A DNA stretch of 64,000 nt from Candidatus Uabimicrobium amorphum (GTDB lineage: Bacteria > Planctomycetota > Uabimicrobiia > Uabimicrobiales > Uabimicrobiaceae): assembly GCF_009002475.1 (NCBI RefSeq), contig NZ_AP019860.1:3038001-3102000 (forward strand), given 5' to 3'. The notes beneath the pieces are model-generated. The model had not been told where the DNA came from, searched no databases, and saw only the letters and a program-made list of their open reading frames with translations. How positions within the stretch are numbered: the first letter of the stretch is position 1; every line of letters begins with the position of its first letter. Positions 1-64,000 of the stretch are shown here, one piece after another. Made by a program: the position numbers and the translations under genes.

Positions 1-80
1 AAGGAACCGTGGTGTTAGATAAGAAGTAGATATTTTCTTAGCTTCCATTAAAGCGAATGGAAGTAAGTTAGACGTGTTAC

Positions 81-140
81 GCCTCTCCCGTGGGAGAGGC
101 ATGAGGCTTGCTGCTTTCAGCAAAGCTGAAATCTGCAAGA
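81..140. repeat. Two adjacent hairpin-forming inverted repeats
   Basis: GCCTCTCCC and GGGAGAGGC form a perfect stem at 81-100. TTTCAGC-AAA-GCTGAAA follows at 115-131 and can extend outward through an imperfect CTTGC/GCAAG pairing. The block lies downstream of serA on the minus strand, so it may serve as its transcription end. It also resembles dispersed palindromic intergenic repeats. No gene is visible in bases 1-179. Confidence 0.45.
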
Positions 141-179
141 CGATGGTGAGGGCACCAATACGAAAACGATACTCTTTTC

Positions 180-1403
180 TTAATATAAAACACGCAATTT
201 TATAGTATCTTGCAACTCTTTGAGTTCATTAATAACTTCAACATCGTAATTTTTATTTACGTCCGTGATCAAATAACCAATTTGTTCATTTGTTTTTAGA
301 TATTGTCCCACAATATTCAAATCGTATTTGGCAAATATGGTGTTTATCTTTGCCATAACTCCTGGTACGTTGTGATGAATATGCAACATGCGATGCGAAT
401 CTTTCTGCTGTGTCAGACTTATTTGCGGTAGGTTAACACTTAGTGACGAGTTACCGGTGTTGACATATTGTATGATGTGCTTTGGAACAAAGTCAGCAAT
501 ATTTCGTTGTGCTTCTTCTGTACTCCCACCAACATGTGGTGTTAAAATGACATTCGCCATATTTTGCAAACACGTGGTGTAATCTGCCTGTTTTTGTTTG
601 GGCTCTTTTGGATAAACATCAATGGATGCCCCAGCAATTTTCCCGCTTTCCATATTTTGCTTTAGAGCTTCGAGATCAACAACAGAACCACGGCTTAAGT
701 TGAGCAAATATGATCGACCTTTCATTGCATCAAATTCTTTTGTTGAAAACATATTGGCATTTTCCTCGCGTCCGTCAACGTGGATGGAAACAACATCAGA
801 TACCTGAAGTAATTGCGCCAGCGACGTACAACTTTGAGCATTTCCCATCGCCAACTTTTCGTTTACATCGTAGTAATAAACTTGCATCCCCAATGACTCG
901 GCCACTACGGATAGCTGCTGGCCAATATTACCATAACCAATAATCCCCAAAGTTTTTCCGCGAATTTCAAAACTATTCTTTGCGGATTTATTCCATTTTC
1001 CTTCATGTAACTGTCTACTCATATCGAAAGTTCTGCGCATTAGCATTATCATTTCACCAATGGCAAGTTCCACGACGCTACGCGTATTGCTATATGGCGC
1101 ATTGAATACCGCAATACCTTTTTGAGCGGTTGCTTTCAGGTCAATTTGATTGGTTCCAATGCAAAATGCCCCAATCGCTAACAAGCGCTGTGCATTCTCT
1201 AAAACTTTTTTGGTAATTTTTGTACGCGAACGTATACCTAAAATGAATACATCTTTAATTTTCTCCGCAAGTTCATTTTCTTCTAAGCTACCAGAAATCA
1301 ATTCCACTGGATAACCTTCGGCTCTAAGTTTTTCGGCAGCATCTGGGTGAATGCCTTCAAGAAGTAATACTTTGATCTTGTTTTTCGGAAAAGAAAATTT
1401 CAT
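180..1403 (-). CDS. serA: D-3-phosphoglycerate dehydrogenase
   Basis: Catalyses the NAD-dependent oxidation of 3-phosphoglycerate, the first committed step of serine biosynthesis in the cytoplasm. The 407-aa length matches the E. coli-type enzyme of about 410 aa. The N-terminal substrate-binding half carries the LGIRSRTKI segment. The Rossmann motif GIIGYGNIGQ sits near residues 153-162, and the catalytic region has LNLSRGSVVD and the LTPHVGGSTEEAQ segment with its His. A C-terminal ACT-like regulatory domain (about residues 335-407, with HHNVPGVMAKI) suggests serine feedback. It lies 48 bp downstream of the TPR protein on the same strand, separated by a hairpin, so read-through is possible. 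Identification is secure. Confidence 0.95.
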   Translation of the reverse strand: MKFSFPKNKIKVLLLEGIHPDAAEKLRAEGYPVELISGSLEENELAEKIKDVFILGIRSRTKITKKVLENAQRLLAIGAFCIGTNQIDLKATAQKGIAVFNAPYSNTRSVVELAIGEMIMLMRRTFDMSRQLHEGKWNKSAKNSFEIRGKTLGIIGYGNIGQQLSVVAESLGMQVYYYDVNEKLAMGNAQSCTSLAQLLQVSDVVSIHVDGREENANMFSTKEFDAMKGRSYLLNLSRGSVVDLEALKQNMESGKIAGASIDVYPKEPKQKQADYTTCLQNMANVILTPHVGGSTEEAQRNIADFVPKHIIQYVNTGNSSLSVNLPQISLTQQKDSHRMLHIHHNVPGVMAKINTIFAKYDLNIVGQYLKTNEQIGYLITDVNKNYDVEVINELKELQDTIKLRVLY

Positions 1404-1419
1404 CTAAAATTCCTTATGG

Positions 1420-1444
1420 GGAAGCCTCACTACGTAAGGCTTCC
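1420..1444 (-). terminator. Hairpin between the TPR protein gene and serA
   Basis: GGAAGCCT and AGGCTTCC form an 8-bp stem with a 9-base loop in the 47-bp gap. No clear U-tract follows on the minus strand, so this may be a weak terminator or an RNA-processing hairpin. Confidence 0.45.
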
Positions 1445-1450
1445 TAATTT

Positions 1451-2761
1451 TTACTTGTACTGATACTTTTTTATCAATCTTCGAAAACGACGTAAATGAC
1501 GTATATTATTTAGATCTGGATCTTGGCGAACATGAGCAAAATCACGGTACCCCAACTCGAAAGCTCGCGCAAGATAATCCAAAGCAAGGTCCTCATTATA
1601 AGTAATCGCCTCTACACATGCTAGGTTGTAATGACCAATAATACTATTTGGTTCCGTTTGTATTATTTTTTGCAGTATTTTACGCGCAATGTTGTACTTA
1701 CCTTTTTTCATCAAATTAATCGCCTTTTGCATCAGCGCACCTGTCGATGGTGAATTGTGCGGTGGAATCGCTGGACGACGAACCGAAAACGTAATGCTTT
1801 TACTGCGTAAAATTCCATAATTTCGCGTTTGGACGATACCCACAATGCTATGTTGCCCTGGAGCCAAAGGATATTCCTGTATTGGATGGTACTGGTGAAA
1901 AAGCTGTACTTTACCATAAGCAGGTACAAGTTCTCGTCCAAGAACTTGTGTAAACACTCTTCCTTTTGACCACGTATAGCGATTATCCATCATGTAGTCT
2001 CCACGTAGACCACGTGAAAATTTTAACCACACCGCCCGAGAAGAGTTGTTAAATACCCATATTTTTACATTGGGCGACTCGTTGATTTCATATTGAGGCT
2101 TATCCAATTCCACCACAACTTTTAATTTTGTTGCTGGCGTAGGTGTGTAATAGTTGTAAGGGCCATACCAATATGATCTTTGTGTACGAATCTCCACCAA
2201 CTCTACCCAGTATCTGTTACCGCGATTACAATAGTATGAAAACGCATTGTAACCGGGGAAAATTGGCCCATGAGAATATTTCGTGACAATATTTCCGTAA
2301 TCAGTGGTACGATACTGCACGGAAAATTGAAGTTGACGTGGATGGAGCGAAGGAACTTGCTGCGCGTGATTATTGCGAAATTGCGTTTTGAAAAATGAAC
2401 GATCATTGTTGCCATAGCTGTATTGATAGTACCCATACCACAAATCGACATTTAAAATAGAACCTTGCAAACGATACCAGTATCGTTTATACGGTGCGCA
2501 AACATAAACACGAACTTTTATATCGGCTGTTTCTTGTAAAGTGATCTCAGAAACTGCTGCTCCTAAGTGTGTCCACGTTTGTATTTTTTCCAGACCTTGT
2601 GGGTGTGAAGAGTGGCGCATTTGGGCCTTACTCGATAAATCGCGTTCTTTGAGAAGATTTTCGCGTTCTTTGAGAAGACTTTCGATTTGATCCTTTACAT
2701 TATTGTCGGCAAACAATGCGATACAACTAAATAAAACAAAAAGAGTAATTTTTTTGAACAT
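1451..2761 (-). CDS. Secreted protein with beta-sandwich-like region and C-terminal TPRs
   Basis: Not a protein I can name. The 436-aa product begins with a typical signal peptide (FKKITLFVLFSCIALFA), so it should be exported. A short charged helix with the duplicated phrase LLKERENLLKERD follows. The middle (about 60-230) is rich in Tyr, Trp and Arg. Residues about 215-335 resemble an Ig-like or BsuPI-type beta domain (KLKVVVELDKPQYEINESPNVKI and a LAPGQHSIVGIV strand; weak similarity by eye). The last 90 residues hold two TPR-like helix pairs (MKKGKYNIARKILQKII, YNLACVEAITYNEDLALDYLARAFELG). It could act as an envelope scaffold. It is transcribed towards serA and divergently from the acidic-repeat protein. 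Confidence 0.75.
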   Translation of the reverse strand: MFKKITLFVLFSCIALFADNNVKDQIESLLKERENLLKERDLSSKAQMRHSSHPQGLEKIQTWTHLGAAVSEITLQETADIKVRVYVCAPYKRYWYRLQGSILNVDLWYGYYQYSYGNNDRSFFKTQFRNNHAQQVPSLHPRQLQFSVQYRTTDYGNIVTKYSHGPIFPGYNAFSYYCNRGNRYWVELVEIRTQRSYWYGPYNYYTPTPATKLKVVVELDKPQYEINESPNVKIWVFNNSSRAVWLKFSRGLRGDYMMDNRYTWSKGRVFTQVLGRELVPAYGKVQLFHQYHPIQEYPLAPGQHSIVGIVQTRNYGILRSKSITFSVRRPAIPPHNSPSTGALMQKAINLMKKGKYNIARKILQKIIQTEPNSIIGHYNLACVEAITYNEDLALDYLARAFELGYRDFAHVRQDPDLNNIRHLRRFRRLIKKYQYK

Positions 2762-2980
2762 GCTTAGAGTCCTTAATCGTTATTGCCAGAATACAACTAG
2801 GCTTGGTGTCGCACACCAAATACATTTGAAACTTTGCAGATAATTATGATTTTTTTTTTGCAGCGAACCAAGCATATTTTTATTTTTTCGTTGGAAGTTT
2901 TTAAGCGCACTACTATAATTTTTATAGTACCTCAAATATTTATAACATGCCTTAAGACCCTAAAATCTCAGGAGATTATT

Positions 2981-4402
2981 TTGAACACAGCAGATATTTT
3001 TTTTCAAGCATACAGTAACTTTATGTTAGATATTTTAATTATCCTAATGTGGGGATGGGGAATTCTCTACTCACTAGCAAAGGTTACAAAGTATAAAAAA
3101 ATGCTACTTGGGGCTTTCGGTTGTTTGGGAATGTTTCTTTATCACATTTACGAAGGGATTTCTCAAATTCCAGATACGCTTCTTGTTGTTATGCCCAATT
3201 TCCAAGATATCGTAAAAGTAAAAAGTGACATTGTCACTACTTGGCAAAATACAGGAATAGCCGATTACAATTTATCATTAGTACTTCTATTTCAAATTTG
3301 TATCGTTGCTGCTATTGCAGGGCGATTTAAAGCAGAAAGCGAAGTTGCTAATAGACAAACGGAAGAAACAGATGACATAGATTCTGCTGTAGATAATGAT
3401 TTAGACCACTCAACTCACTATTCTTCTGAGTCTGAACAACATAGTCGCGATTTACAAAGCTCTGATGAATACACTTCAGAAGAGTACGACTCTGGTGAAG
3501 TCTCTGAGGAATACGCTTCCGAGGAGTATGCATCTGGAGATGTTTCGGAAGAATATGCCTCCGCGAATGACTCGGAAGAATATGCTTCCGCGAATGACTC
3601 GGAAGAATACGCTTCTGCAAGTGACCCTGACTCGGAAGAATATATTCCTGTAAGTGACTCTGAAGAGTACGCTTCGGGGGACTATGTTTCCGCGGAGTAC
3701 GCTGCGGAAGAAGCATCATCAGCAGAAACAGCTTCAGCAGACTACGCACAAGACAAACAATACATAGAAGCATACTCGGAAAGCGAAGTAGGACAAGACA
3801 CAGCAGAAAACTATGTGGCTATTGCATATACCCAATCGCAAAGCTCGGTTGCGGCAGAAGAAGCAGATGAAAGTTTTTTTGATGAAGAAGAAGATCCATT
3901 GGCCGATGATAGCGAAGAGATTCCGCCAACACATATAACATCCTCTTCTCCTATTGAAGGATATGACGATGACGTTGCTCGGGCACAAACAGTCTCTAGC
4001 GAAGCGGAAGTCATCATACCCACAAAGCCTAAAAGACAACGTGATTTCACCATGTCCTCTTCCATAGAAGAACTAACTGGTAGCTCGATGAATATTCCTT
4101 CGGGTCCAGACTTAGATGACGATGTAGAACCAACCATCGCATGTGATATGGAAGATTTAGTTAAGGAAGCGGAAGCATCCGGAGAAATCGCAATTCCCCA
4201 GCAACCAGACTTCGACGATGTGGAAGCTACAGTTGCCTGCGATATGAAAGAAATTGTTCAAGACCCTAGTTTTGAAGATGAAACATTTGCGAGCTTGGGT
4301 GATGATGCAGAAGAAGAAAAAGAAGAAACAAAAGAAGCGGGCGAAGATAATCGTTCTTTGTTGAGGAACCTACTACCTCCTGGTAGCAACAAACGAAACT
4401 AA
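2981..4402 (+). CDS. Membrane protein with long acidic SEEYAS-repeat region
   Basis: Function unknown. An upstream ATG at 2834 is possible, but a Shine-Dalgarno core (caggaga, 2969-2975) stands just before an in-frame TTG at 2981, giving 473 aa. The N-terminal 115 residues contain about three hydrophobic segments (LDILIILMWGWGILY, LLGAFGCLGMFLY, LSLVLLFQICIVAAIAG). The rest is predicted disordered and strongly acidic, with tandem units such as SEEYASAND and SEEYASGD (about residues 160-250). Near the C-terminus a short motif occurs twice: DDDVEPTIACDMEDLV and DDVEATVACDMKEIV. Such tails often act as kinase substrates or docking regions, but that is inference. A strong terminator follows. Confidence 0.75.
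   Translation: MNTADIFFQAYSNFMLDILIILMWGWGILYSLAKVTKYKKMLLGAFGCLGMFLYHIYEGISQIPDTLLVVMPNFQDIVKVKSDIVTTWQNTGIADYNLSLVLLFQICIVAAIAGRFKAESEVANRQTEETDDIDSAVDNDLDHSTHYSSESEQHSRDLQSSDEYTSEEYDSGEVSEEYASEEYASGDVSEEYASANDSEEYASANDSEEYASASDPDSEEYIPVSDSEEYASGDYVSAEYAAEEASSAETASADYAQDKQYIEAYSESEVGQDTAENYVAIAYTQSQSSVAAEEADESFFDEEEDPLADDSEEIPPTHITSSSPIEGYDDDVARAQTVSSEAEVIIPTKPKRQRDFTMSSSIEELTGSSMNIPSGPDLDDDVEPTIACDMEDLVKEAEASGEIAIPQQPDFDDVEATVACDMKEIVQDPSFEDETFASLGDDAEEEKEETKEAGEDNRSLLRNLLPPGSNKRN
3465..3720 (+). repeat. Coding tandem repeats (SEEYAS units)
   Basis: Imperfect direct repeats of about 27-30 bp encode S-E-E-Y-A-S with variable linkers. The copy from about 3560 to 3618 is duplicated almost exactly (gcctccgcgaatgactcgga, then gcttccgcgaatgactcgga). 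This is the likely cause of length variation in the host protein. Confidence 0.8.
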
Positions 4403-4407
4403 CAAAT

Positions 4408-4432
4408 AAAAACGCCCGTAATGGGCGTTTTT
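4408..4432 (+). terminator. Rho-independent terminator
   Basis: AAAAACGCCC-GTAAT-GGGCGTTTTT is a GC-rich stem flanked by A and T runs, 6 bp after the stop of the acidic-repeat membrane protein. Confidence 0.9.
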
Positions 4433-4472
4433 TATGTTCCAAAAAAATGCTCGTTCCTAGAAAGAAACAAAC

Positions 4473-5387
4473 ATGTCTCAAAGAGAGCTAACTATATTGG
4501 GAACATCTGGACAAGTTCCCACACGCTATCGAAACCACAACGGTTACCTTTTGAAATGGGATAAACAGGGTTTTTTGTTTGACCCAGGAGAAGGTATACA
4601 AAGGCAGATGATATACTCCAATGTATCGACATCCATGATTACCAAAATTTTCATTACACATTTTCATGGAGACCACTGTCTGGGACTAGCAGGTTTATCG
4701 CAAAGAATTTCTCTGGATAAAGTTGCACACCCTATTGAAATTTACTACCCGGCTTCTGGACAAGAATTTTATGAACGTTTGCGAAAGTCAACAATATTTC
4801 ACGATGTTGCACATATTATTGATTGTCCCATTTCACAAGAAGGGGTAATCTTTGAAGACGAAGAATTTGTGATTACCGCAAAGTTTCTCAGCCACAGTGT
4901 AGAAACTTTTGGATATCGCATTCAGGAAAAAGACAGACGAACAATGCTTGTGGATAAGTTAGCACAATTCAATATACAAGGGCCTAAAGTTGGAGAATTG
5001 CAGCGCAAGGGTTATTTAGATATTGATGGCGAACGTATATTGGTGGAAAATGTAAGTATTCCTAGAAAAGGCCAAAGCATGGCTTTTGTTATGGACACAA
5101 GAGTTTGTAATGCCGCAGAAGAATTAGCACAAGACGTAGACCTACTCATATGCGAAGCAACATACCTCAGTCAGCATGCCACAGAAGCAAAAGAGCGTGG
5201 TCACCTTACCGCCAAGGAAGCGGCAACAATAGCAAAAAACGCTGGTGTTCGTAAAGTAGTTTTAAGTCACTTTTCGCAACGTTATCCACATACAGATTTA
5301 ATTTTACAAGAAGCAAAATCTATTTTTGACAACGTTCATGTCGCCAAAGACTGCGAAAAAATTGCCATGCCTAAGCGCAAAAAATAA
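4473..5387 (+). CDS. rnz: Ribonuclease Z
   Basis: Metallo-beta-lactamase-fold endonuclease that trims tRNA 3' ends. The 304-aa length fits the short bacterial form (about 300-310 aa). The zinc-binding signature HFHGDHCLG lies at about residues 63-71. GTSGQVPTRYRN near the N-terminus, FLSHSVETFGYR (the H of motif III), AFVMDTR (Asp ligand), ERGHLTAKEAA and VLSHFSQRY complete the usual order of motifs. The ATG at 4473 is preceded by an A-rich tagaaagaaac. It is isolated, between a terminator upstream and convergent minus-strand genes downstream. Confidence 0.95.
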   Translation: MSQRELTILGTSGQVPTRYRNHNGYLLKWDKQGFLFDPGEGIQRQMIYSNVSTSMITKIFITHFHGDHCLGLAGLSQRISLDKVAHPIEIYYPASGQEFYERLRKSTIFHDVAHIIDCPISQEGVIFEDEEFVITAKFLSHSVETFGYRIQEKDRRTMLVDKLAQFNIQGPKVGELQRKGYLDIDGERILVENVSIPRKGQSMAFVMDTRVCNAAEELAQDVDLLICEATYLSQHATEAKERGHLTAKEAATIAKNAGVRKVVLSHFSQRYPHTDLILQEAKSIFDNVHVAKDCEKIAMPKRKK

Positions 5388-5388
5388 A

Positions 5389-5412
5389 CGTGGGCGTTAT
5401 AACACGCCCACG
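5389..5412. terminator. Hairpin between convergent genes
   Basis: CGTGGGCGT-TATAAC-ACGCCCACG is a perfect 9-bp stem placed 1 bp after the rnz stop and just past the end of the convergent 59-aa ORF. It may end transcription from both sides, although U-tracts are weak. Confidence 0.65.
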
Positions 5413-5417
5413 CCTAT

Positions 5418-5597
5418 TTACCAATCTTTATCACCCACAAATTTAGTATTCGACAAAATGCACACCAGCACAACTAAAGGTGCAAAAGTAACCGCAATGA
5501 GTGCAATAGCTATTTCACGCCAACTATTGGGTTTCAAAAAACAAATGCGGAACATCGCCCGCAATTGTAAAAAGGTCTCTCGAACATCAATCTTCAC
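5418..5597 (-). CDS. Small single-span membrane protein (59 aa)
   Basis: A GTG start at 5597 overlaps the TGA stop of the upstream zinc-ribbon gene as GTGA, the usual sign of translational coupling. The product has a basic N-terminal stretch (KIDVRETFLQLRAMFR), a hydrophobic segment of about 24 residues (IAIALIAVTFAPLVVLVCIL) and a charged end (VGDKDW). No family is recognised. The coupling and a clean membrane-protein profile argue that it is real. It closes the minus-strand group that starts at 7995, so it may work with the zinc-ribbon membrane protein next to it. Confidence 0.6.
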   Translation of the reverse strand: MKIDVRETFLQLRAMFRICFLKPNSWREIAIALIAVTFAPLVVLVCILSNTKFVGDKDW

Positions 5598-5923
5598 TTT
5601 ACATCACCTTGTTTTACATACTCTGGTTGTATTAAATACACACTTTTGTGCGGCAGTTCCTCTAAAGGAACATAGTTAGGTATGACGTCGGGATACGGAG
5701 GATTTGTCCACAAAGAACGAAAGATCATACCTGAAACGAATACCACAATACCTATAACAAGGCACCAACGCGCAAAAGCTTCGGTTTCCTCTTCCTTTTG
5801 CTTTTTGTTGTCTGTTGCCATTTTTTTGGTTATTTCTTCATAGGTAACATCCATCTTAAATCCACAGTGGATACAATATGACTCGGTATCTGGCGTATCC
5901 TGATGGCATTTTATACACTTCAT
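5594..5923 (-). CDS. Zinc-ribbon membrane protein
   Basis: A 109-aa protein. The N-terminus has two CxxC pairs (CIKC and CIHC, residues 3-6 and 17-20) forming a zinc ribbon of the zinc-ribbon_2 or DZR type. A Lys/Glu-rich linker follows (about 35-48), then one transmembrane helix (WCLVIGIVVFVSGMIF) and a short Pro-rich tail. Such ribbons in bacteria often sit on membrane proteins of unknown role. It lies 12 bp downstream of the TPR membrane protein and overlaps the 59-aa ORF downstream, so the set is probably co-transcribed. No specific function can be given. Confidence 0.75.
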   Translation of the reverse strand: MKCIKCHQDTPDTESYCIHCGFKMDVTYEEITKKMATDNKKQKEEETEAFARWCLVIGIVVFVSGMIFRSLWTNPPYPDVIPNYVPLEELPHKSVYLIQPEYVKQGDVK

Positions 5924-5935
5924 AGCAAAATCCCT

Positions 5936-7420
5936 TTACTTAATAATGTATTTACGTAATTTCGGAATATACTTTTTCAAGCGTTCATCGCGTTTACATA
6001 AGTAGTATAGATTATTCAACAAAATACGTTTGCTCGATAACCTACGTCCATTGCGAATGTAATCTTTCTCTTTTAAGGAAGAAATTAGTTTTGTTGTTGT
6101 TGCCACGTGAACCACAGCACGACTGTACCTTGCGAGAGCTGACAAATAGTAAAAATTGGCCAACGCAATGGTATCAAGTTCCGTAAATTCTTCCTCTCTC
6201 TTCTTTTTGCCAAGTATCCGGCCCGCAATTTTACTATACCCATCCAAAAAGCCACCAACTTCTTGCTTGGAGATTTTTTGTTTAATCAACATCTTGCAGT
6301 TCATCGACTGAGCATAGAGTTCGTTGCTTGAACTCGGGGGAATTTTATACTGCTTGGCCAAACGAAACTTCGCTTTGGAGTACGACTTTGAGTATATGTG
6401 AGAAACTCCCGTACCATGCTGTGCATATGCCCGAGATTTATCCAATTGCAAATCTTGTTGCGCTTTTCGCGAACGCGAAAATTCAATATACAAATGTTTG
6501 GCGAAAATTTTCACCTCATGTTCATAATTCGCCGCAAGTTGCATAACATTGTTGCGTTGTTTCTCTGTAAGCCATGGATAACTCAGTAGTTCGTCAAAAA
6601 TATATCCAATATTCAAAACGATGTTTGGGTAAGTTCTATTGCGATATAGAAATGCTGTTCGGTAATATGTTAAAGAGCTCAAGAGTTTTTTGTATATATC
6701 TGTCGCTGCCGAAGATCCCTCTTTGGGAAATGGAGTTTGCTTCAATACATATTGTGCTTGCCAGTAATTTACCTCTCCCAAACCTGCATAAAGAGATAAA
6801 CTAGACATTTTTGATGGCGCAGATTCCGACAAAAGTCTTTGCGCTTTTTGAAATTTTTCTAACGCTAGCTTCATATATGAAAGTGCTTTATCAGCGTCAT
6901 TGTTGCGCTTAAAAAATTTTGACTGTAGTAAAAATAAGTGCCCGTGAAGAATATAAAAATCTGTTGTTTCAGGGTTATCGGATGACAGGACTTTAATTTT
7001 GCTTTCTAAGGAACGATACAACTGAGCGTTGTTTTTCGCCCCTGATCCGCTGTGCATATACAATTGGCACACAATGTTCCCGATTTGTCCAGCAAACGCA
7101 TCTTCTCCAAAAGCGAATTCTTCAATTTGCGTATACATTTTTTGAGCATCTTTGTATTTCTTTTTGAAAAGCTGCATTTTTGCCGACAGTGCGATAGGTC
7201 CTACTTCTCCGTCTTGAATTTTCAACGCTCTTGAGAATTTATACTGTGCTTGCCCGTAGTTACCGGAATGAAAAAATACTAGTCCTTTAGAAATATTTTG
7301 ATCGTACTGCATTTCACTGTAACTGTTAATTAGTTGCTTAATTCCAACGAGAAAAAGTACAGCTCCTAGCAGCAATATTCCTATAGATTTCGGCGTAAAT
7401 TTATAGTTACCTATTTCCAT
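5936..7420 (-). CDS. Membrane-anchored TPR protein
   Basis: A 494-aa protein of unknown function. An N-terminal transmembrane segment (SIGILLLGAVLFLVGIKQLI, about residues 13-32) is followed by TPR-like helices: LVFFHSGNYGQAQYKFSRAL, LFKKKYKDAQKMYTQI and MKLALEKFQKAQRLL. The remainder (about 190-494) is helical and basic, without a motif I recognise. It sits 20 bp downstream of the signal-peptidase-like gene and 12 bp upstream of the zinc-ribbon gene. This suggests one envelope-associated group in which it supplies the scaffold (inference). Confidence 0.75.
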   Translation of the reverse strand: MEIGNYKFTPKSIGILLLGAVLFLVGIKQLINSYSEMQYDQNISKGLVFFHSGNYGQAQYKFSRALKIQDGEVGPIALSAKMQLFKKKYKDAQKMYTQIEEFAFGEDAFAGQIGNIVCQLYMHSGSGAKNNAQLYRSLESKIKVLSSDNPETTDFYILHGHLFLLQSKFFKRNNDADKALSYMKLALEKFQKAQRLLSESAPSKMSSLSLYAGLGEVNYWQAQYVLKQTPFPKEGSSAATDIYKKLLSSLTYYRTAFLYRNRTYPNIVLNIGYIFDELLSYPWLTEKQRNNVMQLAANYEHEVKIFAKHLYIEFSRSRKAQQDLQLDKSRAYAQHGTGVSHIYSKSYSKAKFRLAKQYKIPPSSSNELYAQSMNCKMLIKQKISKQEVGGFLDGYSKIAGRILGKKKREEEFTELDTIALANFYYLSALARYSRAVVHVATTTKLISSLKEKDYIRNGRRLSSKRILLNNLYYLCKRDERLKKYIPKLRKYIIK

Positions 7421-7440
7421 GTGATTGTCCTTTGTAGAAA

Positions 7441-7995
7441 TTAATTTCTTCCTAGAATACCTTTAATGACGTGCATCGATATTGGACCGAAATAACGACT
7501 ATCGCTCAAATAAAGATACTTTCCTATAGAATTTCTCTTGTCGTGCAGTAGGTATACATGATCTCGAGGAATTAACATTTCAGGGAAATTCTCCTCAGGA
7601 TTTATATTTGGTTCTGCGACATGGGATTCATCCACAACGTTACCATTGCGAATAAGTCGACCATTTTTTATGCCAACGGTATCTCCGGGAAGACCAACAA
7701 CCCGAGAAAAGAATAGGTTGTCTTTGTCGCTTTCAACAGTAGCATTGGAAAACATATAGAACACCACATCGCCATACTCAAGTGATTCAAAACCATTCAG
7801 GTGTTTCCCCACCTTTACAGTTTCTGCTATATGGACGGCAAATTCCTCATAAGCAGGAGACATTTGTTCATGTTTTGCTGGAATACCAATCCAGTCGTAG
7901 GAACTCCACACAATAATCGCTACATCAATGATGATAAATAACACCGCAATCTGTGTGTAGAGTATCATTTCTTTTTTTCTTTCGCCTTCTTTCAT
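7441..7995 (-). CDS. Signal peptidase I-like protein lacking the catalytic dyad
   Basis: The 184-aa product has one N-terminal membrane helix (about 12-30) and the S26 box order: a box-B equivalent EQMSPAY (43-49), YGDVVFY (74-80), SRVVGLPGDTVGI (97-109) and a box-E-like segment HDKRNS...SDSRYFGPI. The family normally has Ser in SMxPT and Lys before RVxGLPGD. Here these positions are Gln44 and Ser97. The structural boxes are kept and the Ser/Lys dyad is lost, so it is probably not a protease. It may instead bind precursors or regulate an active paralogue. It is first in the minus-strand group running to 5418. The start could also be Met10. Confidence 0.8.
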   Translation of the reverse strand: MKEGERKKEMILYTQIAVLFIIIDVAIIVWSSYDWIGIPAKHEQMSPAYEEFAVHIAETVKVGKHLNGFESLEYGDVVFYMFSNATVESDKDNLFFSRVVGLPGDTVGIKNGRLIRNGNVVDESHVAEPNINPEENFPEMLIPRDHVYLLHDKRNSIGKYLYLSDSRYFGPISMHVIKGILGRN

Positions 7996-8087
7996 CCGTT
8001 TATAACGAGGCTTCCATTTTTGTGTTTGGGTAAAAGACCGGTGTCAAACATGCATGTGGTCTACCTCGTATCTCCTTTCTGAAAATC

Positions 8088-8106
8088 AATAATGATTATC
8101 AAATAC
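8088..8106. promoter_or_regulatory. Fur-box-like sequence
   Basis: The 19 bases match the 19-bp Fur consensus at 14 positions, including 13 in a row (ATAATGATTATCA). It lies about 93 bp upstream of the signal-peptidase-like gene. In an AT-rich intergenic region this can occur by chance, and no other evidence links that group to iron. Confidence 0.25.
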
Positions 8107-8223
8107 TGGCATCTGTAGTTACTTGCACAAAACCCCAAATCAACTTAAGGTTACTGTGAATGCCGACAAAGGTCTCCCTTCGAAAATTTATTAAATAAGA
8201 TTATTTCTAAAATAATTATTCAT

Positions 8224-8385
8224 TAGGGCGTGTCATCAATTAAAGTTTGTTTAATATTAAAATCATTGTAAATTCTAGCTAGGCGCTCCGAACGCATCAT
8301 AACCAGTTTATTTAAATGAGGAGCAACGACGCTAGTATTTATAAGGGCTAAATAGTGAATGAAGGTTAATTGATGACACGCCCTA
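8224..8385. mobile_element. MITE-like element with perfect 20-bp terminal inverted repeats
   Basis: TAGGGCGTGTCATCAATTAA at 8224-8243 is exactly repeated in inverse orientation at 8366-8385. Taking the outer TA at each end as a target-site duplication leaves a 158-bp element that starts GGGCGTGTC. TA duplication and this end type suit IS5- or IS630/mariner-like transposases (from memory of such ends). The interior has no credible transposase, so this would be a non-autonomous element. Confidence 0.75.
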
Positions 8386-8507
8386 TTGTTACAGCTTCTC
8401 GTTTTATTTTCAAGTATTCGTTGAAAATTTAGCAAACGCCACGTAGAGAATTCATTGCTCTACACTCTTGAAAGATGATATGATATTTACCTTGAAGTAT
8501 TTAAATT

Positions 8508-8528
8508 TAGAAAGTGTCGTCAATTAAA
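8508..8528 (+). repeat. Degenerate solo copy of the MITE terminal repeat
   Basis: Bases 8508-8528 match the left terminal repeat of the element at 8224 and its next base at 17 of 21 positions, in direct orientation (TAG...GTGTC.TCAATTAAA). It ends 44 bp before the histidine kinase start and may be the scar of a second, decayed insertion. Confidence 0.5.
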
Positions 8529-8572
8529 TAAATTTTCTTTTGGGTGGGATCCATACTAACAAGGAAAAAGGT

Positions 8573-11560
8573 ATGTCGATAAAACTGAAGCTTGTTTGTA
8601 GCTTTCTGTTGATTGTGTTGTTGTCTTTGTGGGTTGGTTCTATGAACATCAACCATCAGCAACAAACTGCAGCGAAATTCAAACAAATCACGGCGGAAAC
8701 AACCGCAGAAATTATCGCTTTAAATCAAATGAACTTTTATGTATTTTCCGTGATAAAAGATACACTAAAAATTCTAGTGATAGAAGTCTCAGCACACAAA
8801 ACTCTCCGTAGTGAACAACAGCAAAAAATCCATTCGATCTACAGTATAAATAAAAATTTTATTGAATGGTCGCAAAAACTGAAAAACTCCATTACCAATA
8901 AAGCGCACCAAGAAATGTATATGCGAACTGTAAAACAAGGAGAAAAAATATTTGCGATCTGTTTACAGGTTATTTCTGAGCGTAGTACCCCTGATAAAGT
9001 CTTGCAATTTAAAAAAGAATTACAAGACTTGGAAAATAACTTTCAAAACTCCGTAAATCAGATAACCCAAATCAACCTAAACAACTTTGTGCGTGGAGAT
9101 ACGGAAGCAAAAGTACTTATTGACAAAAGTGTTACATACGGCATTTTGGGAATCATATTGACGACTTTTATTGCCGTGGTTTTGGCTTTATTTTTATACA
9201 AGGGAATTATAACCCCCATTAATTCGCTGAAAAAAGGAACACAACAAATTGCCAAAGAAAATTTTAGCCACTCGATTACCATAGAGTCATGGGACGAGTT
9301 TGCGGAGCTTGCCCAAGCGTTCAATCATATGGCGCGCATGCTAGAAAATCATCGCAAAAGAATTCATGAGCACACAAAAATTATTAGGAGTAAAAACCAA
9401 GATTTGGCAGAAGCCCTACAGCACAAAACCGAATTTTTAGCAAATATGAGCCATGAGTTACGAACGCCACTAAATGCCATGATTGGTTATACAACAATTA
9501 CCTTAAAAGCTCTAAAAAACAAAATAGAAGGACGTCATTTACAAAATTTGCAATTTTCTCAACAAGCAGCCAAAACACTTTTACACCTCATTAACGACAT
9601 TCTCGATTTTTCTAGAATAGAAACCGGAAAAGTTCGTATCACTCCTAAAACAGTAAACCTCAGAGAGGTAATCGAAGATTGTGCCATCACCACAAGAGGT
9701 ATGTTGGTGAATAAACCAGTGAAATTAGAAATGGAACTATTCTCCAATATCCCTAAAATAAAAAGTGATCGCACAAAAATAGAGCAAATCTTACGCAATC
9801 TTTTGAACAACTCTGCAAAATTTACCAAAGAAGGTAAAATACAAATTCGCGCTACATACATGAGAAATAAAGACTCTATTTACCTCGAAATAGAAGATAC
9901 AGGCTGTGGCATTCCCAAAGAAAATATTGACAATGTATTTGAAGTATTCACTCAAGTAGATAGCTCGACAAAAAAATCATTTAGTGGATCTGGACTTGGT
10001 TTGGCGATTGCAAAAAAACTATGCAATATGTTGGGAATTGAAATAGGTGTACACAGTGAAATTGACCGCGGAAGTATTTTTTGGTTGGTAATCCCCACAC
10101 AGTTTTTTAATACCGAAAAAATAGAAGACGCAACCACCGCTCCGCAAATGCCCGTATTCAAAGAAGTTTTTGAAAGACCACAACACGCACAAAATCTCTC
10201 TCCAAAAAACAACAAAGCGGTTTTACATAACAGTCAAAGTGTTCACAACAATGTGGAAAATACGCCTCACACAGATACGGCCTTAGACTGCCGCGCGGAC
10301 AATAAAATTGAAAATGATCCGAAAATAGAGAATAGTCAAAAGGAAAACAAACGCACAACAAATCAACAAACAAATATCGTCACAGAAAAAAAACAAAAAT
10401 TGGCTATTGGGCAAAAAGATGTTATGATGCAAAATGTATGGGTCGGTTGCATCGTACAAAAAGAAACTTTTCAAACATTAAAAGAACTACTTGATGACTT
10501 GCCAATGGTCCTTGAACATATTGAAAGCGTAGATTCATTAATAGAATCGACAAACATGCAAACGCTGTGGGCAATCATTGTTGAATCAGACTGTGTTGGT
10601 TTTGAACATTTGATGCGTGTAAAAAATCACGAAAAAATAAAAAAAATCCCGGTTATTATGTGTAGCAAAGATCAGAGATCTGTAAAAAGCTGGGGGAAAA
10701 TCGAACACATAACAAAACCAATTGATGAAGAGCAACTTGTAGACGTTTTAGCAAATGTAAATAAGAACAACAGTAGCGAAATTCTTGTTGTAGATGATGA
10801 TAAAAACTGCCATACTATATATAGAAATATTATTGAAAGCCTGGGATACAACTATCATATGGCAACGAGCAGTGTTGACGCTCTAGAGTATTTGCAAAAT
10901 AAAAAAAATCCTTTAGTTTGCATCGTAAATTTATTGCTGCCTGCGGGAAATGGTTTCAAATTAGTGGATAGTTTACGTAACACCCAAAATTGGCGTAAAA
11001 TCCCCATCGTTGTTACTATAGATAAGGATCTATCTGCGGAGCAACAACAGCGCTTGGAAAAAGGTTCCTATTTGCTTTTGCAGAAAGACAATTTTGAAGA
11101 CTTAAAGAAAAACGTACGCACAGTCATTAATGACATCGAAACTGCGCGTACCAGCACGATTCTCGTTGTTGATGACAACAACATGAATTTGGATTTAGCC
11201 TCCGGGGTATGCCAAGATGCAGGATACACAGTTTACAAAGCATCCTCGGCCAAAGAAGGCATTCGTATCTGCACAGATTACCGACCAGACTGTGTGGTCA
11301 TGGACTTAGCAATGCCAGGCATGGACGGGTTTGAAGCAACACGCATACTCAAAAAAAATCCACAGACTGCTGATATACCAATCATTGCGTGCAGTGCATT
11401 TGCCATGGATGAATTTCGCAAACGTGCTTTTCAAGCAGGATGCTGTAATTTTATTGTAAAGCCAATTAGCCCAGAAACATTTATAACACAAGTAAAAAAA
11501 AGTATAATAACCGACCAAATAAGAAGGATGCGTAATGAAACAGATTTTGTTGGTAGATGA
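8573..11560 (+). CDS. Hybrid sensor histidine kinase with three receiver-like domains
   Basis: A 995-aa membrane kinase. The ATG at 8573 follows an aaggaaaaa Shine-Dalgarno; an in-frame TTG at 8540 is less likely. TM1 lies at about 6-24. A periplasmic helical sensor follows to about 195, then TM2 (ILGIILTTFIAVVLALFLY) and HAMP (about 220-275). HisKA contains His294 in NMSHELRTP. The ATPase domain has NLLNNSAKF, DTGCGIP and SGSGLGLAI (to about 515). After a low-complexity linker come three receiver-like domains. The first (about 625-740) lacks the acidic pocket. The second has VVDDD but Asn786 (VNLLLP) at the phospho-acceptor position. The third is canonical, with Asp911 (VMDLAMPGMDG). It overlaps the next gene by 26 bp. 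Confidence 0.93.
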   Translation: MSIKLKLVCSFLLIVLLSLWVGSMNINHQQQTAAKFKQITAETTAEIIALNQMNFYVFSVIKDTLKILVIEVSAHKTLRSEQQQKIHSIYSINKNFIEWSQKLKNSITNKAHQEMYMRTVKQGEKIFAICLQVISERSTPDKVLQFKKELQDLENNFQNSVNQITQINLNNFVRGDTEAKVLIDKSVTYGILGIILTTFIAVVLALFLYKGIITPINSLKKGTQQIAKENFSHSITIESWDEFAELAQAFNHMARMLENHRKRIHEHTKIIRSKNQDLAEALQHKTEFLANMSHELRTPLNAMIGYTTITLKALKNKIEGRHLQNLQFSQQAAKTLLHLINDILDFSRIETGKVRITPKTVNLREVIEDCAITTRGMLVNKPVKLEMELFSNIPKIKSDRTKIEQILRNLLNNSAKFTKEGKIQIRATYMRNKDSIYLEIEDTGCGIPKENIDNVFEVFTQVDSSTKKSFSGSGLGLAIAKKLCNMLGIEIGVHSEIDRGSIFWLVIPTQFFNTEKIEDATTAPQMPVFKEVFERPQHAQNLSPKNNKAVLHNSQSVHNNVENTPHTDTALDCRADNKIENDPKIENSQKENKRTTNQQTNIVTEKKQKLAIGQKDVMMQNVWVGCIVQKETFQTLKELLDDLPMVLEHIESVDSLIESTNMQTLWAIIVESDCVGFEHLMRVKNHEKIKKIPVIMCSKDQRSVKSWGKIEHITKPIDEEQLVDVLANVNKNNSSEILVVDDDKNCHTIYRNIIESLGYNYHMATSSVDALEYLQNKKNPLVCIVNLLLPAGNGFKLVDSLRNTQNWRKIPIVVTIDKDLSAEQQQRLEKGSYLLLQKDNFEDLKKNVRTVINDIETARTSTILVVDDNNMNLDLASGVCQDAGYTVYKASSAKEGIRICTDYRPDCVVMDLAMPGMDGFEATRILKKNPQTADIPIIACSAFAMDEFRKRAFQAGCCNFIVKPISPETFITQVKKSIITDQIRRMRNETDFVGR

Positions 11561-11900
11561 CTCGGAAGATGTATTGTTTCTTGTACCAGCAATACTTGAA
11601 GAGATGTACGAAGTACACACCGCAACTAATTTTAGTGATGTGAACCGCTGTATTTCTTCACAAGAGATAGATCTTATACTCATGGATGTCAACATGCCTA
11701 CTCTGCAAGGCGACAAAATGACAGAAATGCTAAAAATGTGTAAACAATCACAGGAAATTCCCGTTGTTCTTTTTTCTGCCATGGACGCCGATGACTTAGA
11801 GGAAAAGGTCGAACAAGTGGGAGCAGACGGTTACATTTGCAAAACTTTAGACGACGAACTGCTTCAAGTTCGAGTCAAACGCTTTTTCGAGAAAGAATAA
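11535..11900 (+). CDS. Single-domain response regulator
   Basis: A 121-aa stand-alone receiver of CheY/Spo0F type. It has the acidic pair Asp8-Asp9 (LLVDDSED), phospho-acceptor Asp51 (LILMDVNMP), a Ser at the Thr/Ser switch position (VVLFSAMDADD) and the conserved Lys in YICKTLDDE. There is no output domain, so it should relay phosphate or act by protein contact. The start ATG lies inside the end of the hybrid kinase gene and has an aagaagg Shine-Dalgarno. The Ser/Thr kinase gene begins 2 bp after its stop. The three genes form one transcription unit in which His-Asp and Ser/Thr signalling meet. Confidence 0.93.
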   Translation: MKQILLVDDSEDVLFLVPAILEEMYEVHTATNFSDVNRCISSQEIDLILMDVNMPTLQGDKMTEMLKMCKQSQEIPVVLFSAMDADDLEEKVEQVGADGYICKTLDDELLQVRVKRFFEKE

Positions 11901-11902
11901 AC

Positions 11903-13366
11903 ATGATTCATCGAACGTTTGACGATTTTACAATCCTAAAGTTACTAGGCGCTGGAAATATGGGGGAAGTATACTTAGCACAGCAAAACTCCTTAGCACG
12001 ACAAGTTGCCATAAAAATTATGACCAAACACCCCTCGAATTCTAACGAAAATTTTGAACGTTTTATGCGTGAAGCGAGAATAGCCGCTTCCCTACATCAC
12101 CCGAATATCACAGCAGTATATGCCGTAGGATCTCAAAATAACTTTGCCTACATCGCCATGGAGTATATCGATGGGACGTCTCTTGATGAATACATAAATA
12201 AAAAATTGATGCCACAAGAAGAGGCACTCAAAATATTGCTACAACTCTGTGAGGGATTAAATACCGCACTTAAAGGTAACATAATCCATCGCGACATAAA
12301 GCCTGCCAATATAATAATAGACAAGAACAATAATATAAAAATAACCGACTTCGGTTTGTCAAAGCGCACCGATGGTGGTATGGACATAACGAAAACAGGT
12401 ATGATTTTGGGATCTCCTGGATACATGAGTCCAGAACAGGCAATAGGAAAAAAAGTAGATTTTCGTGCCGACATATATTCTCTAGGGGCAACTTTTTATC
12501 AAATGTTAACACAGCGGATGCCTTTTTCAGCCGACACCATCGCCGATATGATTTACAAACATCGTTTTGAAAAAGTAAATTCACCGCGAAACTTCAACCC
12601 AAATCTTGACGATGAAGTGTGTTTTATTATTGCAAAAATGTTACGCAAAGAACCCGAACAACGCTATCAAAGCTACGAAGAAATTATCGGAGATATAGAA
12701 GCATTTTTTGTCAACAAAAACGTAATGTCCACTGGAAAAATCGATGCCAAGGAAATCTATAACAATTTCCGTATGAAGAAACGTGGTTTTTCCAGCATGT
12801 TTTCTTCTCAAGGTACACTGAGAAAAACGCAGCGTAGGTCAGCTCCTCTTAAAAGAAGTTTTACCACTCGTAGGGTTCAAAGAGATATATTAGAAAAAGA
12901 AGCCAACGCCAAAAAAGATTTGGAAGAAAAAAAACAGCAACCTACATCAACTTCACCACACAGCAATTTGGTGACAAACTCCATGATGATAGAAACATTT
13001 TCCTCCAAAGATCAAGGTTTTTTAGAACACCTAGTGAAACAAGGTATGTTAACACCAGAACAGGCACAACATGCAAAAATTTTGCAAGATACCTTGAATC
13101 GAAAAGTTGGACAAATTTGCATTGAATTAGAATTTTTAACAGAAGATGACGTCAATATGATTTTGCAACTGCAAAAAAGTAGTGGCAAATACTTTGGAGA
13201 TATTACCGTAAAAGAAGGCCTTATGACCTATGAAGAATTTCAAGCTGTTTTACAAAAACAGTCAGATAGTTACGTTGATATGTACAAAGTACTTCTGTAT
13301 GATAACGTTTTACCTGACGAGATCTTACAACAACAGTACAAATTATTTTTGGGAGATTTAGTCTAG
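11903..13366 (+). CDS. Ser/Thr protein kinase with C-terminal GspE/PilB N-domain-like region
   Basis: A 487-aa cytoplasmic kinase; I see no transmembrane helix. The ATG at 11903 fits the family start (IHRTFDDFTILKLLGAGNMGEVYLA). Catalytic motifs are complete: VAIKIM Lys, HRDIKPANI with Asp131, DFG Asp149 and a GSPGYMSPEQ activation segment. After a basic linker (about 285-375), the last 115 residues contain repeated helical units with MLTPEQAQHA, FLTEDDVNMIL and LMTYEEFQAVLQ. These recall the N-terminal MshEN/GspE-N modules of type II secretion and type IV pilus ATPases, which bind nucleotides (resemblance by eye). The gene follows the response regulator directly, suggesting that the two-component module controls or receives input from it. 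Confidence 0.9.
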   Translation: MIHRTFDDFTILKLLGAGNMGEVYLAQQNSLARQVAIKIMTKHPSNSNENFERFMREARIAASLHHPNITAVYAVGSQNNFAYIAMEYIDGTSLDEYINKKLMPQEEALKILLQLCEGLNTALKGNIIHRDIKPANIIIDKNNNIKITDFGLSKRTDGGMDITKTGMILGSPGYMSPEQAIGKKVDFRADIYSLGATFYQMLTQRMPFSADTIADMIYKHRFEKVNSPRNFNPNLDDEVCFIIAKMLRKEPEQRYQSYEEIIGDIEAFFVNKNVMSTGKIDAKEIYNNFRMKKRGFSSMFSSQGTLRKTQRRSAPLKRSFTTRRVQRDILEKEANAKKDLEEKKQQPTSTSPHSNLVTNSMMIETFSSKDQGFLEHLVKQGMLTPEQAQHAKILQDTLNRKVGQICIELEFLTEDDVNMILQLQKSSGKYFGDITVKEGLMTYEEFQAVLQKQSDSYVDMYKVLLYDNVLPDEILQQQYKLFLGDLV

Positions 13367-13382
13367 TTGCAGTGAGATGCGA

Positions 13383-13400
13383 TCAAGGGCATGCCCTTGA
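13383..13400. repeat. 18-bp near-perfect palindrome
   Basis: TCAAGGGC-AT-GCCCTTGA lies 16 bp after the kinase stop and before the lipoprotein gene. It could be a weak terminator or an operator. A few A residues rather than a T-run follow on the plus strand. Confidence 0.45.
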
Positions 13401-13445
13401 CAAATAAAAAAGATTGTTTTATTTTTTTATACAAGGAAGAATACA

Positions 13446-13946
13446 GTGAAATACTTATCTATTTTTTTTATTCTCTTTCTGTATGGTTGTGGTGGAACAA
13501 GAGAATATCGTTTACAAGAACCACAAGAAATCCCCATTGAGAAAACGTTACCGGGATATGTGAACCTCAAAGTTTTTTCTCCCCCTAAATACCAAGATAA
13601 CTTAGGGCTATACAAGTACAATGTACAGTTGAAAGAAGCCATCACCAAACAATATGAATTTAGTTTGCAAAAACTTTTTGAAGGTGGTTTAAAAGAAAAA
13701 CGTACGGAAACTAACATTCATGTAACGAGTTTAGATACGTCTATATTTCCTATATCCGGCTTGGTAATTGATATTCGCGTATTTCTTAAAATTGAAATTT
13801 TTGACGCAAATATGGGAAAATTAAAGACCCTAAAGATTTATGGTTTTGGTTCGGCGGAAGATGGGAATAAAGCCTTACAGAAAGCTGTGGCAAATTCTTT
13901 CCACCAGCTAATCCCTACAGTAGAAGAATTATTTATCCGCTCTTAA
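13446..13946 (+). CDS. Lipoprotein of unknown function
   Basis: A 166-aa protein starting at GTG 13446 behind the Shine-Dalgarno caaggaagaa. It has a lipoprotein signal peptide with lipobox LYGC (Cys15), so it should be anchored in a membrane. The mature part predicts as mixed alpha/beta (YVNLKVFSPPKYQDNLGLYKYN, ISGLVIDIRVFLKIEIFDANMGKL). This recalls small outer-membrane-assembly lipoproteins with an LptE-like or DUF4136-like plan, but I cannot assign a family. It is separated from its neighbours by a palindrome upstream and a hairpin downstream, so it is probably monocistronic. Confidence 0.75.
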   Translation: MKYLSIFFILFLYGCGGTREYRLQEPQEIPIEKTLPGYVNLKVFSPPKYQDNLGLYKYNVQLKEAITKQYEFSLQKLFEGGLKEKRTETNIHVTSLDTSIFPISGLVIDIRVFLKIEIFDANMGKLKTLKIYGFGSAEDGNKALQKAVANSFHQLIPTVEELFIRS

Positions 13947-13975
13947 ATTTACTAGTGCGGTTTGAAATATTGTAG

Positions 13976-17224
<3,249 letters not shown>

Positions 17225-17307
17225 TGACCTGTACTACCCGATCTCGAACGAAAAGGATTTACTCTTTTGAGAAAAATAACCGCCTCGTAACAAGCGAATT
17301 TCAATAA

Positions 17308-17339
17308 ACAAAAGATTCTTCTGGAGAAGAATCTTTTGT
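17308..17339. terminator. Bidirectional-type terminator hairpin
   Basis: ACAAAAGATTCTTCT at 17308-17322 is perfectly complementary to 17325-17339, giving a 15-bp stem with T-rich and A-rich outer ends. It lies 83 bp after the PATAN protein stop. Confidence 0.85.
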
Positions 17340-17389
17340 AAACATTAAGAACTTTAATAGAGATAAACTCTTTTGCTTGCTGATTTTTT

Positions 17390-17413
17390 GGGATTGGAAT
17401 CGGAATCGGAATC
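17390..17413. repeat. Hexanucleotide tract (GGAATC)3
   Basis: Three exact GGAATC copies are preceded by a degenerate GGATT unit. It belongs to the same style of intergenic six-base tracts as those at 27884 and 38213. Confidence 0.7.
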
Positions 17414-17707
17414 AAGAGCGTTTCTTGTCACTCACTAGTACAAGGCGAAGAATTAGATTTATCTATCGATAAAATTCACTTTACATTGTATTGCTGGGCA
17501 ATGTATAATAAATAAAAAGTGCTTTTGTTATTGGCAAGAGGTCTAAAAGTTACTACAAATAGGCTTTTGCCAGTAATAATTAAAAATAAAACCTTTGTAA
17601 ATATAAGTATTTTGTTGTATGGATTTGCATTATCAACTTATTGTTATTACAAGATTCTATTTTCGACGCAATAAAACTTATGATAGTTGTAAATAAATTA
17701 TGTATTG

Positions 17708-17736
17708 TTGACACTTTTTGTAATATTTGTTAGTAT
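17708..17736 (+). promoter_or_regulatory. Sigma-70-type promoter of the MglA/Roadblock operon
   Basis: A perfect -35 TTGACA (17708-17713), a 17-bp spacer and a -10 TAGTAT (17731-17736). Transcription would start near 17743, leaving a leader of about 75 bases before the first gene. Confidence 0.75.
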
Positions 17737-17783
17737 GGCGAAAAATGATATTTTGGCAGCTATTTACAATAACATTTTCGCCA
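17736..17783 (+). promoter_or_regulatory. Inverted repeat spanning the MglA operon start site
   Basis: TGGCGAAAAATG (17736-17747) is complementary to CATTTTCGCCA (17773-17783) with one bulged A and a 25-base spacer. It overlaps the end of the -10 and the predicted start site, so it could be an operator (two half-sites about 36 bp apart) or a leader hairpin. Confidence 0.5.
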
Positions 17784-17817
17784 ATAAATCGAATTTCCAT
17801 TTAAGGTTTTTTGTATT

Positions 17818-18906
17818 ATGCAATTTTGGGGTTGGAAAAAAAGTCCAGAAGATACTGTAAAAGAATCTCCAACAGTTGAAACTTATTGTACAGTAGTCAA
17901 ATCTTTACAAACAAAAGGCGATGTAGCAAAAGCGTGGGAGTTTGTAGAACAAGCAAAACAAAAATTTCCAAGATCGAAAGAAGTTTCAGATTTGTACGTG
18001 ACATTGGCAAAAAACAAGTGGCGTCCAGAAATTGAACGTCTAAAAAAGCTAATTTCACAGGGAACGAACTCCGTTGCACTTGTTCAGCTAGCTGAAATTT
18101 ATAAAGAGTTAGGCGAAGAAGAAGAGGCCTTATCACTATGTGTAAAAGCGATAGAAACAAATGATAAGGATGATATACCACATCTTATAGTTGGTCAAAT
18201 TCGTATAGAACGTTTTTACAAAGACTTTTTTGAAAAAGATGGTCTTCTTGCTCGCGAACACTTGGAAAGATCAGTAGAAATAAATCCTCAAAATTACAAA
18301 GCGTTGATAGCTCTAGCCAAATTTTACATACAAATTGGTGCTTTGAAAAAAGCCGAACAAAAATTGCGAGATATTCTGAGGTTTGCACCTGAAGATGAGA
18401 ACATTAAAAGTTTAAATGCCATCATATCCGATCTAGAAAAACCAAGCATTGAAGATGTCGACTTTCTACTGACAACTGTAGAACAAGACAGATGTTTGTT
18501 TTATAGTTTAGATGGTGGGCGTAGTCAAAAACGGGAAATGGTTCTCTCACCGGATATCTTTCAAAATGCCTTGGATTCACTACATTCTATAACAGATGTA
18601 CTATGTCTTCTTGTTTGTGATGAGGAAGGTACTCTAATTGCTCACTATGCAAGAGAAAACGTAGATTTCAACATATACTATGAGGTAACCTCTTGTATAT
18701 ATCAAAATGTGCAAAATTCTACAAGACATATGGACATAGGTAAATTTCAGAGAAGTGAAGTTTCAGGCCCGTTTGGATGTATTCAAATGATCGCAGCAGA
18801 TAATATTTTATACACTGCCTTCGGATCATCTGAAAGTCGAAGCAAAACTGTGTACCAAGAACTACAAAATTTTGTGTCTAAAATTCCAATCATTCACGGT
18901 AGTTAG
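17818..18906 (+). CDS. TPR protein with C-terminal Roadblock/LC7-like domain
   Basis: First gene of the MglA operon, 362 aa, apparently cytoplasmic. Residues about 20-215 form TPR-like helices, including ALVQLAEIYKELGEEEEALSLCVKAI and ALIALAKFYIQIGALKKAEQKL. Residues about 240-360 look like a Roadblock/LC7 domain: LDSLHSITDVLCLLVCDEEGTLIAHY, a central helix, FGCIQMIAADNILYTAFG and a terminal helix. Roadblock proteins such as MglB act on MglA-type GTPases, so this may link the GTPase to a TPR partner (inference). The upstream leader has a strong promoter. The next gene begins 33 bp downstream. Confidence 0.85.
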   Translation: MQFWGWKKSPEDTVKESPTVETYCTVVKSLQTKGDVAKAWEFVEQAKQKFPRSKEVSDLYVTLAKNKWRPEIERLKKLISQGTNSVALVQLAEIYKELGEEEEALSLCVKAIETNDKDDIPHLIVGQIRIERFYKDFFEKDGLLAREHLERSVEINPQNYKALIALAKFYIQIGALKKAEQKLRDILRFAPEDENIKSLNAIISDLEKPSIEDVDFLLTTVEQDRCLFYSLDGGRSQKREMVLSPDIFQNALDSLHSITDVLCLLVCDEEGTLIAHYARENVDFNIYYEVTSCIYQNVQNSTRHMDIGKFQRSEVSGPFGCIQMIAADNILYTAFGSSESRSKTVYQELQNFVSKIPIIHGS

Positions 18907-18939
18907 TGGTATTTTGTTTGGCAAATTGGGGATAGTATT

Positions 18940-19299
18940 ATGATGCAAAAAATTTTGCAGCAACTCAATCAAGAAGTTGGTGTAAAGGGAAGTATGATAG
19001 TCGAGCAAGACGGTTTACCAGCCGTTACTGAATTAGGTAAAGAGTTAGATGGAGAAATTGTCGCCGCTATGGCTTCTAGTACTATCCGCTCCACCAAAAG
19101 AGCACTCCAACTACTAAATCAATCTAAGTTTGATCGTATTATTTTAATGGCAGCACATGGAAGAATGGTTTTTGTTGATTTAGATCCTGCTCCTGCTATA
19201 CTACTAGCTGTAACAGATAAAAATATCAACATCGATCTGACGATTCTTGCAATTGATGGAGCAGCCATAAGAATTAAAAATTTACTAATGAAAAAGTGA
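18940..19299 (+). CDS. Roadblock/LC7 domain protein (MglB-like)
   Basis: A 119-aa single-domain Roadblock/LC7 protein. It opens with KILQQLNQEVGVKGSMIVEQDGLPAV (helix plus the strand pair typical of MglB). A helix of small residues follows (EIVAAMASSTIRSTKRALQLL), then the strand pair RIILMAAHGRMVFVDLDPAPAILLAVTD and a final helix. The MglB family includes the GTPase-activating partner of MglA in Myxococcus. The gene is followed directly by the GTPase gene, and the spacing of the MglA start (20 bp after this stop) suggests co-translation. It is the best candidate for the GAP in this operon. Confidence 0.88.
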   Translation: MMQKILQQLNQEVGVKGSMIVEQDGLPAVTELGKELDGEIVAAMASSTIRSTKRALQLLNQSKFDRIILMAAHGRMVFVDLDPAPAILLAVTDKNINIDLTILAIDGAAIRIKNLLMKK

Positions 19300-19319
19300 T
19301 ATATGGGGGAAGGCTGGAT

Positions 19320-20090
19320 ATGGTCCAGTTTAATTTTTTCCGAAGAGAAGTAAACTGTAAAATAGTATACTATGGTCCTGGATTATCAGGGAAAACAACG
19401 AATTTGGAAGTAGTTCACCAAAAAACACCTGGAAACAACCGTGGTGATCTTACTTGCATATCAACAGAACAAGACCGTACTCTATTCTTTGACTTTATGC
19501 CTATTGAACTGGGAAAAGTCGCAGGAATGAATACTAAGTTGCGTTTATTTACCGTACCAGGACAACCATTTTACAACTCCACAAGAAAGTTAGTTCTTCA
19601 AGGGGCTGACGGCGTAATTTTTGTAGCTGACAGTCAGGAAAAGAAAATTCAAGAAAATCTTGAATCTCTAAAGAATTTAGAGGAAAATTTAGCTGAGTAT
19701 GGAATTAATATTCGAGATATTCCACTGGTTATCCAATGGAACAAACGCGATATGCCAAACATTCTGGAAATCCCGGATCTCGAACGCGAAATCAACTACT
19801 TAGGTGTCCCAACTGTACCAGCAGTAGCTCCTACAGGAGAAGGTGTTTTCCCAACTCTAAAAGCTTGTGCTACAATGGTGTTATCTTCTGTTAGTAAAAA
19901 AGTGGAAAAGGCAGGGCAGCAAACTCTTACTTCGAGTTCTCCACTTCAAAAACGCACGAATCCAACGCCGATAGCCAAGACGGAAGAAAAGAAACCAACA
20001 GCTGGTTTTAACAACCAAAATAAGGCTGGTTTCAACCAAAACAAAAAGAAACCTATATTCAAAAAATTTGAAAAGAAATTCAAAAAGTAG
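19320..20090 (+). CDS. mglA: MglA-type Ras-like small GTPase with basic C-terminal tail
   Basis: A 256-aa GTPase. I chose the ATG at 19320, preceded by gggggaagg, because the family begins right at the NFFRREVNCKIVYYGPGLSGKTTN stretch; a GTG at 19296 is less likely. G1 is GPGLSGKTT (19-27). The switch region has the MglA phrase LRLFTVPGQPFYNSTRK, followed by VIFVADSQ. G4 is NKRD. Myxococcus MglA is about 195 aa and sets cell polarity. This protein adds about 60 residues rich in Lys, Asn, Phe and Gln (KAGFNQNKKKPIF, KKFEKKFKK), which could bind acidic membrane or polymers. The gene lies between Roadblock genes. Confidence 0.93.
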   Translation: MVQFNFFRREVNCKIVYYGPGLSGKTTNLEVVHQKTPGNNRGDLTCISTEQDRTLFFDFMPIELGKVAGMNTKLRLFTVPGQPFYNSTRKLVLQGADGVIFVADSQEKKIQENLESLKNLEENLAEYGINIRDIPLVIQWNKRDMPNILEIPDLEREINYLGVPTVPAVAPTGEGVFPTLKACATMVLSSVSKKVEKAGQQTLTSSSPLQKRTNPTPIAKTEEKKPTAGFNNQNKAGFNQNKKKPIFKKFEKKFKK

Positions 20091-20152
20091 TCCAATTTTG
20101 ATAAAAGCCAGAATAAACAAAATAGTAACGTTACTAAGTTGGGGTATGCTAA

Positions 20153-20671
20153 ATGAGTGATAGCCAAAACCTAAAACTAAACAGATTAATTTTTTACAAA
20201 GAAGATGTCGATTTAATTGACAAAGTCCTTCAAATGTTCTTAAAACAGTGCCAGGCTAAGTGCTGTATTCTCATAGACAAGGAAGGACACTTGATTACTC
20301 ATCACGGAGAAACTCAAGCATATGAATTAGACACCGTATGTACTCTACTTGCGGGAACATTTGCGGCAACAAGAGAGTGGGCAAGATTACTAGGTGAAGA
20401 AGAGTTTTCCGTACTTTTTCACAAAGGTAAGAAAGACAGTATACAAGTGAATTTAGTTGGTGATCGAACTCTTCTCGCAGTTATTTTTGATGATAGAACT
20501 CAATTAGGTTTAGTAAAATTAATTAGTGAAAAAATATCTAAAAGACTCGAAAAGATATTTGCAGATTCCGAAAACCGTAAAGAAAATCCAGATGACTCCA
20601 TGGTAGAAGGTATAGCCAAACTAGGCGAAGCTGCAGATGATTTACTAGATAATATTTTTGGATCCGACTAA
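20153..20671 (+). CDS. Roadblock/LC7 domain protein
   Basis: A 172-aa protein and the third Roadblock/LC7 protein of the operon. After a short N-terminal helix (NRLIFYKEDVDLIDKVLQMFLKQ) comes the domain proper: CCILIDKEGHLITHHGET, a helix with LAGTFAATREWARLLGE, FSVLFHKGKKDSIQVNLVGDRTLLAVIFDD and a closing helix. An acidic tail follows (about 140-172; GEAADDLLDNIFG). The NLVGDRTLLAVIFDD pattern is that of myxobacterial MglB-like proteins. It begins 62 bp after the GTPase stop and is followed by a hairpin terminator that closes the operon. Whether it is a GAP, a guanine-exchange-type partner or a dimer partner cannot be told. Confidence 0.85.
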   Translation: MSDSQNLKLNRLIFYKEDVDLIDKVLQMFLKQCQAKCCILIDKEGHLITHHGETQAYELDTVCTLLAGTFAATREWARLLGEEEFSVLFHKGKKDSIQVNLVGDRTLLAVIFDDRTQLGLVKLISEKISKRLEKIFADSENRKENPDDSMVEGIAKLGEAADDLLDNIFGSD

Positions 20672-20704
20672 GTCTTATCACGCCACTTTTGTGGGGTGGT
20701 AAGA
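20672..20704. terminator. Terminator hairpin between convergent units
   Basis: GTCTTATCACGCC pairs imperfectly (G-T pairs, one mismatch) with GGGGTGGTAAGAC around a TTTTGT loop. It sits between the Roadblock gene and the convergent FHA-pseudokinase gene. Confidence 0.65.
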
Positions 20705-20712
20705 CCACTATT

Positions 20713-22011
20713 TCATCGCAGTAGTAATATACATACTTTTAATGCATCAATAACATCTACCCAGCCGCTATAACCATCTTCTGTAAATATCTTTTTGAAA
20801 AACGGCAAAAAAACCGTAGAGTGAGGCCATTCGGCCACAAAATTCCGCGCCTCATGATGCAATTCATCAAATGTAGAACCTTCGTAAAGATATTGTCCTG
20901 TCTGTAAATACAACAACACAGAGGCAAAACTCCAAATATCATTCTCGATATTCGCTTCCTGATCCAAAATCATTTTTGGTGATTGAAATCGATTGGCCAT
21001 ATGCTGCGGGGTTAACTTTGAGGGAAGTAATCCATATCCATAAATCAAAGGTTCACCGCTTACGTGTATATAAATAGAATCGAGTTTTATCTGTGTGTGA
21101 ACCCCCCATTTTTTGTGACACCACTCCAATGCTTGTGCCATATCTATAATCAACTTCATTTTTTGTGAAGAACTCAGGCTATTGAACAATTGAATTGTTA
21201 AGAATTCACCAGGAATAAACGGCAACACAGCACAAACATAGCCATCCCTATTAAGAAAACGTAAGGGGGCCATTTTGTTATTTTTCAAAACATTATCTTG
21301 AAAGAAGCCTTTTTTGTAGGCGTGCAGATAAACTTTTTTTTGCTGTGATAAATCAATCGCGATTACCAATAGCCCATAAAAACTCACCTGCAAAGGAACA
21401 CCGATAATTTGATAATCCTCTGCCAAGGTTAACCTTACAAAACAAGCAAATTCTTTGCATTCCTCACAGTAAAGCCATGGACAATGTTCTCCGATAGAGG
21501 AAACCTGTTGCTCTTTTTCGCAAAAAGTGCACTTTTTTTGCGTGGAAATTTCGAGATTCGTTTCTTCCACAATATCGAGATTGGTGATCGAAGTATTTGA
21601 ATGATAGGGTTCTTTGGGTATTTTACTCTGTGGAGCTAGAAATTCTTCCACAATTTGTTCTTCGTTTTTGATGATAGGAGAATTCGCTTCGACAACGCTG
21701 GGGGAGAGTATTTGTAAAACCAAAGACGTATCACCCAAGAGTATAACATCATCGTTACGTAGCACCTGTATATTTTCCAAAGGTTTGTCATTAATACATG
21801 TTCCAAATGAGCTACCCATATCGATGATAGTAAGATCGCTGTTTTGAATTTGGATCAGACAATGACTTTGAGAAACTCTGGAATCTTTCAGCAACAAATG
21901 GCACCCATGTAAACGTCCAATGACAATGGTATCATTTTTTAGCGTAAAACGCCATTTACGACCTTTGTCAGGCCCTTTTACACATTTTAATAATATTTTA
22001 TACTGTAGCAT
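20713..22011 (-). CDS. FHA domain protein with zinc-binding segment and pseudokinase
   Basis: About 432 aa, taking Met at 22011; an upstream ATG at 22035 is possible. The N-terminal FHA domain (about 1-95) has the usual GRLHGCHLLLKDSRVSQSHC and GSSFGTCIND motifs for phosphothreonine binding. A CxxC-type cluster follows (CTFCEKE...CPWLYCEECKEFAC). The C-terminal half has a kinase-like layout (MAQALEWCHKKWGVHTQIKLDSIYI, then IYGYGLLPSKLT, then NDIWSFASVLLYLQTG). HRD is replaced by HTQ, DFG by a YGYG-like segment, and there is no glycine loop, so it should be inactive. It is last in the six-gene minus operon and overlaps the methyltransferase gene by 14 bp. Confidence 0.82.
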   Translation of the reverse strand: MLQYKILLKCVKGPDKGRKWRFTLKNDTIVIGRLHGCHLLLKDSRVSQSHCLIQIQNSDLTIIDMGSSFGTCINDKPLENIQVLRNDDVILLGDTSLVLQILSPSVVEANSPIIKNEEQIVEEFLAPQSKIPKEPYHSNTSITNLDIVEETNLEISTQKKCTFCEKEQQVSSIGEHCPWLYCEECKEFACFVRLTLAEDYQIIGVPLQVSFYGLLVIAIDLSQQKKVYLHAYKKGFFQDNVLKNNKMAPLRFLNRDGYVCAVLPFIPGEFLTIQLFNSLSSSQKMKLIIDMAQALEWCHKKWGVHTQIKLDSIYIHVSGEPLIYGYGLLPSKLTPQHMANRFQSPKMILDQEANIENDIWSFASVLLYLQTGQYLYEGSTFDELHHEARNFVAEWPHSTVFLPFFKKIFTEDGYSGWVDVIDALKVCILLLR

Positions 22012-23158
22012 TGATTTTTTCCGTGAAAATGGCACAAGGATCTTGGTTGATGCGCGTTAAAAACACAGTGGTCAACGGCGATTTTTTATCCCCTCTCTTC
22101 AATTGCAGACGTTTTTGCCAAGAAACAGCTTCCCCGTAAAATCCGCGACATTTCACGGTGATATTGCTAAGTCTTTCCTTGCGAATGTATGCCTTGACTT
22201 TTTTTTCGCTAAATGGCATGATTCGTTTCACCTCGAAAGCCTGCAACCATGGAGTATTCGCCAATTTATCTCCTGTTAAATAAGATAAGCGTTCATCGAC
22301 CAAGTGCAAATCGTGCTGTTTTGCAATCGCTTGTACTAGGCCTGCCCGCAAAGCAGCTTTCTGTACTTCGTAAATAAATTGCCCAACAGAACTGATCTCG
22401 ACTTCATCATCGCTATATTCCATCGTCAAATTTTGCGGTAGTAACGTCGCACGCCGTTTTGTCGTCGCCAAATCACCACACCATAGCATAATTTCTTTGC
22501 ATTCACCATTCAGAGAAATGACTTCTATCTCACAAGGAAGTTCTAAATTGTCGTAGTTAAGCCCTGGCGAGACCTTGATTCCCAGAGCTGTGCTTTTCTC
22601 TACAAGTTTTTTAATCGTAGCGATACCAGGTTCGTAATCTTCCAGATGAAACCAACGTTGTCCACTGTGGCGACGTGACGGATCAATAAAATAGGCGTCG
22701 GCTTTGGGAAACCAATTACTGCTATTTGCCACAACCGCAGCGAAATTGCGTTGATAAACACGTAAATTGTGTGCACAAATCATAACTTTGTGAATAAATT
22801 TGTCCACCACAATAAGATCTGCTACCCGTGAAAGGTGAATCGCATCTCCTCCTATTCCGCATGTCAAATCCGCAACAATGTCAAATTTCTCATAGCGGCG
22901 ACTTATGTAGCGCGCAACAGATTCAGAAGTCGATTGCTCTAAACCCTCGCGATCAAATAGCATTTGTTCATAATGAGAAAATTTACCTTTTGCTTTGTTG
23001 CGCAACTCTATTTGCGACGACACCAATGCCGCTGCATCGGCATCTGCCATTTTACGTAAAATATTTAGTCGTTTATGAATATCAGAATGTTGATGCGCCA
23101 CACCAAGTAATTTTTGACCTTCTGAACTTTGTAAAAATCTAATTTGTGCTGGTTGCAT
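21998..23158 (-). CDS. Class I SAM-dependent methyltransferase, THUMP-like family
   Basis: A 386-aa cytoplasmic enzyme. The N-terminal helical part (to about 85) precedes a Rossmann methyltransferase core with motif I VADLTCGIGGDAIHL, VDKFIHKVMICAHNL and the acidic/aromatic site AYFIDPSRRHSGQRW. The C-terminal part (about 225-386) matches the ferredoxin-like plus THUMP-like modules of the PG_1098-type family, as I recall its layout. Substrate is unknown, with RNA plausible. The ATG directly follows the stop of the Doc gene (TAAATG), so the two should be translationally coupled. It continues into the FHA-pseudokinase gene. Confidence 0.85.
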   Translation of the reverse strand: MQPAQIRFLQSSEGQKLLGVAHQHSDIHKRLNILRKMADADAAALVSSQIELRNKAKGKFSHYEQMLFDREGLEQSTSESVARYISRRYEKFDIVADLTCGIGGDAIHLSRVADLIVVDKFIHKVMICAHNLRVYQRNFAAVVANSSNWFPKADAYFIDPSRRHSGQRWFHLEDYEPGIATIKKLVEKSTALGIKVSPGLNYDNLELPCEIEVISLNGECKEIMLWCGDLATTKRRATLLPQNLTMEYSDDEVEISSVGQFIYEVQKAALRAGLVQAIAKQHDLHLVDERLSYLTGDKLANTPWLQAFEVKRIMPFSEKKVKAYIRKERLSNITVKCRGFYGEAVSWQKRLQLKRGDKKSPLTTVFLTRINQDPCAIFTEKINATV

Positions 23159-23566
23159 TTACTCGCTCATTTCTCGCAACCACAGCGCGATTCTTTCAAT
23201 ATTTTCTTGCGCTTCATTTTTTCCCGATGCAATATCCATCACAAAGTCAAATACAGCGTCTTCTTCGAAAGCGCGAAACTGAATCCCATTCCAATTTAAC
23301 AATGTAATCGCCGTGGCAAGCCCTGTACGTTTATTGCCATCGTGAAATACATGATTTTTAATAATGTAAAACATGTATGCTGCCGCTTGATGAAAAATAT
23401 CGGGATATATTTTTGCACCAAATAGCTCATTGGTGTGTATATTTTCAACAAATCCCAAAGACATTCCCGGACGAACATTGTTGCTGTGTCCTGTTCCTCC
23501 CGCTAGCTCAATCGATAATTTATTGATGGCGATCACCATGCGTTTATTGATATATTTTTCTCGCAT
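23159..23566 (-). CDS. doc: Death-on-curing (Doc)-type Fic protein
   Basis: A 135-aa protein with the Doc signature HVFHDGNKRTGLA (around residue 75; consensus HxFx(D/N)(A/G)NKR). Around it are the YPDIFHQAAAYMFYIIKNH helix and a C-terminal helix. Doc of phage P1 phosphorylates EF-Tu and is held in check by Phd. Here the start overlaps the stop of a zinc-ribbon gene (TAATG) and the stop abuts the methyltransferase start. No Phd/AbrB-like antitoxin is adjacent on either side. It may be domesticated within the operon or controlled by a partner elsewhere. Confidence 0.88.
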   Translation of the reverse strand: MREKYINKRMVIAINKLSIELAGGTGHSNNVRPGMSLGFVENIHTNELFGAKIYPDIFHQAAAYMFYIIKNHVFHDGNKRTGLATAITLLNWNGIQFRAFEEDAVFDFVMDIASGKNEAQENIERIALWLREMSE

Positions 23567-23946
23567 TAGCTCCCCAAACGTATGTATAGATTCAAATTTT
23601 GTTTAATATGCTTTTCCGCAGACTTTAAAGCGAGAACTTCTCCATTGTCGAGCCATATTCCTTGGCATTGAGGACAAATATCAATCACTTCTCCAACGAC
23701 TTCGCGTTTTTTCATTACCTCCCCGTCCACGGGACAACACAATTGTTTGTTCTTTTCCTTTTCCAGAATAGTATCTATTTCTTGCTCCTGTAAATCTACC
23801 TGACCAAAAAGTTCCACAAGGTGGACAATGGATTCTAATTCCCCGCGATCAAAGTAAATTCCTTGACAAGTATTGCAACGATCCACCATTTGGCCATGGA
23901 AATCAATTTCGACTAACTCTATTGTACATATAGGACATTTACGCAT
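23566..23946 (-). CDS. Double TFIIB-type zinc-ribbon protein
   Basis: A 126-aa protein with two zf-TFIIB modules. The first is CPICTIELVEIDFHGQMVD followed by RCNTCQGIYFDRGELE. The second is CCPVDGEVMKKREVVGEVID followed by ICPQCQGIWLDNGEVLAL. The two are joined by an acidic helix. Each has the CxxC and CxxCxGxWxD/FD pattern of the family, which is common in bacteria and poorly understood. It overlaps the aminotransferase gene upstream by 8 bp and the Doc gene downstream by 1 bp. It occupies the place where a Doc antitoxin would be expected but has no resemblance to known ones. Confidence 0.88.
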   Translation of the reverse strand: MRKCPICTIELVEIDFHGQMVDRCNTCQGIYFDRGELESIVHLVELFGQVDLQEQEIDTILEKEKNKQLCCPVDGEVMKKREVVGEVIDICPQCQGIWLDNGEVLALKSAEKHIKQNLNLYIRLGS

Positions 23947-25099
23947 TTTGCACCTCTAAAACCTCATCTAAAATTTGTACAAATTTTTCACAATCCGATA
24001 TCGAATTGTAAATATAAGGTGATACGCGAATTACATTGCTACGTATACTAACGAATACATTTTGCTCTGACATCTTATTGCCAAAACCTTCCGGCAAAGA
24101 TTTTCGAAAGCGCAACCCTAAGATATGACCACAACGAAAACTTTGCGGGATAATTTCAAAATCGTGCTTCTCTGTTAAATTACCATCGTGAATACGTTCA
24201 ATAATGGTATCTACAAGAGATACCACACTGCGATAAATATTTTCAACTCCCCAATCTAGTATTTGTTGTAAAGCCGCCATCGCCATGGGCAACAGAACAA
24301 AATTATTGCGCTCTCCGACATCAAACCGGCACGCTCCTGGGGCATATTCGTCTGTGTAATTCACTAATTGGGAAAAATTTTCGCTACCTTTGCGACTCAA
24401 CCAATTATGTTCCAATGGAAGCGAGCGCTGATAATCGGGATGCACATACATAAAACCAAGACTGTATGGCCCTAATAGCCATTTATAGCCTGCGGCAACG
24501 ACAAAAGCTGGCCGAATTTTTTGTACATCGAAATCAAAAATCCCTAGCGATTGCGTCGCGTCAATAACCAATGGAATGTTTTTCTTGCGGCATACACCAC
24601 CGATTTTCTCGACATCAACAAACGAACCATCCGTCCAATGACATTGGGGAACAGAAACAGCCGTTGTGTCATCATCAATTGCCTGGAGAACGCTTTGCGT
24701 CCAATCATGGTTCTGCGGACGCTCGACAGTGATGATATTTGCATCGCGACTTCTCCACGGATAAATATTAGAAGGAAATTGTTCTTCTAAAACAACAATG
24801 TTTTCCTTGGGATTCATGCAAATATTATTTACGGCGATTCCAATACCATAGCTCACAGACGGAATGATCGCAATGTCGTTCGTTGCGGCATTTACAATTT
24901 TGGCAAACAATTGTTTTAGTTGTGTACTTTGCTCAAAAAAATCTTTGGGTTTTATTTCCCATGGACGTTCTTTGCGCATCACCCCCTCAATTCCCGCTTT
25001 TTTTATCGATTCGAACATCGGAGATAAATACGAGCAATTGAGATAAGTGACATCATCTGGTATTTCGAAAAATTGTTTCTGGCAAGGTAAAACCATCAT
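23939..25099 (-). CDS. Class V aminotransferase-fold PLP enzyme
   Basis: A 386-aa PLP enzyme of the class V group (cysteine desulfurase, kynureninase and isopenicillin N epimerase relatives). Recognisable parts are TYLNCSYLSPM (N-terminal substrate loop), PSVSYGIGIAVNNI, VPQCHWTDGSFVDVEKIG, the PLP-binding Asp in VIDATQSLG and the Schiff-base Lys in AAGYKWLLGPY (about residue 208), with GERNNF further on. It lacks an obvious persulfide-carrying active-site Cys loop, so a role in iron-sulfur assembly is not supported. Its specific substrate is unknown. The start overlaps the upstream kinase stop by four bases (ATGA). Confidence 0.88.
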   Translation of the reverse strand: MMVLPCQKQFFEIPDDVTYLNCSYLSPMFESIKKAGIEGVMRKERPWEIKPKDFFEQSTQLKQLFAKIVNAATNDIAIIPSVSYGIGIAVNNICMNPKENIVVLEEQFPSNIYPWRSRDANIITVERPQNHDWTQSVLQAIDDDTTAVSVPQCHWTDGSFVDVEKIGGVCRKKNIPLVIDATQSLGIFDFDVQKIRPAFVVAAGYKWLLGPYSLGFMYVHPDYQRSLPLEHNWLSRKGSENFSQLVNYTDEYAPGACRFDVGERNNFVLLPMAMAALQQILDWGVENIYRSVVSLVDTIIERIHDGNLTEKHDFEIIPQSFRCGHILGLRFRKSLPEGFGNKMSEQNVFVSIRSNVIRVSPYIYNSISDCEKFVQILDEVLEVQNA

Positions 25100-27027
25100 T
25101 TATTCCTAATATGTCTCAGGATCTTTTCCGCACGCTGTCGAAGATGCCGTGGCAACTCGGCGTTTTCTAAAGCTAATTGTAGATACTTTTTTGCTTTGCT
25201 TAGAGTACCTTGGTTAAAATACACCATTCCTAGGTAACAATGAATTTGCGATTGTTTTGGTTTCTCGGCATGCGCAGCTTCCAGATCTACAGTTGCTTTT
25301 TCATAATTACCTAGTTGCATATACACTATCGCGCGATTAAATAAAGATTGCCAATTTTTTTTGTCCAACGATATGGCTTTTGTGTAGTTTTCCACTGCTT
25401 TGTCCAACTGTCGCGTACGCATGTAGGCATACCCCAAGTTATTGTATGCCGGTGCATAAGCAGGGTTATACATAGTTGTTAATTTATAATCTTTTATCGC
25501 TTCTTTGAGCTTTTTTTGTATAGAAAACCACCTACCGCGATTGTAGTACCCCTTTGCATAAGTGGGTTCCATTTTTAAGAGTTTGTCATACAACTGTTTT
25601 GCTTTATCATACTCAAGCTTTCTGGTCAAAGCATTTGCCTTATTCAAGTAAGCGGTAATGCTTTGCGGTTTTTTTTGCAAAACATAGTCAAAATCCGCAA
25701 TGGCTTTATCCACCATATTATTGTGCAAATAGATATTTCCACGAGTGATAAATAATTCCATATCATCAGGATCTTTTTCTATTTTTTGTTGTAAAAGTTG
25801 TAAACTTTTTTTTAAGGCGTATTTACCAGAATTCAATCCAAAACACATACCATATATCACCGGATATTTTTTGTCACTTTGGGGTATTTTCAACAGCAAC
25901 TTGCGTAGTGGTTGTAAAAAAGTATCGCTTTGTTGTAGCGTAGAATATTCCTCGAATGCGCGTTTTAATGTTTGTGTTGTGGCATCGCGAACCAAGTCTA
26001 CTTCTTTTTTGAGATCATGAATATTATTAGCGTACAGTTCGATTCTATTTTTTTGCCAGAATAAATACACACAAAAACACAGTAGCATAAACACAACAGC
26101 TATCATACTTGTTATAGCTACAATGTGGCGCTTAAAAAACTTTTTGCTGGCCTGCCACTTTGTATATTTTTTGGCGAGTATTGGTTGGTGCGCCTGGGCA
26201 TTTTTAATATCGCGGATCAATTGCTTTACGCTGGCATAGCGATTTGCTGGTACTTTTTGCAAACATTTCAAACAAATTGCCTCGATTTCAGGCGAGACCT
26301 GAGGATTTAAAACAGATGGTGTAATAGGCTCTTTAGTCAGTACATCCACCATAACGTTGTAGGAACGTCCCTGAAAGGGTGGCTTTCCACAAACGACTTC
26401 ATACAAAGTGGCTCCAAAACCATAAATATCCGTTTTGTAACTTGCGCTACCAGATATTTGCTCCGGTGCCATATATTTAGGAGTCCCCACAGGAGTAAAT
26501 TCCGATTTTTGAGTTGGTACCATCCGTGGAGCCACACGCGAAATACCAAAATCCATTACTTTCAACTGGTTGTTTGGTGTAATGAGTACATTAGAAGGCT
26601 TTATATCTTGATGAATAATGTTTTTGCTGTGAATAAATTCGAGGGCTGTGGCCAGTTGGAGTAAAATCGGAGCTAAATTTTCGATAGAGTAATTATTGTT
26701 ACGACGAAGCCACTCGTGCAAAGTCGTACCCTTGATAAACTCCATCGCAAAATAAAAGTATGGTGTTGTTCCAATATCGTAGATACGCACAATATTGGGA
26801 TGATCTAACTGCGCCATTGTTCGCGCTTCGGCGGCCAACTTTTGAAAACTTTGTAGTTGTTTATTGATTATCTTTAATGCCACGGTTCTTCGCAGTTGAT
26901 TATGGTAAGCACGATATACAACGCTCATTCCACCATAACCAATGACTTCTTGCAAAATATAGTCTCCCACAACAGAATTGTTGGGAATGAAAAAACTTTG
27001 CGATGTGGAAGTTGTGAGATCATCCAT
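25096..27027 (-). CDS. Ser/Thr kinase with transmembrane helix and TPR domain
   Basis: First gene of the six-gene minus operon, 643 aa. The kinase domain (about 22-280) has the loop GYGGMSVVY, VALKII, HQDIKPSNV (Gln in place of the usual HRD Arg), DFGISRV and GTPKYMAPEQ. A juxtamembrane basic segment and one helix (IVAITSMIAVVFMLLCFCVYLFW, about 305-327) follow. About 240 residues with six or more TPRs complete the protein (PEDMELFITRGNIYLHNNMVDKAIADFDY is the third-to-last style unit; GYYNRGRWFSIQKKLKEAIKDY, AYNNLGYAYMRTRQLDKAVENY). The TPRs would face outside. The HQD form suggests regulation unlike that of RD kinases, though catalytic Asp, Lys and DFG are present. Confidence 0.92.
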   Translation of the reverse strand: MDDLTTSTSQSFFIPNNSVVGDYILQEVIGYGGMSVVYRAYHNQLRRTVALKIINKQLQSFQKLAAEARTMAQLDHPNIVRIYDIGTTPYFYFAMEFIKGTTLHEWLRRNNNYSIENLAPILLQLATALEFIHSKNIIHQDIKPSNVLITPNNQLKVMDFGISRVAPRMVPTQKSEFTPVGTPKYMAPEQISGSASYKTDIYGFGATLYEVVCGKPPFQGRSYNVMVDVLTKEPITPSVLNPQVSPEIEAICLKCLQKVPANRYASVKQLIRDIKNAQAHQPILAKKYTKWQASKKFFKRHIVAITSMIAVVFMLLCFCVYLFWQKNRIELYANNIHDLKKEVDLVRDATTQTLKRAFEEYSTLQQSDTFLQPLRKLLLKIPQSDKKYPVIYGMCFGLNSGKYALKKSLQLLQQKIEKDPDDMELFITRGNIYLHNNMVDKAIADFDYVLQKKPQSITAYLNKANALTRKLEYDKAKQLYDKLLKMEPTYAKGYYNRGRWFSIQKKLKEAIKDYKLTTMYNPAYAPAYNNLGYAYMRTRQLDKAVENYTKAISLDKKNWQSLFNRAIVYMQLGNYEKATVDLEAAHAEKPKQSQIHCYLGMVYFNQGTLSKAKKYLQLALENAELPRHLRQRAEKILRHIRNK

Positions 27028-27059
27028 GGAATATCATCCTGTGTTATCAAAAAATATGT

Positions 27060-27095
27060 TATACTATTATTGCAATTTACAGTTCGCTGTAATTG
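27060..27095 (+). promoter_or_regulatory. Candidate -10 and leader hairpin of the HD-domain gene
   Basis: TATACT (27060-27065) is a good -10. It is followed at 27072-27095 by GCAATTTACAG-TTCG-CTGTAATTGC, a stem with one bulged T and a stable-type TTCG loop. The hairpin would lie at the very start of the transcript. Confidence 0.45.
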
Positions 27096-27196
27096 CTTAT
27101 GGAACACAGTTCCCCTACACTAGATTCACTCAATAGAAAAGCGCTGTAGAAGCATTCTAGTAAAATATTTTACCAATTTGCAGTAAGAGGCCCAAG

Positions 27197-27835
27197 ATGA
27201 ATTTAGAAGAAATTTTTGATTTTTTAACTGTGGCAGAAGGTTTAAAAAAACTGGAGCGTTACAAAGGATTTGTGTATTGGCGTGACTATCCATTTCCACA
27301 AAGATATGAATCCGTCGCCGACCACAGTTGGCGATTAGCTTTACTCGTTATTGTTGTGGAAAAGAAACTGCACCAGAAATTAGACGTTGATAAGGCACTA
27401 AAAATGGCTTTAGTCCATGATATTCCAGAGATTATTGCAGGTGACGCGAGTCCTTTAGGTGAGTCAGGTACAGGAGACGATTCTCATTCTTTTAACGAAA
27501 AGATAGCACAAGAGCGCTTCAAACGCGAATGCAATGCCGCAGAAAAAATATTTCTTCCCTTAGGAGAGGACGGTCAGAAGTTTTACGATTTATGGCTAGA
27601 GTGCGAAGAAAAGCAAAGTTTTGAAGCCAAAGTAGTCAAAGCCTTAGACAAAATAGAAGCCTTGCTGCAAATACTATCTTGGACAGACGGACGCATGTTC
27701 AAAAAACACCTTGACTTCACCATCCTTTATTCAGAACGCGCTTTGGGAATAGATCCCTTCATCGATAAATTCTGGAAATTATTGACCGACAAGTTAAAGA
27801 ATACTTTCCAGGAAATCGATGACAAAGAAAATTAA
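27197..27835 (+). CDS. HD-domain phosphohydrolase, HDDC2/YfbR-like 5'-deoxynucleotidase
   Basis: A 212-aa protein. The HD metal-binding pattern is clear: ESVADHSWRLALL (first His), LVHDIPEIIAGD (HD pair) and KALDKIEALLQ (final Asp). The phrase RYESVADHSW and the helix order match the HDDC2/YfbR group, which dephosphorylates deoxynucleoside monophosphates. The specific substrate here is inferred. It is monocistronic as far as can be seen, with its own promoter-like region in the gap shared with the divergent kinase operon. The next gene lies 118 bp downstream behind another promoter. Confidence 0.85.
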   Translation: MNLEEIFDFLTVAEGLKKLERYKGFVYWRDYPFPQRYESVADHSWRLALLVIVVEKKLHQKLDVDKALKMALVHDIPEIIAGDASPLGESGTGDDSHSFNEKIAQERFKRECNAAEKIFLPLGEDGQKFYDLWLECEEKQSFEAKVVKALDKIEALLQILSWTDGRMFKKHLDFTILYSERALGIDPFIDKFWKLLTDKLKNTFQEIDDKEN

Positions 27836-27870
27836 GTTTTCATTATTTTCAAATATAGTTTAGACTAGAG

Positions 27871-27876
27871 TATAAT
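27871..27876 (+). promoter_or_regulatory. Candidate -10 (TATAAT) of the GHL10 gene
   Basis: A perfect TATAAT with a poor -35 (TTTTCA or TTTCAA at 18-19 bp). The resulting leader would contain the GC-rich hexamer tract at 27884-27920 and the GGAGG at 27941. Confidence 0.5.
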
Positions 27877-27883
27877 ATATTAC

Positions 27884-27920
27884 GAGCTCGGAAGCGGGCT
27901 CGGGCTCGGAAGCGGGCTCG
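27884..27920. repeat. GC-rich hexamer tract, 18-bp tandem duplication
   Basis: The 18-bp unit GCTCGGAAGCGGGCTCGG, itself made of variants of CTCGGR/AGCGGG, occurs twice in tandem (27886-27920). It sits between a TATAAT box and the ribosome binding site of the glycosidase gene, in otherwise AT-rich sequence. Terminal CGAGC/GCTCG can pair. Confidence 0.75.
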
Positions 27921-27953
27921 TAACGAAAACTATCCAATGTGGAGGTTTAAAGA

Positions 27954-29273
27954 GTGAAACGTTTCATTTTATTTATACCATTTATTCTTATATCTATCTA
28001 CGCACAACAACAATGGCGCGGTATATGGGTAGATGCGTGGAATGAAGGTTTATACAACAAACAGCAAATACAAGAAATGTTGCAAACAGCTAAAAAATAT
28101 GGTTACAATGCCGTTGCCATCCAAATTCGTTGTCGTGGTGATGCTCTATATTTCCCCAAATACCCCAATACAGAGCCTCGTAGAAGAAACTTGGCGAACG
28201 ATTTCGATCCACTGCAAGTTACTATCGATTTAGCACATTCGATGGGAATAGAAGTGCATGCATGGGCGACAACATTCTTAGTGGCAAGTAGTACACCGAG
28301 TTCACCGCAACACGTTTATCATAAACACAATGAATACCTAACACAAAACAGCAACGGTGAGAAAAAAATAGGCGAAGGGTACTATCTCGACCCCGGCCAT
28401 CCTGGGGCTTTAGAATGGAATCGCAAAGTTGTCCTTGATATTGTCAATAACTACGACATTGATGGTTATCACTTTGACTACATTCGTTTTCCACAACAAG
28501 ACGCTGGTTTCAACCCTGTCTCCGTCGCGCGTTTCAATAAAAAGTATGGCAAAAGTGGACAACCTTCTAAAAGCGATCCTCTTTTTAGCCAGTGGAGACG
28601 AGCGCAAATTACCGATTGGTTACAAAATATGTACGTGGAAATCGCCAAAGTTAAGCCTCATGTTAAAGTAACTGCGGCAACCTTTGCCAGTCGTTCAGAC
28701 GCATTTCATAATCGTTTTCAAGACTGGGCAACATGGATGGAACGCGGCATTATTGATGCAAATTTCCCGATGAACTACGCGCGCACTCACGACATATTTG
28801 AAAAACGTGCTGATGATATTATGAACCATAGTTACAATCGTCATGTGTACATGGGCATTGGTAGCTACCTTTTAACCGTCGATTACTCTGTGCATCAATT
28901 GCTCTATGCGCAACAACAAAAAAGTCACGGTGTTATTTTATTCAGCTATGCAAACAATGCGAAATCGGGTAAGTCGACTTCGGGTTACAAAGCCATTTTT
29001 GATAAAGTATTCAAAACAACCGCAAGCGTTCCCGACATGCCATGGAAGTCTCAAAAAAATACCGGTCATATTCTAGGGCAAGTTATTGCCAAAGAGCAGG
29101 TAGAGGTTACAATACCTGAATTGGGGCTAAAGACAACAACCGATGCCAATGGCCGTTTTAGTTTTCTTTACCTGAGAGAAGGCTCGTATCGCATAAACTG
29201 TGGCCACGAAACCATGAATGTTGACGTTCGTGGGGGACAAGTTGCCATGAGTAGCACCATTATTGTAAAATAA
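27954..29273 (+). CDS. Secreted GHL10 (DUF187) family glycoside hydrolase-like protein
   Basis: A 439-aa protein starting at GTG 27954, 8 bp after GGAGG. The N-terminal signal peptide (RFILFIPFILISIYA) marks export. The catalytic domain (about 18-330) starts with the family phrase QQWRGIWVDAWNEGLY and has AVAIQIRCRGDALYFPKY, GIEVHAWATTFL, YYLDPGHPGALEWNRKVVLDIV and DGYHFDYIRFPQ, the last two carrying the Asp residues of the active site. This is the DUF187/GHL10 family, implicated in hydrolysis of peptidoglycan-related or other polysaccharides. The last 65 residues (GHILGQVIAKEQVEVTIPEL...) look like a carboxypeptidase-regulatory-like beta sandwich. Confidence 0.9.
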   Translation: MKRFILFIPFILISIYAQQQWRGIWVDAWNEGLYNKQQIQEMLQTAKKYGYNAVAIQIRCRGDALYFPKYPNTEPRRRNLANDFDPLQVTIDLAHSMGIEVHAWATTFLVASSTPSSPQHVYHKHNEYLTQNSNGEKKIGEGYYLDPGHPGALEWNRKVVLDIVNNYDIDGYHFDYIRFPQQDAGFNPVSVARFNKKYGKSGQPSKSDPLFSQWRRAQITDWLQNMYVEIAKVKPHVKVTAATFASRSDAFHNRFQDWATWMERGIIDANFPMNYARTHDIFEKRADDIMNHSYNRHVYMGIGSYLLTVDYSVHQLLYAQQQKSHGVILFSYANNAKSGKSTSGYKAIFDKVFKTTASVPDMPWKSQKNTGHILGQVIAKEQVEVTIPELGLKTTTDANGRFSFLYLREGSYRINCGHETMNVDVRGGQVAMSSTIIVK

Positions 29274-29288
29274 ATTGAATTGATCACT

Positions 29289-29319
29289 AGGCGAAACGCT
29301 TTGATATTGCGTTTCGTCT
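29289..29319 (+). terminator. Hairpin after the GHL10 gene
   Basis: AGGCGAAACGC-TTTGATATT-GCGTTTCGTCT is an 11-bp stem with one G-T pair, located 16 bp after the stop. No strong T-run follows. Confidence 0.55.
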
Positions 29320-29360
29320 AAACACCGCGTAATTATTTTCACACTAGGATTGCCACAAAG

Positions 29361-30374
29361 ATGAAGCACATTGATATATCTCAAGCCTTAAATAATCAGA
29401 TTCCTATTGTCGATGTACGTAGTGAAGGTGAGTTTGCCAAGGGGCATATACCCCAGGCGCATAACATACCACTAATGAATAATGAAGAACGAAAATTAGT
29501 GGGTATAGAATATAGAAAACAAGGCAGTCAATCTGCCCTGAACTTAGGTTACAAACTTGTGGGTCCCAAATTTGCCAAAATCAAGAAAAAATTGAAAGAC
29601 ATTAGTCATGACAATAAGCTAGCCATACACTGTTGGCGCGGTGGAAAAAGGTCCGAAATTAGTTGTCAATTGGCCGAAGAAATGCAATTGGAGGTACAAT
29701 GTATCCAGGGAGGCTATCGTAGCTACCGCAGATGGTGTCGTGAAACCACACAAAAACAGCGAAAGTTTTATGTGTTGTCTGGAGCGACAGGTTCTGGTAA
29801 AACACAGCTTTTATATCTGTTAGAACAACAAGGACTACAGGTTCTCGATTTAGAAAAATTAGCCCACCACAAGGGCTCGGTATTTGGCGGATTGGGTAAC
29901 CCCCCACAACCTCTACAAGAAATGTTTGAAAATCGGCTCGCCCAAAAATTAAATACGTTCAAAAACGAGCCTATTTTTGTGGAAAATGAGAGCCGGATGA
30001 TCGGTAAATTGTTTATTCCCGAATGCATTTTTACGCAATTGAAAAGTCACAATGTTTTGTATATCGAACTACCACGTGAAATTCGCCAAAAACGCATAAG
30101 AAAAGAATATGCGCATTTTGCCAAACAAGATATCTACGCGTGCGCTCAGAAACTACAAAAACGGCTAGGAGGACTGCGTTTACAAAATATAAAACGCAGT
30201 TTAGAATTGGGAAACTACGACTGGATCGATATACTTTTGGATTATTACGATAGAAGCTATGCACATCACAAACAAAAATACAATCAGCGAATCGTGAATA
30301 AATTTTGTGGAGACAGCCCGCGACAGATATATGGCAAAATTATAAATTGGTTACCCCAAATAGCGCATTCCTAA
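29361..30374 (+). CDS. mnmH: tRNA 2-selenouridine synthase
   Basis: A 337-aa enzyme that replaces sulfur by selenium in the wobble 2-thiouridine of certain tRNAs, using selenophosphate. The N-terminal rhodanese domain (about 1-130) carries the active Cys91 in HCWRGGKRS and the family phrases VDVRSEGEFAKGHIPQAHNIP and GGYRSYRRW. The C-terminal P-loop domain has GATGSGKT (141-148) and LEKLAHHKGSVFGGLG. Length and order fit MnmH/YbbB. Its presence implies that the cell makes selenophosphate, which supports the selenoprotein reading at 38296-39567. The 3' end overlaps the convergent phosphatase gene by 24 bp. Confidence 0.95.
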   Translation: MKHIDISQALNNQIPIVDVRSEGEFAKGHIPQAHNIPLMNNEERKLVGIEYRKQGSQSALNLGYKLVGPKFAKIKKKLKDISHDNKLAIHCWRGGKRSEISCQLAEEMQLEVQCIQGGYRSYRRWCRETTQKQRKFYVLSGATGSGKTQLLYLLEQQGLQVLDLEKLAHHKGSVFGGLGNPPQPLQEMFENRLAQKLNTFKNEPIFVENESRMIGKLFIPECIFTQLKSHNVLYIELPREIRQKRIRKEYAHFAKQDIYACAQKLQKRLGGLRLQNIKRSLELGNYDWIDILLDYYDRSYAHHKQKYNQRIVNKFCGDSPRQIYGKIINWLPQIAHS

Positions 30375-32048
30375 AAGCGTGATATCATCGTGTTGTTCTG
30401 CTTTTCCAATGAAACTTTGTACATCTGCTAGTATCGCTTCGATCATTCCTTTGATGTCCATTTGGTGGTATTCTTCAATCTTTTCGCGCAAACGCTCGAG
30501 CTTGTACATTTCCTTCTTGATGTTGTGCGCTTCCGTTGCTCCATCTGTAAACAATACAACAACATCACCCTTTTCCAGTTCCAGCTCTTTTTCTTTGACC
30601 AAGCGCGAAAAGTTTTTGAAATCAACTCCAAGAACAACCCCACCGGACCGATATGCTTCACATTTACCTGTTGCGATGCGATAGTGCAAAATATGCTCGT
30701 GACCTGCGGAAGAATAGGACAACTTGTTGCCGTCCCAGCACAGAAGCAACATACTGACAAATTTACCAGAGCCAGCGATATCTCTTAGTAACAATTTTGC
30801 ACTGTTGAGTAAGATATCTTTGGACGACTGGTATATTTCGACAAAAGCACGCACAAAAGATCGCAATTCACTCATGATCAAACCAGCAGCAACACCTTTC
30901 CCTGAAACGTCTCCAATACAAAAGTATAGATTTTTTTCCGCTTCAATCACGTCAAAATAATCTCCACCGATTTCTTTTGCACTGCGTGTCACTCCGTAAA
31001 TATTCATATTCGAAGACTCAGGAAATTTTTTGGGTAACAGGCTTTCTTGAATGGTAGACGCAAGCTTTAACTCATGTTCCAAAGCCTGTTTTTTCTTTAG
31101 TTCTTGTTGCACCATTTGATTTTCAATCGCAAAGGCAACGTGGTGCGAGAAAACCTCGAGTAACTCGGAGTCGCGCATTTCGTTTTTTTCATTGTCGAAA
31201 AAGATCACCCCTACACGCCGATCTTTCACCAGTAAAGGTGTAATAACACCTTCTTTTAAGCGCATCACTCTTTTGTTTGCCAACACATTTTGGAAAAAAT
31301 GTTCTTGGTGATGGTATTCCTTTTTGCGAAAACCATCGATAGTCGCAAACTCTCCGATCCCACCAGAGTAAACGAGGTCGTTATTTTTGACAAGTAATAC
31401 AAAGGCGTTCTGAGAACTAGTAATGGCACACAGGTGCTTTAACACTTCACGTGCCAGTTGCACAGTATTCTGTTGTTGTAGAAGTTCAGGAGAAGCATCG
31501 AGAATGGTGCGTAAGCCTTCGCAAAGAAATTCGTTTTTCACCAGTGCCGTTTCTTTTTCACGGTGTAAAACAAAAGAGGAAATTAAATGGGCAATAAGTT
31601 GCTCCATTTCTTGCATACCATGGCGGCTCTGGTAATATAGCCATTCACTAGGTGAGGAAAAAAGATCCTGAGGACGCGTAGCTTCATCTTCGTCGCGAAC
31701 AGCAACAGCACAAATCAACGAAGGAAAATATTCGCGCATAGAGCGAATGAGTGGACGTACTTGTACTTCCGTGGCATTTAAATCAAAAAACGCTACCGCA
31801 ATTTCACCGCCCTCATTGTATATCCGGTCTGCGATATCATTTGCATCGTCTTGGCCAAAAGCCAAAATGAGATCATAACTAATACTGGAGGTAAAAGAAA
31901 CTTGGAGATGGCGTTCACTTATGTACAAACTACCAAATCGACGTGTTGATTTGCCCTGAATTTGGCTACTGCGCAATAAATTCGAATATCGTTTTAATAC
32001 TTCTTCTTCGTAATCAACGCACAAAATGACGGTATAATTTTTCTTCAC
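30351..32048 (-). CDS. GAF-SpoIIE/PP2C family protein phosphatase
   Basis: A 565-aa signalling phosphatase. The N-terminal 150 residues resemble a degenerate receiver-like domain (AVAFFDLNATEVQVRPLIRSM, LICAVAVRD). A GAF-like domain follows (about 170-310; SSQNAFVLLVKNN, ITPLLVKDRRVGVIFFDNE). A coiled helix (HELKLASTIQESLLPKKFP) then leads into the PP2C/SpoIIE domain (about 345-565) with metal-binding Asp in GGDYFDV, CIGDVSGKGVAAGLIM, VVLFTDGATEA and HDDITLL. Enzymes of this type dephosphorylate anti-sigma antagonists or kinase substrates, and could counteract the many kinases here (inference). The 3' end overlaps convergent mnmH. Confidence 0.92.
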   Translation of the reverse strand: MKKNYTVILCVDYEEEVLKRYSNLLRSSQIQGKSTRRFGSLYISERHLQVSFTSSISYDLILAFGQDDANDIADRIYNEGGEIAVAFFDLNATEVQVRPLIRSMREYFPSLICAVAVRDEDEATRPQDLFSSPSEWLYYQSRHGMQEMEQLIAHLISSFVLHREKETALVKNEFLCEGLRTILDASPELLQQQNTVQLAREVLKHLCAITSSQNAFVLLVKNNDLVYSGGIGEFATIDGFRKKEYHHQEHFFQNVLANKRVMRLKEGVITPLLVKDRRVGVIFFDNEKNEMRDSELLEVFSHHVAFAIENQMVQQELKKKQALEHELKLASTIQESLLPKKFPESSNMNIYGVTRSAKEIGGDYFDVIEAEKNLYFCIGDVSGKGVAAGLIMSELRSFVRAFVEIYQSSKDILLNSAKLLLRDIAGSGKFVSMLLLCWDGNKLSYSSAGHEHILHYRIATGKCEAYRSGGVVLGVDFKNFSRLVKEKELELEKGDVVVLFTDGATEAHNIKKEMYKLERLREKIEEYHQMDIKGMIEAILADVQSFIGKAEQHDDITLLGMRYLG

Positions 32049-32166
32049 GTTACGCGGCCCTAAAATTTTTATGTGTAGAGGAAAGCAGATTTATACTTTT
32101 ATTTTAATACATAGAACACGAAGTCACAATAAAAATTTATTTCCAATATATAGCTCACCACAATAA

Positions 32167-32201
32167 AAAACGGAGCAATATTTTGCATATTACTCCGTTT
32201 T
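32167..32201 (-). terminator. Terminator of the chaperone operon
   Basis: AAAACGGAG-C-AATAT and ATATT-A-CTCCGTTTT form a 14-bp stem with one internal mismatch. On the minus strand it ends in a run of T, 36 bp after the grpE stop. Confidence 0.88.
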
Positions 32202-32236
32202 GCGCGCAATTTTGTTCTATAATATCGTTGTGATGT

Positions 32237-32902
32237 TTACGATTCGTTCTCTTCTTTTTGTTCTTGAACTTGAGGTTGTTTACTTACAATGACCTTACTC
32301 GGACGTAAGACCCTATCGTGGTAAACATAACCTCTGTCGAAGTCTTCTAGAACCGTCATCTCGGGATGATCTGCAGACTCTATTTGCGACACTGCTTCAT
32401 GATAGTTAGGGTTAAAGGCTTTGCCTTTGGCTTCTATTTCTTTTACGTGATTATCTTGCAATGTTTTTTCTAATTCTTTCTGAACTAAACAAATACCTTC
32501 AAAGAAGTTGCTGTCTACTTCAGATTGTTTCCCCAGCTCGATAGCTCTTCCTAAATTATCCATCACATTGAGTAATTGCTTTAAAATATCCTGATTTGCA
32601 TACTTTAAGAAAGTTGCCCGGTCTCGTTCTTGGCGCTTGCGATAGTTTTCATAATCCGCTTTAGTTCTTTGCAACATATCTAAGTAATTTGCAGATTCAT
32701 TTGCTTTCTCAAACAAGGTCTGTAATTCCTCATCATTCATAGCATCGACCTGCTGGCGGAAGTCTACTTTTTCTTCCTTCTGCGATTCTTCAGCATTTTG
32801 CTCGTCTTCATTTTTTGTGTCGTTTTGCGCAGCGCTATCTACGTCACCATTATCTACATTATTATTTGTTTCTTCGGGCTTTTCTGAATGTTTTTCTTCC
32901 AT
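32237..32902 (-). CDS. grpE: Nucleotide exchange factor GrpE
   Basis: A 221-aa cochaperone that releases ADP from DnaK. An acidic, disordered N-terminal 60 residues (NNVDNGDVDSAAQNDTKNEDE) precede a long dimerising helix with RTKADYENYRKRQERDRATF. The C-terminal beta domain has FNPNYHEAVSQIESADHPEMTV and GYVYHDRVLRPSKVIVS, the conserved family end. It follows dnaJ on the minus strand with 88 bp between, which holds a small hairpin. dnaK itself is not in this window. Confidence 0.95.
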   Translation of the reverse strand: MEEKHSEKPEETNNNVDNGDVDSAAQNDTKNEDEQNAEESQKEEKVDFRQQVDAMNDEELQTLFEKANESANYLDMLQRTKADYENYRKRQERDRATFLKYANQDILKQLLNVMDNLGRAIELGKQSEVDSNFFEGICLVQKELEKTLQDNHVKEIEAKGKAFNPNYHEAVSQIESADHPEMTVLEDFDRGYVYHDRVLRPSKVIVSKQPQVQEQKEENES

Positions 32903-32964
32903 GACTTTACCTTTTCATAAAACCAACCGTGAAGAATCTAAAAACAATTGAAGTCGTCAATATA

Positions 32965-32988
32965 AGAGGTCTTCCAGACGTAACCTCT
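32965..32988 (-). other. Small hairpin in the dnaJ-grpE gap
   Basis: AGAGGT and ACCTCT can pair (6 bp, 12-base loop) within the 88-bp gap. It could attenuate or protect the transcript. Weak evidence. Confidence 0.3.
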
Positions 32989-32990
32989 GG

Positions 32991-34121
32991 CTAAACATCT
33001 AACGACTTAAACCACTCACTTGCTTTTTTCCAAAATGACTTTTGTTGAGGATTGCTGTTGCTTTTTGTTTCTAGATTATCAAATTCCTGTAATAAGCGTC
33101 GTTGTTCTTTGCTCAATTTCTTGGGAACCTCAACAAGAATGACGATTAACTGATCTCCCTTGCCTCGCCCACGAACATTAGGAAAACCTTTGCCATTTAA
33201 CTTCAACACATCACCATTTTGCGTACCTGCCGGTATCGTCAGCTTTGTCTTGCCGTAAATAGTGGGAATTTCAATGTTGGCTCCCAATGCAGCCTGAGTA
33301 AAAGAAATAGGCAACTGCAGTATGACACTATCACTTTGTCTCTCAAAAAATGGGTGCGGTCGAATATTAATTTCGCAGTACAGGTCCCCTCTTTCACCAC
33401 CTTGTTCGAGAGCTTCACCTTCTCCCGCAATGCGAATTTGCATACCGTGTTCTACACCAGCGGGAATTTTTATCTCTAGCTCGCGAGCCACAGGAACATT
33501 TCCTGATCCGCTACACGTCTTACATTTTTTAGCAATGATACTTCCTTGCCCATTGCAATATGGACAACCGGTACGTAGACTAAAGAAACCTTGTGATTGC
33601 TGAATAAATCCTCGCCCTTGACAACGATCGCACACATTTCTTTTCGTTCCAGGTGCACACCCTGAGCCACTACAAGTCTCGCAGCCTTCGCGTCTTTTTA
33701 TATTAATCGATTTCTCTTGGGTTTCTGCTGGTTCGGCAAAATCCATATCGATCGTGCAGTGTAAGTGATTTCCACGGCGACGTCTTCCACGTCCTCCACC
33801 ACCCATACCAAACAAATCTTCAAAGATTCCGCCGCCAAAAATATCTCCAAAGGCACTAAAAATGTCTTCGGCGTTACTAAAGCCTCCTTGTCCAGATGTC
33901 CCAGCGTGTCCAAAACGATCATAGCGACTTCGCTTTTCTGAATCCGACAAAATTTCGTAGGCTTCTGCAGCTTCTTTGAACATTTTTTCGGCCTCTGCAT
34001 CACCAGGGTTTTTGTCGGGGTGGTATTTTAAGGCTAGTTTTCGGTACTTTGATTTGATTTCATCGGTAGAGGCATTTCTCTCTACTCCGAGAACTTCGTA
34101 ATAATCTCTTTTTTCGCTCAT
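32991..34121 (-). CDS. dnaJ: Chaperone protein DnaJ
   Basis: A 376-aa type I Hsp40. The J domain (1-70) has the HPD tripeptide in [10 protein letters not shown] Gly/Phe-rich region follows ([23 protein letters not shown]). The zinc-binding domain holds four CxxCxGxG repeats ([32 protein letters not shown]), then the substrate-binding beta domains (to about 345) and a basic tail. All parts expected for a functional DnaJ are present. It lies between groEL and grpE, but a 13-bp-stem hairpin upstream suggests separate control of dnaJ-grpE. Confidence 0.96.
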
Positions 34122-34213
34122 AGCTACCTATTTTCATAAAATATTAAACCAAAAATTTATGGGTTTTTTAGGCAAACACGTCGACTCATAGTTTTTTATA
34201 TGAACCAATGTAG

Positions 34214-34251
34214 AAAGCAGTGCAAAAACTGTTCGGTCTTTGCACTGCTTT
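34214..34251 (-). terminator. Hairpin between groEL and dnaJ
   Basis: AAAGCAGTGCAAA (34214-34226) is perfectly complementary to 34239-34251, a 13-bp stem with a 12-base loop, 20 bp after the groEL stop. The U-tract on the minus strand is short, so termination may be partial. Confidence 0.75.
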
Positions 34252-34271
34252 GTCTTAAAATACGAGTGTAT

Positions 34272-35879
34272 CTAAGAAACACTTCCTGAAACTTGGTCAT
34301 CCTTGCCACCGCAATCGGTAATCATTGCTTCTGTTGTCAACATCATACCAGCAACACTAGCAGCGTTTTGCAAAGCAACACGCACAACTTTTGTCGGATC
34401 AATAATTCCTTCGGCTAGCATGTCAACAAATTCACCACTACGAGCGTTGAAACCAATGTTCACTTCTTTTTCTTTTACGTCAGCAACAATAACGGTTCCA
34501 TCGTATCCAGCATTTGACGCGATTTTTTTAATAGGCGCACTAAGTGCGTTGCGAATGATTTGCACACCAAACTTTTCTTCTGGACATGCTTCTAAATTAT
34601 CCAAAGCATGCAAAGAACGAATGTAAGCAACACCACCACCAGGAACAATTCCCTCTTCTGCGGCTGCTTTTGTCGCGTGTAGTGCATCTTCAACACGTGC
34701 TTTCTTCTCTTTCATTTCTGCTTCGGTTGCTGCCCCAACTTCGACAACAGCAACACCACCAGAAAGTTTGGCTAAACGCTCTTGTAATTTCTCACGATCG
34801 TAATCGGAAGAGGTTTTTTCGATTTGGTTTTTGATTTGAGAAATGCGGCTTGCGATATCTTCCTTGTTACCAGATCCTTCCACAACGGTGGTCGCATCCT
34901 TCGTAATGGTAATGCGCTTGGCATTCCCCAAGTCTTCTAGCTCTACATTTTCTAATTTCAACCCAAGATCTTCACTAATTACCTTACCTCCGGTAAGTAC
35001 AGCGATATCTTCCAGCATCGCTTTGCGACGATCTCCAAAGCCAGGAGCTTTTACGGCGCACACATTGAGAACACCGCGAAGTTTGTTTACAATAAGCGCT
35101 GCTAATGCCTCACCTTCCACATCTTCTGCGATAATAAAAAGTGGTTTTCCACCACGCGCCGTTTTTTCGAGTACAGGTATTAGCTCTTTTACGTTGGAAA
35201 TCTTCTTCTCGTATAGCAAGATATGCGCATCTTCAAGGTCTGCGCAAGTATTTTCCACGTCGGTAATGAAGTAAGGAGAGATATATCCCTTATCGAATTG
35301 CATACCTTCCACGCAACGCATGGATGTCTCAATTCCCTTTGCTTCTTCAACGGTAATCACACCGTCATTACCAACTTTTTCCATGGCGTCGGCCAATAAA
35401 CTTCCAATTTCAGCGTCACTATTCGCCGAAATGGTTCCGACTTGGGCAATTTCTTCCTTGCCTTTTACTTCACGTGATAGCTTTTGGATTTCGCTGACAA
35501 CAGCGTCGACCGCTTTGTCAATACCTCTTTTGATTTTAACGGCATTTACGCCTGTGCTTGCATACTTTAAGCCTTCAGAGTAAATCGCTTGTGTTAAAAG
35601 AGTTGCAGTTGTGGTTCCGTCTCCCGCAATATCAGAAGTTTTTGAGGCGACTTCGTTCACCATCTTAGCACCCATATTTTCAAATGGGTCTTCTAGTTCT
35701 ATTTCCTTAGACACAGTAACACCATCTTTGGTTACCGTTGGACTACCAAAACTTTTTTGAATGACTACATTGCGTCCTGTTGGTCCCATTGTAACTGTCA
35801 CTGTCTTGGCTAATTTATCTAAACCGTCTTTTAATTTCTTACGCGCATCTTCACTATAAAAAAGCTGCTTAGCTCCCAT
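34272..35879 (-). CDS. groEL: 60 kDa chaperonin GroEL, copy without GGM tail
   Basis: A 535-aa chaperonin subunit. Hallmarks are [27 protein letters not shown], the ATPase segment [17 protein letters not shown], the Asp of the ATPase site and the equatorial return ([17 protein letters not shown]). The C-terminus ends with [13 protein letters not shown] in place of a GGM-repeat or acidic Met tail, unlike the second copy at 36308. This suggests a divergent folding chamber. It is downstream of groES with a strong aaggag Shine-Dalgarno. Planctomycetes often carry several GroELs, and specialisation of this one is likely but not shown. Confidence 0.95.
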
Positions 35880-35951
35880 GAAAATTCTCCTTTTTTATAC
35901 AAACAAAAGTCGTTGCTTTTGTCTTTAGTGAGCTTTAAACATAACTTTTAC

Positions 35952-35969
35952 GGGAAGCCAAAGCTTCCC
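35952..35969 (-). other. Hairpin between groES and groEL
   Basis: GGGAAGC-CAAA-GCTTCCC is a perfect 7-bp stem directly after the groES stop, within the operon. It may modulate the groES/groEL ratio or block 3' decay. Confidence 0.5.
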
Positions 35970-35977
35970 AGTCACCT

Positions 35978-36265
35978 TTACCCAAGTTTCGCTAAAATAT
36001 CACCTTCTTTTAGTATTTTGTACTCAGAACCACCGTACTTTACTTCTGTTCCAGAGTATTTACCAAAAATAACGCGATCGCCTTCGCTAAGGCTACATGC
36101 AACACGCTCACCGTTTGCCAATAGCTTTCCATTTCCTACAGCAACTATTTTTCCACGTTGTGGTTTTTCTTTTGCCGTTTCAGGTAAAACGATTCCACCT
36201 TGAGTTTTTGCTTCTGCCGCTTCAATTTCTACAACTACGCGATCATCAATTGGTTGAAGAGCCAT
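35978..36265 (-). CDS. groES: 10 kDa co-chaperonin GroES
   Basis: A 95-aa heptamer subunit that caps GroEL. The start [22 protein letters not shown], the mobile loop ([16 protein letters not shown]), [10 protein letters not shown] and the [16 protein letters not shown] region are all typical. The tail [14 protein letters not shown] ends at the usual place. It lies between the two groEL genes, 42 bp after the first, and presumably serves both. The Shine-Dalgarno is taggag. Confidence 0.97.
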
Positions 36266-36307
36266 TTTTAATCTCCTATCAAAAAACTTATTCCTAAGCT
36301 AAAAATA

Positions 36308-37927
<1,620 letters not shown>

Positions 37928-37962
37928 TTACATTACATATTAACGGCATGTCTGTAAAATTT

Positions 37963-37999
37963 GGTATCTTGCATAAAACAATATTGCTGTAAAGATACC
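37963..37999 (-). promoter_or_regulatory. Inverted repeat upstream of groEL
   Basis: GGTATCTT and AAGATACC are separated by 21 bases that include the palindrome CAATATTG. It lies 48-84 bp upstream of the start codon, where an operator or start-site structure would be expected. Confidence 0.45.
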
Positions 38000-38123
38000 C
38001 ATAATTTCGTTTTTCTCTATCCTTGCAAAATGTGTACCTAAATATGCAGAAAATATATAAAGCTAGAAAGATGAGCTATTTAGGAGGGAATTTTTTTTGT
38101 GTAATATACAGAGATTTTATTTT

Positions 38124-38148
38124 TTTGCCAGTATGTCATAGTGGCAAA
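38124..38148. promoter_or_regulatory. 25-bp dyad in the groEL upstream region
   Basis: TTTGCCA-G-TATG-T-CATA-G-TGGCAAA reads as its own reverse complement at 22 of 25 positions. The helical-repeat spacing of its half sites is typical of a dimeric regulator site. On the minus strand it is followed by A residues, so it is not a usual terminator. Confidence 0.45.
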
Positions 38149-38212
38149 CAACCGATACGACATTTTGACATTGGATTGAGGGTGTGGGAGTTGTGCATGG
38201 TAGATGCTTAAA

Positions 38213-38292
38213 ATCGTGACCATAGTCGTAATCACGATTACGGTGACGACTACGGCTACGATTACGGTCACGGTGACGATTACGGTTGCGAT
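38213..38292. repeat. Degenerate hexanucleotide tract (about 13 units)
   Basis: About 80 bp read in phase as six-base units of type NACGRY (tacggt, gacgac, tacggc, tacgat, cacggt, gacgat and so on), immediately after the selenoprotein stop. It is too degenerate for a simple microsatellite yet keeps a strict 6-bp period. Confidence 0.8.
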
Positions 38293-38295
38293 TGT

Positions 38296-39567
38296 TTAAT
38301 TGTTCAAACCATCGCCAAGTAAACCTGTATATGCTTCACCTAAGTCGATAAGCGGTTTATTCGCGGGTGTTAGAAATATTTCGCGAAATACGCGTTCATT
38401 CATATAGCCGAAACCTTTTTGCGCTTCGCCATCGCAAAACCATTGATGAATTTTGGCGTGAAATTCATATTCATTGCGCATGGTATCTTCGGCCAATGAT
38501 TTTTCGAAACTGCGGATTAAGCGAGCAACAGGGCTTTCGACAAGTGCTTTCGAAGCGGTAATTTGAATAGGATTTTGCCACTCAATGACACTACGACTAC
38601 CGCGATCCAATTTTGCGTCACGGTAATGCAAACGCGCTATTTGTTGCCATACATTTTGCGATGTTTTTTCCCGCAAGGTAGTAATTTTGTGTACTTGCGC
38701 CGACCTTTTGCGTACTTGAACCGATCGTATAACGGGAAGTTCTATACCGCGTTTACTTTTGGTTCTTATTGCCGCACGCACCGCCAAAGATTCGCGCGAT
38801 GGTTTTAAGTTAACGTTTGCGAAAATACCGAGCGTGCGTAAATCTTTACTCCATGACTTGCGAATATTTTTTAAGCGCACTTTGTGGTATGTTTCTATGA
38901 TTATTTCGCGTTTAAAGTCACTAACGTTCTGTAGTTGAGACCACAAACGCAAGCTCCCGGAAATCACTCTTTGAAAAGCATTTGCACCGTATATACCAGG
39001 AACTACATCTAGTAAATTTCCGTGATGATCCATCACATAGTGTGCCGCATTACCCGTGATCGTTCTCTTAACAACACGACCATCACCAAAATCTATAGTT
39101 ACCACAGGTACGGGGCGTTCTGACTGCCAACACAGTACAAAATTACGGCGTAAATATGACGACAGCTGATTATTCGCGTACAACACGGTACGCATAAAAC
39201 GTCCATTCGCTCAACAAAACTCTTCGTCTAGTCGCCCCAAAAGTCTTAAAAGCAACAACGGTTTGTTTTGTTGCGCGGCAACTTTTTTTGCCGTATCTAT
39301 GTCCGTATACCAATACAAACCGGAAAATACCGCGTGTTTTTGTCCCGCCACTCGATCAATAATATCAAAAATTTGCTGTTGTTTTTGTGTTCGTAACACA
39401 AGCGGCAACTCTTGGTACTTTTGTAACAATAACTGCAAACCATCGTTTCCCATACTGCGTAATTCAAGAATAGCACTTTCATTATTTTGGAAAGCCAGAG
39501 TGCCCAGATTTCTCTCTGCGAACAACAATGAATGTAGCAAAATCATCATGATTGTTATATTGCGCAT
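38296..39567 (-). CDS. Secreted thioredoxin-like selenoprotein (in-frame UGA read as selenocysteine)
   Basis: Standard translation gives two ORFs: 39211-39567 ending in LLGRLDEEFC-stop, and 38296-39195 starting at an internal Met. Both are in the same frame with only five sense codons after the TGA (39211-39213) before that Met. Read through, they make one 423-aa protein with Sec119 in DEEFC-U-ANGRFMRTVLYANN. The N-terminus is a signal peptide (RNITIMMILLHSLLFA) behind an aaagga Shine-Dalgarno. Residues about 95-210 look like a thioredoxin-fold domain (AKKVAAQQNKPLLLL; VPVVTIDFGDG; AHYVMDHHGNLLDVVPG). From memory, relatives carry Cys at the UGA position. A hairpin just after the UGA fits a bacterial SECIS. 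The C-terminal 200 residues are basic and of unknown role. Confidence 0.82.
39170..39197 (-). promoter_or_regulatory. Bacterial SECIS-like hairpin downstream of the UGA
   Basis: On the coding strand, GCGTAC-CGTGTT-GTACGC forms a perfect 6-bp stem and 6-base loop. TTAT/ATAA extend it by four pairs across a 2-base bulge. The loop begins 23 bases after the UGA and has G at its second position, matching the general bacterial SECIS model (loop 16-37 bases after UGA with an early G). Confidence 0.6.
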
Positions 39568-39873
39568 GTTTTTTCCTTTCATAGTTGTGATATTTGTTAT
39601 ACTCTCATCCTACCACAACTACGCCATTTACAATGTAACATGTTTGTAACAACTACTTACTATGGTTTTTGTCGTTATAGCTAAAAGAGTTGCAATCATT
39701 TTTATATTACAGTATAGTAGTAAAAAGGTCATCTTATAGTTGCTTACATATCAAAATTTATCCGTTCAAACTTTTTCGGTGGTCAGCATAAATTACTCTA
39801 TGCGACGACCAAATCTATTTGAACGAAAAAATTTATTTGTATTACCCTTCTAACTCATTCTTTCGGGGAAACA
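39568..39873. other. Divergent intergenic region, selenoprotein and kinase genes
   Basis: A 306-bp AT-rich gap. It contains the Shine-Dalgarno of the selenoprotein gene at its left edge and a large nested inverted repeat at 39753-39835 before the kinase gene. No ORF is supported. Confidence 0.65.
39753..39835. repeat. Nested inverted repeat in kinase leader
   Basis: An outer 18-base arm pair (39753-39770 with 39818-39835, 15 of 18 matching, core CGTTCAAA/TTTGAACG) encloses GGTC/GACC and GCATA/TATGC stems around AATTACTC. It is either a structured 5' leader or the remnant of a small mobile palindromic repeat. Confidence 0.55.
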
Positions 39874-40785
39874 GTGGAATTCGATCAAAAGACCAACAAA
39901 GTTCTCGAAACTTTGAAAAAGCATGCGAAAAAAACCCAGAAAAGACTCCAAGAGACACCCCTAAATCCCATAGCTGTTGACGGTGAACAACCCATATCTG
40001 GCTACTGTATCATCGACAAAGTGGGAAGTGGAGGAATGGGGACGGTGTTTAAAGCGCAAAATGTCGATACCGGAGAGCTTGTGGCCATCAAAATGCTCTA
40101 TCCCGGACATAACAACGACCCAACCATCTTACAACAGTTTATTAACGAAGGAATGATGTTAATAAACCTAAAGCACCCGAACATTCTCAAAGGCTTAGAC
40201 TTTGGAATATCGAAAGGTTTTTACTTTCTCGCCATCGAACTCGTTGAAGGAGAAAGCCTTATTTCGTTTATAGAAAAAGGCTTTTCATTTACCGAAGAAC
40301 ATGCCTTACGCGTCGCTTTACAAGTCGCACGTGCCCTGGTATATTTGGAAAAGAGAGACATCGTGCACCGCGACATAAAACCTGCCAACATACTGCTTTT
40401 GGGTGAAAAGGTAAAGTTATGTGATTTGGCCCTGGCCGTAGAGACAAAAAATCTCGAAGAAACAGAGTCGACCTGCGGAACCGTAGAGTATATTTCTCCA
40501 GAACAAGCCCAAGGGGAAAAAACGTTGGATAGTCGCAGTGATGTCTATTCTTTGGGAATCACTTGTATTCACATGATTTCTGGTAAACTTCCCTTTGAAG
40601 GAGATAGCGGTGAAGAAGTTATGCGCCGTCATATCTATGAGCCGATAAACCTAAACGCTTTAGGCTCTTTTTCACCGGAGGTACGCAAATTGTTATTTGG
40701 TATGACAGAAAAAAAGCAACAAGATCGCCTTACCGCTACTAAAGTAAAAGAAGAAATAAAAACGATTCTACGCAAAAGAAAATAA
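39874..40785 (+). CDS. Short soluble Ser/Thr protein kinase
   Basis: A 303-aa kinase from GTG 39874, just after ggggaaac. After about 45 residues of N-terminal extension comes a complete domain: GSGGMGTVFKA, VAIKML, HRDIKPANI, CDLALAV in place of DFG (Asp kept, Phe-Gly changed to Leu-Ala) and GTVEYISPEQ, ending near residue 300. No transmembrane segment or sensor part is present, which is rare among the kinases of this window. The P-type ATPase gene starts 68 bp downstream on the same strand, so control of cation transport by this kinase is a natural hypothesis but unproven. Confidence 0.9.
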   Translation: MEFDQKTNKVLETLKKHAKKTQKRLQETPLNPIAVDGEQPISGYCIIDKVGSGGMGTVFKAQNVDTGELVAIKMLYPGHNNDPTILQQFINEGMMLINLKHPNILKGLDFGISKGFYFLAIELVEGESLISFIEKGFSFTEEHALRVALQVARALVYLEKRDIVHRDIKPANILLLGEKVKLCDLALAVETKNLEETESTCGTVEYISPEQAQGEKTLDSRSDVYSLGITCIHMISGKLPFEGDSGEEVMRRHIYEPINLNALGSFSPEVRKLLFGMTEKKQQDRLTATKVKEEIKTILRKRK

Positions 40786-40853
40786 GGCGCTAATGCGCAT
40801 AGGTACCCAGGACGTAGAGAATTCTCTGCGCCTCAATCTAGAGAGGTAACGTT

Positions 40854-43778
40854 TTGTCTGATAAACATCTGATGGGTCTAACCGACGCTGAAGTTATCGA
40901 AAGCAGAAAAAAACACGGTGCAAATGTACTCACCCCACCACCGAGAGATCCATGGTGGAAATTATTTTTAGAAAAATTCGAAGACCCAGTTATTCGTATT
41001 CTCATTATAGCAGCAGTTCTTTCCATCGCTATTGGCGCTATACACAACGATTACACTGAAGGCATTGCCATTGTCGTTGCTATTATTTTGGCCACAGGTA
41101 TTGCGTTTTTTAACGAATACAAAGCCAATGCCGAATTTGACATACTCAACCAAGTGAACAATGAAATTCCGATAGAGGTTATCCGCAACGGCAAATTTAT
41201 GTCCATTCCCATGCATGAGATTGTCGTTGATGATATCTTACTCGTAGGCACCGGACAAGAAGTTCCCGCAGACAGCGAGGTGATGAAAAGTGTCAATCTG
41301 CAAGTTTCTCAAGCCAAACTAACAGGGGAATCACATCCGATCAATAAGTGTATCCGTGAAAATAGCAAAGTGACAGAACCTTATCCTGACTACATGTTAT
41401 ACAAGGGAACGGTTGTTGTCGATGGGCATGCTACTTTAAGAGTAGCTTCGGTAGGGGACCACACCGAGATAGGAAAAACGGCTCGCGACGCAGCGGTATT
41501 ATCGGGAAATACAACACCACTGAACAAACAACTAGCAAAACTCAGTCGCCTTATCGAAGTGGTTGCGTTCACGGTTGCCACCGCTATTTTTATTGCACTT
41601 GTTGTACAAGGAATGGGCAATGGCACTCTGGTTTTGACACAAGCGCAATGGATGTTCACCGGAATATCGATATTTGCCATCTATATTTCCCTCACCATGA
41701 TGTGGGGACCTGTTCTTTTTGACGCTTTTGAAATTTTCAAAATACCCATTTCACCGCCTAAATGGTTAGAAAAGGGTGGTTTTGTTCCATGGATGACCAC
41801 TATTTTCGTCGCAGGAGCGATATGGGGAATTGGAATTTACCTTTTCACGCAAAATGGCTACATCTCCACTGTGCCTCAGGAATGGATCACTGAAAAAATA
41901 TTACTGGAATTTCTGCAATACTTTATGATTGCTGTAACCATTATTGTTGTTGCTGTACCAGAAGGGCTAGCACTTAGCGTGACATTATGTCTAGCGTACA
42001 GTATGCGCCGCCTCATCGCCAACAACAACCTAGTGCGAAAAATGCATGCCTGTGAGACAATCGGTGCCGCTACGGTAATTTGTTCTGATAAAACCGGTAC
42101 CCTCACCCAAAACAACATGCATGTTACCGAATTTGAAATTCCCTACAAATCCGACAAAAAATTACAAAATGACGAATGGATCGTACGCTCTATCGCACTC
42201 AACAGTACAGCAAACCTTGATTTCTCTCACTCGCAAACTCATCCACAAGTTCTTGGTAATCCGACAGAGGGAGCGCTGCTTCTGTGGTTGCACAAAAACA
42301 ATGTTGATTATCTACCACTGCGCAAGACGCACGAAAGCCTAAAGGAATGGGCATTCAACACCGAACGTAAGTACATGGCAACAGTGGCTAAATTAAAAGA
42401 TGTCGAAAACCCTGTACTATTCGTCAAGGGTGCCCCAGAAATTGTGTTACAGAAATGTACATTGGTACAAACCAATGAAAAGCTAAAATCTGTCACCTCC
42501 ATGGAAAAAGAAATCAACGAACAGCTTGTCGCTTGTCAGGACAAAGGGATGCGTACCATTGGATTTGCTTACAAAGAAATTCAGAACTATACAGACGATA
42601 TTAACATCGATAAAATAGTCAACGGCATGAACTGGTTGGGATTCACCGCAATTAGTGACCCCATTCGCAGTGATGTTCCCGAAGCCATATCTTCATGTAT
42701 GCAGGCGGGTGTCGATATAAAAATCGTAACCGGAGACAACGAAAAAACGGCGCGCGAAATTGCCAAACAAATAAATCTATGGCAAGATGAAGATAATGAA
42801 AAGCAGAATGTGTTAGTGAGCGGCCAAGAATTTGAAGCCTGGGATGATGACAAGGTAAAAGAAAACTCAAAAGGTATCAAAGTACTATATCGTGCACGCC
42901 CAGCAAACAAATTGCGTTTGGTAAAAAGTTTACAGGAACAAAACGAAGTTGTTGCGGTAACAGGTGATGGTGTCAATGATGCCCCAGCACTCAATCATGC
43001 AGATGTAGGTTTGGCAATGGGTAAATGCGGGACGTCGATTGCCAAAGAAGCCAGTGACATTGTCCTTTTAGATGACTCATTTACCAGCATCACCAAAGCA
43101 ATTTTGTGGGGGCGCTCTTTATTTCAAAATATACAACGCTTTTTGATTTTCCAACTCACCATCAACGTTGCGGCACTTGGAATAGCACTTATTGGTCCAT
43201 TTGTCGGTACACAGTTTCCACTAACAGTAATGCAAATGCTGTGGGTAAACCTGATCATGGACACGTTCGCGGCTCTCGCTCTAGCCACAGAACCACCAAA
43301 CTCAAAACTGATGAAGCGATCTCCACGTCATCCCGATGATTTCATCATCAATAAAGTAATGACTTGGCTCATTCTAGGTTGGGGATTCATTTTTATATGT
43401 GTGATGTTAGGCTTTATGCTATTCTACTTAAAAGGTGTGGGAACCCAGGGAATTCCATGGGAAGATCAACCATTTGAGTACAAGTATCGCCTGACCATAT
43501 TTTTCAACACCTTCATCTTTTTACAACTGTGGAATATGCTCAATGCCAAAGCGTTTGGTACGGGAAAAAGTGTTTTTAGCACCTTGTTCAAAAACAAAGC
43601 CTTCTTGGCAGTGACAACAATTATTGTCGTTGGTCAGCTGCTTATGGTTCAATTTGGAGGCACATTATTCCGCACGATTCCTCTAGCAGCCAATGACTGG
43701 CTAAAAATTATTGGCTATACATCTGCGGTACTGTGGATTGGTGAGATATTGCGTCTCATGTTTGGGCACAAATACTAA
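40854..43778 (+). CDS. P-type Ca2+-transporting ATPase (P2 type)
   Basis: A 974-aa membrane pump starting at TTG 40854, 7 bases after gagagg. The N-terminus has the cation ATPase phrase LMGLTDAEVIESRKKHGANVL. The actuator domain has KLTGESHPINK. M4 carries VAVPEGLALSVTLCLAYSMRRL, the PEGL calcium motif. Phosphorylation Asp412 is in CSDKTGTLTQNN, followed by the KGAPE nucleotide segment, VTGDGVNDAPALNHADVGLAM and the M5-M10 helices to the end. This pattern fits the PMCA/PMR1-type Ca2+ pumps, which export Ca2+. A calmodulin-type tail is not obvious. It is probably co-transcribed with the upstream kinase and is followed by a strong hairpin. Confidence 0.93.
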   Translation: MSDKHLMGLTDAEVIESRKKHGANVLTPPPRDPWWKLFLEKFEDPVIRILIIAAVLSIAIGAIHNDYTEGIAIVVAIILATGIAFFNEYKANAEFDILNQVNNEIPIEVIRNGKFMSIPMHEIVVDDILLVGTGQEVPADSEVMKSVNLQVSQAKLTGESHPINKCIRENSKVTEPYPDYMLYKGTVVVDGHATLRVASVGDHTEIGKTARDAAVLSGNTTPLNKQLAKLSRLIEVVAFTVATAIFIALVVQGMGNGTLVLTQAQWMFTGISIFAIYISLTMMWGPVLFDAFEIFKIPISPPKWLEKGGFVPWMTTIFVAGAIWGIGIYLFTQNGYISTVPQEWITEKILLEFLQYFMIAVTIIVVAVPEGLALSVTLCLAYSMRRLIANNNLVRKMHACETIGAATVICSDKTGTLTQNNMHVTEFEIPYKSDKKLQNDEWIVRSIALNSTANLDFSHSQTHPQVLGNPTEGALLLWLHKNNVDYLPLRKTHESLKEWAFNTERKYMATVAKLKDVENPVLFVKGAPEIVLQKCTLVQTNEKLKSVTSMEKEINEQLVACQDKGMRTIGFAYKEIQNYTDDINIDKIVNGMNWLGFTAISDPIRSDVPEAISSCMQAGVDIKIVTGDNEKTAREIAKQINLWQDEDNEKQNVLVSGQEFEAWDDDKVKENSKGIKVLYRARPANKLRLVKSLQEQNEVVAVTGDGVNDAPALNHADVGLAMGKCGTSIAKEASDIVLLDDSFTSITKAILWGRSLFQNIQRFLIFQLTINVAALGIALIGPFVGTQFPLTVMQMLWVNLIMDTFAALALATEPPNSKLMKRSPRHPDDFIINKVMTWLILGWGFIFICVMLGFMLFYLKGVGTQGIPWEDQPFEYKYRLTIFFNTFIFLQLWNMLNAKAFGTGKSVFSTLFKNKAFLAVTTIIVVGQLLMVQFGGTLFRTIPLAANDWLKIIGYTSAVLWIGEILRLMFGHKY

Positions 43779-43787
43779 TAAATTCTG

Positions 43788-43823
43788 TGAAATGGTAGTT
43801 GTAACATCGCAACTGCCATTTCA
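43788..43823. terminator. Terminator between convergent genes
   Basis: TGAAATGGTAGTTG and CAACTGCCATTTCA form a 14-bp stem with one G-T pair, flanked by T-rich sequence, 10 bp after the ATPase stop. Confidence 0.85.
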
Positions 43824-43844
43824 CTATTTTGAACCTTATTTTGA

Positions 43845-44807
43845 CTATCGCAAATAATAAATGCCCCGCCCACCATCAAGGACTAAAGCGAAAGCCACCA
43901 TGGAAAAAGCGGTGTACACCATGTAAATGTCAATGTTTATTCCCGTTAACATCAACACAATAGCCCCAACAACAAAAATAAGCGTCACGGGGTGGCGGTA
44001 TGGGGAAGTTTTCTCTAATAAATGCTCCACAATTAACTTGCCACAGAACATCGTATTACATGCTAAAATTAGAGTAGCAGCAAAAATATCAGGAATGTAA
44101 TTGTAGTGATTTGCAGCAGCGATTGTCGTCATTGCTGCAACGAGAAGTATACATTCACCAAGATGCTTCTTCACACGCCATATACAAGCCAAAGCGGTGT
44201 AAAAGCTAACGGTAATTGCAAAAACAACTGCAATGGTAACAAAATGATTCAATGTACCGTTGTATTGCAACCAAGACGGTCTTTGAAATACAAACACCGC
44301 TAAGTACACACCCATAACTGTCAGTAAACCTTCATTTGTTCCAAGGCGTCCGCTGTGGAATACCCCTGTATAGTGATGTTCCCAGATAGTACAGAAAAAA
44401 GCAATACCAATAGAAATGCAATACACGATAAGGATAGAACCATGTAATCCTAAAACGATCGCCATGGCCATGTTGACAACAATACAGCTAAAGGAGTCCA
44501 ACCAATGGTCGAGAAACTCTCCTAAGCGTGAAGATTGCCCTGTCGCTCGTGCGTGCATTCCGTCGACATTGTCACATGCGGTATAGGCAAACAGAAATAG
44601 TACCGCTGCCAAGAACCCAATATCATATCCATAAAATGTCAACCACACACTTATCCCACTGAGTATCATGCAAAAAAAACCAAAAATAGTTATCGTATTT
44701 GGTTTGAGCTTCGCTGGTAAGCATTGTACAATAGGTTTCCACACAAACCGCGTAAGAAAAACCTGCGTTAGAGATTTTTCATCTACAGTATATTTGTATT
44801 CTTCCAT
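43845..44807 (-). CDS. CDP-alcohol phosphatidyltransferase family protein
   Basis: A membrane enzyme of about 320 aa if started at Met 44807 (MEEYKYTVDEKSL). A longer ORF reaches 44930 but would invade the divergent promoter region and begin with an unrelated hydrophobic run. The family signature is exact: DNVDGMHARATGQ followed by LGEFLDHWLDS (pattern D-x2-D-G-x2-A-R-x8-G-x3-D-x3-D). Upstream is LKPNTITIFGF, typical of ethanolamine/choline phosphotransferases. About eight hydrophobic helices follow. It likely transfers a phospho-alcohol head group from a CDP carrier to a lipid alcohol. The exact substrate is unknown. It is divergent from the DUF5690 transporter gene. Confidence 0.88.
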   Translation of the reverse strand: MEEYKYTVDEKSLTQVFLTRFVWKPIVQCLPAKLKPNTITIFGFFCMILSGISVWLTFYGYDIGFLAAVLFLFAYTACDNVDGMHARATGQSSRLGEFLDHWLDSFSCIVVNMAMAIVLGLHGSILIVYCISIGIAFFCTIWEHHYTGVFHSGRLGTNEGLLTVMGVYLAVFVFQRPSWLQYNGTLNHFVTIAVVFAITVSFYTALACIWRVKKHLGECILLVAAMTTIAAANHYNYIPDIFAATLILACNTMFCGKLIVEHLLEKTSPYRHPVTLIFVVGAIVLMLTGINIDIYMVYTAFSMVAFALVLDGGRGIYYLR

Positions 44808-44916
44808 AACAAATCCAAATGTAGGAAATAAGTATAAAAATAATCTAAATTCTAGTACAGCACTCTCTAAAATTGTACGGCCAGCCAGCATAACATATTC
44901 ATAGAAGAGAAAAAAC

Positions 44917-46218
44917 ATGAAAATAATCAAAAAAATAAATCAAAACGTCACCACGCGCTTAGAAAATTCCTCGGTATTTGTTTTCTGCGCGTATGCTATT
45001 ATTGCCGCGTTTATGACGTATTTTTGTATGTATGGTTTCCGCAAACCATACACCGCCGCAAAATTTACCGATTTAAGTATCTGGGGAATCGATTTTAAGA
45101 TTGCTCTGATCATTAGCCAACTCATTGGATACGCGTTGTCTAAATGCCTCGGTGTCAAAATTGTATCCGAGATGAAGGCAAACTACCGTGCTTGGGGACT
45201 TGTCCTCATGATCACTTGGGCAGAAGCGGCCTTATTTTTATTTGCGGTTGTAGACAATCCTACCATCCGCGTTGTGGCATTATTTTTAAATGGTATTCCT
45301 TTGGGGATGGTGTGGGGACTGGTCTTTAGTTATCTAGAAGGTCGTCAAACTTCAGAGCTTTTAGGAGCGGGGCTTAGTTGCTCGTATATTATCGCAAGCG
45401 GTGCTGTGAAAACTGTAGGAGCCTTATGGCTAGAAAATGGCGTTTCACAATATTGGATGCCTTTTGTAACCGGTTTGTGCTTTTTTCCTGTTTTTATTCT
45501 CTCTCTATGGGCCCTCAGTCTAATGCCAGCTCCAAGTGCAGAAGATGAAAGGCAAAGAACCAAACGCGCTCCGATGAATAGTAAAGAGCGTAGAGAATTC
45601 ATCAAAATGTTTTTTCCTGGCCTGTTGTTTTTAACTATTTTGTATTTCTTTTTGACAGCCTATCGTGGTGTACGCGATGATTTCGCCGCAGAAATTTGGT
45701 CTGGTTTAGGATACGGAGCAGAACCGCTTATTTTTACCCAAGCAGAACTCCCCATTCCATTTGTCGTTATGATTTTTCTTGCCCTTTTGTATTTGGTGAA
45801 GAATAATCGAATAGGGCTATTTGTGACTCATTATATCATGCTTGCTGGTACTCTACTCATCGGAATCAGTACTTTACTTTATGATTTCCAAGTAATCAAT
45901 GGAGCGGTGTGGATGATTCTAGTTGGCCTGGGGCTATATCTTGCGTATGTACCTTATGGCTGTGTTCTTTTTGACCGTTTGATCGCGGCATTTGGCGTAA
46001 CAGCAACTGCCGTTTTTATGATTTATGTTACCGATGCTGTGGGCTACATAGGAACAATCGCCATTAACCTGTATAAAAACTTTTCATATAACGAAATGTC
46101 CATGCTATCGTTTTTCCGATACTTTTCGTACATAACATCCGTATTGTGTAGTGCGTGTTTTATTGCAAGTTTAGTGTACTTCATGTATTTTGCTAAGGAC
46201 CGACACAAAAAGGAATAA
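44917..46218 (+). CDS. DUF5690 family, MFS-like membrane protein
   Basis: A 433-aa polytopic membrane protein with about 12 hydrophobic helices. It contains the family phrases AYAIIAAFMTYFCMYGFRKPYTAA, FKIALIISQLIGYALSK and VALFLNGIPLGMVWGLVFSYLEGRQTSE. I recognise these as the DUF5690 family, distantly related to MFS sugar-phosphate transporters. Transport substrate is unknown. Its neighbour on the left is a divergent phospholipid-type enzyme. Its stop lies 3 bp before the start of the 1241-aa repeat protein, so those two are almost certainly one operon. Confidence 0.85.
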   Translation: MKIIKKINQNVTTRLENSSVFVFCAYAIIAAFMTYFCMYGFRKPYTAAKFTDLSIWGIDFKIALIISQLIGYALSKCLGVKIVSEMKANYRAWGLVLMITWAEAALFLFAVVDNPTIRVVALFLNGIPLGMVWGLVFSYLEGRQTSELLGAGLSCSYIIASGAVKTVGALWLENGVSQYWMPFVTGLCFFPVFILSLWALSLMPAPSAEDERQRTKRAPMNSKERREFIKMFFPGLLFLTILYFFLTAYRGVRDDFAAEIWSGLGYGAEPLIFTQAELPIPFVVMIFLALLYLVKNNRIGLFVTHYIMLAGTLLIGISTLLYDFQVINGAVWMILVGLGLYLAYVPYGCVLFDRLIAAFGVTATAVFMIYVTDAVGYIGTIAINLYKNFSYNEMSMLSFFRYFSYITSVLCSACFIASLVYFMYFAKDRHKKE

Positions 46219-46221
46219 TCG

Positions 46222-49200
46222 ATGAAAAACTTAACTTATAGTGAATGTCGAAATTTTATCAAGGGTATTACCCAGGTTGCGGTATACGAAAATAAGAATG
46301 CTATAAATTTACCCGAACTCATTGATAAATATGGTTTACAAAGTAAAATTTTAATCATCAGTGGCGACAACAAACAAGCTGTTTTATTTCCTTTTGGAAA
46401 TAAATACTGGGTCATTTATTTTTACAAAAATAAATTTTACAAAGAAAAGCATGTTACCTCACCACTGCGTTATCAATCAAAAAATTATAGCGTTTCTTGC
46501 TATCAAGTATCACTGAACGAATTGATTATATGGTTCGATAGTCACCGTTATATGCAAGAGCAAATCAACCTCAGTCGTGAAGACTCCGAGATTTTGTCGC
46601 GACATAATATCAAAGTAGAAAAGAAAAAAACCACGCGCAAATTTCTCTTCGATGCTTACGCGAAAACGATCACCGGTAAGGAACAGGTGCTACCCGACGT
46701 AAAAAAAGTAGTGGACAAATACTCGAAACCCATCGAACCATTATTGATGGTTTTCGAGCAAGAAAGCAAAAAAGACGACATTGAAATTAACGAACACGAC
46801 AGCGCCGTATTTACACGTTATGGTTTCCATGTGGATTGTGGTAAGACCAAATACAAAACACTTTGCGACCAAGTACGTAAATGCAGTACAGATGGTAAAC
46901 TAGGAGTAACCGTTTCTCCCGAAGACCTTGCGGTATTTCGCAAGTACGGCATTACATTTGCTCCTTCAGGAGAGGCCAAAGGCAAAATTCGCCTACCAGT
47001 AACCCCTTCGATGTTGTTCAAACGTTTCGTAATTTCTGTCATTTTTCTCGCCATCCTCGGCGGAGTGACTTGGCATTTTTATGGCCCGGCCATACGTTAT
47101 TACTTTGGCCAACAAACATACAAAATACGCGCAAACTTAGATGCAGCCAATGCAAAACAAGAACTAAAAGATATCAGTGAAGCTACATCGCAAGCACAAG
47201 ATTTGTATAAACTGATCGTCAAAGAGTATCCCGCAACACTAGGCTACATAGATCCTCACCCACGACTTAAGCCTCTGATTCTCGAAACAAAAAATTATGT
47301 CAAGACCTTTGAGAAAATGGTAACCGCTAGTGCAGAGCTTCTCGTCAAAGAAGAGTACGAAAAAGTTTTAAAAAGCCTACAACCACATCAAGACGAACAC
47401 GATAAATATCAAGTACGCCTTGACATCATTCGCCGCGTTGTTTCGAAATTAAAAACAACGCGTTATATCAATCGCGCTTTGAAAAATGAATGGCTACAAG
47501 AAGAAAATATCAATACGGCACTCCGTAAGTTGCGCAATTATGTTTTTAGCGCACAAGAACTCATCGATAGCATCGAAGAAGAGCAAATGCTCATCGCCAC
47601 AAAGTACCAAGAATTCCAAAACACTATCCCTAAGGACCCTAATGTCGCGGTCAAGATGAACATATACAGAAGTCAAGTGGAAAAGTTAGAGGACACTATA
47701 CGCAAAGCGGAAAAGCTATTCCTCCAAGAAAACGATCGTGAGGCCGCAGAAAAAATACTAAGCGGAAGTGAAAAGTCTTCACAAAGCGCTGAGGAAATTT
47801 TACAGCCTTACGAAAAATTTCAATCAGATATTATCAAGGGTCTTACATATATATATGAAGACATAAACCAAAAGATTGAAGCGCTAGAAACATTGCGCCA
47901 GAAAAAAAGCAGTAAAGGTGAAGTGTTAAAAATGATTGCGCAGAAATCGCAAGAATACAGTGATCTACAAGATAAGACACCGCAGGTAGAAAGTCTGCTA
48001 CGACAGGTGACAAGTATTCCAAAAAACCTAGGAATTGCTGCTCCTCCCAAACAAATAGCTGCGAGTATTGGTGAGGCCAAAAACTATGCGCAAAATTTAC
48101 GAAGTTTAATTGCCGCGGCCAATGAAGACTTGGCCAACAACAAAACCGCGGACGCAAAAGAAAAGCTGGAAAAAAGCGCGAGCAAATACGAAAAAATCAT
48201 GGAAAAACTCACTGCCGCATCCGACATTATGAGAGAAATAAAACAAACGGCAAAAGCTTTACAAATAGAAAATAGTAAACGCGCGAAGGAATATTCCAAA
48301 CGCATCGTTTACATGCGCAAGCAGCAAAGTACTTTGCAAAACATGTTGCTGACGTTCAAAAAGAACATCGACAATTTCAACAAAGTACTTCCACCAAGCC
48401 ATGCATTCCGTAAAGAGTTACAGCGTTACATGAACAAATATACTTCTTTCGAGCGCTTGGCAAAAACCATTGATAGAGAACTGACAGTCGCCGATAATTA
48501 CTTTGAAAATAAAAAAATTAACGAAGCACTTACTCACTTAAAAGAAAAAAATGCTCTGACAAAGCAAGCGCAAAACAGTATTGGAGAAATGACACAATCT
48601 TTTAGCGAAATAAAACGCTTCATCACTGTGGTAGAACAACAAAAGCGACAATTCCAGGTTGCCAAACGCGTTCTACACATTGAAAAGAAGTTAGAAACCT
48701 ATACGAGTCGACTGCAAAACATATTGCTACCACTAGAGAAAAAGGCGTCGCAGTTGCGTAAAGAATTTCCAACAAGTAAAGGTTATCAGGACATCAATAG
48801 TGCATCGCAACAAACATTGAAATTGGCACGTCGCATATATAGTTTTTATCGCAAAAAATTAACAGAAAGCCAAACATTTACCAACAAGAAGATGTACGAA
48901 AAAGCCCTTAATGTATTGGCTAAATACGAAGGGAAACGTCTAAGTCCTGCCAATTTTGTCCAAGATCTCAAGAACTTGCAAAGTGATCTGAATAACAAAC
49001 TTGGCCAAGCAAAGTTACAAAAACAGAGCAATAGAAAAACCAACGAAGCACAAGTTTTGATCGATGAATTAACCGTAAGACGTGCCAAGTTACAACAAAT
49101 CATTCCAACACTGAAAAGTGACTTGGCGACTCTGCGCAACCTCTATCCAAATGTTCTAAAAGAAACCGTAGGATTTAGCGGAGCAGAAAAGTATCTACAG

Positions 49201-49947
49201 TTTGCACAACAAGAAATCGAAGAGATCAACGAACTGCTACAAGAATCGCAACTGTTTATGGTACAAAAGAAATATAGCGCCGTAGTCACACTCTTAAAAC
49301 CTTACACAAAAGGCGGAGAGATTATTTCGGTGTTGTCGACATTAGAAACTTTGCAAAAGAATTCACGCAGTCTCATCGCGAAAATGCAAAACCCACAGCA
49401 AAAGCAACAAGTGCAAAAGAAATTGTTGGCACAGCAACAAAAAGAACGTCGACTCAAAGACCTACAGCGTTCCCCTGGGGATTGGTATGACAACGTGACA
49501 CAGGTTTTCAACCAATACGAAAAGCTTTCTTCGCAAATTGTCGGTTCTCTAAAAGGACGCGGAAGTCGCTTTGTGCATTCGACAATACAAAAACGCATGC
49601 GCACCATCCGCGAATACCCGCAACAAATCGCGGAAATCGACTATAGCCTAGAATTTATCAAACAAAAAGGCAAAAATATTGCCAACGAAATTTCACTAGG
49701 TAAAAAGAAAGATTTGGCGAAATACCTACAGACAAAAAATATCGATATAAATGTAGACAGTGAAATTTTTCAACTACAGTCTGCGGTAAGTAATTTACGC
49801 GGTGAATTGCGTTTAGGAGGATGGATAGAAGAGGAAACTCTGCGCCAGTATTTGCGAGCACTTGATGCCATCAAGCGCGCATTTGAACAACAATATCGCG
49901 AGGTTTCAAGCCCTGTGATTAGCCTACAAGCGCAAATACCCCACTAA
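46222..49947 (+). CDS. 1241-aa membrane protein with six regularly spaced helical repeats
   Basis: Function unknown. The N-terminal 270 residues are mixed alpha/beta and contain the paired phrases DSEILSRHNIKVEKKKT, DSAVFTRYGFHVDCGKT and DLAVFRKYGITFAPSG, a small repeat in its own right. One transmembrane helix (FKRFVISVIFLAILGGVTWHFYG, about 265-287) follows. The rest is almost all helical, with six repeats of about 125 residues, each marked by a TPR-like unit: LLVKEEYEKVLKSL (near 373), LFLQENDREAAEKIL (500), DLANNKTADAKEKLEK (636), YFENKKINEALTHLKEK (760), TFTNKKMYEKALNVL (886), LFMVQKKYSAVVTLLKPY (1011). It could form a long rod or tether. Only 3 bp separate it from the DUF5690 gene. Confidence 0.8.
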   Translation: MKNLTYSECRNFIKGITQVAVYENKNAINLPELIDKYGLQSKILIISGDNKQAVLFPFGNKYWVIYFYKNKFYKEKHVTSPLRYQSKNYSVSCYQVSLNELIIWFDSHRYMQEQINLSREDSEILSRHNIKVEKKKTTRKFLFDAYAKTITGKEQVLPDVKKVVDKYSKPIEPLLMVFEQESKKDDIEINEHDSAVFTRYGFHVDCGKTKYKTLCDQVRKCSTDGKLGVTVSPEDLAVFRKYGITFAPSGEAKGKIRLPVTPSMLFKRFVISVIFLAILGGVTWHFYGPAIRYYFGQQTYKIRANLDAANAKQELKDISEATSQAQDLYKLIVKEYPATLGYIDPHPRLKPLILETKNYVKTFEKMVTASAELLVKEEYEKVLKSLQPHQDEHDKYQVRLDIIRRVVSKLKTTRYINRALKNEWLQEENINTALRKLRNYVFSAQELIDSIEEEQMLIATKYQEFQNTIPKDPNVAVKMNIYRSQVEKLEDTIRKAEKLFLQENDREAAEKILSGSEKSSQSAEEILQPYEKFQSDIIKGLTYIYEDINQKIEALETLRQKKSSKGEVLKMIAQKSQEYSDLQDKTPQVESLLRQVTSIPKNLGIAAPPKQIAASIGEAKNYAQNLRSLIAAANEDLANNKTADAKEKLEKSASKYEKIMEKLTAASDIMREIKQTAKALQIENSKRAKEYSKRIVYMRKQQSTLQNMLLTFKKNIDNFNKVLPPSHAFRKELQRYMNKYTSFERLAKTIDRELTVADNYFENKKINEALTHLKEKNALTKQAQNSIGEMTQSFSEIKRFITVVEQQKRQFQVAKRVLHIEKKLETYTSRLQNILLPLEKKASQLRKEFPTSKGYQDINSASQQTLKLARRIYSFYRKKLTESQTFTNKKMYEKALNVLAKYEGKRLSPANFVQDLKNLQSDLNNKLGQAKLQKQSNRKTNEAQVLIDELTVRRAKLQQIIPTLKSDLATLRNLYPNVLKETVGFSGAEKYLQFAQQEIEEINELLQESQLFMVQKKYSAVVTLLKPYTKGGEIISVLSTLETLQKNSRSLIAKMQNPQQKQQVQKKLLAQQQKERRLKDLQRSPGDWYDNVTQVFNQYEKLSSQIVGSLKGRGSRFVHSTIQKRMRTIREYPQQIAEIDYSLEFIKQKGKNIANEISLGKKKDLAKYLQTKNIDINVDSEIFQLQSAVSNLRGELRLGGWIEEETLRQYLRALDAIKRAFEQQYREVSSPVISLQAQIPH

Positions 49948-49965
49948 ATATAACAACAAAAAATT

Positions 49966-50008
49966 GGTTTGTCATCTCCCGCGCTGACAGCACAAGAGGT
50001 GACAAACC
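49966..50008. terminator. Hairpin between convergent genes
   Basis: GGTTTGTCA and TGACAAACC form a perfect 9-bp stem with partial inner pairing, between the repeat protein and the convergent 50025 gene. Confidence 0.7.
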
Positions 50009-50024
50009 GACTTCTATATAACAA

Positions 50025-50678
50025 TTACGATCCGTGATCAAAACTCAAATCTAGCTCGCAAGTATACTCCAACTCTTTTGCTGATAGACGACAATACATC
50101 TCGTACCAACCATCGAATTTGTGTGATTTTAGCAAATAAAGATGCGAAATAAACTCGCGTAGTGTCGGAGACTTCATTTGCGTTCTAGTGGTAAACGGCA
50201 ACACCAAAAGACAATGATCTGAACCGCGGTGATCACTATTCGCTCCCATATCATTTCTCATGGTGACAATACTGTCTATGACCACTTGATCTTCTTTGTC
50301 GGGAAGACTTTCCAAATACTCAAGAATCGCTTCTTCGTTTTCTAATTCGTACTCGTCGATTTCACAATCGACACCTTCCCAGTCCCAGCAAAACTGTATA
50401 TCAGAAAAGTCAGCTTCTACACGATCGATGACATCCATCGCACATTCTGCATTTTCGTAGTACTCTGCAAAAGAATGATCTGAATTGCAACAATATTTCT
50501 TTTCGACGCCTTTTTCACTAGCGCTTCCCCAAATATTAGGCAATTCGTTATACATTGTACCGTCATATTCCGCTCCGCGAAACATTGTTGAACGAAAAAT
50601 TGCTTTTACAAGTATATTGAATGCTTCATTGGTGTCTAAACCAAACTCTTTCATTTCTTCTATAATTGAATTTTTCAT
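50025..50678 (-). CDS. Hypothetical acidic protein
   Basis: A 217-aa protein if started at ATG 50678, which has agaaagg at the right distance; a start 18 bp upstream lacks this. It is acidic and cytoplasmic, with several Cys and Trp residues in the middle (KKYCCNSDHS, FCWDWEGVDCEIDEYELE) and SDHCLLVLPFTTRTQMKSPTL in the C-terminal third. I recognise no family. Acidic composition, isolation between a terminator and the iron transporter group, and normal codon use say only that it is probably real. Confidence 0.6.
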   Translation of the reverse strand: MKNSIIEEMKEFGLDTNEAFNILVKAIFRSTMFRGAEYDGTMYNELPNIWGSASEKGVEKKYCCNSDHSFAEYYENAECAMDVIDRVEADFSDIQFCWDWEGVDCEIDEYELENEEAILEYLESLPDKEDQVVIDSIVTMRNDMGANSDHRGSDHCLLVLPFTTRTQMKSPTLREFISHLYLLKSHKFDGWYEMYCRLSAKELEYTCELDLSFDHGS

Positions 50679-50897
50679 ACAAACCTTTCTATACAATATA
50701 TTTTTTGTTTTTCGTACAGTTAACTATAAAACAAAAATTTGTGTCTTGCCTACAAAGCCGTGAACCTTTGAAAAATATGAATCGAAAGAAACATACATAT
50801 TCTGAGCTTTAAATTTACTGGTATAAAAACCGGAGGCTTGTGGCAAACTTCATATTATTAAAGAAAGGAACGTATCAAAGTTTTTTTACACCTCGGC

Positions 50898-51923
50898 CTA
50901 ACGCTCAAAAATCTTATCCCAAGCGTTCAATTTGCAAAAGAGTTGCTCCCCTACTTCTATTTTTTGTTGCTGAGGGATAAAAACAGTTATTTTTTTGCCA
51001 TTTTCTAACTCAAGCGTAAGTTCCTGTTGCGCTCCATAAAAAACTGTCTTGACTATGGTAACAGGAATGGTATCGCTATTCTCTGTCGTAATTTCTACAT
51101 TTTCGGGACGGATCAGTACCGTACAATTCTCTGTCGTAGGTAGTGTTTCGATCATTCCAAGAGGTGTATTGTAGCCATTACAACTTTTTTTGCCTTCTAC
51201 AAAGTTGACCTCACCAAAAAAGTGCGCCACGTATTCGTTATGTGGCGTAGTGTAAATTTTTTGTGGCGTGTCAATCTGTTGTGTGACTCCATCCTTGATG
51301 ACCACAACCTTGTCAGCGATGACAAAAGCGTCCTCTTTGTCGTGAGTAACCAAAATCGCTGTGGTCTGTGTTTGTTGGATAATGCGCTTTATTTGTTCGC
51401 GCATATATTTTTTCAACATGACATCTAGTTTACTTAGCGGCTCGTCTAAAAGTAAGAGCTTGGGCTTTATTGCCAATGAGCGTGCCAACGAAATTCGTTG
51501 CAATTGTCCGCTGGAAAGCTGATGTGGTTTGTGTTTGCGAAATTCAAGCAACCCAACTAGGTTTAACATATCTTCTACGATTTTTCTTTTTTGTCGTCTG
51601 TTATGGTGTTGCAATGCAAACGCGATATTTTTTTCTGCACTCAAATGAGGAAACAATGCGTGATAGGGAAATACCATTGCCACTTGACGCTGTTCTGGTT
51701 CAACAAAGATTTCATTACTGTATACGGTTTTACCATATAAATGAATTTGTCCTGCACTTGGTTTTTCAAACCCAGCAATCATTTTTAAAATCGTCGATTT
51801 GCCTGAACCACTTTCGCCTATCAGCGCCACGACTTCTCCTGGAGCAACTTGGAGTGAGAAATCAACGACCACCGGTTTCCCCTGGTATTTTTTATAAATA
51901 TTTTCAATATGTAAAGCGATCAT
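50898..51923 (-). CDS. fbpC: Ferric iron ABC transporter, ATP-binding protein
   Basis: A 341-aa ATPase energising iron uptake. Walker A is GESGSGKST (36-44). The signature is LSSGQLQR, Walker B is LLLLDEPLS and the switch His is in VTHDKEDAF. A C-terminal TOBE-like region (about 245-341) follows, as in FbpC/PotA-type ATPases. One oddity: the Q-loop reads VFPYHALFPHL, with Pro where the Gln of VFQ usually stands. The start overlaps the permease stop by four bases (ATGA). It is third in the order binding protein, permease, ATPase. Confidence 0.9.
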   Translation of the reverse strand: MIALHIENIYKKYQGKPVVVDFSLQVAPGEVVALIGESGSGKSTILKMIAGFEKPSAGQIHLYGKTVYSNEIFVEPEQRQVAMVFPYHALFPHLSAEKNIAFALQHHNRRQKRKIVEDMLNLVGLLEFRKHKPHQLSSGQLQRISLARSLAIKPKLLLLDEPLSKLDVMLKKYMREQIKRIIQQTQTTAILVTHDKEDAFVIADKVVVIKDGVTQQIDTPQKIYTTPHNEYVAHFFGEVNFVEGKKSCNGYNTPLGMIETLPTTENCTVLIRPENVEITTENSDTIPVTIVKTVFYGAQQELTLELENGKKITVFIPQQQKIEVGEQLFCKLNAWDKIFER

Positions 51924-53575
51924 GACTGTTTATTATTCAATCTATTGAGGCCCATTTTACCACACAACAAAAACACACTACTGATAAAAATAATCGTTAG
52001 CGCAGAACACGATGAATGCGGAATGGCCTCTTCGGAAATGGCTCTGCTGTAAGCATCTGTTGCGAGTGTTTCGTAAGTTGGTCCCACTAAGAAAGTTAAA
52101 TTGAATTCCTTTAAAATATCGACAAAAATAAGAACCAGTGCACTAAACAAATATGCTTTCATCATTTGCAAATGAACAACTAATGTACGCAGTGGTTTGC
52201 TTCCTAAAGAAAAGCATGTCTGGGTTACACTGTGTCCCACATTTACGAAGCCAGAGTTAACAGGTTCAAATGCCACGGCCAAAAAGCGTACCGCATAAGC
52301 GAATACTAAAGCCGCTGTACTATTACTCAAAAACCAGCCACTCCATTCTCCGATACTATCATCAAACCACTTACACATAGTCATTGCGCTAATCGCCACC
52401 ACGGCTGCGGGAAGAGTATAACCGCTTTTGCTGACAAACGCGACTCCTTGCGCTAGGTAAGTGTGGCGAATTTTGACGGTATATGTGATAAGCACCGCAA
52501 TCGTTAACGTAATAAAAGCCGTACCCAACGCCAAGCATACGCTTGTCTTCACCAAAGACAAAAAAGCGGAATTCACCACTTCACCCGCTGTTTGGTACGC
52601 CCAGTATATCAACTGCGATACTGGTAAAACAAAGGTAAAAAACAACATCAACGAACACAAAGACACGATGATCGTATTTGCCAAAAACGACGGTCTTCCG
52701 AATCGACGATTTTCCCCAACATTTACGTCATGATCGTGGAGCCTGTTGCGTACAACAAACCAACGTAAAATCCACAATGAAAACGCGGGACAAAGTAATA
52801 TCGCAGATAGGCGCATCGCTGCCTGACTGTCTTCTAAAGAGTACCATGCCTTAAATATACCAACAGTAAATGTAGGACATGTACAATAGCTAACAGTGCC
52901 ATAGTCACTCATCACTTCCATCACAACGAGCAGCAAACCAGCACTAATTGCCGGAAAAGCCAGCGGTATAGCTGTTTTGATGAAAATAGAAAAGTGAGAA
53001 TGGCAGAACAAGCGACATGCACTGAGTACCAGAGCGGACTGCTGCTTGAAAGCATTTTTTGCCATCAAGTACACATAGGGATACAGAGAGAAAGAGAAAC
53101 AGATAATAGCACCACTCAGCGATTTGAATTCAAACAATAAAAAACTTTCGCGACCAAAAATTTTTCGCATAAGTCCTGTACTACTAAACATATCAGCGTA
53201 GGTATATGACATAATGTAGACAGGAACCGCTAAAGGTAAAACGAACGCCCACTCAAAAAATTTGTGTCCGGGAAAACGGTATACGCTCACTAGCCATGCT
53301 GGAACAACTCCCAACACAAACGTAAAAAAAGCTGTACCCACAACCAACAATAACGTATTGCGAATATATTCATTTAACCATGTTTTCTTTATGTGGAGCC
53401 AAGCATCACTTGGCTCTAAAAAAACATGGCTAATGATAAAAAAAATCGGTGCTGCAATGAGTAAAGATACAGCTAAGCTTGAAATTGTCCAAGAGTTAAA
53501 GTATCTCTTGCTGTACCAACTATGAAAAAGTATATTTCTTATTTTGTGGAACAAATCACTTCCATCCCACAACAT
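51920..53575 (-). CDS. fbpB: Ferric iron ABC transporter, two-domain permease
   Basis: A 551-aa inner-membrane protein with about 12 helices, formed from two homologous permease halves as in FbpB/SfuB. Each half has an EAA-loop-like sequence (SACRLFCHSHFSIFIKTAIPLAFPAI near residue 195 and a second with VTQTCFSLGSKPLRTLVVHLQMMKAY near 465). The first periplasm-facing region carries AWLVSVYRFPGHKFFEWAFVLPLAVPVYIMSY, a typical ferric-permease phrase. The start lies inside the end of the binding-protein gene (20-bp overlap), and the ATPase overlaps its stop, so all three are translationally coupled. Confidence 0.9.
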   Translation of the reverse strand: MLWDGSDLFHKIRNILFHSWYSKRYFNSWTISSLAVSLLIAAPIFFIISHVFLEPSDAWLHIKKTWLNEYIRNTLLLVVGTAFFTFVLGVVPAWLVSVYRFPGHKFFEWAFVLPLAVPVYIMSYTYADMFSSTGLMRKIFGRESFLLFEFKSLSGAIICFSFSLYPYVYLMAKNAFKQQSALVLSACRLFCHSHFSIFIKTAIPLAFPAISAGLLLVVMEVMSDYGTVSYCTCPTFTVGIFKAWYSLEDSQAAMRLSAILLCPAFSLWILRWFVVRNRLHDHDVNVGENRRFGRPSFLANTIIVSLCSLMLFFTFVLPVSQLIYWAYQTAGEVVNSAFLSLVKTSVCLALGTAFITLTIAVLITYTVKIRHTYLAQGVAFVSKSGYTLPAAVVAISAMTMCKWFDDSIGEWSGWFLSNSTAALVFAYAVRFLAVAFEPVNSGFVNVGHSVTQTCFSLGSKPLRTLVVHLQMMKAYLFSALVLIFVDILKEFNLTFLVGPTYETLATDAYSRAISEEAIPHSSCSALTIIFISSVFLLCGKMGLNRLNNKQS

Positions 53576-54584
53576 CGAAAACTTTCACCGCCTCTTTGTT
53601 ATTGGCACCTAGTTCTGCCAGATTCACTTTATCCTCCTTGAATTCCCCCCAAGAGGCAACAAGCTCAGAAGGTTTGACTTCAGGATGAATCGGATACTCA
53701 TAGTTGACTTGAGCAAAAGTTTTTTGTGCTTCTTTCCCCGTGAGAAATTCGATCAGTTTCATGGCATTTTCTTTATTTTTTGTGTGCTTTGTAACGCCCG
53801 CACCACTAATATTTACGTGTGTTCCACGATCGTTTTGGTTAGGGAAAAATATCTTGACTGCTTTGCCTGCACTCACTTCGTCTGCATTGTCCGAATTGAG
53901 TAATTTCCCCAAATAATAGGTATTCACGACGGCAAGATCGGCCTTTCCTGCGGCCACCGCTTTGACTTGGTCACGGTCATTCCCCGTTGGTTTCCTAGCC
54001 ATATTGTTTACCACACTTTTCGCCCACGATTGCGCTTTTTCTTTACCATTGGCAACAATAACAGACGCAAGTAAGGACTGATTGTAAACGTTACTACTAG
54101 AACGAATCGCAATTTTGCCTTTCCACTTTTCGGAAGCCAAATCTTCATACGTCGAAAGTTCTTCAGGTTTGACACGATCCTTGTGATGTACGATAACACG
54201 CGCACGCTTTGTCAACGCGTACCAATAACCATCTTTGTGGCGTAAATGTTCCGGAACGTTCTTAGTTAAGGTTTCCGAAGAAACTGCCTGCAAAACGCCT
54301 TTTTGTTGTGCAAAATGTAGTCGGCCAACGTCAACCGTAATTAGAATATCGGCTTCGGTCTTTTCGCCTTCGATCTCAATTTTTTTGATAAGTTCATTGG
54401 CCTTGCCCTTACGTACAATGACCTCAATACCTGTTTCTTTTGTAAATTGTTTGTAAAGTTCTTTATCACTAGGATAATGGCGATGAGTGTAAATGGTAAC
54501 CGTTTCTTTATCTTGTTGTGTTTGCGAATTCTGGTCGCAGGCCGCCAGTAGAAAAATCAAAGTAACAATAGCTAAAATTCTCAT
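53556..54584 (-). CDS. fbpA: Ferric iron-binding lipoprotein (FutA/FbpA type)
   Basis: A 342-aa extracytoplasmic binding protein. The signal peptide ends in lipobox LLAAC (Cys16), so it is lipid-anchored. The N-terminal lobe has VTIYTHRHYPSDKELYKQFTKETGIEV and ADILITVDVGRLHFAQQKGVLQ. The hinge region has GYWYALTKRARVIVHHK. The C-terminal lobe has AVVNTYYLGKLL, with the Tyr pair that binds iron in FutA-type proteins, and HVNISGAGVTKHTKNK. These phrases mark the cyanobacterial and proteobacterial iron-binding group. It follows the TolB-Kelch gene by 55 bp with a strong hairpin between. Confidence 0.92.
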   Translation of the reverse strand: MRILAIVTLIFLLAACDQNSQTQQDKETVTIYTHRHYPSDKELYKQFTKETGIEVIVRKGKANELIKKIEIEGEKTEADILITVDVGRLHFAQQKGVLQAVSSETLTKNVPEHLRHKDGYWYALTKRARVIVHHKDRVKPEELSTYEDLASEKWKGKIAIRSSSNVYNQSLLASVIVANGKEKAQSWAKSVVNNMARKPTGNDRDQVKAVAAGKADLAVVNTYYLGKLLNSDNADEVSAGKAVKIFFPNQNDRGTHVNISGAGVTKHTKNKENAMKLIEFLTGKEAQKTFAQVNYEYPIHPEVKPSELVASWGEFKEDKVNLAELGANNKEAVKVFDVVGWK

Positions 54585-54602
54585 GGTGTCTCCTGTTAGG
54601 TA

Positions 54603-54629
54603 GTTATCTCTACGAATCGTAGAGATAAC
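54603..54629 (-). terminator. Perfect 12-bp hairpin upstream of fbpA
   Basis: GTTATCTCTACG-AAT-CGTAGAGATAAC lies between the TolB-Kelch stop and fbpA. It could end or attenuate read-through into the transporter, and leaves little room for a separate promoter. Confidence 0.65.
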
Positions 54630-54639
54630 AAAGGTAAAA

Positions 54640-56598
54640 TTACTTCTGTATAGAGAATATTTCTGTAGTTCTCACAGGGTTATTTCGGTCATTTGTTGCT
54701 TGTGCTTCTTTACTTTTCTTGCGAAAAGTATTTGGTATCCCATCGGGTAAAAACAAACCGTTATCATTGTAATGATATGAATGTCCACCAAGGATAAATA
54801 GCTTTTCATCGTGTTTAACTACCTGAGAAAACCCCTTAGATTCTGTTAAAAAACGTCCGGTGTTTTTCCAGCTACGCGAATTGAAGTTATATTTGTATAT
54901 ACTGCATGCATATTCGTATTCGAAAAAATATCCAACCTCGAACATGCCGCCGAAAACAAATAAATCATCCCCGATTACCTCTGCTGCAGGAGCAAACGTA
55001 GCAAAAGGTAGCGGTGGCATATCTTTAAACAAACCACTTTCAATATCAAACTCCGTAACCTTATCTAAAAAATTAAATTCTAGAGTTCCAATACTGAGCC
55101 CACCAATGAGATATATCTTATTGTCATGAGCGACCGCCGTAAAAGCACGTCGCAATGGTAAAGGTGCAAGAACATCTGCTTCATAGCATGTTTCCGATTC
55201 GAGATCGAAAATATCTATTTCGCGATGAAATTTTCCATCGTAGTCATGCTCAAATTTAGGTGTGCTGTCCCAACCACCAATGAGGTAAACTTTATTTTGA
55301 ACCTTCACCGCAACGTTAGAAGAACGTTTACGCGGCATTCGACCAACAATTTCCCATACATTCTTTTCGGTGTCATATCTTTCGATAACATCTAAAGAAG
55401 TCCATTTAGGGGTATAGTCTGGTGAATAGGTAAAACCACCAAAAGCGTATACGTATTTTCCATGGGAAGACAAAGTAAATCCATGACATTTATGATTACG
55501 CCGTGCCACTTCTTCCCAAGTTTTCTTTTCAATATTGTAGCGATGCACTTGATTAGAGAACGATTCAGGAGGATAGGTATGTTCTTTCCCTTGATGACCT
55601 CCTGCCACATAGATATAGCCGTTGTGTACAGTCGAGCCAAAAGAAGAACGTGATGGTGCTGGAAAAGGTTCAAAAGTTTCGTGTTTGTAAACTGCGTTTC
55701 CACTAAAACGCGGAGCATAAAAAGTGGCATTGTCTGCACTTACAAACAGCTCTGCTTTTGGATTTTTTGCCTGCCAGTTAGCAACTGTATATATCTGCAA
55801 AGAACCGGAACGATCCGAAGCGAAAAACAAGCTATTGTCAGCACGAAAACTCGGCGCATAGTCGTTATGTCCATGTTCCGTAACGCGAAAGCGCTTACCT
55901 TCTATGCGATCATACACCCACACGTTCCAATGCTCACCTTGCTTCGCTGTGTAGGCAATCCAACGATCATCGAAAGATACCGAAGGGGCCATTCCCTGAG
56001 CAATCACCGTTTTGGATTTTTTTGCACGGTCATAGAACACAACTTCTCTGCCATCATCAGATTTCGTCCTATGATATACCAAAAACGAAGCGTCAGAAGA
56101 AAGATGTGGAAAGTAACAAGAAGCTCGATCCTTAACGACTTCATAGCTTCCCTTGTACTGCATGACATTATCGCTATTTGTTGTCCACAAACCTTTGTTT
56201 TGTGCTTTGAGTAGGTCAACTATGGCGATTTGATTTTTATAGTCTTGAGATTGACTAAAGGCGAGATAACGCATATTACGACTGTAACGAGGATGGAAAT
56301 GTGTGCCTGAATTTTTATTCCACTTACGCACGGATTTACTTTGTAAGTTCGTGGAGAGAATGGCAAAACCGTATTCTCCTGTCGACTGCATGTAAGCTAT
56401 ATTTTGTCCATCAGAAGAAAGATCGGGGTATAGGTGCCAATTTTCGCCAGATGTGACTAGCGTTTGATTTTTACCATTGGCTTTGGCCAAAACAATTTGC
56501 TTTTGTTTGTCAAATTCTTTCATGAAAACAAGGCTATCCTCAGCAAACATGTTTACGATAAAAGAAAGCGCCAAACAAGTAATGAGATATTTTCTCAT
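54640..56598 (-). CDS. Secreted TolB-like/Kelch double beta-propeller protein
   Basis: About 652 aa from the ATG at 56598, which has an aaaggag Shine-Dalgarno; the longer ORF lacks one. A signal peptide (RKYLITCLALSFIVNMFA) directs export. Residues about 20-310 are PD40/TolB-type repeats (YPDLSSDGQNIAYMQ, HPRYSRNMRYLAFSQ, APSFRADNSLFFASDRSG). Residues about 315-640 are Kelch repeats with the paired Gly and Tyr/Trp pattern (YIYVAGGHQG, YVYAFGGFTYS, KVYLIGGWDSTP, KIYLIGGLSIG, DLFVFGGMF, KLFILGGHSY). Such a fusion should be a protein-binding hub in the cell envelope. It lies upstream of the iron transporter, with a Fur-box-like site further upstream. Confidence 0.88.
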   Translation of the reverse strand: MRKYLITCLALSFIVNMFAEDSLVFMKEFDKQKQIVLAKANGKNQTLVTSGENWHLYPDLSSDGQNIAYMQSTGEYGFAILSTNLQSKSVRKWNKNSGTHFHPRYSRNMRYLAFSQSQDYKNQIAIVDLLKAQNKGLWTTNSDNVMQYKGSYEVVKDRASCYFPHLSSDASFLVYHRTKSDDGREVVFYDRAKKSKTVIAQGMAPSVSFDDRWIAYTAKQGEHWNVWVYDRIEGKRFRVTEHGHNDYAPSFRADNSLFFASDRSGSLQIYTVANWQAKNPKAELFVSADNATFYAPRFSGNAVYKHETFEPFPAPSRSSFGSTVHNGYIYVAGGHQGKEHTYPPESFSNQVHRYNIEKKTWEEVARRNHKCHGFTLSSHGKYVYAFGGFTYSPDYTPKWTSLDVIERYDTEKNVWEIVGRMPRKRSSNVAVKVQNKVYLIGGWDSTPKFEHDYDGKFHREIDIFDLESETCYEADVLAPLPLRRAFTAVAHDNKIYLIGGLSIGTLEFNFLDKVTEFDIESGLFKDMPPLPFATFAPAAEVIGDDLFVFGGMFEVGYFFEYEYACSIYKYNFNSRSWKNTGRFLTESKGFSQVVKHDEKLFILGGHSYHYNDNGLFLPDGIPNTFRKKSKEAQATNDRNNPVRTTEIFSIQK

Positions 56599-56649
56599 TT
56601 TTACTCCTTTGGTTAAGTCTCTTTTTCTGCGATCGAGAATCAGTCTCAA

Positions 56650-56877
56650 TAAAGGTGCGCAAAAAATGATAATTTTTGTACAACTTAGTTATTTAAGTTA
56701 TTTTTACATGTAAGTCAAATAAAAAAAATGTAACCATTTCTATGAATATATAAAACAAAAATTTCACACTTCACTCAAATCTAACCTAAATTAGACTTTG
56801 AAAATTGTTTTGTGATTTCTTATATTGATTTCTAAAAGTAAAGTACATTTGATATCTAACGACAAAGAGAAAAGTAA
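56650..56877. other. AT-rich divergent intergenic region
   Basis: Between the TolB-Kelch and YceK-LRV genes, 228 bp of AT-rich sequence should hold both promoters. A Fur-like sequence lies at 56662-56680. No strong inverted repeat or ORF is seen. Confidence 0.5.
56662..56680 (-). promoter_or_regulatory. Fur-box-like sequence upstream of TolB-Kelch/fbpABC
   Basis: The 19 bases match the Fur consensus at 13 positions, with an uninterrupted AATGATAAT core, 64-82 bp upstream of the TolB-Kelch start. It would make sense if this gene and the iron transporter form an iron-repressed unit. An AT-rich background makes chance matches likely. Confidence 0.35.
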
Positions 56878-57690
56878 ATGAATAAAATATGTATAATTGC
56901 GATATTGGCCATATGCACCGGCTGTGGTTCGTATTGCAACCTAAGATCAAAAGAGCCGCAGTTCTACGGTGGATTTGTAAACGCCATCACTCTTCGTCAC
57001 TATGGTGACTCGTGTAAAGATTTAAATCTTCGCAATTGGGGATATGCCGCTGCTTTGGCGTTTCCTCTGATGTTTTTAGATCCTCCCGGAAGTTTAGTGG
57101 TCGATACTTTGACACTACCACTCATTCCATTTTGGGAATCCAATGAGCAGCAAAATGTACGCGAGCAGGAACAAACGCAGCGCAAAATTGCTGCGGTAAA
57201 AGAGCAAAAAATAGAAAAAAAGTCACCGCAACAACTCATGACATTATCGCAAGACAAAGATGAACAAAAAAGAATGTCAGTAGCGGCAAATCCAAACACC
57301 CCACCGCAGACACTATCACAATTGGCAAAAGACCCTTCCAACTTAGTGAAAATGCTCGTCGCAGAAAATCCCAACACACCAGAAAAAGCACTTGTCGAAA
57401 TGGCCAAAAGCGAAGGATTGGATGTGAAAGTACGTCTTGCCGAGAGAAAAAACAAACCGGTATTGTTGCGTTTAGCATATGATCGCAACAAAAAGGTGAA
57501 ATTGCTAATATCTAAAAACACCCATGCTCCGCAAAAAGCCTTAGCCAAATTGGCGGAAGAAGATTATGTCGATATACGCATATCTGTGGCACGTAATCCC
57601 GCAACATCCAAAGAGACATTACAAAAACTGACCAAAGACAGCGAAGAAGTCATTCGTAAATATGCCCAAGAACAGTTGAATAAAAAATAA
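56878..57690 (+). CDS. YceK-like lipoprotein fused to leucine-rich-variant repeats
   Basis: A 270-aa lipoprotein with lipobox CTGC (ending at Cys16). Residues about 17-90 resemble the YceK/YidQ family (GCGSYCNL, EPQFYGGFVNAI, FLDPPGSLVVDTLTLPLIPFW). After a Gln/Glu linker, about 125-265 carries repeats like AANPNTPPQTLSQLAKDPSNLVKMLV, AENPNTPEKALVEMAKSE and ARNPATSKETLQKLTKDSEEVIRKYA. These match leucine-rich-variant (LRV) repeats of about 24-26 residues, with the xNPxTxxxxLxxLAKD pattern. YceK proteins are usually short without such repeats, so this is a fusion that should make a membrane-anchored binding surface. Confidence 0.82.
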   Translation: MNKICIIAILAICTGCGSYCNLRSKEPQFYGGFVNAITLRHYGDSCKDLNLRNWGYAAALAFPLMFLDPPGSLVVDTLTLPLIPFWESNEQQNVREQEQTQRKIAAVKEQKIEKKSPQQLMTLSQDKDEQKRMSVAANPNTPPQTLSQLAKDPSNLVKMLVAENPNTPEKALVEMAKSEGLDVKVRLAERKNKPVLLRLAYDRNKKVKLLISKNTHAPQKALAKLAEEDYVDIRISVARNPATSKETLQKLTKDSEEVIRKYAQEQLNKK

Positions 57691-57701
57691 GTGTTCTCAC
57701 A

Positions 57702-57732
57702 AAAAAAGCCCTTAGAAAACTAAGGGCTTTTT
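57702..57732 (+). terminator. Rho-independent terminator
   Basis: AAAAAAGCCCTTAG-AAAA-CTAAGGGCTTTTT, 11 bp after the lipoprotein stop. It is a classic stem with T-run and could also serve the convergent kinase. Confidence 0.92.
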
Positions 57733-57754
57733 CTCTTAATGCACTCCAACTTCT

Positions 57755-58975
57755 TCATTTCTTCATTTTTTGTTCTAGCCGCTTTTTTTCGTCTACTTTG
57801 CGCTGGAGATTTTCCTGTTGTTCCTCAATTTCTTGTTCCACTTTTTGTAGTTCTTCCGTTTTGTCGTTTATTTTTTGTTCCCAATCGTAAATGCTCGCCG
57901 CGATAAAAGTGCGTTGGAAAACGATAGTTGTAATTGCCAACATTACAACTATAACAATGAGAACGATATACTGATTTTCGCTAATTCCCAACGGTAATTC
58001 TGATGTTTGCTGAGCCTGTTCGGGAGAGGAAACATCTTTTCCGTATTTTTTTCCCAGCTGCTGCAAATGTGCAATACTTTGTGGATCTAACTGTTGTGTT
58101 AGTGACCAACTATCCTCCGATTTACACTCTTTATACAGCTTGTAAAATGTTTTGGCCATAATACGTGCGTTTGGCAAACGTTGCTCCGGCTCTTTTTGCA
58201 ATGACTTTTGCAGAAGATGTGATATCTCAGTATAAATTTCTCTTTCCCAACTAATCTCCAGCGAAATTTGCTCTATTAGAGGAGGTAAATCTTTGCCAGT
58301 AATTGCCGCCATGGTGGATACAATATTATTGCCTGTCGCAAACGGAGAGTCTGCTATATTCAAAAACAGTTGATATAAAACAATTCCCAAAGAAAACACA
58401 TCACTATTCGCCGAAACTTCCCCAGCCACTTGCTCAGGACTCATGTAACCAGGCGTACCAATGGGCGTATTCGTTCTTGTCAAGCCATCCATTTCGTTTT
58501 GTATTGCTCGTGCAATACCAAGGTCGAGTATTTTGATCACTTTTTTGTGGCGGTCAATCATGATGTTCGTCGGCTTGATATCGCGATGGATAATCCCCGC
58601 GGTATTGATGACGTCTATCGCAGTTGCCATTTGAAAAGCAATCGCTAACTTCGCTTTCAAAGTCGTTTGTGCACCGTGGTCACAAATAAAATCTTTTACT
58701 AAAAGACCATCGATGTACTCTAGTACCAGAAAGAACGATTGTTTTTGTTGGAAAAAGTCTAATGCCTTGATCACATTGGTGTGCTGAATAGAGGACAAGA
58801 AATAATACTCGCGCTTGAAACGTTCCGTAACAGCGGCAGTTTCATTTAAGATAATCTGCTTGATGGCAACATGCTTTTTGCTCACGACATCAAGTGCCAG
58901 ATACACCTTCCCCATACCACCCTTACCGATTACTTTTTTTAGTGCGTATCGTTCTTTGAGAAGTTGTGTGGTCAT
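57755..58975 (-). CDS. Ser/Thr protein kinase with C-terminal membrane anchor and coiled coil
   Basis: A 406-aa kinase. The kinase domain (about 8-275) has GKGGMGKVYLA, VAIKQI, HRDIKPTNIMID, LDLGIARA (DLG in place of DFG) and GTPGYMSPEQ. A transmembrane helix (YIVLIVIVVMLAITTIVFQ, about 330-348) and a 45-residue Glu/Lys/Gln coiled coil end the protein (EELQKVEQEIEEQQENLQRKVDEKKRLEQ). The coiled coil would lie outside and could dimerise the enzyme. The start overlaps the stop of the SUMF1-LRR gene by four bases (ATGA), so the two are translationally coupled and presumably act together. Confidence 0.92.
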   Translation of the reverse strand: MTTQLLKERYALKKVIGKGGMGKVYLALDVVSKKHVAIKQIILNETAAVTERFKREYYFLSSIQHTNVIKALDFFQQKQSFFLVLEYIDGLLVKDFICDHGAQTTLKAKLAIAFQMATAIDVINTAGIIHRDIKPTNIMIDRHKKVIKILDLGIARAIQNEMDGLTRTNTPIGTPGYMSPEQVAGEVSANSDVFSLGIVLYQLFLNIADSPFATGNNIVSTMAAITGKDLPPLIEQISLEISWEREIYTEISHLLQKSLQKEPEQRLPNARIMAKTFYKLYKECKSEDSWSLTQQLDPQSIAHLQQLGKKYGKDVSSPEQAQQTSELPLGISENQYIVLIVIVVMLAITTIVFQRTFIAASIYDWEQKINDKTEELQKVEQEIEEQQENLQRKVDEKKRLEQKMKK

Positions 58976-60936
58976 TTTAAGCTTTCATGTTCTATTGTAC
59001 AGTGAGGTAACCCTCGATCTAAAAGTTCGATTATTTCTGGCGTCAACAATTCATTGCCTAATAAATTTAAATTCTTCAGTGGCATTCCAAATATCTGTTC
59101 GATGGTATGACCTTCGATTTTATTATCTCTTAAATCTAACTCTGCCAAACGTTTTAAATGTGGTATTTGTTGAACACCTTCGTCCGTAATACGACAATAA
59201 CGCATACCTAAATAATAAAGTTTAGGAAATTTTTCCAAATGTGCGAGATATTCATCTCCGATATTATTGGCGGAAACATTCAAATAGTGCAATTTTTGCA
59301 TCTTGGGTAGCTTTTCCAGAGCTTTCCCACTAATATGTGTTTCTGATAAGTCGAGTTCTTGGAGATGAGGAAGAAATTTAAGTCTTCCCAAATAACCGTC
59401 CGTTATTTTCGTTCCTGCCAGATTCAAAGATGTCAAGTTTCTCAATCGACAAATATGTACCAAACTTTTACTCGTTATCTTGGTGTTTTCTAGATTGAGG
59501 ACCTTCACTCCTAAAATCCCCTTCGAACGCGTAAAAATCATTTTCAACTGCGCATTATTAATATTCCGATTGGCAAGGTCGAGAACGTTTCCTTCCACCA
59601 ATTCAAAAACATCATCAAGGATATCTAAGCCACGTTTTATCACATTGTCATCACGATGTTCTTCGTCGATATGCTCATCAGGATGTTCATCTAAGTGATC
59701 TTCATCACGTTCATCTAAGCGATCTTCGCGACGTTCGTCACGATGCTCCTCTTCTTCGCTTAGAGCCTTAAAATTTTGCCATTGCTGTTGTTGCTCAGGA
59801 GAAAGGTTCTTCACACAACGGAAACCAACAAAGTTATCAGGGATGTGTGCCGGGCGTTTATGCCTTTTTGTGCCAGATTGAGGAGATATAAACCACGAAC
59901 TACCGCGCATAACTTTTGCTCCTTTTTTGCGGCGCACCACTGGATTTATCTCGTATTCTTCTTCGTAAAGGGAATAAGTATCCGCGCACCACTCGATGAC
60001 ATTGCCGGCCATGTCATGTAAGCCAAATGCATTTGATTTTCTCGTTCCCACAGCATGATGACCTTTCCCTGCGTTATGTCGTGTCCACGAGTATTTTCCA
60101 TTGTATTTGTCTCCCCAAAAGAAAGGTCTTCTTTTACTACCTGCGTAGTAAGCATATTCCCACTGTGCTTCTGATGGCAAACTCCACCCTAAATCTTTAC
60201 AAAAAGTGTGCGCTTGATTCCAAGTGATGTTTTCAACAGGGTGCTTACGCCCTTTTATTTTGGAAGGATTCTCCCCCATTATTTCTGTCCATACTCCTTG
60301 TGTAATTTCGTATTTTGTCATCAAGTATGCCGAAAGTTCCACAGTATGTATGGGACTCTCCGCCCTTCGACGACTCCCCATTCGAAATTCACCATCTTCG
60401 ATGAGCGCAAATACTACCCCAGTCTTTGTATGGCGGTACTCGTGAACTGCATTTGTCACCCGGGCGCAAGTGTATTCGCGTATTCCTTCGTAGGTATAGC
60501 CTTCTAAGAAAATAGGTACTTCTTGCTGCTCTTCTTTTGCTTCCTCTATTTTTACGCGTAGTCTCTCTATAAGTGGTTTTTTGGGCAAAATTTCTTTTTT
60601 TGTGTCGCTGACAATGTTTTCTTTGACAACGTTTGTTTCTTCTACCACTTTTTTATTTTCCTGTACCGTGGGCTGCACCGTAGTATTATTCGTCACTACC
60701 TGATTATTTTTCGCCGTAGAAATAGATTCTTGAATGGTGGTAATTTCGACATCGAGACCGCGGATCTGAGCCTTTATGTTTTTTAGATGCGCTTTGCGAC
60801 TTTGTACTTCATCAGAAACCTGCTTCCACTGTTCTTCCATGTCCTCGCGATGAGAATACAGTCGTTCTTTCGCCAGAAAAGTTGCAGTCACCGCTACCAA
60901 CGCAATTGTTCCCACAATAGCAATTTTTCTTGTCAT
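58972..60936 (-). CDS. Membrane-anchored SUMF1 (FGE-sulfatase-like) protein with LRR domain
   Basis: A 654-aa protein. An N-terminal anchor (IAIVGTIALVAVTATFLA) and coiled coil precede a SUMF1-type domain (about 150-385; FRMGSRRRAESPIHTVELSAYLMTKYEITQGVW, LPSEAQWEYAYYAGSKR, GLHDMAGNVIEWCAD, VMRGSSWF, VGFRCVKN). A highly charged linker follows (about 400-435, DER/DEH/DED units). Leucine-rich repeats then run to the end (VLNLENTKIT, SLNLAGTKIT, ELDLSETHIS, YLNVSANNIG, ELDLRDNKIEG). SUMF1 domains in planctomycete kinases often serve as sensor parts. The two Cys used by formylglycine-generating enzymes are not both apparent, so a binding role is likelier than catalysis. It is coupled to the kinase gene downstream. 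Confidence 0.9.
   Translation of the reverse strand: MTRKIAIVGTIALVAVTATFLAKERLYSHREDMEEQWKQVSDEVQSRKAHLKNIKAQIRGLDVEITTIQESISTAKNNQVVTNNTTVQPTVQENKKVVEETNVVKENIVSDTKKEILPKKPLIERLRVKIEEAKEEQQEVPIFLEGYTYEGIREYTCARVTNAVHEYRHTKTGVVFALIEDGEFRMGSRRRAESPIHTVELSAYLMTKYEITQGVWTEIMGENPSKIKGRKHPVENITWNQAHTFCKDLGWSLPSEAQWEYAYYAGSKRRPFFWGDKYNGKYSWTRHNAGKGHHAVGTRKSNAFGLHDMAGNVIEWCADTYSLYEEEYEINPVVRRKKGAKVMRGSSWFISPQSGTKRHKRPAHIPDNFVGFRCVKNLSPEQQQQWQNFKALSEEEEHRDERREDRLDERDEDHLDEHPDEHIDEEHRDDNVIKRGLDILDDVFELVEGNVLDLANRNINNAQLKMIFTRSKGILGVKVLNLENTKITSKSLVHICRLRNLTSLNLAGTKITDGYLGRLKFLPHLQELDLSETHISGKALEKLPKMQKLHYLNVSANNIGDEYLAHLEKFPKLYYLGMRYCRITDEGVQQIPHLKRLAELDLRDNKIEGHTIEQIFGMPLKNLNLLGNELLTPEIIELLDRGLPHCTIEHESLK
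59640..59770 (-). repeat. Coding repeat tract for charged linker (DER/DEH units)
   Basis: Imperfect repeats of about 12-15 bp built on gatgaacatc/cgatgaacgt-type units encode E-H-R-D-E-R-R-E-D-R-L and then D-E-H-P-D-E-H-I. It could be length-variable and, being rich in His and Asp/Glu, might bind divalent metals. Confidence 0.65.
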
Positions 60937-61107
60937 CTACACATACCTTTTTTTCAATTATTTTAAGTCTTCGCACCGAATAACTAAGTATAGTATCGTG
61001 GTAAACGACACAACTCATCATTTCGTACATCTTACCACATAACATCGCGATTTTGAAGTAGACATATCATTATTGCAAACCATAACACCAAGTGTCGTCA
61101 TTTGTCA
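60937..61107. other. Intergenic region between same-strand genes
   Basis: A 171-bp gap between the sigma-factor stop and the SUMF1-LRR start (both minus strand), with an aaaggt Shine-Dalgarno before the latter. No strong hairpin, so the promoter of the SUMF1-LRR gene or read-through from the sigma gene is possible. Confidence 0.5.
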
Positions 61108-62238
61108 TCAAAGTATATTCTGTAAATATTTTATTTCTTCAGATACATTTTCAGGGCAGACATACCTGGACACTTCATCGCGCATAATTTGCCGATACAT
61201 GTCAATCATTTTTTCCAAGGTTTGCTCCACTTGGTATTTCGTCATAGAAAAGTATTCTGCTAATGCTAAGAAGGAGGGCTTTTCTCGGAAAAGAGGCATG
61301 CAGAAAGATTTATATTTTTGACTTAGATATTCACGATTGTGGCGCAAAATGCACTTTTCAATATAGTCAGAGAATGTGTCTTCCAAAAAAGAACGTTTAT
61401 CATAAACAGAATTTGTGAGTGAACCACATATAGAGTTTTTCGTTAAAATAAAGTTGTTGAGATACGCACAAATTGATTTCTTGTTTGCTACTATTGTGCT
61501 ATTTGGCGACAAGTGTTGAAAATGTTCCTCCAGGCGTTTTTTTAAAACACCCCAATCGCGATTTTTAAAATCGATCCCATAAAAGCAATAGTCTTCTTCA
61601 AATACTTTATGCGGTAAATGATCGTTTTCAATTATTCGATTTAACTCTTGAGAGATGAATTCGTACTTTTGCCGTCTTGTCAAACTTAAAACGTTTGAGT
61701 TGCGCATATTCACATTTTCTTTCTGTAATTCGTGAATCAACACATCGATCTGTACAAAAGAGGAAGGTTGAAATAAAATACGATGACTGTATTGGTAGTA
61801 AGACTTAAAAATAAAATAGTCATTGGTTGCTTGTTTTTCGTATTGCACATGCATGCGATTATCAACTATGTCTAAAAGCTTTTCAATCCAGTAACGATTG
61901 AATCCTTTTTCCATTTCTTTTTCTAAAAAGTCATAGCTGTGCACTATGCTATTTTCAAATGCATTTTGTTTCTTGTGAAACTTATCTTTCAGAAACCTTG
62001 CTAGGGCCACCAATATAAATGTACGAAACTTGCCTTTTGTTTGCGACACCCTTTGAATCCATTTATTTTCTAGAAAAGTAGTAAAAAATTCCTGGGTCAG
62101 ATCTTCGGCATTTTCCTTGTCATATCTTTGCACAGATTTACACACAGGTAACCAGTAGTCACGGCATAGTGTTTCAAGTGCTGCGCTATTCTTATTTTGA
62201 GCTTCGAGTATTTGCGACCAATGGGTAGTTTTCCACAT
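61108..62238 (-). CDS. ECF-like sigma factor with large central insertion
   Basis: A 376-aa protein. The N-terminal 100 residues are a clear region 2 of the planctomycete ECF group (ALETLCRDYWLPVCKSVQRY, NAEDLTQEFFTTFLENKWI, QTKGKFRTFILVALARFLKDKFHK). The end (about 315-365; SFLALAEYFSMTKYQVEQTLEKMIDMYRQIMRDEVSRYV) corresponds to the region 4 helix-turn-helix and the closing YR..MRDEV phrase of that group. Between them lies an insertion of about 200 residues. Planctomycete ECF factors of this kind are usually about 180-250 aa and often sit beside Ser/Thr kinases, as here. The gene is divergent from the kinase at 62501. Confidence 0.85.
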   Translation of the reverse strand: MWKTTHWSQILEAQNKNSAALETLCRDYWLPVCKSVQRYDKENAEDLTQEFFTTFLENKWIQRVSQTKGKFRTFILVALARFLKDKFHKKQNAFENSIVHSYDFLEKEMEKGFNRYWIEKLLDIVDNRMHVQYEKQATNDYFIFKSYYQYSHRILFQPSSFVQIDVLIHELQKENVNMRNSNVLSLTRRQKYEFISQELNRIIENDHLPHKVFEEDYCFYGIDFKNRDWGVLKKRLEEHFQHLSPNSTIVANKKSICAYLNNFILTKNSICGSLTNSVYDKRSFLEDTFSDYIEKCILRHNREYLSQKYKSFCMPLFREKPSFLALAEYFSMTKYQVEQTLEKMIDMYRQIMRDEVSRYVCPENVSEEIKYLQNIL

Positions 62239-62500
62239 AATTTACCTACTTTTGCAATGGTGGTATTTTTTCAAGTTGGCTTTGGCTTGATATTTTATTA
62301 TATTTTTTCATTCTATATTATTTATATAATATGACTACCATAGTATTTTATTACGGCAAAAATTTTTTCATTTTTTTTGCAAAACTTCAGATAAAAAAAT
62401 ATATCCTTCCAACTATACAAGTAGAGAACCATGTCAAATATTGTGTTAACAATAAAATATTACTCCTGGGAGAATAAGACTTTACGTTAGAAAGAAACTT
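62239..62500. other. Divergent promoter region, sigma factor and kinase
   Basis: This 262-bp AT-rich gap contains the AT palindrome ATATTAT-TTAT-ATAATAT at 62315-62332 and should hold promoters of both genes. No clear -35/-10 pair could be fixed. Confidence 0.5.
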
Positions 62501-64000
62501 ATGAGAGACTCACAGCAAATACATGATCTACTTGGTTTAGGAATGTTCAGCAACGAACACGATGCAACTTCTAAGGATCTGAACCTACCCAAAGATTTAG
62601 AACTGGATTTGTCCTGCGGAAAAAAAATAAATCACTATCTTTTACTCAGTGAGCTAGGTCGCGGAGGGATGGGAGTTGTATTTAGTGCCCTTGACACAAA
62701 ATTAAACCGAAAAGTTGCGCTAAAAATTATCGTTTTGCCCAATCGCAACAGCGCCGACCAACTGCTACAAGAAGCAAAAGTTGTCGCACAATTAAGTCAC
62801 CAAAACATTATTCGCATTTTTGAAGTATACCACAGTCCGGTATTCTTTTTTACCATGGAGCTAATAAACGGAATATCTTTACATCAATTCATATATAACC
62901 ATAGTAAGTACGTCAAAAATAAAGAGTACTTTTTTAAAATAGCCACCATTTTTGCGAAAATAGCGGATGCTTTAAATTTCGTTCACCGCAAAGGTATTGT
63001 TCACCGCGACATAAAACCTGAGAATATCATGTTAGATCGTGACTTAAACCCTATTGTGATGGATTTTGGTATCGCCAAAATAGACACAAAGACCATGACG
63101 AACGAATTTTCTGGTACACCAATCTATATGTCTCCGGAGCAAATACGCGGCAAAAACGTCACCTTCACCACTGATATTTATTCTCTGGGTGTTACCCTTT
63201 ACGAAGCAATCTCAGCACAACGCATTTTTCAAAACGATACAATTGTCAATTTATTTTATCAAATCATACATGACGAACCCATTGCACTTAGGTCTATTAA
63301 CCCCAAAGTACCCAAAGAACTCGAAGCCATTTGCTTTAAGTGCCTAGCCAAAAAAGTAAATAAACGCTATTCCAGTATATCTGGCCTAGCGAAAGATCTA
63401 CGAAAGTACATGGCGGGTAAACCGGTTTCGGCAAAATCCGTTGGTAAGATAGAAAAATCGTTGAAGTGGATTGCGCGAAATAAATTATTGACAACCACTT
63501 TAGCGTGCGTTATTGGCATTGTAACTCTATTGCTGTACATCTCTTTTAAAGAGAAAAATTACCAACTAAAGGCTGCCCAAAATAAAATCACTGCAGAACA
63601 GAGATTACAACGTCAAAAAGAGCTACTATACGTAACAAAAGACCTACGACTATCCTATCTGTCAGCGCAACAAGGAAAATTCAATGCCGCGCAAAAATAC
63701 TTAGATGAAGCAAAAGCTCATTACAAATACCCCGAACAGGCGGTAGAAATTAACTGGTTACAAAATAAAATTGCTCTTTACAAAAACAAATCAAGAATTG
63801 TAGAGGGGAGAAAAATTGTGACGATGACCACTGGTTTTGCTGTAATACAGTCATCGTCGATTGTATTTTATAATGCAAAATTACACCCCCAAAAACAAAT
63901 TTTTGTCGATCATGTGATGACGGCAGGGATCAGCCCTGATAGTAAAACAATGGCTGTGGTTCACGGACAAAAATCTTACTTTATCACTCTGTATGATTTA
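62501..64000 (+). CDS. Ser/Thr protein kinase, membrane-anchored, WD40-like C-terminus (3' truncated)
   Basis: An open frame from ATG 62501 runs through the window end (500 codons, no stop). The kinase domain (about 45-310) has GRGGMGVVFSA, VALKII, HRDIKPENIMLD, MDFGIAK and GTPIYMSPEQIRG. A basic segment and a transmembrane helix (TTTLACVIGIVTLLLYISF, about 327-345) follow, then a helical linker (QGKFNAAQKYLDEAKAHY, TPR-like). From about residue 435 beta strands begin (FAVIQSSSIVFYNAKL, MTAGISPDSKTMAVVHGQK) that look like the first blades of a WD40-type propeller, as in many planctomycete kinases. It is divergent from the ECF-like sigma gene, the arrangement seen in kinase-linked planctomycete ECF systems. 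Confidence 0.92.
   Translation, partial: MRDSQQIHDLLGLGMFSNEHDATSKDLNLPKDLELDLSCGKKINHYLLLSELGRGGMGVVFSALDTKLNRKVALKIIVLPNRNSADQLLQEAKVVAQLSHQNIIRIFEVYHSPVFFFTMELINGISLHQFIYNHSKYVKNKEYFFKIATIFAKIADALNFVHRKGIVHRDIKPENIMLDRDLNPIVMDFGIAKIDTKTMTNEFSGTPIYMSPEQIRGKNVTFTTDIYSLGVTLYEAISAQRIFQNDTIVNLFYQIIHDEPIALRSINPKVPKELEAICFKCLAKKVNKRYSSISGLAKDLRKYMAGKPVSAKSVGKIEKSLKWIARNKLLTTTLACVIGIVTLLLYISFKEKNYQLKAAQNKITAEQRLQRQKELLYVTKDLRLSYLSAQQGKFNAAQKYLDEAKAHYKYPEQAVEINWLQNKIALYKNKSRIVEGRKIVTMTTGFAVIQSSSIVFYNAKLHPQKQIFVDHVMTAGISPDSKTMAVVHGQKSYFITLYDL

Follow-up and report, generated by a model that had tools for sequence, protein, structure and literature searches.

On the minus strand of the window, by which we mean the whole stretch of 64,000 nucleotides that was analysed, positions 39567..38296 form one frame of 423 residues that ends in a TAA stop codon and is interrupted by one in-frame TGA (39213..39211). 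Translation of this strand bore out what had been described from the letters alone, namely two ORFs in the same frame (39582..39211 and 39195..38296) with this TGA as their sole separator, the second of which possesses no early start other than a Met at the sixth residue past the TGA. The features of the gene, together with related loci elsewhere in the host genome, are listed in Table 1. The gene may alternatively start at ATG 39582, in which case the predicted selenocysteine (Sec) is residue 124; since AAAGGA is located 6 nt upstream of ATG 39567, the latter is the better start, as had been proposed, and makes Sec residue 119. Right past the stop codon of the gene, positions 38210-38295 contain a short and degenerate repeat (CGATTACGGT type), and a groES-like gene flanked by two groEL-like genes (34272-37915, minus strand) is situated directly downstream.

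Table 1. Features of the predicted selenoprotein gene and of related loci in the host genome
Feature	Position	Strand	Basis
Full selenoprotein gene via TGA read-through	38296..39567	-	Homologues span the same region; Shine-Dalgarno-like AAAGGA
Signal peptide-like N-terminus MRNITIMMILLHSLLFAERN	39508..39567	-	Judged from the translation; predicted helix in the model
Predicted Sec-decoded TGA codon	39211..39213	-	TGA in all translated Sec-form homologues; Cys in 71 scored Cys forms
SECIS hairpin	39175..39194 (loop 39187..39182)	-	Same register in Sec forms; covariation
Thioredoxin-like domain with Sec, approximate bounds	38950..39320	-	AlphaFold2 block with pLDDT 85-98; Foldseek; weak Thioredoxin_7 matches
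C-terminal region, mostly helical	38296..38950	-	Conserved in Cys and Sec forms; helical in the model
selD (L018)	G000:C1:8531822-8532745	-	Product reads GAGUACKIG
Remote thioredoxin-like Sec paralogue L031, in-frame TGA	G000:C1:4328783-4329037	-	Motif HCULGGR
Remote thioredoxin-like Sec paralogue L149, in-frame TGA	G000:C1:1775841-1776086	-	Motif GLUSAGHSLRAV

Results

Reading frame on both sides of the TGA

The 304 codons downstream of the TGA are open; when the bases of that stretch were shuffled 20,000 times, no shuffle was open over this length. In the nearest orthologue, which belongs to another genus of the same family and is 47% identical, TGA occupies the same codon. Comparison of the two genes gave a pN of 0.40 and a pS of 0.82 before the TGA, and a pN of 0.37 and a pS of 0.79 after it, with pS saturated near 0.8; amino-acid change is thus equally restrained on both sides, which places both halves under selection at the protein level. 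TGA is a normal stop codon in this genome, where it terminates 8 of the 34 long ORFs of the window. An Rfam scan of the window at gathering scores returned no matches.

Homologues and the residue at the TGA column

A first homologue search covered 59 related genomes and identified relatives in nine, ranging from close orthologues to remote kin; TGA was present at the aligned column in all 18 distinct translated proteins, the window protein included. When a profile search was extended to 392 genomes of the phylum, matches were obtained in 113. The Sec-form motifs among the translated loci were CUANGR, CUTNAR, TUTNAR and CUANAA, in addition to a remoter USAGH group, while all 11 intact-frame (Cys-form) homologues that were fetched from the 392-genome search carry SCANSR at the site. 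All members that were read from the USAGH/USAA subfamily of Planctomycetota (L026, L027, L028, L033-L036 and L066-L068) carry TGA at the same column; the sample is small and includes no Cys form. One relative, L025 (G048:C91:20998-22374), has two domains in tandem, and the second of its thioredoxin-like copies seems to have lost the Sec/Cys motif.

An independent set of 80 loci from named organisms was assembled with a query that begins after the TGA, and 74 of these could be scored with a motif that leaves the Sec/Cys site free. Cys was found in 71 (43 TGC and 28 TGT) and TGA in the remaining three, other codons being absent. As the sequence-only reading had stated, relatives with Cys at this position exist, and homologues do not end at this point but run past the site with Cys or TGA. 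All 71 Cys forms have Ser ahead of the site, the three TGA forms of this set have Cys there, and the Sec forms L059 and L061 possess Thr-Sec instead of Cys-Sec. The Cys forms originate from Planctomycetota, Acidobacteriota, Cyanobacteriota, Myxococcota, Verrucomicrobiota and a few sources under other labels. Those with the motif SCANSR[FY]FR (L070-L148) are full-length like the window protein, with about 29-43% identity over the aligned set, and differ from it in having Cys for Sec and Ser for the Cys ahead of it, and in lacking the SECIS hairpin.

A hairpin directly after the UGA

In the window gene, 16 nt after the UGA are followed by the hairpin UGCGUAC-CGUGUU-GUACGCG (7 bp; nt 17-36). In 15 of 15 distinct Sec-form genes of the subfamily, six or seven of the seven pairs form in this register (nt 17-23 with 30-36), and the loop is CGUGNN throughout, whereas at least six pairs in this register were found in none of 80 Cys-form genes. 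The mean number of pairs observed was 6.67 of 7, as against 3.74 after synonymous recoding of the same proteins. In the hairpin alignment 95% of cells are paired and changes on both sides occur at five of the seven pairs; the covariation score was 0.55 compared to 0.20 for shuffled alignments (0 of 500 shuffles reached the observed score), and registers slid along the alignment scored at most 0.19. Most of the remoter Sec subfamilies have a hairpin at or near the same place, with CGUG as the loop in several and GGUC or AGUU elsewhere. A hairpin directly after the UGA and a G in a small apical loop are described features of bacterial SECIS elements (PMC1088965), and both are present in the window gene.

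Selenocysteine machinery

The host genome is a single contig of 9.5 Mb. A search for selA, selB, selC and selD identified all four: tRNA-Sec (selC) at 67.5 bits with anticodon UCA, selB at 364 bits (above cut-off), selA at 494 bits and selD at 394 bits. The selD product, as it reads in Table 1, implies that this gene, too, contains an in-frame TGA, and selD is thus itself predicted to encode a selenoprotein. The hairpin of the remote paralogue L149, GAGAGC-CGUGAC-GCUCUC, shares the CGUG loop of the window gene.

Across the phylum, selA was above cut-off in 238 of 392 genomes. It was present in 39 of the 45 genomes in which a TGA homologue reached E <= 1e-10 and in 199 of the 347 others (counts taken by hand from the result tables), an enrichment of strong TGA homologues in selA-positive genomes with an odds ratio of 4.8 and a Fisher p of 8e-5, which is a guide only because genomes of the same family are not independent. 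The six strong-TGA genomes (of 45) without a full selA hit are all fragmented assemblies (290-990 contigs; completeness 67-91%), which may lie behind the missing hit.

Predicted structure

An AlphaFold2 model, built from 44 aligned sequences with Sec modelled as Cys and numbered from ATG 39582 (Sec = 124, not 119), attained a mean pLDDT of 87.3 and a pTM of 0.85. The thioredoxin-like domain corresponds to about residues 89-210 and carries the motif LDEEFCUANGRFMRTVLYAN...RPVPxxTIDFGDGR...TGN. In the model, Sec 124 is located between a strand (109-115) and a helix (125-134), in local blocks with a pLDDT of 93-98. This position, where the first active-site helix begins, is the one that the redox residue takes in thioredoxin folds. 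Foldseek likewise ranked thioredoxin folds (3f9u, DsbH, AGR2, UAS and DsbD gamma) highest, with weak E-values of 0.004 at best, and a sequence search of the solved structures in the PDB returned chance hits only and no relative. The model thus supports a thioredoxin-like fold for the predicted protein, and its confident domain spans the TGA, in keeping with the sequence-only reading. The C-terminal end of the family has a conserved NERVYxExFLTPxxxPWLGL-type motif in both Cys and Sec forms.

Relation to known families

Pfam and NCBIfam scans of the window protein and family members produced no model at cut-off, and the best E-values were weak. Among named families, VPGUxxT types 1 and 2 (NCBIfam NF041382 and NF041383) come closest; these are thioredoxin-like (seleno)proteins too, and remote members give weak matches to them in the region of the active site (L025, E 4e-8; L023, E 0.001). 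The window protein reaches only E 0.045 and 13 bits against a cut-off of 350, while L025, the best relative, reaches 33 bits against 275, and the active-site motif is CUANGR in the window protein as opposed to VPGUxxT. Thioredoxin_7 (PF13899) and DsbH-like (PF03190) proteins likely have the same fold as the window protein, with weak matches among members (best E 1.3e-5 for L025 and 0.00026 for the Cys/Sec subfamily set); against the Thioredoxin_7 gathering score of 27, the window protein obtains 13.5 bits and L025 25.7. In contrast to these proteins, the present family has a single Sec or Cys without CxxC, and an extra, large C-terminal helical region. The Trx7/PDZ domain-containing (seleno)protein (NF041199) is likewise of the Thioredoxin_7 type and gives only trace matches in remote members; its listed motif is CxxU (PMC13188914), compared to adjacent CU in the window protein. 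Unlike classical CxxC thioredoxin and DsbA, the family has none of the CxxC, UxxC or CxxU spacings, but only an adjacent CU in which the Cys is not conserved.

A catalogue of May 2026 that comprises 119 prokaryotic selenoprotein families contains no CUAN-type thioredoxin-like protein (PMC13188914). A new selenoprotein family is recognised by a TGA conserved in several sequences, Cys homologues and a SECIS element (PMC1088965), and the present proteins qualify as such by their conserved TGA, Cys homologues and SECIS; for a bacterial selenoprotein, TGA in more than one sequence, Cys homologues, the hairpin and selA, selB, selC and selD were all found. The proteins constitute a widespread and apparently undescribed selenoprotein family of Planctomycetota, although a member was possibly sighted earlier, in the candidate table of a planctomycete genome paper (PMC4807772).

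Discussion

Based on the frame, the conserved TGA, its replacement by Cys, the SECIS covariation, the machinery and the predicted fold, each of which was computed directly, we consider it almost certain that 38296-39567 on the minus strand encodes a single exported selenoprotein, in which the hairpin and SelB direct Sec to the UGA within a thioredoxin-like domain. The claim of a new selenoprotein thus holds, by virtue of the conserved TGA, the Cys-form relatives, the covarying SECIS and the full Sec machinery; the protein belongs, moreover, to a wider Sec superfamily rather than being an isolated case.

Cys codons, TGT and TGC, are a single base removed from TGA and Cys-form homologues exist, so that one nonsense mutation or one base error could in principle have split an ordinary Cys protein. 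Such a pseudogene or sequencing error is refuted by the conserved TGA and the hairpin, and we consider it extremely unlikely: further genera and families of the phylum share the TGA at this codon, which rules out the base error at 39211-39213 that the sequence-only reading had left as a concern, the adjacent residues change in step (Ser-Cys-Ala-Asn-Ser versus Cys-Sec-Ala-Asn-Gly), the SECIS hairpin is confined to TGA forms, and the half downstream of the TGA is under equal selection. Since the frame is open whichever residue the UGA encodes, decoding as Trp or another residue, or unspecific read-through, would equally yield the full protein; we rate this very improbable and reject it, since 8 of 34 long ORFs of the window end with TGA as a working stop, the column holds Cys and never Trp in homologues, and the genome combines complete Sec machinery with a covarying SECIS hairpin.

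The ATG six codons past the TGA could also serve as the start of a second protein, preceded by a short secreted one. The predicted junction, however, falls inside one confidently modelled domain, the Cys homologues are single continuous proteins, and a conserved TGA column with a hairpin would be needless in such an arrangement, which we therefore reject as having hardly any likelihood. Somewhat less remote, though still unlikely, is a selenium switch at the UGA, by which a shortage of selenium would lead to a truncated protein and an ample supply to the full selenoprotein, both of them functional. A truncated form of 118 residues would be a natural by-product of inefficient Sec insertion, yet in the model it would lack most of the thioredoxin-like fold, and homologues hint at no selection for a stable short form.

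For the single selenoprotein that we favour, the insertion of Sec, export and the reaction catalysed are what we infer from these data. SelB bound to the hairpin directly past the UGA would bring Sec-tRNA-Sec, the UGA would be decoded as Sec, and translation would continue for 304 more residues. The product would be exported via its N-terminal hydrophobic stretch, judging solely from a signal-peptide-like N-terminus. The mature protein would comprise the thioredoxin-like domain, in which Sec (Cys in relatives) is the sole redox residue conserved throughout the family and, as the only active-site position conserved as Sec or Cys, probably the catalytic residue. The neighbouring Cys, found in most Sec forms of the subfamily, could pair with Sec as a selenenylsulfide. 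An exported Cys-Sec oxidoreductase had been suggested; Sec is supported, while a fixed Cys-Sec pair is not, given Ser-Cys in the Cys forms and Thr-Sec in L059 and L061. As the residue ahead of Sec is not always Cys, Sec is probably the one essential redox residue, and a mechanism based on a single Sec, in which a vicinal partner is optional, would be a better fit than an obligatory pair. The protein is most likely a thiol/selenol oxidoreductase of the cell envelope, with reduction of disulfides or peroxides as the likeliest guess. The ORF lists around three Sec-form relatives revealed no evident shared context and no conserved neighbour that would support a role, partner or substrate.

A rebuilt tree of 136 columns, partly resolved and rooted at the midpoint only, places the remote USAGH group and the CUTNAR group as entirely Sec with the Cys forms nested, and the earliest branch of the CUAN/SCAN clade is that of the window protein with its orthologue; the fewest Sec/Cys changes are two on the best tree, while one is still compatible. 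This topology points to Sec as an old state in the superfamily and to Cys as a derived one. We tentatively entertain, with somewhat more doubt than confidence, an exported thioredoxin-like superfamily (CUANGR, CUTNAR, USAGH, UANAQ and CULGG; here in Planctomycetota) in which Sec is ancestral.

These findings would add an apparently undescribed selenoprotein superfamily, of which annotation would show each gene as two hypothetical genes, with three members in the host genome and TGA-bearing relatives in dozens of the 392 genomes that were sampled from the phylum. Its SECIS hairpins form an unusually clear set, with a fixed register, a covarying stem and a CGUG loop; accompanied by matched Cys-form controls, this set lends itself to the modelling of bacterial SECIS elements. 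Because the switch alters neighbouring residues too, from Cys-Sec to Ser-Cys, the family represents a natural system for studying when and why Sec and Cys replace one another. If Sec is indeed ancestral, Cys would have replaced it later on in the Ser-Cys proteins of Cyanobacteriota, Acidobacteriota and other groups, which would reverse the usual assumption that Sec replaces Cys.
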